Assembly: GCA_024636855.1 (NCBI GenBank)
Contig: JAGXGG010000063.1
Coordinates: 1 to 48,704, forward strand
Reading direction: 5' to 3'
Length of the DNA stretch: 48,704 nt
DNA from: Ignavibacteriota bacterium
GTDB lineage: Bacteria > Bacteroidota > Ignavibacteria > Kapaibacteriales > UBA2268
Made by a program: the position numbers and the translations under genes
Part shown: positions 1-48,704 of the stretch, piece by piece
Layout: each line of letters starts with the position of its first letter
Numbering within the stretch: the stretch's first letter is position 1
Notes under the pieces: model-generated
The model's database searches: none
What the model was told of the DNA's origin: nothing
What the model saw: only the letters and a program-made list of their open reading frames with translations

Positions 1-30
1 TCGGCAGCGTCAGATGTGTATAAGAGACAG
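1..30 (+). other. Illumina Nextera (Tn5) transposase adapter remnant, non-biological
   Basis: TCGGCAGCGTCAGATGTGTATAAGAGACAG matches the Nextera read-1 adapter TCGTCGGCAGCGTCAGATGTGTATAAGAGACAG minus its first 3 nt, ending in the 19-bp Tn5 mosaic end AGATGTGTATAAGAGACAG. Confidence 0.98.
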
Positions 31-944
31 GTATAAGTGTCATCTAAAGCTGAGAATAGTGAGCCTTCTTTATCACCCTCTGTAGTCATAGTTATTTCTA
101 GGTTACGACGAGTAGAGCTATCTAATAGCATATACTCTGCTGTATCATATATGGTAACACGACTAATATGAGTTAGTGCAGCATTCTGAGTCTCATTCAG
201 ATAATGAAGTACCACGCCAGCGGCTACAACTCCTACTGAAAGTCCATCTATACCAAATCCTTTCAGGTTCTTCGTCTTGAATTGCTTTAGAAGCAAATCT
301 GTAGCAAATTCCTCTTCGAATATCCAATCTTCCTGATAACTGATAGCAGGAGAGAAGCTCAATGTTTTGAACTTATCCAAGAAGTATTGTTTTTGTGCTT
401 TACAAACTATAATCTCGGCTGGTAAAATTGCTTCTAGGTTATTTTGTATATCTTTTGCTAATATATCACCTGTGAAAAACTCACCTGTTGAGACATCGGC
501 AAATGAAAAGCCAATTAGTTCAGGTCCATTTTTCAACTTCTTATAATAGACAGATGCAAGGAACTTATTTTTCTTCGATTCTAATAGCTTGTCGTAAAGA
601 GCAACACCGGGGGTTACTATCTCGGTAACTCCTCTCTTTACTATTCCTTTTGCTTGTTTTGGGTCTTCTAATTGCTCGCAAACAGCAGCTCTATATCCTG
701 CCTTAACTAACTTAGGCAAATAAGCATCTAACTGATGATGCGGAAAGCCAGCAAGTGGCATATCCCCAGCTGCACCGTTATTCCGTTTAGTTAGAGTAAT
801 ACCACAAACTTTAGCTGTTATGACTGCATCTTCGTTGAATGTCTCATAGAAATCCCCCAAACGAAAGAGCAATACCGTGTCTGGGTACTTCGCCTTTATG
901 CCATTATATTGTTTGAGTAGAGGTGTTTCTTTGCCTTTTGCCAT
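31..944 (-). CDS. mutS: DNA mismatch repair protein MutS, N-terminal part (truncated by contig end)
   Basis: Reverse-strand translation from ATG at 944: MAKGKETPLLKQYNGIKAKYPDTVLLFRLGDFYETFNEDAVITAKVCGITLTKRNNGAAGDMPLAGFPHHQLDAYLPKLVKAGYRAAVCEQLEDPKQAKGIVKRGVTEIVTPGV; typical MutS domain I. Not in the ORF track because it runs off the edge. Confidence 0.95.
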
Positions 945-1420
945 TACTTTTAAGTGTAGTTTTACTGTTTTAATACATTTACAAATTTACTAAATATTAT
1001 AAAGTAATAGGAGATTGAGGATAAAAATAATGCTAGTTTAAATAGGACTAATCTTCTATTTTGGACTCAATTTGATGATTTTCTCACTACTCTAAAAGTT
1101 CAGTGAGACCCTAAAATGATAATAATGTTTAGATTCGTTTGGAATTTATATTATTTAATTCTAAGTTTGATACAAATAGAATAAATCAGTATTTGTAAAG
1201 CCTTTTAATAAATAAATTACAAATGAATTTATCAACAAAAGCACCATCAAAAGGGAGGCAAAAAGTGGTGAGTCAAATATAAAAGCTATAAAAAAAGTCA
1301 GAAAAAACGAAAGACGTCTTTCCTGACCTGTAGTTGTCAAAAAGTTTAGTGGATAATCCATTTGACAGCTACAAATATAGCAATAATTAACTAATTATTA
1401 AAATATTTACGGAGTTTGTT

Positions 1421-2161
1421 ATGAAATTCTTAAGTTTTTTTATTGTTGGATTTTTATTTTTCAATTTTGTGGCATTTGCAACATTAACTTGTACGGATGG
1501 AGAATGTCTTATTGAAAGCACTCCTTGGACAGTAGGGACACCAGTAGTTATTACAACTAATGCACCTGAATGTAAAATTACTATAACATACGAATGGAGA
1601 AAATGTGATTATGTTTATGAATATAGATATACTGGTTTTACGGCTGTAGGCAATTGTACAGAAATGGCAAATTTTTCGAAAGAACATTATGACATTTCAA
1701 GTATAAAAGAAATGGCAGATATGATTATAGCCGAAGAGTCTAATAATCTATCTGGTCATGCAATGTTAAATCAACTGCCTTATTGTGGACAGGGTGTTTA
1801 TAGGAAAGCAAAATTTTATTCTGCTAGATGTGGTATTTGGGTTAAATGTAGTTATATTATCGATCAAAATGCTGAAGTAAAAAAGGACAGAGGATATGAA
1901 GGAAGTTGCGAATTGGCAGACCAAGATGGCTATATTCATAAATGGAAATGGCAATCCTGCGGGGAATCATGTTGTAAACGAACTTATGATATATGTTCTT
2001 ATATAAGTCCAATTCATGGTCAATTGGAAGTCCGAGTTACGCAATATCCTGCAGTACCTGTTGGAGAATGTACTCTACAAGATAACTTTGGACCTTGGGA
2101 AATAACAGACCCAATGGATCTAAATTATCATTATGATTGTCAAAACGCTTGTAATAATTAG
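1421..2161 (+). CDS. Secreted cysteine-rich protein of unknown function
   Basis: ORF of 246 aa with N-terminal signal peptide (MKFLSFFIVGFLFFNFVAFA), about 16 Cys in the mature part, GGAG upstream of ATG. Confidence 0.7.
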   Translation: MKFLSFFIVGFLFFNFVAFATLTCTDGECLIESTPWTVGTPVVITTNAPECKITITYEWRKCDYVYEYRYTGFTAVGNCTEMANFSKEHYDISSIKEMADMIIAEESNNLSGHAMLNQLPYCGQGVYRKAKFYSARCGIWVKCSYIIDQNAEVKKDRGYEGSCELADQDGYIHKWKWQSCGESCCKRTYDICSYISPIHGQLEVRVTQYPAVPVGECTLQDNFGPWEITDPMDLNYHYDCQNACNN

Positions 2162-2172
2162 GAGAAAATAAC

Positions 2173-2748
2173 ATGAAAAAGTTAATAATATTTAGTTTTG
2201 TCTTCTTTGTATCTTCATTAATGCTTGTATCTCAAAATGAGGTTAATCGCCCAACAAAATTTATTTTCGAAAGATCAGATGGTAGTGTTTATGAAAAAAT
2301 GCAAGGCGCTGAAAATTTGGTTGAAATAAAGTCGGGACGCGAAAACAATTTAATAAGTTCGAGATTGACAGAAAATCATCATAAAATAGTTGTAAATAGG
2401 GTCAATGGCGAGTCGGTTTATTCTTTTAATTTTAAAGATTGGTATAAGAGTAAAGATGATTCTCAAATTGAAAATAGTCACAATCTAAATGAACTTACAA
2501 ATTTTTCAATTAGTCCTAACCCTACTAATGGAAATACTAAAGTTACTTTTAACATCGAAGAAGATTCTTACATTAATATCAACATATATACACTAAATGG
2601 GGTAAAGATTTCAAATTTACTTGAAAAAAAGTCACTTAAAGGTTTGTTTAGTCATGAATTTGATATTAATAGATATTCTTCTGGTGTATATATATATCAA
2701 GTTGTAATTAATAATTTAGTTTATACTTACCAAATTATTAAGAATTAA
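2173..2748 (+). CDS. Small secreted protein with C-terminal T9SS type A sorting domain
   Basis: Signal peptide; C-terminus FSISPNPTNGNTKVTFNIEEDSYININIYTLNGVKI...SSGVYIYQVVINNLVYTYQIIKN is a typical Por secretion tail; AGGAG RBS; 11 nt after previous gene. Confidence 0.8.
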   Translation: MKKLIIFSFVFFVSSLMLVSQNEVNRPTKFIFERSDGSVYEKMQGAENLVEIKSGRENNLISSRLTENHHKIVVNRVNGESVYSFNFKDWYKSKDDSQIENSHNLNELTNFSISPNPTNGNTKVTFNIEEDSYININIYTLNGVKISNLLEKKSLKGLFSHEFDINRYSSGVYIYQVVINNLVYTYQIIKN

Positions 2749-2763
2749 ATACTAATTAAAAAG

Positions 2764-2798
2764 CACTCTAGACTTTTTTAAATCACTAGAGTGTTTTA
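2764..2798 (+). terminator. Rho-independent terminator
   Basis: CACTCTAG / CTAGAGTG inverted repeat followed by TTTT, just downstream of the 2173..2748 CDS. Confidence 0.7.
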
Positions 2799-2816
2799 AT
2801 TTAAAAATGGTGAAAA

Positions 2817-4160
2817 ATGAAAAAAATAATATTAGTATTAATAATGCTTTTGTCTTTCAATTTAAATCCTTTATATACTCAAGAGTATTCATTTTATAAA
2901 ATAAATGATTCAGGTCTTATTAAAGATGTTGTATTTCATAATGATGAAATATACTTGTTAGGTTTACACTTTAGGAGTAATTCTATTCAAACCTTTGATA
3001 AAGTCAATCAATCATTTAAGGATTTATATTCAAAAGATCAATTAAAAGAAAAAGGCATAACTGACATAAAGGATTTTGTTTTCTTTAAAAATGATTTGTT
3101 TGTACTTAGTGATAACAAATTAATTAATATTTCAAATAATTTCGCAGAATATGTATTTGATGATGAATACAATCATAAGCCTATGGCTGATAATTATAGA
3201 CAACTACATAATCTAATTGTTAGAGATAACTCATTATTAATAGGCTCTACATCGGCCAAAGTAATTTCGAGAGATACTTTAGATGGTACTCCTTTTGCTC
3301 ATATTGATCCGTTTAATGAATTACTAAAATATGAGAACGGAAAAATAGAAAGAGTACTTGATGAAAGAAACAGTAATTTCAAATTTGAGTTTAATTATTC
3401 CCCGGTAATAGACAAACAGAATAATCTTTGGTTTAGAGAGTCCCAAAGTTCACCATTAAAAGGCGGGTTGTTAAAAATAAATCAAAATAATGAAATTGAG
3501 AAATATGATATAAAATCATATTCAGGGATTGGCTATCTTTTACAACCTTCATCAATTGATGTAATTGATAATTTATTGTACTTGGGTTTCTCTCCTCGAT
3601 CGGAATCAGGTTATCTTGAAGGTTTATGTATATATAATAAAGATAATAATGAATTTACATATACTATAGATTATCTGAAAAATAATGATATTTATAAAGG
3701 TTACAGTTGGGAGACCCCCAAAAAAATTAAAAAATTAGAAAATGGCACAATTGCAATATTAGGTAGCGAATTTACAATCCAAAATGGTGATAGTTATTTG
3801 TATTATGATATCACAAAGAGTCAAGAACTAAAGGGTTATTTTCAAGACTATAGTGATAATTTAGATATTATAGAAACTAACGAAAAATATTTTGTAGTTA
3901 GAGAAAGTGGAATTTTAGTTTTTGATAAATCTTCAATAACAGGTGTTAATAAACAATTAAGAAAAAAGTATGAATTCAGAACAACAAATAATTCTATTGA
4001 ATTTAAAAGTGATATTAATAGTTACAAAGTATATGATTTATTAGGTAAAGTAATTAAAATTGGGTTTAGTGGAAATAATATCGATATTAGTAATTTTATT
4101 ACAGGTCCTTATTTTATTTTATTAAACGAAGAATATATTATAAAATTCGTCAAACAATAA
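2817..4160 (+). CDS. Secreted beta-propeller-like protein with T9SS-type C-terminal tail
   Basis: Signal peptide, repeated hydrophobic/Asn-rich beta blades, C-terminus FRTTNNSIEFKSDINSYKVYDLLGKVIKIGFSGNNIDISNFITGPYFILLNEEYIIKFVKQ. Confidence 0.65.
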   Translation: MKKIILVLIMLLSFNLNPLYTQEYSFYKINDSGLIKDVVFHNDEIYLLGLHFRSNSIQTFDKVNQSFKDLYSKDQLKEKGITDIKDFVFFKNDLFVLSDNKLINISNNFAEYVFDDEYNHKPMADNYRQLHNLIVRDNSLLIGSTSAKVISRDTLDGTPFAHIDPFNELLKYENGKIERVLDERNSNFKFEFNYSPVIDKQNNLWFRESQSSPLKGGLLKINQNNEIEKYDIKSYSGIGYLLQPSSIDVIDNLLYLGFSPRSESGYLEGLCIYNKDNNEFTYTIDYLKNNDIYKGYSWETPKKIKKLENGTIAILGSEFTIQNGDSYLYYDITKSQELKGYFQDYSDNLDIIETNEKYFVVRESGILVFDKSSITGVNKQLRKKYEFRTTNNSIEFKSDINSYKVYDLLGKVIKIGFSGNNIDISNFITGPYFILLNEEYIIKFVKQ

Positions 4161-4190
4161 GATAATTATAAAACTAAACATATTTATCCA

Positions 4191-4212
4191 AAGGAGCTTC
4201 GGCTCCTTTTTC
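4191..4212. terminator. Terminator hairpin with UUCG tetraloop between convergent genes
   Basis: AAGGAGC TTCG GCTCCTTTTT between 2817..4160 (+) and 4227..4910 (-). Confidence 0.8.
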
Positions 4213-4226
4213 ATTTATATTCCACC

Positions 4227-4910
4227 TCAATCCTTCAAACCAATCGAATTCATTCTTGCTTGGATTTTACCAGCTCTTCTGCTTAGGTAAGCTGTTGGCT
4301 TAGCAGGGTTCCATCTTTTAGGATTAGGTAATATAGCCGCAAGTAGGGCAGCTTGTCGTTTAGTTAGCTTACTTGCACTCTTTCCATAATACTTCTGTGA
4401 GGCGGCTTCTACTCCGTAAAGGCCTTCACCCATTTCCACTACATTCCCATAGACTTCTAGTATTCGCTTTTTCCCCCAGAAGAACTCTATGAGGTAGCTG
4501 AAATATGCTTCCAACCCCTTTCTTAAATAGTTTCGCCCGTGCCATAGGAAAGTGTTCTTGGCTGTTTGCATAGTGATAGTACTCGCTCCGCGACGACGTT
4601 TCTTGGGGTAAAGCTCATTATGTTTTTGCGCATCTTTCACTGCCCGCCAATCAATTCCCGAGTGAGAATAGAATCTAGCATCTTCAGCTGCGATAACTGC
4701 TCGATAAAAATAAGGCGAAACTTCATCATAACTAGCCCAACTTTTTGTCAGTCCATCACCCGAAAATGAATTCAATATTTGGTACGGAGTGATAGGAATA
4801 GGCACAAATCTGAAGATTCCGACTACTATTACTGACGAGAGTAAAAAAAGTAGTATTAGCTTACCTATGATTTTTAAAAGTTTTAGCATTCTCTTCATAA
4901 AAAAACTCAA
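4227..4910 (-). CDS. mtgA: Monofunctional biosynthetic peptidoglycan transglycosylase
   Basis: Motifs AVIAAEDARFYSHSGIDW, RRGASTITMQTAKN, KRILEVYGNVVEMGEGLYGVEAASQKYYGKSA, RQAALLAAILPNPKRWNP (GT51 family); N-terminal TM. Confidence 0.95.
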   Translation of the reverse strand: MSFFMKRMLKLLKIIGKLILLFLLSSVIVVGIFRFVPIPITPYQILNSFSGDGLTKSWASYDEVSPYFYRAVIAAEDARFYSHSGIDWRAVKDAQKHNELYPKKRRRGASTITMQTAKNTFLWHGRNYLRKGLEAYFSYLIEFFWGKKRILEVYGNVVEMGEGLYGVEAASQKYYGKSASKLTKRQAALLAAILPNPKRWNPAKPTAYLSRRAGKIQARMNSIGLKD

Positions 4911-4970
4911 AAATAATTTTGTATTTTAAAAATATACTTCCGATATTTGTAACCTTACTTCAATACCAAC

Positions 4971-5053
4971 GGAGGATTCGCATAATTGGTATTGCAGCAG
5001 TCTTGAAAACTGCCGGGAGCAATCCCATGGGGGTTCGAGTCCCTCATCCTCCG
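4971..5053 (+). tRNA. tRNA-Ser (anticodon UGA)
   Basis: Acceptor GGAGGAT/ATCCTCC, anticodon stem-loop GCAGT-CTTGAAA-ACTGC (TGA at 5004-5006), long variable arm, GGTTCGAGTCC T-loop, G73. Confidence 0.93.
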
Positions 5054-5072
5054 CACTCCTTTATTTGAAAAG

Positions 5073-5103
5073 CCCTGTATCAGTTTGATACGGGGTTTTT
5101 TCT
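5073..5103 (+). terminator. Rho-independent terminator after tRNA-Ser
   Basis: CCCTGTATCA-GTT-TGATACGGGG stem then a T-run. Confidence 0.85.
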
Positions 5104-5234
5104 TTTACTTAGACACACACCTACCATACACAAATGAACTTTTGATTCACAAATATTCCTTAAATTAAGAATAATTATTCATAAGATTAAATTTAAAAAT
5201 AATAGTATAACTGTTGAATCGATATAAATGATAG

Positions 5235-5396
5235 AAAAAGTTATGGAGCTATAATGGCAATGATCAAAGAATCAATATTGAAAAACTTGATTGGAAAAAA
5301 GCTGAAGCAAATAGTTTTAAAAAAGCCCTCCACCCTGTCTTTATACTTATGAGTTATTTTTTAAAGAACTATTATAGGTATAAGACAGTATATTAA
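5235..5396 (+). pseudogene. Possible gene remnant
   Basis: Open frame KKLWSYNGNDQRINIEKLDWKKAEANSFKKALHPVFILMSYFLKNYYRYKTVY* is protein-like but has in-frame stops just upstream and no good start. Confidence 0.25.
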
Positions 5397-5830
5397 TCTT
5401 CAAAATAATACTTCTCTGCAACTTATAAATCGTAATGAAATGTGTTACCCTTCCTATTAATGTCTAAGCTATAGAGTGACTGGATATCTTCGATGATAAC
5501 ATACCCACAAATTCTTCCAAGATCTTGTAATACTTCGACAAGCTCTGCATGGCATTGCGTGCTACTACACAACTTCTAGTTGCTTTAATATTTCTGATTA
5601 CATAAATAATCGAGATTAGGAAGTCAGCAATAATATTTTGTTTGTAATTTACTTTCACTTTCTCGAAGTGCTTGACTCAGGCTGTAGTTACATATTAGTT
5701 TAAAATAAAATTGAATAAACTGATAAGTTTTAATAAGAATATAATAACAACTATTGCATAAAATCATTGAATTAAGTAATTTAGAGATATCTAAAAAATT
5801 TACAATTTTTAATTACTTTTAGGAGTATCT

Positions 5831-8800
5831 ATGAAACATTCTTATACAATCTTTAAAAACAAGTGCAGAATCATCAATTGCCTTTTGGCCTTTATGATAT
5901 TTTTCACCTTCTCCAATATTACAGAGGCACAGGAAAACCCGATTGTAACAGTTATTGCTTCTGCTAAAGAAGGCGTTGGAGATCCATTTATAGAAGTTAA
6001 ATATGTTTTACGTGAATCATCTGTTATTCAAGTTGACAGAATTGAAATAATAGATCAGGATGTTAATTATTACGAATTGAAAGAAGATGATATAAGCGAT
6101 AGTGACCTAGACGGTGATATCGGTTATACTGAAACCTCTGGTCCTTCTACAAAGACTTTCAAATGGTACTACGAGCCTACACTTACTGACAAAGAGATAT
6201 CAGGCAAATTGAAAGTTAAAATCTACCTTAGTGCAAAATCATCTCAACCTGCATCTATTAAGATGTATCTAGGTGATGTAATGCCACAATATGAAAATCA
6301 AAGCGGCCCTGTTATCCTGAGAAATTCAGAGGGACCAACAGATGATTTTGAACCATATACAGGACTTTCTGCATTGGGAAATTGGCATAGCACATTGCCT
6401 GAAGAAGCTAAATTCTATGCAATTGGTTCAACAACAGATTTCCCTCTTTACAGACACAGTTCAAGTAATTTTCATGGAAAGCCTACTTTGCCAAGTGGTT
6501 CTTCATTTTTTGCATTTAAAGATGATAAAAATACACGACAAATATGGATAAATGCTGCAGCTGGTAAAATGCAGGGACTTCCCGGAGCCAAAAAATTATG
6601 GGATTTCCAAATACATTATACCGGTGATGAAAAGTCAGGTACTGCAGTTGTAGGAATAGCTAACGACGGTACTCCAGATTTAACATCTACATCTACAACA
6701 AATGCTACTCTGGAATTAGAATATAATTCATCAGATCCTGTGGCTTCTAATGAAGTTGAAATAGATAAAAAACCAGCACTTAAGCTAGTAGTAACTGCAG
6801 ATAAGGATTATATTGAAGAGCCGGTTGCTCCTGAAGATTCAGTACTTTTTAGTATTAAAGTTGATAAACCTGACGATGAAGGTAATTTCAATCCCGCAGA
6901 GGGTGTAAAAGTATTCGTTAGAAATCAGGTAAATAACGATATTCAATTTGTTGAACTTAATGAGAAAACTGATGCAAATGGTGAATTTGTGTATTTATAC
7001 ATAATTCCTGAAGATACTGAATTTGGCCTATACAGTATTGAAATATTTGCAGAAACTGATGATGAAGATGCACTTAAATCTAAAACAGTAAAAACTGTAA
7101 TAAAAGTTGCCCCTGAACCTGATCTAGTGATTACCTCCGATGAAGAATCGTACGAAATATTGCAGGAGGAAACGGTTGAAATTAATCTTACAATACGAGA
7201 TAAAGAAGGTGAAATAGTAGAAGATGCAAGAGTAACTGTAATTAACCCAATAAATCAAGCTGGTTTTGAAGAAAATCTTGGAAAATCAAATGCTGATGGA
7301 AAATTATTATATAAATATCCTATACCAAAAGATACAAAAGATTCGGTATATGAATTTACTTTCTACGCTAATGAAACAAGTGATGAATCCCAAAAATCTA
7401 ATCCATTAAAAGTAAGAGTTATAGTTGGTGATATACCGATTCTGTTGATTGCCATAACACCTAACACTGACTACAAACTAAAACCTACTGAATCAGAAAA
7501 AATTGATATTACAATTACAGAAAAGAAAGAGGGCGAAATAGTTCCAGTTGAAGATGCTCAAATATATATACAAGACGGTTTGAATGGTGATAAGTCTTTC
7601 AGACCTTTGGGAGCAACTGATGCAAATGGAGTTAGGAAGTATGACATTTTGGTTCCCGAAGACAAGGAACAAGGTGAGTATGAGGTAAAGTTTTATGCTA
7701 CAAAGGATAAATATGTTGATTCTAAAGAATCTATTGTAAAAGTTGATGTAAGTATTGATTCTTGTTGGACGGAAGGCTCTTTTGAGTTCTGTACTAAAGA
7801 AGGTTGGGAAGAGAAGGAAGGGGATCCAGTTATAAAATCAAATGGAGAAGTCCTTATAAACAACTTGATATCTTTTAGCGGTACAATGGAAATAAATAAA
7901 GAAACTCTCAAACTCAAAGCAAATGGTACTTTCTCAGTAAAGAACGTTCCACTTCCCGGAGGTGGTAACGGAAGCATTACATTAATGAGTGGTAATCTTG
8001 TTGATGTTGAGCTTTTAGGATCAAATGGAAGTTTTACGAATTTATTGAATCAATCACTTTCGAATGCACCAAAAATATGCGGTGTACAAGTTGAGAAGAT
8101 AACTGATATTAAATTAATTGGTGGTACGAATGCATCGGGAGTTGAAATTAGTGCATCGATAAAAATTCCGGGATTCGCTCCGGGTTGTGATAAAGATGGC
8201 AAAAAACCAGTTGATACGGGCATAAAGGTAACTGGTTTGAAAATACAAAGAAATACAGGTATGTATTTTGATGGTTTTGAAGTTACTAATTTATCTCCTG
8301 CACCAAAATTTTGCCTTAACAGCTTAACTTATAACTATGATCAGAAAATTGACAAACTTGATCTGGCAGCTGAATTCACTGTTCCATTTATGAATGTTAG
8401 TGCAGGTGCTACATTCAGGGAAGCAAAGCTTGACAGTGTCGGATTCAAAAGTAAACTGACAAAAGGAGTACCAATTGGAAATACAGGGGTGTGTATATTA
8501 GGTTTAGAAGGGAAAGCCCATGGACTTGCATTTCCACCTCTTGAACTTACATTTGGCGGAACAGTAAATAACTGCTTAAACAAAGATCTGATGGAGATAA
8601 CCGCAAGAGCTGGCTACAAAGCACCATCTACTATTTATATCAATGGTGAGGCAAACTTTATGAAGTTGCCAAGTACTACTTATTGGCAGATAACAGGTAC
8701 TCCTGAAATTAGGTTTGACTATAATAATGCGATATTAAAACTGACTTCACAACTGAAGTGTGGTACTTTTGACGGGAAAGCTTATGTGCTTAATGGATCG

Positions 8801-10279
8801 TTCGATATGGGATACAAGGCAGATCTTGGGAAATTTACAGGAAGAGTAAATGGAAGTCTGACTTTACCAAAACTACCATTTAAAGGATTTCCTTATGATA
8901 TTATCCAAGCAAAATTAAAGCTTCCATATACTGCATCAATGAATGCGTTGATAAATATGTCAGAAAATACCCGTCATATTTATACAGAATGCAATTTTGC
9001 AGAACTTGGTAAATTTAATTTCCAACTAGACTTGACAAAAGCGAGCGATGACACAGAATTCTTTACTTATAACAAAGGTAAACAATATATACCATCTATT
9101 GCGGCGAATGGTAAAAAAAGCAATAGTGGAAATTCAATACAAGCAGATATAGAAAAAAGCATCAATATACCCGCAAATTCAGAGTGGATGTATGTTAGAA
9201 TTCATAGTGAAGGAAACGCTCCTGCCAGCAAATTGATAATGCCTGATAAAACAGAGTTGACCGGATCTGATGAAGATGCAAATGTATTGCACTTTAATTC
9301 TGAAGATGGCTTGACTTCATTCTGGTCTATTGAAGCTCCTATGGAAGGCGATTGGAAGATTATATTATTAGATGGTGCTGAAGAGGATATTGTAGAAGTT
9401 TACTTAACAGAGGGTGAAACTTCTTTCTCAGTTACTGCAACACAGAAAGATAATGAAGTTACATTATCATGGAATCCAGATTCTTTCGAATCGACTGATT
9501 TTATAGAATTCTATTTAGATGACAATGGTGATGGATTTGATGGTTATAGATTTGCAGAAGTACGTGCTACAGATGCAGAATATACATTCACAATGGCAGA
9601 CACTTTGGGTTACTGCAGTAACTACATATATGCTTATGTGCAATCAGAGAGTGAAGATCTGCTGGCTACTGGCTATGCGGACGCACCAGTTATGAATGAA
9701 AAGACAACATTGCCTCCTCCACACGACATGACTGCAGTTTACTACACAACAGGAAAGTTAATGACAGTTGAGTGGATGCCGAATAACATGGAAAAAGTGG
9801 TAGGATATTATGTAATAGTTACTGACAAAGATGGCAAAGATTCCACTTATGCTTTAGTTTATGCAAATGACACTAAAGTTCAGTTCAATTTGGAAGATTA
9901 TGAAGGCATAACCATAAGAATGGCAGCAATTGATGAAGACTACAGAAGCGGATGCCCATCAGAACCTATTGATTTAGTTACTGATGTAGAAACAGAACCT
10001 ATAACAGGTCTGGTATTCGATGAAAGTAGAATCTCAATTGTGCCTAATCCTGTTTCTGATGAGACTAATATATCATTCAAGTTGAATAATAACTCTTATG
10101 TAAGATTGGGAATTTATGACATGTACGGAAATAATATATCAGTACTTGCAGAAGGTTACTACCAAACTGGTATTATAAACAGCAATTGGAATTCACAAGG
10201 ACTGGCAGCGGGTACATATTTGGTAAAACTAGAAGCTGAGGACAATTACACAACACAGAAGCTAATACTAATCAAATAA
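5831..10279 (+). CDS. Very large secreted multidomain protein: three tandem Ig-like repeats, uncharacterised beta-rich region, fibronectin-III-like domains, T9SS sorting tail
   Basis: 1482-aa ORF; TAGGAG RBS; signal peptide; repeats sharing G-x-(F/L)-x-Y-x-Y-x-(I)-P-(E/K)-D-T; C-term ISIVPNPVSDETNISFKLNNNSYVRLGIYDMYGNNIS...GLAAGTYLVKLEAEDNYTTQKLILIK. Confidence 0.85.
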   Translation: MKHSYTIFKNKCRIINCLLAFMIFFTFSNITEAQENPIVTVIASAKEGVGDPFIEVKYVLRESSVIQVDRIEIIDQDVNYYELKEDDISDSDLDGDIGYTETSGPSTKTFKWYYEPTLTDKEISGKLKVKIYLSAKSSQPASIKMYLGDVMPQYENQSGPVILRNSEGPTDDFEPYTGLSALGNWHSTLPEEAKFYAIGSTTDFPLYRHSSSNFHGKPTLPSGSSFFAFKDDKNTRQIWINAAAGKMQGLPGAKKLWDFQIHYTGDEKSGTAVVGIANDGTPDLTSTSTTNATLELEYNSSDPVASNEVEIDKKPALKLVVTADKDYIEEPVAPEDSVLFSIKVDKPDDEGNFNPAEGVKVFVRNQVNNDIQFVELNEKTDANGEFVYLYIIPEDTEFGLYSIEIFAETDDEDALKSKTVKTVIKVAPEPDLVITSDEESYEILQEETVEINLTIRDKEGEIVEDARVTVINPINQAGFEENLGKSNADGKLLYKYPIPKDTKDSVYEFTFYANETSDESQKSNPLKVRVIVGDIPILLIAITPNTDYKLKPTESEKIDITITEKKEGEIVPVEDAQIYIQDGLNGDKSFRPLGATDANGVRKYDILVPEDKEQGEYEVKFYATKDKYVDSKESIVKVDVSIDSCWTEGSFEFCTKEGWEEKEGDPVIKSNGEVLINNLISFSGTMEINKETLKLKANGTFSVKNVPLPGGGNGSITLMSGNLVDVELLGSNGSFTNLLNQSLSNAPKICGVQVEKITDIKLIGGTNASGVEISASIKIPGFAPGCDKDGKKPVDTGIKVTGLKIQRNTGMYFDGFEVTNLSPAPKFCLNSLTYNYDQKIDKLDLAAEFTVPFMNVSAGATFREAKLDSVGFKSKLTKGVPIGNTGVCILGLEGKAHGLAFPPLELTFGGTVNNCLNKDLMEITARAGYKAPSTIYINGEANFMKLPSTTYWQITGTPEIRFDYNNAILKLTSQLKCGTFDGKAYVLNGSFDMGYKADLGKFTGRVNGSLTLPKLPFKGFPYDIIQAKLKLPYTASMNALINMSENTRHIYTECNFAELGKFNFQLDLTKASDDTEFFTYNKGKQYIPSIAANGKKSNSGNSIQADIEKSINIPANSEWMYVRIHSEGNAPASKLIMPDKTELTGSDEDANVLHFNSEDGLTSFWSIEAPMEGDWKIILLDGAEEDIVEVYLTEGETSFSVTATQKDNEVTLSWNPDSFESTDFIEFYLDDNGDGFDGYRFAEVRATDAEYTFTMADTLGYCSNYIYAYVQSESEDLLATGYADAPVMNEKTTLPPPHDMTAVYYTTGKLMTVEWMPNNMEKVVGYYVIVTDKDGKDSTYALVYANDTKVQFNLEDYEGITIRMAAIDEDYRSGCPSEPIDLVTDVETEPITGLVFDESRISIVPNPVSDETNISFKLNNNSYVRLGIYDMYGNNISVLAEGYYQTGIINSNWNSQGLAAGTYLVKLEAEDNYTTQKLILIK

Positions 10280-10302
10280 TCAACTGATAACCACTAGAAT
10301 AT

Positions 10303-10338
10303 AAATCCCGGTATTTGCAGAAAATATCGGGATTTTTT
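10303..10338. terminator. Terminator hairpin between convergent genes
   Basis: AAATCCCGGTATTT-GCAG-AAAATATCGGGATTTTTTAT. Confidence 0.8.
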
Positions 10339-10383
10339 ATTTAGTGTCGAATGGGGGGACTGGCTAAAGTGGGTTAACTAACT

Positions 10384-10800
10384 CTAAAAATGTATAAAGA
10401 ACGAATCCGTTTCTTCTCCATCATCAACCATTCTAATATCTAAGCTTAATAAGTATTCTAAGGACTCTTTTATGGTTTCATTCTTCCAATTTTTACTAAG
10501 TAAGTTTTCGACTAATTCACTTTCTGAGATACTAATTTTATCACCTTGAACCAAGCGTTGACTATTCATATATTCACATAGAGCTAACATATCAGTTAAT
10601 TCTTGAGAACTATTTCTAATTTGCCAAATAAAATTTTGATGCTCAGATAAATTTTCAATATCTTCATCAATCCCACTTACTATTCCAATAACAAATGTTT
10701 CAAATTTTCCATAACTGATAATCGTTTCTCCCAATAAAAGGAAAAATAATTCAAGAAAGTCATATTCTATTTCTTTTAGTATTAATTTTTTCATTTTCAT
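10384..10800 (-). CDS. Hypothetical protein, immunity-like
   Basis: 138-aa acidic cytosolic ORF, 6 nt after upstream gene in the same operon. Confidence 0.55.
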   Translation of the reverse strand: MKMKKLILKEIEYDFLELFFLLLGETIISYGKFETFVIGIVSGIDEDIENLSEHQNFIWQIRNSSQELTDMLALCEYMNSQRLVQGDKISISESELVENLLSKNWKNETIKESLEYLLSLDIRMVDDGEETDSFFIHF

Positions 10801-10806
10801 TTCTAT

Positions 10807-11157
10807 TTAAAAATCATCATTCTTATCAATGAAAACTTTTAATGATTCACCATTCAATCTTTTAGATAAAATTTCAGTCGCAAAAGTATCCGTATAAATT
10901 TTGTCAAACACTTGCTGAATTATCAAATCTTTTGACTTATATCCTCCTTTATCAAACACTTCTTCAATAAATTTCAAACTCTCAGTTAGAATTTTATCAT
11001 CTGAAATATTCTCAATTAGAAATGTTCCAAATTCCCCAAGCATAGGATACTGACCATCAGAAATTTCAAAAATAGGATTGAAACTAGTTACCCAAAAAAG
11101 TAGTCTTTCACAAATTATTTCAAAATAATCATCTTTGAGGATTTGAAAGTTCATCAT
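10807..11157 (-). CDS. Hypothetical protein, immunity-like (small acidic)
   Basis: 116-aa acidic ORF (MMNFQILKDDYFEIICERLLFWVTSFNP...), operonic spacing. Confidence 0.55.
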   Translation of the reverse strand: MMNFQILKDDYFEIICERLLFWVTSFNPIFEISDGQYPMLGEFGTFLIENISDDKILTESLKFIEEVFDKGGYKSKDLIIQQVFDKIYTDTFATEILSKRLNGESLKVFIDKNDDF

Positions 11158-11180
11158 TAATATCCATTAATTCTCGTTTC

Positions 11181-12038
11181 TTATTCCAAATGAGTGACTT
11201 CAAAGTCAAAACCTTTTAGATTGTCCCCTACTATAATTTCTCTCATTTTTTTTGAACATAAGTAAAGTGGCTCTGGTCTTAGTAATCCTCTTTTCACACC
11301 TATTTTTTGCTCTGTTTGGAAAAAATCAAAATTATTTAGGTAAGCTATTTTTTTTACATAAATTTCTGAAATAAGATTAAGCCCAAGGGTATGACCATTT
11401 GGACATTTGTATATCTCACCATCACTAGTCTCAGATAAATCAAATGGATCAATTCCTGTAATAGTATTTTGTGTAATCTGAAGTTCTGGAGAAGTCGGTA
11501 TAATTTGGAAAAAATTTATTGGTGTTTCTTTTGAATAGACTTGTTTAAATTCCATCCCTTTTAAATTATTTTTTTCAAATAAATTTTTAAATTTATTCGA
11601 TACTACGATTTCACCAGCTATCGTTCGAGCAATGTCCTTCTTAGGTATAGATTTTTTTGAAAGAAGTAACGGACCTATTTGTTTTCTATTTACACCGCAA
11701 ATTTTACAAGTTTCAGTTTCATCATATAGTGTTCCACAATCTTCACCTGATGGTTCAAACGTTGTTTTTATTTTTAATTGCAATAATATAGATGCATCTA
11801 ATTCTTTTGTGCTGTACTTACGTTTTATATTCCAACCAAAGAAAAAAGCTCTATCATATTTACTTCTTATTTCTTGATCAATAATTGGAACTTTATTATA
11901 TCTTGGGTCTTCCTTTAATAATTCTATTACTTTTACAGAAGTTCCTATATTCTTACCTTCTTCTTTATTAAAAAGTAAAGTAGCAAATTCATAATTGATT
12001 CTTATTTCTAGAATTTCTTTCATAATTATCTTGCCCAT
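11181..12038 (-). CDS. CxxC zinc-ribbon protein resembling the double-CXXCG / Gmx-type immunity-like family
   Basis: 285 aa; DCGTLYDETETCKICGVNRKQ and DIARTIAGEIVVSNKFKNLFEKNNLKGMEFKQV resemble that family; CPNGHTLG later. Confidence 0.55.
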   Translation of the reverse strand: MGKIIMKEILEIRINYEFATLLFNKEEGKNIGTSVKVIELLKEDPRYNKVPIIDQEIRSKYDRAFFFGWNIKRKYSTKELDASILLQLKIKTTFEPSGEDCGTLYDETETCKICGVNRKQIGPLLLSKKSIPKKDIARTIAGEIVVSNKFKNLFEKNNLKGMEFKQVYSKETPINFFQIIPTSPELQITQNTITGIDPFDLSETSDGEIYKCPNGHTLGLNLISEIYVKKIAYLNNFDFFQTEQKIGVKRGLLRPEPLYLCSKKMREIIVGDNLKGFDFEVTHLE

Positions 12039-12082
12039 TAGGCTCTTTGCAATGATATTAACAAATCTCTTCTATTTCTATT

Positions 12083-12412
12083 TTACAAATCTGGAATTTT
12101 TAAAAGTTTCCCAAAATCAGTTTTCCAAATATCAAGTTCAAATAGATTTCCTTCCTTATCTACATTTAAAGAGACAATGACGATAACTCCATCCGTATCT
12201 GTAAATTGAAAATCACTTACTTGTTCCCCAAATAATCTTTCTCCAATTAACTTACCTTTGGGAAATAAATATAAACTACCCATACCACCATCATCCATAG
12301 GACAAACCAATAATCCCTTTTTCCAATCATCAGGTAACAAAATGGAAGACTTTCTCACAAGTAGTTCAAGAAGTTTTTCCTCTTGAAACGTAGGCTCTCT
12401 ATTCAACGCCAT
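12083..12412 (-). CDS. Small hypothetical protein, DUF6984-like
   Basis: 109 aa: FQEEKLLELLVRKSSILLPDDWKKGLLVCPMDDGGMGSLYLFPKG; family resemblance from recall. Confidence 0.5.
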   Translation of the reverse strand: MALNREPTFQEEKLLELLVRKSSILLPDDWKKGLLVCPMDDGGMGSLYLFPKGKLIGERLFGEQVSDFQFTDTDGVIVIVSLNVDKEGNLFELDIWKTDFGKLLKIPDL

Positions 12413-12496
12413 TTATCATACCTCTAAAAAATTTCAGTTGGTTGAAATCCCTGATTGTAATTTATATCTTTTTTAGGATATCTAATACCTACAATT

Positions 12497-15400
12497 TTAC
12501 TTCACTATCACCAAGCGAGTGTAATATGTAATCTCTCCCGATTGCAAAATCACTGAATAAGTACCAGAACCAAAATCATCGGCATCAAACTCTATTAAGT
12601 GCTGCCCTTCAGTGAGTTTTTTACTTATATTCTTTACCTCATTGCTGAGATTATCAAATATCTTGATATTTACAACTCTTTCCTCTTTCAAGTACAACTC
12701 AAAGTAGCCAGTATTATTCACTGGGTTCGGTCTGATGTTTAGTACCACATTTGAGACGTCAACTAATCTCTTTTCAAATGCGCAGCACTCAGCTATTAGT
12801 ATGCCATCTCTAGTGTTCACTCTTGAAAAACCATCAGCAAAATTGTCTATTTGTAACTCCAGTGGTGTCTCAAAATCGTCTCCAAGTAGTACTTCAGCAT
12901 TGAGCACAGCCAGAAGTCCATCTTGATTAAGATTACCGTTTGAAGAAACATTAATATTATCCATTGATATTGTCAGGGTTTCATTTCCAGCTATATAGCC
13001 CTCATTAACAGGTGTGTTGTTAAACCGGGCAATTCTAAAGTTGTGGGAAATAGTAAAATCAATACCTGTCTTATTGGCATCGTTCATCAACTGAGCAATA
13101 TCCTGTGTGGTAAGCCCAGTCCCTTCTTTCGGTGTGATTCTAACGGGAATATCAACATTCGTTCCAACTACACCAGTTACACTCTCCACATAAATATCAG
13201 CACAGACAATGCCTCTACCTCTTATCAGAAGTGTATCAGGACCTGCCAGCCAGTCCCCATTACTTTCAAAATAAATCTTCTTTTCAAAATCTCCAATTTG
13301 TTGTGGGGTGAAGTTAATTGCAACTTCTTTGCTATTGTCCACCTCTATTGTAATTGGTAATCCGGCATTTACATTTATATTTCCCGTACCTATTTCTGCC
13401 GTAGATATTACTTCCAGATCACCATTTCCAAAGTTCCGAATAACTGCTGTGGTGTCTATAGACTCTCCAATACAAACCTCACCGAGATAGATAGCATTTT
13501 CTCTCATATTTATTACGGGTCTGAATCCTCGTCCTGTGAGATCAGTATTTTCGGGCTCTTCACATATTGCTTTATCGTTCATAACATAGTCAAGAAATGC
13601 TGATCTATTTTCTACATCCTGTGGATCAAATTGGATATCAAAATCCTGGCTCTCTCCCGGAGAAAGATATATAGGATAAGTAACGCCAGCTGGTAAAATA
13701 ACAGTATAATCGTTCGGATGTACACCTCTGATTCTTATATCATCTATCTCTACACCTGCTGATCCTGTTGAAGTAACAACTGCCTGTAATGTAGAAGAAT
13801 TTCCTATCCTTACATCACCAAAACCTTTTGTCAACTCAGTTACCAATGAACGTGTGGCTACAACTGCACTAATATTTCTCGTCATCTCAAATCCGGAAGC
13901 CGTTTTGATTGTAACAGTACCGGTGTAGGTTCCTTCATTGGTAAATTCAGCAACAATATTAGCATTAGCACTACCATTAGAAGGTATAGTGAATTTTACG
14001 GGATTTACTGAAAAGGAATTACTAGTTGATGTAATGAAAACCGTATCTATATCCACAACACAAGCTGTTGGATTATCCAATTTAAGACTGAAAGGATATT
14101 TTGTACCTGGACATATAGTATCAAAAGCTACTTCGGTTTGTTGTATTTCAAATGTCGGCAGATCCCCTCTGCCAATTATAACAAGAGTATCAAATCCAGG
14201 AGCAGATGGACTTTCTATCACCAGTAGAGTGGTATCCCAACCCTGAGTATTAGGAATGAACTGAATCAAAGCCCTGCCAATGGAGCCATCGTCTTGTTTT
14301 GGGATTACCAATGGATAATCGGAAGCATTTGCAAGTGAAAACTGATTCAAGAAATTTCTGTAAAAATTATAATCACGAATTGTTACATCACAACCTCCGC
14401 GATTGAGTATAGCCCATTCGAATATAGCAGTATCTCCAATGCATACAGCTCCCAGATCAAGTGTATCTGTTTTATCAGCAAAGTAAAATTCTTCGCTTTT
14501 ACCCGTGCCGGATATAACTGCTGTATCTCTAACAATTAAAGTGTCACCACCCGGGAAACCGTCAAAATCTCTTATTTCCACGATCAGATTCACTTGATAA
14601 TTGCCTAAAGCTCCGGGCTGGAAATGTATGTCAAGAGGTGTTGCAATATTAGGCTGCAATGTCCCTGGTAAAGGTTGTGCAATATTGAAATAGTTTATAT
14701 CAGGAGCATTCCCCTCTATATAAATATCTACAACATCACGGCATCTGACATCTTTTAGAAATATATGGGCTGCCATTGTATCCGCTGTTGACGGACAAAC
14801 AAATCCGAAATCCATATCAGGTATGGAGTCCCTGCTAAGAATTCCCGGTACTGTAATGCATAACTCATCTATTGCAAGCGTATCATTTGCATTACCCATT
14901 AGTCTTATTGGTACTTTCAAGTCGGCTGTGTATAATCTCGGATCTGCATGAAATGATACAACACCTACAGCTGATGTACTTTCTTCGAGCAGATCAGGTG
15001 TAATACTGTTTGAAGTCGCAACTGTATATAGTCCTGAAGGAAGAGCGTCTATTTCTATTCTTACATTATTGAAAGTGTTGTCTTTTGTGTTTGTAATTAT
15101 GAATAAAACATCCAGAGTATCTGGGTAATAAGGATGGTAATCCGGGTCACTACAATCAGTCTGATGCAAGGTGTCAAACGGAACGCATCCGTCCGGTCTT
15201 GCATAGAATATACCATCACCGGCACCTCCTGACGGCCCACCACCAGTTGTTGAGCCTGCATCTACTACTTCTAGAGAGTCAATTATACCAATCTCTGTTG
15301 AAGCTAGGACTTTCTTCTGCCCGGCTCCCACAGATTGTTCATCCCATATTAATAATACGGCACTATCTGTATAAGTAAGAGTATTGTCAGCATTTCGGTC

Positions 15401-16195
15401 TTTCCATAAGAATTTCCCGAGTCCTTTTAGGGTATTCTGCCCAGTATAATCTGCCCAGTTGCCAAACATAAAAAAGTCAGGTGCAATCAGCCCTTGTTCT
15501 TTCAAATTGCCCCTTGCAATCAACCCTGGTTGAACCGTACTACCTTCCAAGGCCAGCCAGAATTCAGGTATTCCTGGTGCCACTGCATCTGTGAACTGTT
15601 GTTCTGTGTCATAATATCCATAAGATGTCACGATCGGTGTCCTATCATTGGCACCGATTTTTGTATCTATAAGTAAAAGTACACCAACATCATGAGCTTT
15701 AGAAGATGTATCCGCAGAAACTGACATCTTTATAAATCCGCCGCTTGGTCTTTTACTCGGCTCCATTGAAAATATAAATCTAACTTTTTCACCATCCGGC
15801 ATATTGGCTATTAATTCCGAGTTTATCCTTGGTTTTCCGTTCAAAGTGTCTCTGAACAATCGGGAAACAGTCAAAGGGTTTTGAGGGGGTGGCATTTCTG
15901 TATTAGGATCGTCCTCAAATAGCAACTGGAATATAATATTGTCTATCATCAAGTGAACATGAGAAGTAAAGTTTGGAGGCGTAACTCCATTGCCGTCTTC
16001 ATTATATATTAAAGATTTTGGATCATCAGTCGGATCAAGATAAGATGTATTAATATAAAAATGACCATTTTTCAAAACAACCGCATCCAGTAAATAAGGA
16101 GGTAGCATATTCTCCAGTTTCAACTCTTGCTGTGCTGGTAGCAGTGATGGTATTATAATTAATGCAAGTATGAATATTTGAAAAATTCTTTTCAT
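12497..16195 (-). CDS. Secreted choice-of-anchor D (ASPM/SPD2/HYDIN-like) multidomain protein with T9SS tail
   Basis: 1232 aa; repeated 'LDLGAVCIGDTAIFEWAILNRGGCDVTI' and 'IYLGEVCIGESIDTTAVIRNFGNGDLEV' motifs; C-term LNIRPNPVNNTGYFELYLKEERVVNIKIFDNLSNEVKN...GSGTYSVILQSGEITYYTRLVIVK. Confidence 0.88.
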   Translation of the reverse strand: MKRIFQIFILALIIIPSLLPAQQELKLENMLPPYLLDAVVLKNGHFYINTSYLDPTDDPKSLIYNEDGNGVTPPNFTSHVHLMIDNIIFQLLFEDDPNTEMPPPQNPLTVSRLFRDTLNGKPRINSELIANMPDGEKVRFIFSMEPSKRPSGGFIKMSVSADTSSKAHDVGVLLLIDTKIGANDRTPIVTSYGYYDTEQQFTDAVAPGIPEFWLALEGSTVQPGLIARGNLKEQGLIAPDFFMFGNWADYTGQNTLKGLGKFLWKDRNADNTLTYTDSAVLLIWDEQSVGAGQKKVLASTEIGIIDSLEVVDAGSTTGGGPSGGAGDGIFYARPDGCVPFDTLHQTDCSDPDYHPYYPDTLDVLFIITNTKDNTFNNVRIEIDALPSGLYTVATSNSITPDLLEESTSAVGVVSFHADPRLYTADLKVPIRLMGNANDTLAIDELCITVPGILSRDSIPDMDFGFVCPSTADTMAAHIFLKDVRCRDVVDIYIEGNAPDINYFNIAQPLPGTLQPNIATPLDIHFQPGALGNYQVNLIVEIRDFDGFPGGDTLIVRDTAVISGTGKSEEFYFADKTDTLDLGAVCIGDTAIFEWAILNRGGCDVTIRDYNFYRNFLNQFSLANASDYPLVIPKQDDGSIGRALIQFIPNTQGWDTTLLVIESPSAPGFDTLVIIGRGDLPTFEIQQTEVAFDTICPGTKYPFSLKLDNPTACVVDIDTVFITSTSNSFSVNPVKFTIPSNGSANANIVAEFTNEGTYTGTVTIKTASGFEMTRNISAVVATRSLVTELTKGFGDVRIGNSSTLQAVVTSTGSAGVEIDDIRIRGVHPNDYTVILPAGVTYPIYLSPGESQDFDIQFDPQDVENRSAFLDYVMNDKAICEEPENTDLTGRGFRPVINMRENAIYLGEVCIGESIDTTAVIRNFGNGDLEVISTAEIGTGNINVNAGLPITIEVDNSKEVAINFTPQQIGDFEKKIYFESNGDWLAGPDTLLIRGRGIVCADIYVESVTGVVGTNVDIPVRITPKEGTGLTTQDIAQLMNDANKTGIDFTISHNFRIARFNNTPVNEGYIAGNETLTISMDNINVSSNGNLNQDGLLAVLNAEVLLGDDFETPLELQIDNFADGFSRVNTRDGILIAECCAFEKRLVDVSNVVLNIRPNPVNNTGYFELYLKEERVVNIKIFDNLSNEVKNISKKLTEGQHLIEFDADDFGSGTYSVILQSGEITYYTRLVIVK

Positions 16196-16202
16196 ATTAA
16201 TG

Positions 16203-18242
16203 TCAACGTTTTAATGGTGTTGTGATCTCTACTATAACTGTTCTGTTATAAAACCTGCCTTCCGGAAGGTCATTATCATATATCAGTGTTTCCCCTACTC
16301 CTTTACTGAATATTATTTCAGGAACTACTCTTTCTTTGATAGCTTTCTCAACTGATTTTGCTCTGTCAATGGAAAGTTGATTATTGTACTCATCAGTTCC
16401 CAATTTATCAGTAAACCCAGTAATACTCACAGATGAATTCGTGTTTATTCTGTTTAAAATAGTTTTGAATGTACTTTCATTTTCCTCATTTATCAAAGGC
16501 ATATCATAGTCAAAGAAAATTAGATTGTATCTTTCAACGATAGAATCCTTTACTATTTCACCATCATAATATTTTGATTTTTTCTCATAAAATATAGGTA
16601 CTGCTGTGTTTGCTTCGTCAGTATTGCCTTCATTGTCAATTACTTTTAATTTCAAAGAAATATGATTTCCCTGTACATCTTTTCTTGCCAGTTCTATCAT
16701 CTTATTTCTGTCTAAATCCCACTGCATTGAACTTGAAGGGGACCCATTGCCACTTTTATTCCATAATTGAGTGTTGTCGATATAATTAGCTACCAAATCC
16801 CAGCTTTTTAGATTTTCATCATACTTTACATTAGCTTGCATTACAATTGACTTAGGGCTTACTTCACTATTATGCGTAATAAGTCTTACCGGCTCCAATA
16901 TATCAGAACTGTTTGAACTTAATTCAACTCTTCTGTTCTCTTCTCTTCCTTCGGCAACGTTCCTGTTTGAAATTTCCTCAGGTAACTCACGTGATTTCGT
17001 AATAATTCTGTCAGCCGGTATTCCCCAGATGTTTACCAAATAATCTTTTACTCTTTGTGCTCTTGAGGAAGCAAGTTTATTCTGATTACGTCCGTCGTCT
17101 GCCGGTTCTAAGCACCCTGTTACAGTAAGATTTGCATTAGTATTTTTCTGCATTCTACTACCGACAATATTCAGCATGTTATGATATACTGCTAAAACAG
17201 AATCTTGCAAAGTTGACTCATCAAAGTTATTTATTTCAGAGCTATTAAGGGTTATATATCTGTTTTGTAGTTCGGACTTTCCAGCATCAAAGAATATATA
17301 AGGCAGGATAGGAACATAATTGTTATTATTCTCTTCCGAGACTGTTACTTGTCCAAACTCCAGCATTGCACCGTTTTCCAATAGACTTTTGGCTTTAATT
17401 GATGCAATTGGACTAGGAGTAAACTTAGGTTCTGTAACCGGCTCTAGTGCAGGGGAAGGTTCCTTGATTATCACTTTTTCGGGAGTTCCTAATTCATATT
17501 TCAGAGCCAATCCTGCGTGTAACGTGCTTACCGACCAATCATTATTACTTAGAACATTTGTAAAAGGGAATATGTAACCTGCTTCCGGACTTAAATATAA
17601 ATTTTCAGCTATTAAAAAATCTGCACCAATCAATGCGTGAGCAGTTATCCTTAGATTTGTCTCTGTGTTAGGATTATCATCAAAATTTGCTGAAGCAATC
17701 TGCCTGGTGCTTTCACCATTTCTGAATTTTAATCCGAATGGCTGCTGTATCTCTTCAACTTGTGTATATGATGCATGTGTGGGGATAGCCACTCCAGGAC
17801 CAAGTGCCAGATATACTTTATCAGATACATAGTAAGCTCCCAATGCCTCAATCTGTACATAATCTAAAGAAACATCTAACTGATGCTCGGTTGTCAGGTA
17901 AACTAAGGTACCGTCATCTAGAGAAACTCTTGGTGGATCTTTTGGGGGCGCCTCAAAATCTCCATCTGCTTTATGAAAGAAAGCCCTTCCAAAAAATGAA
18001 AAGTTTGTGCCGAATGGTACTTCAATACTATTGCCAGCCATCCAACCTATTCCGGTTCCATCATCGAAAGTGCCACAAATAAGCATACCGTCATAGCTAC
18101 TAAACTGACCTGAGTGCATATTCAAAGCTCCTGCACCAAACATTCCTATTCGGATATTTCTTTCAGATTTTTCCTCTTGGGATAACAACGAGTTTCCCGC
18201 TATTAATAAAATAGCCGTCAAGATAAGTATAGTCTTTTTCAA
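16203..18242 (-). CDS. Outer-membrane barrel protein with two OmpA-like domains (one degenerate internal, one canonical C-terminal)
   Basis: 679 aa; C-term GFTDKLGTDEYNNQLSIDRAKSVEKAI; internal ILPYIFFDAGKSEL...NKLASSRAQRVKDYLVNIWGIPADRI...GREENRRVEL. Confidence 0.88.
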   Translation of the reverse strand: MKKTILILTAILLIAGNSLLSQEEKSERNIRIGMFGAGALNMHSGQFSSYDGMLICGTFDDGTGIGWMAGNSIEVPFGTNFSFFGRAFFHKADGDFEAPPKDPPRVSLDDGTLVYLTTEHQLDVSLDYVQIEALGAYYVSDKVYLALGPGVAIPTHASYTQVEEIQQPFGLKFRNGESTRQIASANFDDNPNTETNLRITAHALIGADFLIAENLYLSPEAGYIFPFTNVLSNNDWSVSTLHAGLALKYELGTPEKVIIKEPSPALEPVTEPKFTPSPIASIKAKSLLENGAMLEFGQVTVSEENNNNYVPILPYIFFDAGKSELQNRYITLNSSEINNFDESTLQDSVLAVYHNMLNIVGSRMQKNTNANLTVTGCLEPADDGRNQNKLASSRAQRVKDYLVNIWGIPADRIITKSRELPEEISNRNVAEGREENRRVELSSNSSDILEPVRLITHNSEVSPKSIVMQANVKYDENLKSWDLVANYIDNTQLWNKSGNGSPSSSMQWDLDRNKMIELARKDVQGNHISLKLKVIDNEGNTDEANTAVPIFYEKKSKYYDGEIVKDSIVERYNLIFFDYDMPLINEENESTFKTILNRINTNSSVSITGFTDKLGTDEYNNQLSIDRAKSVEKAIKERVVPEIIFSKGVGETLIYDNDLPEGRFYNRTVIVEITTPLKR

Positions 18243-18253
18243 TTCATATCTGC

Positions 18254-21200
18254 TTATTTTGTGAGAATTATTACCTTATTATATAACACCTGTGAACCAT
18301 CTTTTAATCTAACCACGTAAGTACCATTAGATAAATCCACGGTATTTATTTTAAACTCAGCTGCAGTTTTACTGCTTACATTTAAATTATGTTGATATAC
18401 TTTTTTTCCAATTTGGTCATATATTTCAATTTCAAATTCTTTATCCTCATTGTCATAAAGAAGAATATTCATTTCATTCCCTACTGGAAGAGGATATACA
18501 TTAAATATAGTAGCATTTTCTGTTAGAATTTGACTGTCTCGCCCACCGCAAAGACCTTCCACAAAAAACTCAGCATTATTTCCTGTTAGGCATACATTAT
18601 TTAATGTTTTATCTTCAATTTCGATAGTTGTAAAATGTGAGTTGCCTCTTAGTACTTCATACTCAATACCAAATGCTGCACCATCTGTAATTAAACCATT
18701 TTGCCATACAACTGTCATTTCAGCATTATTCATATTTCTCGATGTAATAACTGTATTTGCTTGATCAAGTGCTACACCTCCGTTTAATTCTACAATTCTT
18801 AGAGGGTATAGCATTGTTGAATTATAATTAGTGGTAACTTCAATATTTGTTAAAGGATTCCCCGCATCAACTCCACTGATATCATAAGGGACAATAAATC
18901 TTTCACCGGGGTCGTAATAATGCGTGATAACATTTGGTTTTATAACTATGTTAGGTAATATTTCAGCTTTTACTGGGATATCTGTACTGCCAAATGATCC
19001 GCCAATTTCGACTATTTCATTTATACTACCTGAATTATTACCCTTAATAGAAACAGTCAGAGTCATAGACTCCCTCGGATTCAGTGTTGTATCAATTGAA
19101 TTTGGTATTATTATAGGGGATGAAGGGTCTTCCTTTTTAATCCTGTCTATCGTCATTGTTTCAAAACTGCTTGGATTTTCGATAAGAATGACTTTCGTTA
19201 AAGAGTCCCCGGAGCATATAGTTCCGAAATCTAATTCAGAAACTGAGTATCTTATATTTTTTGATCTTACTACATAACATAAAGGTATAATTACTGTAGA
19301 ATCCTGATCTCCGTCGTGCTCAAATTGAACATCTATTTTGAAAGTACCTTCCGCAACAGGTGTAAAGTCGACAAATATCTCTTCATCTCCACCTTTAACT
19401 ATATTAAAAGGAAAGTTATTTGTTATACTGTAAAGATTAACATTACCACCAATGAACTGATATCCAGTAACAGTAATATCTCTGTCTCCGGGGTTTTCGA
19501 GTATTATCGATGCTTGATATGTATTTCCTTCTTCATAGACCAATGTGTCGCACCCGTTCGGACCATATCCGCTTAAATATTTCAATAACCCTGTTCCTGA
19601 AAGTCCGCTAGGATAAGCTCCATCAGCAATGTGTACTATTGCACTGCTAAGTATTCTGCCTCTTTCAGAAGGATTAAATCTAATACAAATTTCAAGAGTG
19701 CTGTCCGGCGGTATATTTACCCTTCCATTTGGACTGACTACAGTGTAGTTACCAGGAGGTGAGATTGAAATTGAGTCAATGTAGGTAGTATCGGTTCCAT
19801 TGTTTCTTATTGCTTCAAAACAGATTGTAGTATCAGTTCCAACAAAAATATCTCCGAATTCCTGTGAATTAGTAATTATTTCAAAAGAAGATTTAATACC
19901 CGTTCCTTCAAGTCTTACAGTATCTGTTAGGTAGCCAATATCAAATAGTACAAAACCACTGCGATTACCTTCAGCAGAGGGTCTAAACCACGCATTTATT
20001 CTACGAGATTGCCCAGGTTGCAATACAAAGTCAGAGGTGTCGCCGGTAAAGAAAAATTCTCCCGGGTTGCTCATTCTAAAACCATTTACTTTTACAGGCA
20101 GGAGCCAACTATTTGTGATTGTTATTGGAATGCTGTCAGATATTCGACCGACTTCCTCTGGGCTGAATGTAGCGTCATTGGCTGACAAGGGTTGATAGAC
20201 TTCAACTCCGTTCATAGCACCATCAGAATTATTCTTTCCACCGAATACCAGAGCTAAATTATTACCATCTATCGCAACTTCACGATTAGATCCTGATTCA
20301 ACAAGGTCTCCAAGTTGTGCCCAAATACCTGTGGGGGAAGAAGTAGTCGGAAGAGTATAATACTCTGTTTCCTTTATAGCACCAGATGAATTATTCCCAC
20401 CAACAGTCAAGTATGAAAGAGACGAATCAGTAATTCCACCTATAAAAGTGACGTCAGATTCAGCCCTTGGTCGAAACATATTAGCTGTGTATTTCCAGCC
20501 GGATTTAACATCATACCACTCGCAAGTGTTTTGGGCATCACCGTTTTCGTCATAACCACCTATTACTCTTGCAATACCACCTATATCTACAAAACTAGCT
20601 CCCAAATATCTGTATTCTCGTGGTGCAAAGGCATGGGAACTCCAGTCATTATTTTCAAAAAGTTCTGTTGTAGTGATAGAACCTTCTTCTCCTCCTGCTG
20701 TAATTACCAGATCATCACCATTTGCATCTAAGATGGTACCAAGAAAGTGACCGGCTCTTTCTTTTCCCATATTAGGTAACGAAAACAAGCGGTTTGTAGA
20801 AATTTCAATGTATTCAGATGATGCAACTTTAGAACCACTTCTAAGCTGTCCCCCAGTTTGTACAATTCCACCATTAATGATTATCCTACCAGACTTATCC
20901 CAGGCAGCTCTGCAGTCGCCTCTACCGATATCCATATCATCCAAACTGATCCAGTTAATATTGACCTGTCCATTTTGATAGTTTACCCTTTCTACTGACC
21001 TTACTGAGCTGTAGTTTCCTAAACTTCCTGAGTATCCGCCTATCACAAAAATAATTGCACCGTTATTGTCAGGTATTACTACAAGTGAATGATATGCTCT
21101 GGATGATGACATTGAAGTTACTTTTCTGTATTCACCTGTAATATGATTAAAAATATAGGCAGAGTTTACGGCATTCCCTAAAGAGTTAATCCCTCCACTG

Positions 21201-21355
21201 ATCAATATATTTCCATCAGGTAGAAGTATCGAATTGTGGCCATGTAGAGCTTCGGGAAATGTTGGTAATGATTGCCATTCGGGAATTGTGGTTTGGCTAT
21301 AATTCGTATAAAGCATAAAAATACAAGTGATAAAATATATTATTATTTTTTTCAT
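18254..21355 (-). CDS. Secreted kelch-repeat plus choice-of-anchor D protein with T9SS tail
   Basis: 1033 aa; kelch-like 'LPDGNILISGGINSLG', 'VVIPDNNGAIIFVIGGYSGSLG', 'GGIARVIGGYDENGD'; HYDIN-like 'FGDIFVGTDTTICFEAIRNNGTD'; C-term FNVYPLPVGNEMNILLYDNEDKEFEIEIYDQIGKKVYQ...NGTYVVRLKDGSQVLYNKVIILTK. Confidence 0.88.
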   Translation of the reverse strand: MKKIIIYFITCIFMLYTNYSQTTIPEWQSLPTFPEALHGHNSILLPDGNILISGGINSLGNAVNSAYIFNHITGEYRKVTSMSSSRAYHSLVVIPDNNGAIIFVIGGYSGSLGNYSSVRSVERVNYQNGQVNINWISLDDMDIGRGDCRAAWDKSGRIIINGGIVQTGGQLRSGSKVASSEYIEISTNRLFSLPNMGKERAGHFLGTILDANGDDLVITAGGEEGSITTTELFENNDWSSHAFAPREYRYLGASFVDIGGIARVIGGYDENGDAQNTCEWYDVKSGWKYTANMFRPRAESDVTFIGGITDSSLSYLTVGGNNSSGAIKETEYYTLPTTSSPTGIWAQLGDLVESGSNREVAIDGNNLALVFGGKNNSDGAMNGVEVYQPLSANDATFSPEEVGRISDSIPITITNSWLLPVKVNGFRMSNPGEFFFTGDTSDFVLQPGQSRRINAWFRPSAEGNRSGFVLFDIGYLTDTVRLEGTGIKSSFEIITNSQEFGDIFVGTDTTICFEAIRNNGTDTTYIDSISISPPGNYTVVSPNGRVNIPPDSTLEICIRFNPSERGRILSSAIVHIADGAYPSGLSGTGLLKYLSGYGPNGCDTLVYEEGNTYQASIILENPGDRDITVTGYQFIGGNVNLYSITNNFPFNIVKGGDEEIFVDFTPVAEGTFKIDVQFEHDGDQDSTVIIPLCYVVRSKNIRYSVSELDFGTICSGDSLTKVILIENPSSFETMTIDRIKKEDPSSPIIIPNSIDTTLNPRESMTLTVSIKGNNSGSINEIVEIGGSFGSTDIPVKAEILPNIVIKPNVITHYYDPGERFIVPYDISGVDAGNPLTNIEVTTNYNSTMLYPLRIVELNGGVALDQANTVITSRNMNNAEMTVVWQNGLITDGAAFGIEYEVLRGNSHFTTIEIEDKTLNNVCLTGNNAEFFVEGLCGGRDSQILTENATIFNVYPLPVGNEMNILLYDNEDKEFEIEIYDQIGKKVYQHNLNVSSKTAAEFKINTVDLSNGTYVVRLKDGSQVLYNKVIILTK

Positions 21356-21467
21356 ATTATGAATCTTAAGCGAATTTTAAATAACTAATTAATCTAAAAT
21401 AACATTAATTTCCAAATTATGAAATAATATTTAATAAAATATTAAAATTATACTCTTATGTTTTTTA

Positions 21468-21734
21468 AGTGGTTGTTAAATTTGCTTTTAGAATATACAT
21501 CGACAAGAGTTGATTAGGATGAGAATCTATTAACTGTAGTGCAGAAGTATCATTTCTTATCCTCTGAGAATTTATTTTCACTTTCTGGTCCAATATTTCT
21601 GAATGGTTACAATAATCGTTTCCTGGCCAAATCTGATGCGTGTGTAGAGCTACCAAATCGTCTTCAGCTATTACCCTAACGAATTCAATTGATTTTTAAG
21701 GATATTCGGACTGCATTCTGTTTGTTTTGTTCCA
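21468..21734 (-). pseudogene. Decayed SnoaL-like / NTF2-like (ester cyclase family) gene with internal deletion and stop
   Basis: Reverse frames give LEQNKQNAV... then YP*KSIEFVRVIAEDDLVALHTHQIWPGNDY...NDTSALQL; family-like blocks are joined without the intervening region and with a stop. Confidence 0.65.
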
Positions 21735-21751
21735 AACTCTTAACAATAACC

Positions 21752-22735
21752 TTATTTTATCATATCGCTAATATACTCAGCTATTCTTAGAGCTTCTGTA
21801 GCTTCTTTACCTGTCACAGATACATCTTTGTTGTTCTGTATAGCATCTACGAACGAGCTATGTTCTTCTTTTATTGCATTTATCTCAGGAACAACTGGCT
21901 TTTTAAAGTAAATATTTCTGTTCTTAGTACCTGCTTCTATACTACCTAGCATTGTTGCTGGTACTACATTGTCTGACTTCGGCATCTCACCATCTACTAT
22001 CTCGAATATCTCAACTTCTGGCTTCCCGAAATCGCAAGAGATATAAGTGTCCTGTTGGAAAAATCTCATCTTTCTCATTGGTCTTGCTGAAATTCTAGAT
22101 GCTGTTAGGTTAGCTACTGCACCATTCTCAAACGTCAATCGAGCGTTACAAATATCAGTAGTGTCAGTGATAACAGATACTCCATTAGCATCTATGCTCT
22201 TCACTTTCGATTTCACTAAATGAAGAACTATGTCTATATCGTGAATCATTAGGTCGTGGATTACCGATACATCAGTCGCTCTAGTCTTGAATTGAGCTAA
22301 TCTATGTGCTTCTATGAACATAGGATTCAAGCTATATGAACTAAGTGCAGCCAATGCGGGGTTAAATCTCTCTACGTGACCAACTTGTAGCTTCAGATTA
22401 TTCTTCTCAGCTTTATCACAAAGGTCTAGCCCTTGTTGATGTGTCTGAGCTATCGGCTTTTCTATGAATATATGCTTGCCTGCGTCTAGACATTTGTCCG
22501 CTATCTCAAAATGGTTTACAGTTGGTGCAGCTATGATAAGTGCATCACTATTTCTAATTGCTTCTTCTATTGTAGCAAAAGCAGTTACACCATGTTCGGT
22601 CGCTAGCTCATTGGCTCTTTCGGTATTGGCATCGTAAATACCTACTACATCAGCATTTTCGTTTTGCTTTAATAATTTCAAATGGATAGAGCCCAGATGA
22701 CCTGTGCCGATTACGGATACTTTTAATTTGCTCAT
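21752..22735 (-). CDS. Gfo/Idh/MocA family NAD(P)-dependent oxidoreductase
   Basis: VSVIGTGHLGSIHLKLL Rossmann motif, IFIEKPIAQTHQQG signature, QVGHVERFNPA. Confidence 0.93.
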   Translation of the reverse strand: MSKLKVSVIGTGHLGSIHLKLLKQNENADVVGIYDANTERANELATEHGVTAFATIEEAIRNSDALIIAAPTVNHFEIADKCLDAGKHIFIEKPIAQTHQQGLDLCDKAEKNNLKLQVGHVERFNPALAALSSYSLNPMFIEAHRLAQFKTRATDVSVIHDLMIHDIDIVLHLVKSKVKSIDANGVSVITDTTDICNARLTFENGAVANLTASRISARPMRKMRFFQQDTYISCDFGKPEVEIFEIVDGEMPKSDNVVPATMLGSIEAGTKNRNIYFKKPVVPEINAIKEEHSSFVDAIQNNKDVSVTGKEATEALRIAEYISDMIK

Positions 22736-22787
22736 TGTTATTTTCTTTGTGATTTAGTAAAAAACTAAAATAAGAAAAATAATGGAG

Positions 22788-23693
22788 CTACGCTTTCGGG
22801 TGTGCATTTTTATAAGCGTTTTTCAATCGTTCTATAGATAAATGGGTATATACTTGAGTAGTTGATAATGAGCTATGTCCCAGCATCTCGCTAACTGAGC
22901 GAATATCTGCACCATTGTCAAGTAAATGTGTGGCGAAACTGTGACGCAATGTGTGAGGGCTTTTCTGTTTTATGTCAGTAACCATACCCATAGCATTGTT
23001 AATCTGTCTATAAGCTGTGAATCTATCTAGCTTAGTTCCATCTGGTTTTATGAATAGAGCTTTTTCTCTATTTGGGATATGCTCACGTACTTGCTCGTAC
23101 ATTCTCATTGTTTCTAGAGTTTTAGAGCCGATTGGTATATACCTTTCTTTATTACCTTTACCTAGTACCTTTAGCATTTTACCACTGAAATCAATTTGAT
23201 TGATTTTCAATTGCAATGCCTCGCTAATCCTCAAACCACAACAGTATATCAAGTCAACTAATGCTCTATCCCTTATTCCTTCGAAAGTATCACTATCAAA
23301 ATATTCGAGAAGAGTTTCGACTTCTTTTACTTGCATATAGTTTGGTAGCTTTTTCTCTTTTTTCGGTAGTATCACACTACTAGCAGGGTTCGATTCGATT
23401 AGTCCTTTTTTATAAAGAAATTTGAACAGTGACTTAACTGCCGATATTTTTAATCGTAATGATGTTTTTTTCAGCCCTTTGTCGTGCATATATCCTAGAT
23501 ATGGTGATATATCATCACCATCAAGCATAGAGACATCTATCTCGGTACCGAATGCTTCAGTCAGAAATTCATCAAATTGCCTCAAAGCAGTGATATAAGT
23601 GTCAATTGTGTTATTAGAATACCCTTTTTCTACTTGTAGGTATGCTATAAATTTTTCTATTGCTGTGTTCAAATTCATACACACATAGCGCAA
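22788..23693 (-). CDS. Tyrosine recombinase XerC/XerD-like (start possibly at 23678, MNLNTAIEKF)
   Basis: SAM-like N-domain; catalytic motifs CGLRISEAL, GKGNKERYIPI, HTLRHSFATHLL, LGHSSLSTTQVYTH. Confidence 0.93.
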   Translation of the reverse strand: MRYVCMNLNTAIEKFIAYLQVEKGYSNNTIDTYITALRQFDEFLTEAFGTEIDVSMLDGDDISPYLGYMHDKGLKKTSLRLKISAVKSLFKFLYKKGLIESNPASSVILPKKEKKLPNYMQVKEVETLLEYFDSDTFEGIRDRALVDLIYCCGLRISEALQLKINQIDFSGKMLKVLGKGNKERYIPIGSKTLETMRMYEQVREHIPNREKALFIKPDGTKLDRFTAYRQINNAMGMVTDIKQKSPHTLRHSFATHLLDNGADIRSVSEMLGHSSLSTTQVYTHLSIERLKNAYKNAHPKA

Positions 23694-23811
23694 ATAGTAT
23701 GCCTAAAAATCAATTTTATTAGAGAATACATTAATTTAATCTTTATTACTTCCTTATATTTACCTATATTAGTGTGCAATAATATTAATCATTCAATGAT
23801 TTTATAACAAT

Positions 23812-26800
23812 ATGAAAAAAATAATACTAGCTTTAGTTTTTATACTCCCGTTTATAGCTTTTTCACAAAGTCACTATATCATACCAGATATTGGTGCTCC
23901 CGATATGGCAGTCTATGTAGAGATGATTGCTCCACACGACCAGAAAGGATATTTTGGTGATGATGGTTTCTATCTACCAGGAGTAGATACAGAAGTACAG
24001 ATTAATGCAACAAAGAATTCACAGTACGTAACTTTCGGGCCTATGGTAGTATCTTGGGACGGGCGAGTAATCTCGACTCATATATTTATAGATAGATCGG
24101 CAAACCCGACTCTAACTACTGCCGACCTAGCTTATGAAGTGATAATCGAAATCACTGGTTCGACTGTTCCTGCAACTCGTACATTCAATTATTATATAGT
24201 AAAACCCCAATCATTGGGTAATAATGGTGATATCTCTGGAATAAATGAAACAGTATTAGGAGATGGCAATCTAGGTTTACGTTCCTCTAGAGGAGCTATG
24301 ATTGTTGATTCTTTGACTTTGAAGCCTAATACAATTTATTCTGTTTCTGTAAAAGACCCTGACGGCAACATAGCCAACGGTAATCAAGGATTCTTCCCTG
24401 TTATTATATTGAGCAAAGGACCAATAAAAGGTAATGGCTCCACAATCTCAGTTTCGGCACAAAGCAAAATTGCTGGACCGGGCGGCGGCGGTGGAGGAGG
24501 AAGGTTTGATGACTTCGGTCTCTTTGACAATTCGAGAGGTACTGATGGTGGAAGTGGATATACTGGAGGTGGAAAAGGTGGTTATAATGCATCAAGTGTA
24601 CCAGGTCAAACTGATGAATATAGAGAAATTGGAACAGGTACAGGTGGAAGAGGAATTAGCTATAATGGAGTAGCATTAGATGACCCAACTGGTGGATACG
24701 AAGCCTCTTATGGGGGAACAGGACATCCATTTGGGACTGTAGGTAAGCAAAGTACAAGTGGAAATGCTGCAGATTGGCAAGGAGGATATGGTGGAGGAAC
24801 TGGTTATAGAAATGTCACTCAAGGTGGTGCAGGTGGATTTGCAACTGCTGGTGGTGGTGCTAATGTAACTGGTGGAACAACTGGTGGAAAAATACAAGGT
24901 AACAAATCGTCAATTCCTTTAGCCGGTGGTTCAGGTGGAGCAGGAGGAAATCCTCAAGGACTAAGTGCCGAATCTGGTGAAGGTGGCGGCGGCGGTGGAG
25001 CTATCAAATTATTTGGTAGTGAAGTTGTAAATATAAAAATAGATGCAAATGGTCATAATGGAACAGATGGTGATGGAGCTGCTGATGGTGGCCCAGGCTC
25101 TGGTGGTGCTATTTCGCTTATGGGGAAAGTTGGCATAAGTGGTTTCGACCTTTCTGCAAAAGGTGGTTCAAGAAGTGGTAGGAATGGTGGTTCGGGTAGA
25201 ATCCGTTATGATGGGTATGATGGTATCAGCGACCCTAATTTCACACCTGCCGATGCATCTAATTATAGGGGTATAAGTACTGATACCTCAAAATATATCA
25301 AACCAAGACACAGATTATTCGGTACTCACAAAAAAGATGGTAAAGTAAAGCTATATCAAAAAACTAAAACTACAGATTGGACGCTAAAAGCAGATTTTAA
25401 CTCGCCTTCACCAGGTTGGGTAAATCCACTTGACTATGATGTCAATCACGAAGATGAGTATTATATAGTTGCTATACAAGAGGAAACACAAATAGTTGAT
25501 GACTATACTTATCAACCTAACTTCGTACTTTCTCAAGCGGCTACAAATATACTTCGCTTTGGTGATCAGAATATATATTGCCCAAAAGATACAACATTTG
25601 ATGTTATTAATTGTGCTAATGTCGTTTACGAAGACTCGATACAAATACAATCTATTGGTGGGGATTTCCTAAATATTATTGTTGAAGATAAATGGGTGTT
25701 TGGCGATAAAGGTTTTGAAATTCTTAATCTTGGTGACTATGATATTAGTCCGCAAGACCCGGATAGTTTATTCTACATTAAATTCAGATATACAAAGATA
25801 GCAGGTCAATCTGGGATAATAACAGATACATTGATATTATACAATAACTCACCTACTAAAGATAGCTGCCGTATTGCTGTAAATATCAATTTACAAGATG
25901 CTAAAGTATCATTTCGAAATCAAGCGAATAATACAGAGATAGATACTCTAGATTTGGGAATAATCTGTATTGGTGATATAGCAACTGGAAAATTTAATAT
26001 TAGAAATGAATCAGATTTTGATTTGACAAACATAAGTTTAGTCAAAAGTGGAATGGGACAAGAAACGGACTTCACAATTAATCCGAATACATTAACATCA
26101 ATAGGCAGTAGTTTAAATAGTCTTATAGATGTATCTTTCCAAGATTTGGATAATAATGCTTTTATAGATGGCGTAAGTATCCAAGTAATGGTTTACTCCG
26201 ATCAATGTGCCGATCCAATTGATTCGCTTGTTATCTCAATCAAAGTAGTAACAAGTGAACTAACATTGAGTGAAGCAGATAAGAGTTTGGATTTCGGTAG
26301 TGTACCTATTGGGCAAACAAAGGATATGACTGTAACTCTAACTAATACTGGTGACAAACCAGCTTTAATTCAGTTACCTACTGTCCCAGCTCCTTTCACT
26401 ATGATTTCTCCGACTGTTGGTTCATTCCCTATAGTGTTACAACCTATTAAAACAGATCCAACAGCTAAAATAGACTTTACATATAGATTTAGCCCAACTA
26501 CATCGGGTAATTTCTTAGATAGTACATTATTCAAATCAATTGCGGATAACTCAACTGGTAGCTGTGATTTCGAAATTAAAATGAACCTGACAGGTACTTC
26601 TACTTTAGCTGAGATTAGCTTTAGTGATACTCTAGATTTTGGATTAATGTATGAATGTCAGGATAGTACAGCTGATGCATTCATAACAAATGAATCTGCT
26701 TTCACTATCGCAATAGATACAGCAAATGCAAGATTCAATGGTGGCGATTTAGCTTATTTCAAATTCTTAGCAAAGCCAAGAACAATAAATGTTCAAAACC

Positions 26801-28662
26801 AATTCAGAATAAAGTATGAGCCTCCTACTATACCTACAACAGCGGGTATAAAGCAAACAAAAATTCAATTTGAGTTAGACCCGACAACTGGTGAGACTTT
26901 CGAAATTGTAGTTAAAGCAGAAGTGGATACATTCTTAGTTGATTACTTACCGGGAAAGCCATTGGATTTTGATATGGGGGATATACCAGTTGGTTTCGAT
27001 GTAGCTCCACAGAAAATAAGAATAACTAACAATGGTAAATTACCGAGAACTGTGACTGGAGTAACTTTACCTGCTGGAAGTAAGCTAACTGTAACTCATC
27101 CACTTAGTCTACCTGTCACGATTGATCCTGGAGGGTGGGAAGAATTTGATGTTGATATTACTTTGCTATTAGGTGACGAAGGACTATACAGCGAAGATAT
27201 CACATTTGATTTTGCTAATTGTGACAATAAACTTCCAGTAACTATAATAGCCAAAGGTGTAAAAGGAGAGTTAGAAATAGTTACGGACTTGAATCTTGGT
27301 GATTTACCTCCATGCTTTGATTTGTCAATCCCTGTGTTGTTTAGAAATAAAGGTGATGCAGATATAAGTTTAGATAGTGTTATAGTTGAAGAGAATGGGA
27401 CAGAAATATACAGATTACTTAATATGCCTCAGACACTTACTGTTCTTCCTGGTGCTAATGTTTATCAAGAAGATATTAAAATTAAGAAATCTGGTTTAAT
27501 AGTTGGGTCAACATTTAATGCCACTTTAATAGCTAACACAACGGAAAATGGGAATTTCCAACCATATCCAAAAGCAATTACTGCGAAAATAAAATCTGGA
27601 TTGATTGTTACTCCAGAGCCTGTTGATTTTGGTGGCGTAGGTACAAATCAATCAAGTACTATAACAGTTATTGTTGAGAAAGATCCAGCAGTCCAATTCT
27701 CTGATACAGCTTCTTTTTCAGTTGAAGTGAACAGATTAAATATGAAAAATGGTTATAATGAATACCAATTTACATCGCCAAATATTCTAACTTTAAACTC
27801 TGGTGATACTCAACCCAAATCTTTTGATATAACGTTTACACCTACTAATAGTCAGAATTATGATGATACTTTGAATCTCAAAGTAAGTATCAATGGCTGT
27901 GATTTCTTGTTGCCAGTTTCACTACGAGGTACAGCATTAGCAGGAGACACACTATTAATATATACTAAAGATATGCTCGATGTAGAGCCGAATATAGACC
28001 AATTTAGAATACCAATCTACGGAAAGTTGAAATCTGCTGATGTGGGTATAGATAAGTCCGCAAGTGTAACTATATCAAAGTTAGATATTGATTTCAACAA
28101 GACAATTTACTTCCCGATGACTATTACTAATGGTGATTTTACAAGGAGAGAAACAGACGGTGCTTCTACATTATTAAGTATAAGTATGGATAACCCTGTT
28201 ATAGTTAGCTCAACTGACGAGATAATATTGACAGAGTTAGTCGGACCTACAATGCTAGGTAACAAGAAAGATAATCTTTTCCACCTGAACGCGACGCCAA
28301 CTATAACCGATAGTACTGGAATATCAACTATTGTTGCGACCAGTAGCTTCTTTAATCTTAAAGTTTGCTCAGAAGGGGGAGACCGATTACTAGAATATAC
28401 TGATGGATTTAACTTTACACTGTTGAAGTCATTCGAATCTATCATTATAGATGCTCATCTGGTAGAACCAGGTATGCATAGAGTTAGATTGATGAATATG
28501 ACTGGAAAAACAGAGTTGATAAAAGAAATAGTTAGAGCAAATAATGATGAGAACGATTATACTATAGAGTACAACACCTCGCATTTGAGTAGTGGTGTTT
28601 ACTATATTCTATTCGAAACACCAGCTCGTTACAAAACACATAAATTAATAATAATAAAGTAA
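23812..28662 (+). CDS. Very large secreted protein: glycine-rich domain plus choice-of-anchor D/HYDIN-like repeats plus T9SS tail
   Basis: 1616 aa; GPGGGGGGGRFDDFG...GGGGGGAIKLFGSEVVNIKIDANGHNGTDG...GGSGRIRYDG; 'LDFGSVPIGQTKDMTVTLTNTGDKPA' etc.; C-term MHRVRLMNMTGKTEL...SSGVYYILFETPARYKTHKLIIIK. Confidence 0.88.
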   Translation: MKKIILALVFILPFIAFSQSHYIIPDIGAPDMAVYVEMIAPHDQKGYFGDDGFYLPGVDTEVQINATKNSQYVTFGPMVVSWDGRVISTHIFIDRSANPTLTTADLAYEVIIEITGSTVPATRTFNYYIVKPQSLGNNGDISGINETVLGDGNLGLRSSRGAMIVDSLTLKPNTIYSVSVKDPDGNIANGNQGFFPVIILSKGPIKGNGSTISVSAQSKIAGPGGGGGGGRFDDFGLFDNSRGTDGGSGYTGGGKGGYNASSVPGQTDEYREIGTGTGGRGISYNGVALDDPTGGYEASYGGTGHPFGTVGKQSTSGNAADWQGGYGGGTGYRNVTQGGAGGFATAGGGANVTGGTTGGKIQGNKSSIPLAGGSGGAGGNPQGLSAESGEGGGGGGAIKLFGSEVVNIKIDANGHNGTDGDGAADGGPGSGGAISLMGKVGISGFDLSAKGGSRSGRNGGSGRIRYDGYDGISDPNFTPADASNYRGISTDTSKYIKPRHRLFGTHKKDGKVKLYQKTKTTDWTLKADFNSPSPGWVNPLDYDVNHEDEYYIVAIQEETQIVDDYTYQPNFVLSQAATNILRFGDQNIYCPKDTTFDVINCANVVYEDSIQIQSIGGDFLNIIVEDKWVFGDKGFEILNLGDYDISPQDPDSLFYIKFRYTKIAGQSGIITDTLILYNNSPTKDSCRIAVNINLQDAKVSFRNQANNTEIDTLDLGIICIGDIATGKFNIRNESDFDLTNISLVKSGMGQETDFTINPNTLTSIGSSLNSLIDVSFQDLDNNAFIDGVSIQVMVYSDQCADPIDSLVISIKVVTSELTLSEADKSLDFGSVPIGQTKDMTVTLTNTGDKPALIQLPTVPAPFTMISPTVGSFPIVLQPIKTDPTAKIDFTYRFSPTTSGNFLDSTLFKSIADNSTGSCDFEIKMNLTGTSTLAEISFSDTLDFGLMYECQDSTADAFITNESAFTIAIDTANARFNGGDLAYFKFLAKPRTINVQNQFRIKYEPPTIPTTAGIKQTKIQFELDPTTGETFEIVVKAEVDTFLVDYLPGKPLDFDMGDIPVGFDVAPQKIRITNNGKLPRTVTGVTLPAGSKLTVTHPLSLPVTIDPGGWEEFDVDITLLLGDEGLYSEDITFDFANCDNKLPVTIIAKGVKGELEIVTDLNLGDLPPCFDLSIPVLFRNKGDADISLDSVIVEENGTEIYRLLNMPQTLTVLPGANVYQEDIKIKKSGLIVGSTFNATLIANTTENGNFQPYPKAITAKIKSGLIVTPEPVDFGGVGTNQSSTITVIVEKDPAVQFSDTASFSVEVNRLNMKNGYNEYQFTSPNILTLNSGDTQPKSFDITFTPTNSQNYDDTLNLKVSINGCDFLLPVSLRGTALAGDTLLIYTKDMLDVEPNIDQFRIPIYGKLKSADVGIDKSASVTISKLDIDFNKTIYFPMTITNGDFTRRETDGASTLLSISMDNPVIVSSTDEIILTELVGPTMLGNKKDNLFHLNATPTITDSTGISTIVATSSFFNLKVCSEGGDRLLEYTDGFNFTLLKSFESIIIDAHLVEPGMHRVRLMNMTGKTELIKEIVRANNDENDYTIEYNTSHLSSGVYYILFETPARYKTHKLIIIK

Positions 28663-28663
28663 T

Positions 28664-30838
28664 ATGAAGAAAATTATATTTTTAGTTTTAATATTTAGTT
28701 CTCTATTCGCTTTTAGCAAAGATGATGGCAGAAGAGTGTACAATAGCTATGGCTTTTTCACGGGTCTAAACTATAATATGTACAGCTCAGATTTTTCTAC
28801 TCTTCCGGGAGTCCCTTGTTGTAGTCCATTGTTTGATAATGCAACTGGAGTTGGGTTAAGTATAGGATTACTTGCGGATTTCCAAACTAATAATATAATC
28901 GAATACTCAGGATTCGATTTCCGATTATCATTCGATATGCTTGATGCTGAATATAATATATTGGAGCCGAAAGCTGGGAATGTAATAAAACAAGAGCTAA
29001 TAGATATAAATAATCCATCACAAACGCCAGTGGATGATGTAGCTATTAACCACAATTTATTAATTAGTCTTAGCATTATTTCACTAGAGCCAACATTCCG
29101 ATATTCGCCTATTTATGATTTGAACCTGCATGTTGGATTCAAGTTTGGTATTCCAGTGGCTTCTTCATATAACCAGAGTTCGACTATACAATCTCCAGAT
29201 TATATTAGATTCAAAGAGGGTGGATTCAAAAGAAATGTAGCCAATGGGCCAGAGATACCTGAAATAAATGGGTTCCAATCTTCTCTTGTCCTAGGAGCGG
29301 GGTATGAATTCCCTCTTTCTAAGAAACTTTATATTGTTCCAGAAGTTCGATACTTCTTAGCTTTGAATAACGTGAACATCGACACATGGAAAGCAAATCA
29401 CGTGAGAGTTGGAGTTGCATTCAAATACTATCCAATCAAAGTAGTTGAAAAGCCAATCATAATGGATACAATTATCACGCGTGATACTACCATAGTTTAC
29501 GATGCAGAAATAGATAACCCTATCACAAATTTTGTAGATATGACTGTAAAAGAAACTAGAGATGAAACAGATGAAAGAATATTCATCACAAAAAACATAA
29601 ACGAGAAATACGAAACTTTTTTACCAGAGAAAATTACAATTGCTGCTGAGATAAAAGGGCAGATAGAAGAAGTAGAGCAAATAGTAATAGAAGAATTTGA
29701 AATGGAAGAAGGGTTCCCGCTATTACCTTATGTGTTTTTCCAAGAAGGTAAAGGGCAGTTAATAGACACTAGACAAAAACTACGATCAGCTATCCAAACT
29801 GATGATAAAGTATGGCAAAATGATGATATGATTAGTAATTTCAATGAGGATAGTCTGGCATGGAATACTCTAGGAATTCATAGCAATCTACTTAATATAA
29901 TAGGTAGTAGAATGGTAAATAACCCAAATACGCAAATCACTATAACAGGTACAAACAATAATAGTGGAGTAGAGCAAAACAATATCACTCTTTCAGAAGA
30001 GCGATCTAGTTCTGTTAAAAATTATCTAATAAATGAGTGGGTGATTGCACCAGATAGAATTAGCACTAAATCAAGGAATTTGCCATCTGTACCAGGTAAC
30101 CCCGAAACAAAAGACGGATCTGAGGAAAATCAGAGGGCAGAGATTACTTCTGATAGCTATGAGTTATTGAAGCCAGTTTTCTTGAAAGATATAGTGAAAG
30201 TATCTAATCCTCCTACTATAAATATAAAGCCAGAAGTTAGCTCTACAAATAAACGTAGCGAAATCAATTATGATTTGGAAATCAAACAAGGCATTAATAT
30301 ATTAAGAAATGTATCTAACCAACAAATAGGCAATGATGGCTATACTTGGAATATACTAGAAGAGCCTCAACCTCTGTTCGAAGAGCCGATAGAGATAACT
30401 TTAAATGCGAAAGACCAATATGGTAATAATGCAACTGACATGAAGACAACTCAGGTACAACAACTTACTATCAAGAAGAAAAGATATGAGTTGAAAGATG
30501 ATAATAGAATAGAAAAATTCGCGTTGATAGTCTTTGATTTCGATAAAGCTACCCTATCAGATAGACACAAAAAAGTACTTGACGATATCAAAACTAGAAT
30601 AGATGAAAATTCGCAAATAACTATAGAAGGGTATACTGACAGAATAGGTAGTGCAGATTATAACAAACAATTGGCTCAAAAGAGAGCAGAAGAAGTAAAA
30701 AAATATATAAATGCTGCCGAGAGCAAGGTAACACTAAAAGCGATAGGGCAAGATGAACTACTTTATGACAATGATTTACCACAAGGTAGAAACTATTCTA
30801 GAACAGTTTTAGTAAAAATTATTACTCCAATTAAATAA
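28664..30838 (+). CDS. Outer-membrane barrel protein with two OmpA-like domains, paralogous to 16203..18242
   Basis: 724 aa; C-term GYTDRIGSADYNKQLAQKRAEEVKKYI and LLYDNDLPQGRNYSRTVLVKI (paralog: LIYDNDLPEGRFYNRTVIVEI); internal FPLLPYVFFQEGKGQL...LNIIGSRM...VKNYLINEW...EENQRAEI. Confidence 0.9.
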   Translation: MKKIIFLVLIFSSLFAFSKDDGRRVYNSYGFFTGLNYNMYSSDFSTLPGVPCCSPLFDNATGVGLSIGLLADFQTNNIIEYSGFDFRLSFDMLDAEYNILEPKAGNVIKQELIDINNPSQTPVDDVAINHNLLISLSIISLEPTFRYSPIYDLNLHVGFKFGIPVASSYNQSSTIQSPDYIRFKEGGFKRNVANGPEIPEINGFQSSLVLGAGYEFPLSKKLYIVPEVRYFLALNNVNIDTWKANHVRVGVAFKYYPIKVVEKPIIMDTIITRDTTIVYDAEIDNPITNFVDMTVKETRDETDERIFITKNINEKYETFLPEKITIAAEIKGQIEEVEQIVIEEFEMEEGFPLLPYVFFQEGKGQLIDTRQKLRSAIQTDDKVWQNDDMISNFNEDSLAWNTLGIHSNLLNIIGSRMVNNPNTQITITGTNNNSGVEQNNITLSEERSSSVKNYLINEWVIAPDRISTKSRNLPSVPGNPETKDGSEENQRAEITSDSYELLKPVFLKDIVKVSNPPTINIKPEVSSTNKRSEINYDLEIKQGINILRNVSNQQIGNDGYTWNILEEPQPLFEEPIEITLNAKDQYGNNATDMKTTQVQQLTIKKKRYELKDDNRIEKFALIVFDFDKATLSDRHKKVLDDIKTRIDENSQITIEGYTDRIGSADYNKQLAQKRAEEVKKYINAAESKVTLKAIGQDELLYDNDLPQGRNYSRTVLVKIITPIK

Positions 30839-30904
30839 AAGTGTAACTAAATTGCTATTCAGATTGTCTATAATACAACAAAGCAAAAGCAAGACAAAAA
30901 TCTA

Positions 30905-31468
30905 ATGTTTAATTCAAAGAAATATGACCCAGATATAGAGCTAGATGAAGCGGTAGAAAACCTGAGAAAAGGTAGTGCCGAGGCATTTCAGATACTATAT
31001 CATAAGTATCATAACAGAGTTTATAGATTCTGCTTGCGTATGCTTGGTTCTGAATCAATGGCGAAAGATGCCTTCCAAGAAACTTTTGTGAAAATTTATG
31101 AAAAGCGAGAATCATTCAAAGGTGATAATTTTGCTGCTTGGTTGTTCACAATAGCTAGACATAATTGCTACAATATGCTTAGAGCTAAAAAAGAGTATGC
31201 TAGTTTCGATGAGACTTATCATCATGCAAAAACACAGAGAACAACTGATTTTGGATTAAAACAAGCGCTGGAAGAAGCTATTAATAGTCTTCCTAACTCA
31301 CTCAAAGAAGCATTTATCTTACGAGAATATGAAGAGCTTTCGTACCAAGAAATTGCAGATATTTTGGAAATAGAACTTTCTTTGGCCAAAATAAGAGTGT
31401 TCAGAGCAAGAAAAAAACTTAGACTAATATTAAAACCCTTAATGAAAGAATTAGATGAACATAGATAA
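30905..31468 (+). CDS. ECF-type RNA polymerase sigma factor
   Basis: AFQILYHKYHNRVYRFCLRMLGSESMAKDAFQETFVKIYEKRESFKGDNFAAWLFTIARHNCYNMLR (region 2) and AFILREYEELSYQEIADILEIELSLAKIRVFRARKKLR (region 4). Confidence 0.95.
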   Translation: MFNSKKYDPDIELDEAVENLRKGSAEAFQILYHKYHNRVYRFCLRMLGSESMAKDAFQETFVKIYEKRESFKGDNFAAWLFTIARHNCYNMLRAKKEYASFDETYHHAKTQRTTDFGLKQALEEAINSLPNSLKEAFILREYEELSYQEIADILEIELSLAKIRVFRARKKLRLILKPLMKELDEHR

Positions 31469-32750
31469 TTTAATATCGAAATATCTAGATGGTGAGCTTA
31501 CTGAAAATGAAGATTTACAGTTACGCAATCTCATTACTTCTAACGATAATGCTCGTGATATATTCAATACTTATATTGATCTTCATATAGCATCAAAAGA
31601 AGATGCCAAATCAATAACTACTCCTGATAGCTTGAAAAGCGAAACAGAAGATTTGGTGATGATGGCGATAATGAGTGCTTCAGCTATGCCAGCTAAAACA
31701 ACGAAAAGTTTAAATATATTTAATCTGTTCCCTAGACAACTGGTCTCTATGGTAGCAGCACTTCTGTTAATCACATTTACATATACTTCGGATATGAATA
31801 TATTTAAGAATGTTATACCTTCTTATAGTAAAGCAGAAATGGTAATAGAATTACCTCTCGTTTCTAGTAGAGAAGTTAATATTAGTACTGCATCTAATTC
31901 TGCGTCTAATAATAGTACTCAATCTTTTGCTAATAATGAAGTTAAAGAATTTATAATAAATACTGACGCAAATACTAATGATATCGAATCTATCACTATA
32001 GCAAATGCAGAATCAATATCTTATATAACTCAAAAAGATAATCTAAACATAAATGATAGTGATGCAGATACTAAAATTATTGCTTCGGATAATAGTAATG
32101 ACTTACTAAATAAAAATCTTAATCCGACTTTCACTATATTAGACGAGAATACAACTTCATCTAATATGCAATATGGTGATATAGTGAATAAACTAGGACA
32201 ATCTCAAAATAATTTAGCTATTAATAATATTCAGTTGACTGCTTTTACTTCTAGTCCTTACACTTTATATGGATTTGATGATAAAGCAAACGCTTCTATT
32301 AGTTCTTATTCTCAAGCCATATCAGTTAACTTAAACGAAGAGACTAGTATTGGACTTGAGATCGGCTATTCAGATATAGCATATAGAGCAGAAACTTTTA
32401 CACACACAAATGTACTAGATAAATATGGACGTGAGACTGGACAACAAATAGTATTCAGAACTGAAAGAGACAAAGATTATGCAATGTATTGGGGACAAAT
32501 GTTCGTCCAATCACAATTATATAAAATAGATGACTTCGATCTTGGGCTTAGATTGGGGTTAGGTCTTTCTGAAAGTGGGTTAACTAGTAATTCTAGATTA
32601 CTTGCTTCGTATGAGTTAGTAAGTGGAATTAAGTTAACTGCAGGTACAGAATTTAACTACTTTACTGTAGCTTTACCGCAACTAGTTAACTCATATACTC
32701 AGAATTATTATAGTTTCTCTATGGTTTATGGATTGCAATTTAATTTCTAA
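31455..32750 (+). CDS. Anti-sigma-like protein with single TM, long polar linker and C-terminal beta-barrel-like domain
   Basis: Overlaps sigma gene by 14 nt; N-term LISKYLDGELTENEDLQLRNLITSNDNARDIFNTYIDLH resembles anti-sigma N-domains; TM LVSMVAALLLITFTYT; Ser/Asn/Asp-rich linker; C-term alternating beta pattern ending LQFNF. Confidence 0.8.
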   Translation: MNIDNLISKYLDGELTENEDLQLRNLITSNDNARDIFNTYIDLHIASKEDAKSITTPDSLKSETEDLVMMAIMSASAMPAKTTKSLNIFNLFPRQLVSMVAALLLITFTYTSDMNIFKNVIPSYSKAEMVIELPLVSSREVNISTASNSASNNSTQSFANNEVKEFIINTDANTNDIESITIANAESISYITQKDNLNINDSDADTKIIASDNSNDLLNKNLNPTFTILDENTTSSNMQYGDIVNKLGQSQNNLAINNIQLTAFTSSPYTLYGFDDKANASISSYSQAISVNLNEETSIGLEIGYSDIAYRAETFTHTNVLDKYGRETGQQIVFRTERDKDYAMYWGQMFVQSQLYKIDDFDLGLRLGLGLSESGLTSNSRLLASYELVSGIKLTAGTEFNYFTVALPQLVNSYTQNYYSFSMVYGLQFNF

Positions 32751-32776
32751 ATTGTTAAAAAGCTGTAAAGATATTT

Positions 32777-32796
32777 CAACACAATTAGTGTTGTTT
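32777..32796 (+). terminator. Weak terminator-like hairpin
   Basis: CAACAC-AATTA-GTGTTG-TTT downstream of 32750. Confidence 0.4.
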
Positions 32797-32809
32797 AAAA
32801 AAAAACTAT

Positions 32810-32817
32810 TATATTTG
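32810..32817 (+). promoter_or_regulatory. Candidate Bacteroidota-type -7 element (TATATTTG)
   Basis: Matches TAnnTTTG upstream of the TonB receptor; no convincing -33 element. Confidence 0.3.
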
Positions 32818-32986
32818 AAACAGGGCTTAAAATGAATAATCACTTTATTAAGTAAATAAAACAATATAAATCGAACAAGATTTTTATATTTTCTTTTATT
32901 ACATTACTTATCTCTCGTAGTTATTCCGCTTTTTGCCTATTGAATTCTAAAATTTGAAAAAAATTAATTTATTAGGAGTTTATATC

Positions 32987-35900
32987 ATGCTGAGAATAGC
33001 ATTAATAGCAATATTAAGTCTTGCATTTATTATACCGCAGTCGCTCACTGCAGGTGTAAACGGAACCGTAAAAGGTGAAGTTGTTGACGAAAATGGTAAT
33101 CCTGCGATTGGAGCATCAGTACTTTTGGTAGGAACTACACAAGGAGCTTACGTAAAAGCAAATGGTAAATTCGCTATACCTGGTGTTAGAGCTGGCTCAT
33201 ATGAATTGAAAGTTTCTTATGCTGGATATGAGCCAACGATTAAGAAAATAAATGTAAGTGCTGATCAAACAACTGATGTAGATTTCAAGCTTAAGACATT
33301 TACAAGTGAAGAAATTGTTGTTACTACTAAGATGGTTGAAAAAACCCAAGTTGGTTCAAATATGATTTTCGATAAAAATGCACTTGAAAGAACAGCTACT
33401 GCAGGTGTTACTTCTTTAGTAACTCAATCTTCTGGTGTTACTAATAGTGGAAACGGATATAATATCCGAGGTATGAGAGCAGAAGATACACAAGTATTAG
33501 TTGATGGTCTTGATATGGGTAATCAATTTACTGGTGGATTTGGTGGTTCTGGTACAGCTTACGCACCAATGGTTTCTCAATATGCTACAGAAGAAGTTCA
33601 AGTGAAAAAAGGTGGTACTGGTGCACAACAAGGTAATGCTGTTGGTGGTACTGTTAATACTGTAGTTAAAACTGGTAATTCAGAAAGTTATGAAGGCTTT
33701 ATTGCTTATAGAGCTGATTTACCTTCTTTAAATGGTTCTCAAGGTCAAGGAGTCGATTTGATTGCCAATGGGAATTCATTTGATATAATTGAACAAGGAG
33801 AAGGTAGACAGCTAGAAGGTGATAATCTTTCGAATTTTGAATTTGGTGTAGGTGGACCTATTCCAGGTTTAGATAAAGCTTTAAATACAGCTACCTTCTA
33901 TTTAACTGGTAGATACGAATTTAGACAAAATAGAGCTTCGACTTACGAATACTATGCTCCAGTGGTAAATGATTTTGGTGGAAATGAAATAATGGGTGGT
34001 GAAAATCTAGGACAAATAGATAACCAAAGATCTTGGGTTAAAAACATCACTGGTAGATTAACTTTTGGTGTTTCTGATAATATTAGTTTAACAGTTGGTG
34101 GACAACTTGGGCAAACAAATTTGGAAAGTCAAGGTTTAAATACATTGTATATGGATCAAGAAGGTGTAATGGATGGCGTATCGAATGGAATAGAAGAGAG
34201 ATTCGCCAAACTTAATGTAACTAACACAGATGTTAATAATGTATTCGTTAAAATGACACATTCATTTTCTGAAGCTTCAGCTTTTTATGATATTAGATTA
34301 TCTTCTAATATAAATAATGATATGATAGGAAGAAGAGCGAATCCAGGTTCAGACCCATCATTTTTCGGTGGCTTTGATATAATGATTCCAACGGATGAAT
34401 ATGCAAGGGATCCAGATACTAGACAATTAACTTTTGGATTGAGGGATAATATACCTGACCAATATACTCCAATATTCACTAGAAAACTTCCAAACGATGG
34501 AAGTTCTGTAGCATCTAAGGAAGATTATTATGTAGCTAATCCGCTTACTGGTTACGTTGAATCTACACCCATTTCGACATTCAGAAATCCTTATGGATCA
34601 GACCAGTTTTTCACTGGACACGGTAGTTACGGATTCCAATTTAGACAAGGTAATTACTTACAAGCCGATGGTAATTTTACAAAGTATATTTCTGGTGATA
34701 GATTTGAACATAATATACAAATGGGTTTTGAATTGAGAACATATACAATGGGGTTTCATTCTAATTCAAGCCCTACAACTTCCGAAACTGTTGATGTATA
34801 TTCATCAGAATTTGGTGGTAATATTTACACTCCTAATCAAGAAATATATGAATTGACAAGTGATGAATTTCGTCCATTTAGAGCTGGTGTGTTTGTACAG
34901 GATCAAATTTCATTCGAAGGTATAATTATAACACCAGGTATGAGATTTGATATGTTTAATGCAAATGCAGTTTATAGAACAGAACTTTTCCCATTGCCTG
35001 CAATCGATGAAGTTGACAAGTTTAGTGAAACTGAAGCAAAGATTATGATTAGCCCGCGTTTAAATGCTAGTTATCCGATTACAGATCAGTCAATATTCAA
35101 AATGAACTTTGGTATTTATTACCAAATGCCTCAGCTGCAATATATGTTTGATGGAGCTAATTTAGTTGCTGAAAATATTAGAAGACCAATTATAGGTAAT
35201 CCTAACATAGAGCCTCAAAGAACAAATAAATATGAAGTTGGATATACTACAGCATTAACAGAAGATTTTGCATTGGATATCAATGCATATTATAATGATA
35301 TTTATAATCAATTAGGTTATGCGTATATAGCAGATGCTAATCCATATTATCTAGCTGAAGTTGGGCAGTATGGTACGAACAAAGGTGTTGAAATTGATTT
35401 AAGAAAAAGAGTAAGAGATCATTTTGGATTTAGAATTGCTTACACATTAGGTTCTATTCGAGGAACCAGTGCTGAAGCAAGATCAAGTACTAATTTAAAT
35501 TTTGATCCCATAACTAGTAATCCTACATTACCTTTGGCTACTATTAGGCTAGGGAGAGATATTACACATAGATTAACAACGGTTGTGAATTTTGATTGGG
35601 GAACAGAAGAAGGTCCTTCGATTGGTGGTATTCACTTGTTAGAGAATGCATATATAACATTTACAGGAAACTTTAATTCGGGCTCTCCATATACTTTGAC
35701 AACCATAAATGGAATTGGTCAACTTTCAGAAATAAATGCTCTTGAAGGTCCTGCAAGGTGGAGTATTGATACTAGACTAGGAAAAAGATTTCAATTAAGC
35801 GACCTATTCGGTGAAGGAATGGGTAATTCATCTGTAGAGATATATGTCGATATATTCAATACTACTAATAGAACAGAAGCTGTTGCTGTATATGGTGGTA

Positions 35901-36196
35901 CACAAAGTACTTTAGATGATGGAACTTTAAAAGTTAGAAATCAAGGTAGTTTTTCACCAAATACATTCTATGATCAAAGTAATCCAGCGGTTGCTGCTTC
36001 TTATGCTCCTAGACAGTATAATCAATTCGGTGAAAGACATTACTTTATTGCAGCTGACATAGATCAAAATGGGATTGTAACTAGAGAAGAGCAATATGAG
36101 AATTTTGTTAACACTCTAAATGAAACAAGATATAAAAATAAACCTCTATATCAATTACCAAGAACTATATTTTTTGGTGCTGTAATTAGGTTCTAA
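32987..36196 (+). CDS. TonB-dependent receptor with N-terminal carboxypeptidase-regulatory-like domain (ORF track start 32954 is TTG; ATG 32987 preferred)
   Basis: GTVKGEVVDENGNPAIGASVLLVGTTQGAYVKANGKFAIPGVRAGSYELKVSYAGYE; plug-like YNIRGMRAEDTQVLVDGLDMGNQF; C-term PRTIFFGAVIRF; AGGAG RBS before ATG 32987. Confidence 0.92.
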   Translation: MLRIALIAILSLAFIIPQSLTAGVNGTVKGEVVDENGNPAIGASVLLVGTTQGAYVKANGKFAIPGVRAGSYELKVSYAGYEPTIKKINVSADQTTDVDFKLKTFTSEEIVVTTKMVEKTQVGSNMIFDKNALERTATAGVTSLVTQSSGVTNSGNGYNIRGMRAEDTQVLVDGLDMGNQFTGGFGGSGTAYAPMVSQYATEEVQVKKGGTGAQQGNAVGGTVNTVVKTGNSESYEGFIAYRADLPSLNGSQGQGVDLIANGNSFDIIEQGEGRQLEGDNLSNFEFGVGGPIPGLDKALNTATFYLTGRYEFRQNRASTYEYYAPVVNDFGGNEIMGGENLGQIDNQRSWVKNITGRLTFGVSDNISLTVGGQLGQTNLESQGLNTLYMDQEGVMDGVSNGIEERFAKLNVTNTDVNNVFVKMTHSFSEASAFYDIRLSSNINNDMIGRRANPGSDPSFFGGFDIMIPTDEYARDPDTRQLTFGLRDNIPDQYTPIFTRKLPNDGSSVASKEDYYVANPLTGYVESTPISTFRNPYGSDQFFTGHGSYGFQFRQGNYLQADGNFTKYISGDRFEHNIQMGFELRTYTMGFHSNSSPTTSETVDVYSSEFGGNIYTPNQEIYELTSDEFRPFRAGVFVQDQISFEGIIITPGMRFDMFNANAVYRTELFPLPAIDEVDKFSETEAKIMISPRLNASYPITDQSIFKMNFGIYYQMPQLQYMFDGANLVAENIRRPIIGNPNIEPQRTNKYEVGYTTALTEDFALDINAYYNDIYNQLGYAYIADANPYYLAEVGQYGTNKGVEIDLRKRVRDHFGFRIAYTLGSIRGTSAEARSSTNLNFDPITSNPTLPLATIRLGRDITHRLTTVVNFDWGTEEGPSIGGIHLLENAYITFTGNFNSGSPYTLTTINGIGQLSEINALEGPARWSIDTRLGKRFQLSDLFGEGMGNSSVEIYVDIFNTTNRTEAVAVYGGTQSTLDDGTLKVRNQGSFSPNTFYDQSNPAVAASYAPRQYNQFGERHYFIAADIDQNGIVTREEQYENFVNTLNETRYKNKPLYQLPRTIFFGAVIRF

Positions 36197-36228
36197 ATAA
36201 GATAAAAAATTAATTATTAGGAGTTTAT

Positions 36229-39200
36229 ATGAATTTTCTAAAGAAAATTATTTTCATTTCACTAATGTTGTCATTTGCAATGCAAATAGCACAAGCATTA
36301 CCAAATGAAAAATACATGAAGAAAAAGGAAAACCAGGTTCAGAGAGATCCATTAGGATTTCTTGATTACCAAAAAAATACCTTGAGTAATATTGAGACAG
36401 TTATTTCTAATTTTGGTATGATTGGTCATGATAAACCTAGAGGAATTGGTTCGGGTTATTTCCCTAGAAATTCGCGTAATCAATACATATATGGTGGTGG
36501 TATTTGGTATGCTGCACAAAAGAAAATACCTTATTATGATAGCACAACTCAACAAATTGAATATAACTTAGGCAAGTTAGTTTCTGTATCTTATGACCCT
36601 AGTGTTGCTGATTCGTGGCAAACTCCTGGAAGAATAGAAGATGGAGATTTATCTGAAAAAGATCCAGAGAAATATAAAGTATTCTTTTCTACAGATTATT
36701 CTAGAACAACGGGTAAGGCACTAGATCCTTCTGATAGTGACACACCATATTGGCCTATTTGGGATACTAATCCTGATGATACAGTTGGATACAGTCGTTA
36801 CTTCGGATATTATCAATATGATGAATTAGATAGAAGACAATCTAAATACCCGAAAGGACCATCAATGATTTCGGGTGAAGATATATTCACTACTTATAAT
36901 GATTTAGATGTTTCACAATATGTAGGTTCTATTTCACAAAGAAGATTACAAGGTTATCCCCTAGGATTACAATATGAATTTACAATATATTCATGGGGAT
37001 TTGGTAGATACCAAAACTTCTTCTTCTGTCTATATGATGTAATTAATATGTCAGAAGATACCCTTTATGATTGCTGGTTAGCACCTATCATGGATGTTGA
37101 TTTGGCAAGAAGACCATTTGAGATTCCTGGAGCTTCTAATGATAGAGTAAGTTATTGGTACGAAGACCCTGAATTCAACTTAGCTTATCAATTTACTAAT
37201 GGAGAATTTGGTGAGCAAGGACAAGGTTTTGGATATCTTGGTTTTGACTTCCTAGAATCTCCAACAATAATTAGACCTCCATTATTAGACGGAGATGGTA
37301 ATTTACAAGAAGAAATAAAATGCGTAGATTTAGGAAATGGAGTAGAATTATGTGATACTACATATATAGCTGATGAAACTCACCCAGATTATAAGTTTTT
37401 AAGAAAGGATTCAGCATTTTATGATAATTCGAATCAACTAGGATTGGTGACATTTAAAAATTGGAATGCACAAGAAGATATAGACGAAGATGTAGCTAGA
37501 TACAATTATCTTTCAGAAGGTGTAACTGACGTTGACTTTGGTCCTGGTGATAAAAGATTTATGATGGCTACTGGGGCATTTCACATGCGTCCTGGAGATA
37601 CATCAAGAACTGTAGTTTGTATTATGATTGCAACACCTTCTAAAACAGGTGATGCGGATGGTACTATAGAAGATAGACAAGGTCTTAAATCTTTAGATAT
37701 ATTTGCTCAGGAAGTCTATGACAATAATTTTAGAGCTCCTAGACCTCCAGATGCAGCTCAGATAAAATATTATAAAGCATTGAATAATGGTATTACTATA
37801 GCATGGGATTCTACTTCAGAGATGTCATTTGATAGAGAAGAAGCTGGACTAGATTTCTTAGGTTATAGAATAGACAGAGGAAGAGTTGCAGATTTAGATA
37901 CATTTAATATTAGCCAAATTTCACCTAATACTCAGTACCCTCGTGGTGCTGGACCATATGGTTGGAAACAGGTTGCTTTATATCAACTTCCACTCCCATT
38001 TAGACAATCAACTAGAATAATTACAGATCCTAACTTAGGTAATGCTGCTATTGATTCATTCTTAATAGTTGGTCCTACTTTTGATAGAAATGGTGTTATA
38101 GATGATACTAGTGCTATTCGAGTAATTAGACATGGACAGGGTGTTTTATTCCACCCTATGGCGAATACATATAGAGTAAGTAACAGATATATACCATCTA
38201 TAGCGGGTATCAATCCTATTGCACCTTGGGGTGAGCATTATAAAACTTTGGCAGATGCTGATTTTGATCAAGCGGATTATAATAGTTATAGAGTCACTTA
38301 TGATGCAAGTAATCCTCAGAGACTATTTGATTCTGCGTTAGTAGGTGTAATCAAATTTGATAGAGCAAGAGTACCTTATAATCCTTTGTTCTTTGATAAT
38401 TACACTTTCGAAGTTTCGAAAACATATAAGGAAAGAGTATTAGATTCAATCGCTATAGATGGAATTGCTGTAAGGTATGTAACTACAAAAGTTAAGAACC
38501 CGAATGGTACTGATAGTATAACTGTAGAGACATCTGTAGTTGATTCTGTTTATTTTACAAGATCAGGTAGAATATTAAAAAATGGTGGTTCTGATAAATA
38601 TATACTAGATGGGGCACTTCCAATATCTAATTTTGCACTCGCAATGAATGATTCTGTTCGTGTTAAGAGAGCTTTAGATTCACTTTATTCTTATATACAA
38701 ACAGGGAAAGTAGTATATGAATTCTATGATTTTGAATCCGATACTGCGATTAAGAATAACATAATTGCTCCTTATATGAAGTTGATTACAAATAATAGAA
38801 CATTCACTGATATAGGTGATGATAATAGAGATGGTGTTTTTTCAAATACATCAGATTTTGATAATACAGAAAAACTTATAAATAATACTCCTTACTACTA
38901 TAGAGTATTAGCTTATGACCAAGGTGATGCTAGTCAACCAACACCAAGAAAAATAAATACAAGTGTCCCAAATGTAAATGAAATAGAAGCATTCCCTGAA
39001 GCCGTAGAAGTTGGATCAAAATTAAAATTTGAAATAATAGATATGGATTCCAGTAAATTCAATGGTCTATATGATTTCGAATTCTTTGCTATTGATGAAG
39101 ATAGAGCGAAGCAGCTATTCTTAGGTGACACTCTTGAATTAGATTTCCAAGTACAATGGAATCATTTCACTGCAAATCTACAAGTAAGAGATGATCAACA

Positions 39201-40935
39201 AGGAGATCCCAATATTCCAACAAATAACTATTTAAGAAGAGCAACTTTGAGAAATCTTTCTCAAGATAGTGCGATATTATATAGTCAAGCAATACAATTC
39301 AATCCAAATGGATGTTTTACATCTGGAGAAGTAGCATCTGCACTTTATGAAAATGCAGCTGTTATAGTTGGTAATAATGAAGCCATTTTAAATGAAGGGG
39401 ATACAGTTACAACTTTTGGAGTTTGGGATAATTCAGAAATAATTGATTTTTCTGGTAGATTTGATTCTGGAGATTTTACGGCACAAAATCATTGTAATAC
39501 GCAATTTTTCTTACCTCCTGCTTATGGAACATTAGGGTATAGCTTTAAATTTGCACTATTACAACATGGTGGTAGATATAGAGCAGATAAGATTGAAATA
39601 ATTGAAGGAGATGCTGAAACTATTGTTTATTCATATGATAAAAATGAAGTGGATCTACCTAAATTATATACATTAAGATCGCAAGCAGTTGATACTTTAC
39701 ACGTTGGTCTAAGTGTAGTTACTCAAAATAACCAAAGTGTTGCAGCTCCTTTTATAGCTCCAGTTTATGGAAGTTTTAATAATGGTCCTGTAGACGTTGA
39801 AGTTGAATTCATTGGTGCCGGAACCGAAGAGTTTGAACTAGAGTGGGGTAGAAGCAATGAAGCTGAAACAACTAGTTTTACAGAACAAAGCACATTTACA
39901 GTTAATTATTTGGATGTTAAACTTACAAATAAATATAATTTTACTACTTCGACTGTCAAATCTGAGATTAGTGTTGGAAACTCTACTGAAATGGAACATA
40001 TTAATATTGATCCTGTCTTTACGGGTAATATATTAACATCACAATCTAATGAACAAAATCAACAAATAGAAGTCGTAAGAAAGCCATATCCAGATCCAAG
40101 AAATTTACCAGCTATGGGTATTGAAGTAGAGGAATTTTTTGGTAAATATAATATTGTCGCTTTTGGACATGTAAATATTGAGAAGAATAATGGATTTAGC
40201 ACTAAAAGACATTCAGTTGCTAGACCTGTAAATAATACAGATTTGAGAACAACTGTGCAAGGTTATACAGGGCTTCCTCAAGGTAGGTATTACTTGAATG
40301 GTACTGACTCGAAAGGAAATAGAATTGACTTCATCAATGTAATGAATATTGCAGGAGCTAGGTTTGTTTTTGATAATAAAAACATTCAAAGAAAATGGAC
40401 AGGAATCGATGAGGAAAATAACATACCTCCTTCAATTGATGCAAATAAAAAACTAATACTTGATGCTAGAGACTTTGAAGTTGGAGATAAAGTTAGATTA
40501 ACTACTAATGGCGGTGCATCTGGTTTACCTTTACCAAATGCAAAACTGAAAGTATTACTTAGAGATGCTACACCTGGTGGTTTAAATGACGATCAAATGG
40601 AAGGAATAAGAGTAGTACCTAACCCTTATTATATTACACATCAGAATGAACGTAGTCCTTATGAGAGTAAATTATACTTCACAAAAATTCCTCCTGGATC
40701 TAAGATTAATATTTACACTGTAAGTGGAAGTTTAGTTCAGTCTATTGACCATGATCCTTTCAGTAGTGATAATGATGAAGGAAGAGTTGCTGTGAATGTT
40801 TGGGATATGATTATGAAGAATGGATTAAGAGTCCAATCACAAGTATTTATAGCACAAATAATAGCTCCAAATGGTGCTGAAACTATTAAAAAGTTCTCAG
40901 TAGTTGTAGGTACATTTAACGTTTTCGACCAATAA
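36229..40935 (+). CDS. Very large secreted protein with FlgD/T9SS-like C-terminal domain
   Basis: 1568 aa; signal peptide; C-term GIRVVPNPYYITHQ...KIPPGSKINIYTVSGSLVQSIDHD...VNVWDMIMKNGLRVQSQVFIAQIIAPNGAETIKKFSVVVG; AGGAG RBS. Confidence 0.82.
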   Translation: MNFLKKIIFISLMLSFAMQIAQALPNEKYMKKKENQVQRDPLGFLDYQKNTLSNIETVISNFGMIGHDKPRGIGSGYFPRNSRNQYIYGGGIWYAAQKKIPYYDSTTQQIEYNLGKLVSVSYDPSVADSWQTPGRIEDGDLSEKDPEKYKVFFSTDYSRTTGKALDPSDSDTPYWPIWDTNPDDTVGYSRYFGYYQYDELDRRQSKYPKGPSMISGEDIFTTYNDLDVSQYVGSISQRRLQGYPLGLQYEFTIYSWGFGRYQNFFFCLYDVINMSEDTLYDCWLAPIMDVDLARRPFEIPGASNDRVSYWYEDPEFNLAYQFTNGEFGEQGQGFGYLGFDFLESPTIIRPPLLDGDGNLQEEIKCVDLGNGVELCDTTYIADETHPDYKFLRKDSAFYDNSNQLGLVTFKNWNAQEDIDEDVARYNYLSEGVTDVDFGPGDKRFMMATGAFHMRPGDTSRTVVCIMIATPSKTGDADGTIEDRQGLKSLDIFAQEVYDNNFRAPRPPDAAQIKYYKALNNGITIAWDSTSEMSFDREEAGLDFLGYRIDRGRVADLDTFNISQISPNTQYPRGAGPYGWKQVALYQLPLPFRQSTRIITDPNLGNAAIDSFLIVGPTFDRNGVIDDTSAIRVIRHGQGVLFHPMANTYRVSNRYIPSIAGINPIAPWGEHYKTLADADFDQADYNSYRVTYDASNPQRLFDSALVGVIKFDRARVPYNPLFFDNYTFEVSKTYKERVLDSIAIDGIAVRYVTTKVKNPNGTDSITVETSVVDSVYFTRSGRILKNGGSDKYILDGALPISNFALAMNDSVRVKRALDSLYSYIQTGKVVYEFYDFESDTAIKNNIIAPYMKLITNNRTFTDIGDDNRDGVFSNTSDFDNTEKLINNTPYYYRVLAYDQGDASQPTPRKINTSVPNVNEIEAFPEAVEVGSKLKFEIIDMDSSKFNGLYDFEFFAIDEDRAKQLFLGDTLELDFQVQWNHFTANLQVRDDQQGDPNIPTNNYLRRATLRNLSQDSAILYSQAIQFNPNGCFTSGEVASALYENAAVIVGNNEAILNEGDTVTTFGVWDNSEIIDFSGRFDSGDFTAQNHCNTQFFLPPAYGTLGYSFKFALLQHGGRYRADKIEIIEGDAETIVYSYDKNEVDLPKLYTLRSQAVDTLHVGLSVVTQNNQSVAAPFIAPVYGSFNNGPVDVEVEFIGAGTEEFELEWGRSNEAETTSFTEQSTFTVNYLDVKLTNKYNFTTSTVKSEISVGNSTEMEHINIDPVFTGNILTSQSNEQNQQIEVVRKPYPDPRNLPAMGIEVEEFFGKYNIVAFGHVNIEKNNGFSTKRHSVARPVNNTDLRTTVQGYTGLPQGRYYLNGTDSKGNRIDFINVMNIAGARFVFDNKNIQRKWTGIDEENNIPPSIDANKKLILDARDFEVGDKVRLTTNGGASGLPLPNAKLKVLLRDATPGGLNDDQMEGIRVVPNPYYITHQNERSPYESKLYFTKIPPGSKINIYTVSGSLVQSIDHDPFSSDNDEGRVAVNVWDMIMKNGLRVQSQVFIAQIIAPNGAETIKKFSVVVGTFNVFDQ

Positions 40936-40952
40936 TATCTTAGGAATATAAA

Positions 40953-41981
40953 ATGAAAAAAATAATTATATTATTATTAGCTCTACCACTACTGAATTTG
41001 AGTGCTGTTGAATCCGATAGAATTTTCTCTGCTTCGAATGCACAAAATTTTACTAAAGTCGGTGCTGATGGTGGTCAATTCCTAAAAATAGGTGTTGGTG
41101 CTCGAGGTACAGGTATGGCAGGCGCATTTAGTGCTTTAGCGAATGATTTAACTGCATTATACTATAATCCTGCCGGAATAAATGAACAAGAGGGAGTTAC
41201 AACTAACTTCTCTTATACATCTTGGTTCGGTGGATTCTCACACAATTTTGCGGCAGTAGCTTTTCCTATTAGTTCACAATATAAAATTGCGGTTAGTATG
41301 GTAAACTTTACTTCAGGTGATGTAGAAGAAACTACTTTGCTACAAGATCAAGGAACTGGTAGAAACTACTCTGTAGATGATCTTGCTTTACAAATGACTT
41401 TTGCTGGTAAACTAACTGAGCAGTTCTCTTTTGGTATAACGGCAAAGTATGTACAATTAGCTTTTGCTGATGTATCAAGTGGTGGATTAGCAATAGATGT
41501 AGGTACTCAATATGATACTGGTATTGAAGGAATCAAATTTGGATTCTCTGTTCATAACTTAGGCACAGATCATGCATATAGTGGAGAGGGTTTATCTGGT
41601 AGAAATAAAATAAATGACTATATTCAAACTTTACCAAAAGATTTAGAGTATACAGCATATAGATTTTCTCTACCTTTAATGTTCAGAGTCGGATTTGGTA
41701 AAGAAATTTATTCTGATGAAATGAATCAATTAGATGCTGCTTTTGACTTCGTTGCTTCATCTGATTCACCTGAACAATATGTTTTCGGTGTTGAGTATTC
41801 TTGGAACGACTTAGTATTCGTAAGAGGCGGTTATCTAGTTGGACATGATCAATTAGGTCTAGCTGGCGGTGTTGGTCTTAATTATAATAGTGGTGGCTTC
41901 AATGGAGCTTTAGACTATTCTGTTAACCCAACTGCGGATATTGGACTAATTAACAGATTTACTATTGGTCTTGATTTCTAA
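40953..41981 (+). CDS. PorV/PorQ family outer-membrane protein (T9SS-associated)
   Basis: FLKIGVGARGTGMAGAFSALANDLTALYYNPAGINEQEG signature; C-terminal aromatic residue. Confidence 0.9.
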   Translation: MKKIIILLLALPLLNLSAVESDRIFSASNAQNFTKVGADGGQFLKIGVGARGTGMAGAFSALANDLTALYYNPAGINEQEGVTTNFSYTSWFGGFSHNFAAVAFPISSQYKIAVSMVNFTSGDVEETTLLQDQGTGRNYSVDDLALQMTFAGKLTEQFSFGITAKYVQLAFADVSSGGLAIDVGTQYDTGIEGIKFGFSVHNLGTDHAYSGEGLSGRNKINDYIQTLPKDLEYTAYRFSLPLMFRVGFGKEIYSDEMNQLDAAFDFVASSDSPEQYVFGVEYSWNDLVFVRGGYLVGHDQLGLAGGVGLNYNSGGFNGALDYSVNPTADIGLINRFTIGLDF

Positions 41982-42003
41982 TTTGAATAAAATATTTTAA
42001 TTC

Positions 42004-42041
42004 AATGCCGTTAAGTATTACTATATTTGACGGCATTTTTA
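42004..42041 (+). terminator. Hairpin with T-run between the PorV-like and GWxTD genes
   Basis: AATGCCGT / ACGGCATTTTT stem with 18-nt loop. Confidence 0.6.
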
Positions 42042-42042
42042 T

Positions 42043-43443
42043 ATGAAAACATTACATTATATAGCATTTTTTATTTTCCTTTTTCAGCTGAAATCATTTT
42101 CAGTTGAGTATAATATATTGCAATTCAAATATGATGAAAATAAAACATTAATTGAATTCAATTATCAATTACATAATGATAGTTTAGATTATATTTCTAC
42201 TGATGATAGTTCTCTAATCTCGAAAACAGAATTCAACATTATTATTTCGTCGACAGGTATAGAATCAGTAAATGACAGTTGGGGATTTATATATAAAAAG
42301 AAAAAATCTGACTCCTCACTTGTTCTATTTGATAAAAAATATTACACTCTCTTCCCAGGTCAATATGAATATGAGATAACAATTAGAAATAGTGGGAAGT
42401 CACCTTTAATATTTAAAGGTAAGATGGATGTCAGAGATTTCCACAAGAAAAAGGTACTTATTTCTGATATATTAATAGCACATCAGATAGAAAATTACAA
42501 TTCTGAATATCATAATGAATTATTCAAAAAGAATAGGTTGTTCGCAATACCCAATGTAGAACAAACTATAAGTGGTATTTACCCATTTTTGAAATATTAC
42601 TTCGAAGTTTATAACATAGATACTAACAGAGAAAATAATATAGAAATCGAATATACTGTACAAACTGGTGATAATAGAGTAGTAAACAATTTCAAAAAGA
42701 AAAAAGGAATTGTTGGAACATCTTTTTATGATTATGGTATGATACCGGTAGATACGCTAAAAAATGGTGTATATAAGCTTTTAATAAATATTTATAACAA
42801 TGACGATATTGTACAATCACAAATAACTAAATTCTATGTCTTAGACCCAACTAGAGATTTTCATATTAGTGAGAAATATATTGAGAATATTTCTTTTGAA
42901 CGCAGCCCATTTGCTATCATGTTAGAAGAGCGTATTAGTTACGAGTATGAGACTATGAAGATTCTGTTGACTGAGTTTGAAAAAGAAAAATATGATATGC
43001 TTAATTCTTTACGTGCTCAACAAAGAGCACTCTATTCCTACTGGAAAGAAAGAGATCCCGATACTACAACAGCTGTAAATGAACTTATGACTGAGTTTCA
43101 AGAGAGAGTGGAATTTGCCACAAAGTATTTTTCAAGAGGCGATATTATGCCAGGATGGAAAACGGAAAGAGGAAGAATACTCTTGAAGTTTGGTTTTCCT
43201 ACTAACCGAGAAATATTCCGTACAAAAGGTGATAGAAAAGCAGCTGAAGAATGGCAATATGACGAACTATATGGAGGTTCATATTTCTTTTTTGTAGATA
43301 GATTTGGCGATAATTCATTCTTGTTGGTTCATTCAACTGCACCGAATGAGATTAAAAACTTCAATTGGTTCCAAGAGTTTAATCCGGCAATAGACAATGA
43401 TGGTAGCCCCAAGTATAATAGTAGTAGAAACAGTAATAGATAA
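42043..43443 (+). CDS. GWxTD domain-containing protein
   Basis: C-terminal MPGWKTERGRILLKFGFPTNREIF...EEWQYDELYGGSYFFFVDRFGDNSFLLVHST; signal peptide. Confidence 0.85.
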   Translation: MKTLHYIAFFIFLFQLKSFSVEYNILQFKYDENKTLIEFNYQLHNDSLDYISTDDSSLISKTEFNIIISSTGIESVNDSWGFIYKKKKSDSSLVLFDKKYYTLFPGQYEYEITIRNSGKSPLIFKGKMDVRDFHKKKVLISDILIAHQIENYNSEYHNELFKKNRLFAIPNVEQTISGIYPFLKYYFEVYNIDTNRENNIEIEYTVQTGDNRVVNNFKKKKGIVGTSFYDYGMIPVDTLKNGVYKLLINIYNNDDIVQSQITKFYVLDPTRDFHISEKYIENISFERSPFAIMLEERISYEYETMKILLTEFEKEKYDMLNSLRAQQRALYSYWKERDPDTTTAVNELMTEFQERVEFATKYFSRGDIMPGWKTERGRILLKFGFPTNREIFRTKGDRKAAEEWQYDELYGGSYFFFVDRFGDNSFLLVHSTAPNEIKNFNWFQEFNPAIDNDGSPKYNSSRNSNR

Positions 43444-44324
43444 TGAAGAATCTAATTCAGAAAATATCTTTGCTTTTCTTCAAATTGCTTCGAAGCTTTC
43501 TGAAACTCGTGCCCGAATCGATAAAAATATTAATCGGAAAGTTGTTTGGCTTACTAATGATTATAGCTTCTGCTAAACGGAAAAAAATAACTTTCAATAA
43601 TATTAAAAATTCTAACCTTGATTATTCTGATGATGAAATAAGAAAAATACTCAAGGAGTCCTACCAAAATCTAGGCATAACACTAGTTGAATTACTCACT
43701 ATAGATACTTATGATTTCAAATCTACCTCACCAAAAGTTTACTATTCTAATATAGAAATTATCAAACAAGCTAAAGAAAAAGGCAACGGAGTAATATTAT
43801 TGTCAGGACATTTTGGAAATTGGGAATTATTAGCTTTCTCTGCAAGTGTGCTTCTTGAAGAAGCTCTACATATTGTAATCAAATATCAAATGAATCCATA
43901 TACTGACAAATATCTCAGAAATTTGCGCCAAAGAAGTGGTAATGAACTTATAGATATGAACAAAGCCGGATTGACTATGGTCAAAGCTATAAAGAATAAT
44001 AATATAATAGCAATGCTTTCAGATCAGAGAGCTGGTAAGAATGAAGGTTTTGAGTTGGAATTTCTAGGGAGGGAAGCAAGTACTTACAAAGCTCCAGCTC
44101 TACTAGCTTTGAAATTCAAAACTCCTATAATAGTTGGTTTTGCTGTTCGTGATAAAAAGAATAATTACAAGGTAGATTTAATAGAACTAGACCATTCTGA
44201 TTTGGAAGACAATACTGAAGGGGTAGAGGAACTTACGAAAAGATACTTAAGTTTATTAGAGAATGCTATTAGAGAGAACCCTGGGCTTTGGACGTGGCAG
44301 CATAATAGATGGAAGATAAATTGA
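43443..44324 (+). CDS. Lysophospholipid / lipid A acyltransferase (LpxL/HtrB-like)
   Basis: GVILLSGHFGNWELLAFS, IAMLSDQRAGKNEGFELEFLGREASTYKAPALLALK, NPGLWTWQHNRWKIN. Confidence 0.92.
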   Translation: MKNLIQKISLLFFKLLRSFLKLVPESIKILIGKLFGLLMIIASAKRKKITFNNIKNSNLDYSDDEIRKILKESYQNLGITLVELLTIDTYDFKSTSPKVYYSNIEIIKQAKEKGNGVILLSGHFGNWELLAFSASVLLEEALHIVIKYQMNPYTDKYLRNLRQRSGNELIDMNKAGLTMVKAIKNNNIIAMLSDQRAGKNEGFELEFLGREASTYKAPALLALKFKTPIIVGFAVRDKKNNYKVDLIELDHSDLEDNTEGVEELTKRYLSLLENAIRENPGLWTWQHNRWKIN

Positions 44325-45328
44325 TAGAAATAGCTCCTAATAGTAATATTCTCATAATTAATACTGCTTTTCTAGGTGATATTGCATTAACTGCATTTCT
44401 CACCCAAAGAATAAAAAACACTCAGAACTGCCTTGTTTCAGTCCTAACTACTAAAGCGGGGGCAGAAGTCCTTTCACCGATAAAATCTATTGACAGCTTG
44501 TTTATACTTGATAAAAAGGGCTCTCATAAATCATTGAGTAATACCATTGAGTTCTCTAAAGACCTTTCAACTTATAATTTTGATATTATCATATCACTTC
44601 ATAAATCTTATAGAACTTCTCAGATTGTAAAGAATATAATAGCACCTATCAAAATAGGTTTTGATAATGCATCAAACTCAAGTGTTTATACTCATAAAGT
44701 AAAATATAGATCTCATTTGCATGAAGCTATTCGTTATATTTCAACTATTTTCGATGATTATAACCTAGTTAATGTAGAACTCGATTTATCAATAGATGAT
44801 AAATTATTTGTTGAGAATTTATTAGTTCAACAAAAATACAATGATTCTAAAAAGACTGTTATCTTGGCTCCTGGTTCAGTTTGGGCTACAAAAAGATGGG
44901 GTAGTGAATATTATTCTTCACTAGCTAATCTACTAAAAAATGATTATAATGTAGTTGTTATTGGAAGTAAGCAAGATAATATAACAACTGGAGCTGGGGT
45001 AATAAATCTATGTGGTTTAACTACAATAGCACAAACATACCAACTACTGTCCGACTCAGAAATTTTAGTGACAAATGACAGTGCTCCAACACATTACGCT
45101 TCCATCACCAACACACCTACTATAACGATTTTCGGAGCAACTCATCCTATGTTCGGATTCGGCCCATTATCAGAAAAAAGTATAGTTGTTCAAAACGAAT
45201 CAATTAAGTGCCAACCATGCAGAATACACGGCTCTGAGGAGTGCCCTATAGGTACTCATGTTTGTATGACATCTATCACACCAAACATGATATTGAAACA
45301 TACAAATGAGATGATACAAAAAGGCTAA
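44309..45328 (+). CDS. Glycosyltransferase family 9 (heptosyltransferase-like)
   Basis: ILIINTAFLGDIALTAFLTQ, VILAPGSVWATKRWGSEYYSSLANLL, LVTNDSAPTHYASITNTPTITIFGATHPMFGFGP. Confidence 0.93.
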   Translation: MEDKLIEIAPNSNILIINTAFLGDIALTAFLTQRIKNTQNCLVSVLTTKAGAEVLSPIKSIDSLFILDKKGSHKSLSNTIEFSKDLSTYNFDIIISLHKSYRTSQIVKNIIAPIKIGFDNASNSSVYTHKVKYRSHLHEAIRYISTIFDDYNLVNVELDLSIDDKLFVENLLVQQKYNDSKKTVILAPGSVWATKRWGSEYYSSLANLLKNDYNVVVIGSKQDNITTGAGVINLCGLTTIAQTYQLLSDSEILVTNDSAPTHYASITNTPTITIFGATHPMFGFGPLSEKSIVVQNESIKCQPCRIHGSEECPIGTHVCMTSITPNMILKHTNEMIQKG

Positions 45329-45732
45329 GATTCAGCCATTTTCACAATCATATCATATTCTTTTTTCTTAACTGCACTAACAGATAATCTAGAATTACGA
45401 ACTAAGTGCATTTCACTTAATGTTTTCCTATCCTTTATCTCAGCAAGATTTACGGGATTCTCAAACGTCTTTTTGTATTTGACATCTACTACGACCCAAT
45501 TCGAATCTTCTGTTGTTGGATCTTGATAGTGTTCTTTTACTATTTCGACTTCGCCTACTACTTGCCTATCTTTACCACTATGATAGAAAAGGGCTATGTC
45601 GCCCTTTTTCATTTCTTTCATAAAGTTTCTTGCTTGATAGTTACGAACTCCATCCCACAAAGTCTTTTTATCAGATTTCATCTGTTCAAAGCTATATGTG
45701 TGCGGTTCAGATTTGATTAACCAGTAATTCAT
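45325..45732 (-). CDS. EVE domain-containing protein
   Basis: MNYWLIKSEPHTYSFEQM...LWDGVRNYQARNFMKEMKKGDIALFYHSGKDRQVVGEVEI. Confidence 0.95.
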   Translation of the reverse strand: MNYWLIKSEPHTYSFEQMKSDKKTLWDGVRNYQARNFMKEMKKGDIALFYHSGKDRQVVGEVEIVKEHYQDPTTEDSNWVVVDVKYKKTFENPVNLAEIKDRKTLSEMHLVRNSRLSVSAVKKKEYDMIVKMAES

Positions 45733-45734
45733 AT

Positions 45735-46223
45735 TTATTTGAATGATTTATATAATACAGATTCAACTAATACAGAGTCAGGAGTTGATGTCAAATCATA
45801 AACTTCTGAGCCGTGCTTTACGAATAATTGAGGTAAATCATTTACAGTGATGAAGTCTTTTTCTGGATAGCTATATGTCTCATCTAACATTACGTACAAA
45901 TTAATATTTTCGTGGTTGATACCAGCAGCATCTAATGTCTTCATCATTCGCGGGAATAGTTTTGTAGTTGCGTTACATTGACAATCCATTTTCAAATAGA
46001 AATAGAACTGATCATCACTAGATTTAAAAACAGATTTAAGACTATCTACATATTCAACATCTGGTGTATAAGTATTATAGCTAGTCTGAAATGTTTCGAA
46101 ACCCGGTTGAGATTTCAAATCATCTACACTTACTTTAGTCGCAGTTTTATCTACAGGTTCTGTAGTCGAGTCACTACAACTAATGAATAATGCTAACATC
46201 AAAACGAACAATATCTTTTTCAT
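45735..46223 (-). CDS. Secreted lipoprotein of unknown function (ORF track start 46322 likely too far upstream)
   Basis: MKKILFVLMLALFISCSDSTTEP has signal peptide and lipobox Cys. Confidence 0.75.
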   Translation of the reverse strand: MKKILFVLMLALFISCSDSTTEPVDKTATKVSVDDLKSQPGFETFQTSYNTYTPDVEYVDSLKSVFKSSDDQFYFYLKMDCQCNATTKLFPRMMKTLDAAGINHENINLYVMLDETYSYPEKDFITVNDLPQLFVKHGSEVYDLTSTPDSVLVESVLYKSFK

Positions 46224-46356
46224 ACATTTTCCTTTATTGGTTTCTACTAATTTACAAATAATAGATGAATAACGAAAGAAGCACAATACAAATGAAGATA
46301 GAAAAGTATGAATTATAAACATTTTTCATTAATTTAAACTATTGGGGCCTTATACT

Positions 46357-48704
46357 ATGAAGAAAATCGTAAATAAGAGAAATTTAAGAATGCTTTTGAT
46401 TAGCATACCCTTTTTATTATTATTTGCAATTAATATATCCGCTCAGGATTTTCATACAATTGATTTTGACACTACATCGAGCTACTTCAAATCGAATAAT
46501 GAATATCACGAGCGTCTGAAAAATACGGTTATACAAGTCATAAATGACGTTGAACAATTAATAAAACCACGATATAATAATAAGGTAAAATTACACATAA
46601 AACCGATTGATAAAAAAATATCTGCCCTTGCATACTTTGTTCCCAAATATGAAAATATTAATCTACTTCGTAATGGAATAACTACTGGTAGGGTATGGCA
46701 GAAGTACAATACTACTAATATAAATCCTGCGGACGTCACATACGATGGTGAATTTTTTATTAATTTCAATTATGAATATAATACTATCGATTCAGAATTC
46801 GATAATAATAAATTTGATTTGTATTCTATAATTCTTCACGAATATTTGCACTCTTTGGGTTTTTTCTCTTTGATTGGTAAAAATGGAGAATCACTGAAAA
46901 CAAACTACAAAGAGGGAATATTTACCTTATTCGATACACGATTAATAGCAGATTCTAACCGAATAATTGATTATAGACCAAATATTTTAGTTTCATTCAA
47001 CACAGATAATATTCCAAAACTCAAAGTTGAATGTGCAATAAGTTACCTAAATGATTTGCCTATTGTTTTCAGTCCATCTGATTGGCAAAGTGGATCAAGT
47101 ATTTCGCACTTTGATACAAATTGTATAAATAAACAATTTGTAATGATGCCTTCAATTTATAGAGGTCAAATAAAGAGAACACCACAATACGAAGATTTAT
47201 TTGTGCTATCTACTTTGGGTTATAATATAACCGGATTATTCCGAGGGGATTCAGTATTAACTGAACAGCAAATATCAGATTTATCGAATTATAAAATACC
47301 CATTGCAAATAATGACTATATAGACACTATATCAGTTATTGGGAATAATGTTCTAAGATTACCTGCTTCTTTCCTAATAAGCAATGATGAGCATATTGAA
47401 AGCATAATACCAATCCAAAATGAATTTATTAAATTTGATAAATCTAGTTATAACCTGAATGATACTCTAATATTAACTCTCGGAAGGTTTCAGAATCCAT
47501 ATCAATTTAATTATTACAGCATAATTGTTGACGAATTCATCAGCAATCCTGCAAGAGTAAATATTGTTATACCAATTGAGAACAACAGTGTTGGAGATTG
47601 TAAGAGAGATAATAGAAATTTAATTTGTAATGGAGATTTTGAGCAGAATACAACAATTGGTGGACTGAAAGTTAGGACTGAAGACCTCCCAAGTTATAAA
47701 TTCAATAGAGATGATAACTTTGAAACCTGTTTTCCAAGTAACTACTTAGCTGGCTGGAATTTAAGTTGGTCACCTGATATTTATACTTACAAAGAAATAA
47801 ATGAGATACCAATAAATTTTGATTTCTATAGATCTACAAAATATGATATACCATATAGGGAATTAAATTTTATAAAAAAATCGAAACTAAACCGAATAAA
47901 TAGTTTTTTTCTTGGTATATATACTGGAAATTTTTTTAAACATGAATTTGATTTTGGTAAGAGTTTAGATTCTCTGGAAACTATTAGTCAGGAATTGGTG
48001 GGAATAATGAAAGATACAAAGTATAGATTAGATATTGATTTTATTTCCAGATCTTTAGGAAGTGAAGATTCCCTATATATAATGTTTACCAAGGAAACTA
48101 TATGCGAGAATGATACAATTAATTTTCCATCTAAAAATGAATATTTACTACTTTCGAATCAGTTCAATGAAAAATTATCTGATGAAGTAAATCTAAACCA
48201 AAGATACTCGTGGCAACATATAACATTCAATAATTTAGATATAAGTGATTATAGCTATATTTATATATTTGGAAATAAGAATATTGAGAAAGACGATTCA
48301 CCGGGTTACTATTTCTTAGATAACATTATTCTTAGACCAATGAGTTATGGTGTAATCAAACAAGATTTAAGCTATAATTTTTGTGATATTGGTGCAATAG
48401 AAATACCAATCAAAATAGAAAAAGAAATAGAAGAAGCAGATACTTTATTGGTAAAGTTAGTTAATAGCAGATTGAACTTTGAGACAGAGGGAAAAACAAT
48501 TATATTCGGTGAAGGCACAAACGATACAATAATTTATTTCTCTGCTACATATAATGATGATTATAGAAATAATCCAGAGTATATAATAGATATAGTGTTA
48601 GAAAGTACAAGAAAGGGTGATATAGGTAAGGAAAATTTATCATTAACAATCAATAATAATGATTTGGCTGTAGATGTTTATGCTGATAATTATTGCAGCG
48701 AAGA
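46357..48704 (+). CDS. Secreted zinc metalloprotease-like multidomain protein (truncated by window end)
   Basis: ATG 46357; signal peptide MKKIVNKRNLRMLLISIPFLLLFAINISAQ; HEYLHSLGF at 46837-46863; later SISHFDTNCINKQFVMMPS; open to the end. Confidence 0.8.
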   Translation, partial: MKKIVNKRNLRMLLISIPFLLLFAINISAQDFHTIDFDTTSSYFKSNNEYHERLKNTVIQVINDVEQLIKPRYNNKVKLHIKPIDKKISALAYFVPKYENINLLRNGITTGRVWQKYNTTNINPADVTYDGEFFINFNYEYNTIDSEFDNNKFDLYSIILHEYLHSLGFFSLIGKNGESLKTNYKEGIFTLFDTRLIADSNRIIDYRPNILVSFNTDNIPKLKVECAISYLNDLPIVFSPSDWQSGSSISHFDTNCINKQFVMMPSIYRGQIKRTPQYEDLFVLSTLGYNITGLFRGDSVLTEQQISDLSNYKIPIANNDYIDTISVIGNNVLRLPASFLISNDEHIESIIPIQNEFIKFDKSSYNLNDTLILTLGRFQNPYQFNYYSIIVDEFISNPARVNIVIPIENNSVGDCKRDNRNLICNGDFEQNTTIGGLKVRTEDLPSYKFNRDDNFETCFPSNYLAGWNLSWSPDIYTYKEINEIPINFDFYRSTKYDIPYRELNFIKKSKLNRINSFFLGIYTGNFFKHEFDFGKSLDSLETISQELVGIMKDTKYRLDIDFISRSLGSEDSLYIMFTKETICENDTINFPSKNEYLLLSNQFNEKLSDEVNLNQRYSWQHITFNNLDISDYSYIYIFGNKNIEKDDSPGYYFLDNIILRPMSYGVIKQDLSYNFCDIGAIEIPIKIEKEIEEADTLLVKLVNSRLNFETEGKTIIFGEGTNDTIIYFSATYNDDYRNNPEYIIDIVLESTRKGDIGKENLSLTINNNDLAVDVYADNYCSE

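Follow-up and report, generated by a model that had tools for sequence, protein, structure and literature searches.

How could a single polypeptide connect the state of the outer membrane (OM) with transcription in the cytoplasm? The question is raised by a 48,704-nt stretch of DNA (hereafter, the window) from a Kapaibacteria-like, deep-branching member of the Bacteroidota, in which the gene of a 431-aa protein overlaps that of an ECF sigma factor. A first-pass annotation had read this protein as a cytoplasmic anti-sigma domain, a transmembrane (TM) helix, a polar linker and an OM beta-barrel joined in one chain. We propose, with a probability of about 0.76, that it works as a trans-envelope anti-sigma factor of the Dma kind and gates a regulon of type IX secretion system (T9SS) cargo and TonB-system genes, a proposal that draws its anatomy from structure prediction and its regulon from sequence inference. 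The protein would probably hold back a switch for genes of surface-secreted proteins.

The locus and its sigma factor gene

The locus comprises the following features:

30842..30869, + strand: predicted ECF promoter, TGTAAC-N17-TGTCT (exact motif upstream of the gene in 19 of 25 orthologs)
30905..31468, + strand: ECF sigma factor, 187 aa (Sigma70_r2, PF04542, E=1.3e-18; Sigma70_r4_2, PF08281, E=2.5e-15; TIGR02937 over cut-off)
31455..32750, + strand: candidate Dma-like trans-envelope anti-sigma factor, 431 aa (ORF, homologs, AlphaFold2 model)
32987..36196, + strand: TonB-dependent receptor with a carboxypeptidase-regulatory-like domain (PF13620, PF13715, PF07715)

For the placement of the sigma factor in an ECF group, the best NCBIfam match falls below its cut-off. 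The ORF of the 431-aa protein is open and starts 14 nt within the sigma factor ORF. A homolog of the TonB-dependent receptor lies downstream of the sigma/anti-sigma pair in 24 of the 32 named loci, and an OmpA homolog is found upstream of the pair in 8/32. In the window, the sigma gene is preceded by an OmpA-family gene, itself located downstream of a gene (23812-28662) for a 1616-aa protein with Ig-like ASH/HYDIN-type domains and a Por_Secre_tail match just below the Pfam cut-off.

Architecture of the 431-aa protein

An AlphaFold2 (AF2) model built from 29 orthologs divides the chain into four modules, the boundaries of which agree within a few residues with those first assigned to the TM helix (94-110), the linker (112-250) and the barrel (255-431):

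31455..31682, + strand: predicted four-helix cytoplasmic anti-sigma domain, residues 1-76 (AF2 pLDDT about 90; Foldseek)
31731..31802, + strand: inner-membrane TM helix, residues 93-116, probably N-in (hydropathy, AF2 helix)
31803..32216, + strand: predicted disordered periplasmic tether rich in Ser/Asn/Asp/Thr, residues 117-254 (pLDDT)
32229..32747, + strand: predicted eight-stranded OM beta-barrel, residues 259-431 (AF2, Foldseek)
32712..32747, + strand: last strand, FSMVYGLQFNF, with a terminal Phe and beta-signal-like (conserved YG-x-hydrophobic-x-(F/L) end)

The N-terminal domain is modelled as helices 3-12, 17-29, 31-53 and 58-76 (pLDDT about 90), that is, a three-helix bundle with a fourth helix; an arrangement of this kind is what defines class I anti-sigma domains (ASDI; PMC7406223). 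When residues 1-118 were modelled alone, the seven best Foldseek matches in the PDB were all RsiW, MucA or RseA, represented by chains from sigma/anti-sigma complexes, and ChrR and RslA appeared further down the list. Judged from the model, this list is specific despite the weak E-values of the seven best matches (0.06-1.8). The anti-sigma similarity proposed for the N-terminus is thus found at the level of structure. A weak zf-HC2 match, of the anti-sigma zinc-finger kind, covers residues 4-24 (E=0.024). The sequence profile of the domain searched against the PDB returned nothing meaningful.

The segments that follow the N-domain also correspond to the earlier description. In 30 orthologs, the TM segment is flanked by a mean of 4.0 Lys and Arg residues before it versus 1.6 after it, a positive-inside trend; the window protein itself has two on each side. 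Residues 113-254 have pLDDT <50 throughout. The C-terminus is modelled as a barrel and not as a soluble fold: eight strands lie within residues 259-430 with pLDDT mostly >90, and Foldseek matches in the PDB comprise the OmpA TM domain (TMt 0.61-0.63), NspA (0.56) and other OM barrels, while the family search of the barrel gave no match in Pfam or NCBIfam. The model thereby predicts an OM location for this domain. Suggested to be a beta-signal, the terminal Phe turned out to belong to a YG-x-hydrophobic-x-(F/L) C-terminus present in nearly all of the 30 orthologs, one of which is interrupted by a contig end.

Conservation and paralogous pairs

Matches to the 431-aa protein occur in 40 of 60 relatives, and the family profile matches 98 of the 123 genomes of the order; where it matches less strongly, the match is short or falls on a paralog. 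In a sample of the phylum, full-length matches were found only within the order, and a single divergent two-piece match came from the same class. The named ortholog loci are mostly from MAGs labelled Candidatus Kapaibacterium, Kapabacteria, Ignavibacteria or Bacteroidetes; at present, the NCBI taxonomy assigns Kapaibacterium to the Bacteroidota, class Eximiradiia. Two orthologs (L064, L072) are on contigs labelled Desulfobulbaceae and Bradyrhizobiaceae, which most likely are mis-binned MAG contigs.

The overlap with the sigma ORF, part of the initial observation, recurs in 30/30 orthologs read singly and measures 4-14 nt, almost every one having either 11 or 14. The hydrophobic segment lies mostly around residue 90-105 in these orthologs, and homologs beside ECF genes retain both ends of the protein. 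With such conservation of the modules, the architecture is not a chance occurrence.

The source genome contains about 14 ECF-like sigma genes, and at least six of the sigma factors are paired with proteins of this kind: that of the window and those on contigs C48, C4, C100, C83 and C85. On these five contigs (loci L095, L179, L182, L183, L186), the ECF gene is followed by that of an anti-sigma protein with a TM helix, a polar linker and a barrel-like C-terminus. Comparison of the window family with an alignment of the paralogs, which takes in proteins from further genomes of the order, indicates that the two are homologous in both the N-domain (hhalign 97.8%, E=7e-13) and the barrel (99.1%, E=1e-18). 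The linker of one paralog (L113, 1160-2422) consists of tandem RSEASRDTE-type repeats, so that the number of repeats may set the length of the tether. In other Bacteroidota (L104 and L109; G206 and G364), an anti-sigma-like N-terminus and a TM segment are followed by about thirty ASPDFSRLM-type repeats.

Promoter motif and predicted regulon

The predicted promoter is separated by 35 nt from the sigma gene, which is presumably autoregulated through it. Exact TGTAAC-N17-TGTCT is present in 19 of 25 ortholog upstream regions (0 in shuffles) and the looser TGTAAC-N16-18-TGT in 24 (0-0.03 in shuffles); six orthologous promoters depart from the exact motif. The window holds one motif site at <=1 mismatch, that at 30842-30869, with a chance expectation of about one. 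Across 10 genomes, a scan identified 72 motif sites versus 17 for the reversed control pattern. The density was 2.0/Mb in genomes with an ortholog, 1.1/Mb in those without and 0.5-0.6/Mb for the control (P=0.005). Site density follows the presence of the ortholog; the trend is as expected, albeit not clean, because several of the ortholog-less genomes are incomplete. Two genomes (G026, G028) have plausible motif sites though no ortholog was detected in them, and either incompleteness of the bins or another sigma factor reading these sites may account for this. These sequence data suggest that the window sigma factor reads TGTAAC-N17-TGTCT promoters.

The DNA downstream of the motif was read at 39 sites besides the sigma factor's own. 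Genes with a T9SS type A sorting domain (TIGR04183) follow 24 of these 39 sites; TonB, ExbB/TolQ or ExbD/TolR-type genes or STAS-ExbB pairs follow eight, and at one site a small gene is followed by that of a TonB-dependent receptor. The remaining sites are truncated, without assignment or probably intragenic. In nine of 10 genomes, TIGR04183 has at least 150 matches per genome, and T9SS-sorted proteins make up a background of roughly 6-9% of genes; 24 of about 40 sites therefore far exceeds expectation, with the proviso that close relatives do not contribute independent motif sites. In the window genome taken separately, seven sites could be assigned, and T9SS-sorted genes follow five of them (binomial P about 1e-4, with the background set at 9%). 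In independent support, the gene that immediately follows the pair encodes, in most other genera, T9SS cargo akin to the promoter-bearing cargo genes (E 1e-11 to 1e-45). Collectively, the predicted regulon consists of T9SS cargo and TonB-system genes.

Two further arrangements were observed downstream of the motif. In several genera (L273, L278, L293), a gene for a STAS-domain protein, resembling anti-sigma antagonists, is located directly 5' of an ExbB/TolQ-like gene. At another locus (L302, 159-2149), the gene of a BlaI-like repressor is followed by that of a BlaR1-like membrane protein with a TonB C-terminal domain.

Proposed mechanism and alternatives

In the proposed mechanism, the four-helix N-domain would bind the sigma factor encoded by the overlapping gene and silence it in the cytoplasm. 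One helix would fix the protein in the inner membrane, the disordered stretch of about 140 residues would span the periplasm and the eight-stranded barrel would be seated in the OM. A change at the barrel, such as ligand or partner protein binding, failed insertion or barrel loss, would release the sigma factor, most plausibly through proteolysis. The freed sigma factor would then act at TGTAAC-N17-TGTCT promoters, raising expression of its own operon, of many T9SS-sorted secreted proteins and of ExbB/ExbD/TonB-type energisers. By prediction or comparison we show the four modules, the nature of the downstream genes and the conservation of both pairing and promoter; the direction of signalling, from barrel to sigma factor, we infer.

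A different role for the barrel is conceivable, although on balance we consider it rather unlikely: it could be a mere anchor or assembly reporter, with periplasmic proteases doing the sensing as for RseA and cleaving the anti-sigma factor when an uninserted barrel presents itself as a decoy substrate. The barrel is small and OmpA/NspA-like, its invariant residues in the ortholog alignment (G300, E302, G304, R366, G370, G375 and G397) are mainly glycines and strand residues, fitting a structural role, and the products of the predicted regulon, T9SS cargo and a TonB receptor, would load the OM. An assembly-stress regulon, however, should hold BAM, chaperone and OM-protease genes, and none was seen among the motif sites read.

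It is improbable that another ECF sigma factor of the genome owns the TGTAAC-N17-TGTCT regulon and that the window pair is simply one of its targets. Related ECF sigma factors often share GTAAC/GTC-like elements, and the upstream check covered the five barrel-type paralogs among the roughly 14 ECF sigma genes. Yet the motif is a regular companion of the window sigma gene in its orthologs, its density in genomes follows that ortholog, and the exact site is absent from the upstream stretch read at each of the five paralogs; that of C48 contains a TGTAAC element of related type but lacks TGTCT, and for C85 the start found may be wrong.

We give little credence to a mechanical tether, in which the linker is stretched over the periplasm and envelope spacing or OM detachment alters the pull on the anti-sigma domain. 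A worm-like-chain estimate for 138 residues, with a contour length of about 50 nm, an rms extent of about 6 nm and an assumed persistence length of 0.4 nm, gives about 9-20 pN over 20-30 nm, and the linkers of 30 orthologs, by the measure applied to them, are never shorter than 139 residues. They range up to 271 residues, however, and this nearly two-fold variation argues against a precise spacing gauge. Finally, the 431-aa chain could be an OM protein whose N-terminus merely bears an unrelated helical extension. Its having zero Pfam or NCBIfam matches above cut-off would be compatible with this reading, but the reading is very improbable given that the top structural matches of the N-domain are anti-sigma factors, that the ECF gene overlap is invariant among orthologs and that the paralogous sigma/barrel pairs share homologous N-domains.

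Comparison with known systems

The chains of RsiW, MucA and RseA terminate either in the periplasm or outside the membrane and are not known to include an OM barrel. The window protein resembles these class I factors in having a membrane-anchored, four-helix cytoplasmic domain predicted to silence an ECF sigma factor; a difference is the zinc motif Hx3Cx2C, which was not seen in its N-domain. With FecI/FecR/FecA it shares the proposed passage of an OM signal to an ECF sigma factor, as well as the TonB receptor gene adjoining the pair. In that system, however, receptor, anti-sigma factor and sigma factor are separate proteins, and FecR-type signalling was ruled out for the window pair, since the 431-aa protein has no match to the FecR domain in Pfam or NCBIfam. 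In Porphyromonas gingivalis, type IX secretion genes are likewise under an ECF sigma factor: SigP, subordinate to PorXY, controls those of the T9SS machinery (PMC4800418). SigP differs in acting on machinery genes through another motif and under a two-component system, whereas the window sigma factor would act mainly on cargo and TonB-system genes and be controlled by a barrel-tethered anti-sigma factor.

The closest counterparts are the Dma proteins of Bacteroides thetaiotaomicron, which combine an anti-sigma domain, a TM helix, a long disordered tether and a C-terminal barrel, are encoded next to ECF21 sigma factors and have been described solely among Bacteroidota (PMC13088901). According to Pardue 2026 (PMC13088901), Dma1 (Pardue 2024, PNAS 121:e2321910121) has the same trans-envelope architecture. 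The window protein matches them in order of modules, adjoining ECF gene and phylum. The first-pass interpretation was thus right in placing an anti-sigma domain and an OM barrel in one chain, whereas the view that this was a new architecture did not hold, the design having been published.

As proxies for Dma proteins we used two NigD-bearing Bacteroidales genomes, in which four ECF genes precede Dma-type proteins; two of the four genes lie beside NigD, as expected of Dma1 (adjacency inferred from coordinates). NF058625 (sigma_PG0214) was rejected as a marker of Dma partners, its best members preceding ordinary short anti-sigma factors that have no barrel. No homology was detectable between the window family and this small four-sequence proxy alignment, which stands in for the B. 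thetaiotaomicron Dma sequences themselves (hhalign 7.9% over the full length, 5.3% for the N-domain). About 92 residues precede the TM helix in the window protein versus about 45-60 in the Bacteroidales Dma-type proteins, and PF13505 or PF13568 is over cut-off in three of the four Bacteroidales barrels versus neither in the window barrel. A separate origin from Dma is possible from these sequence comparisons and, with four sequences in the alignment, unproven. We regard it as possible, though less likely than not, that Kapaibacteria evolved or rebuilt the dual-membrane design on their own from a class I anti-sigma domain and an unrelated small barrel, and that it was then multiplied to at least six circuits per genome, one of them a master switch coupling the OM to T9SS-cargo and TonB-energy expression.

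On the Dma-like reading, sensors that span from cytoplasm to OM in one chain would be a recurring form of ECF control and not a Bacteroides speciality, with at least six sigma factors of one deep-branching Bacteroidota genome under barrel-tethered control. The conserved promoter yields an initial set of predicted targets, namely T9SS cargo and energisers of the TonB type, making the circuit testable; through it, cells may match the supply of type IX cargo to the state of the OM. The Kapaibacteria counterpart differs from Dma in its predicted regulon, as against the NigD/OMV/PUL functions of Dma, and in its number, one genome having no fewer than six copies. Overall, the architecture was already known, and what is new is a sequence-distinct, multiplied Kapaibacteria version of it with a predicted T9SS/TonB regulon.
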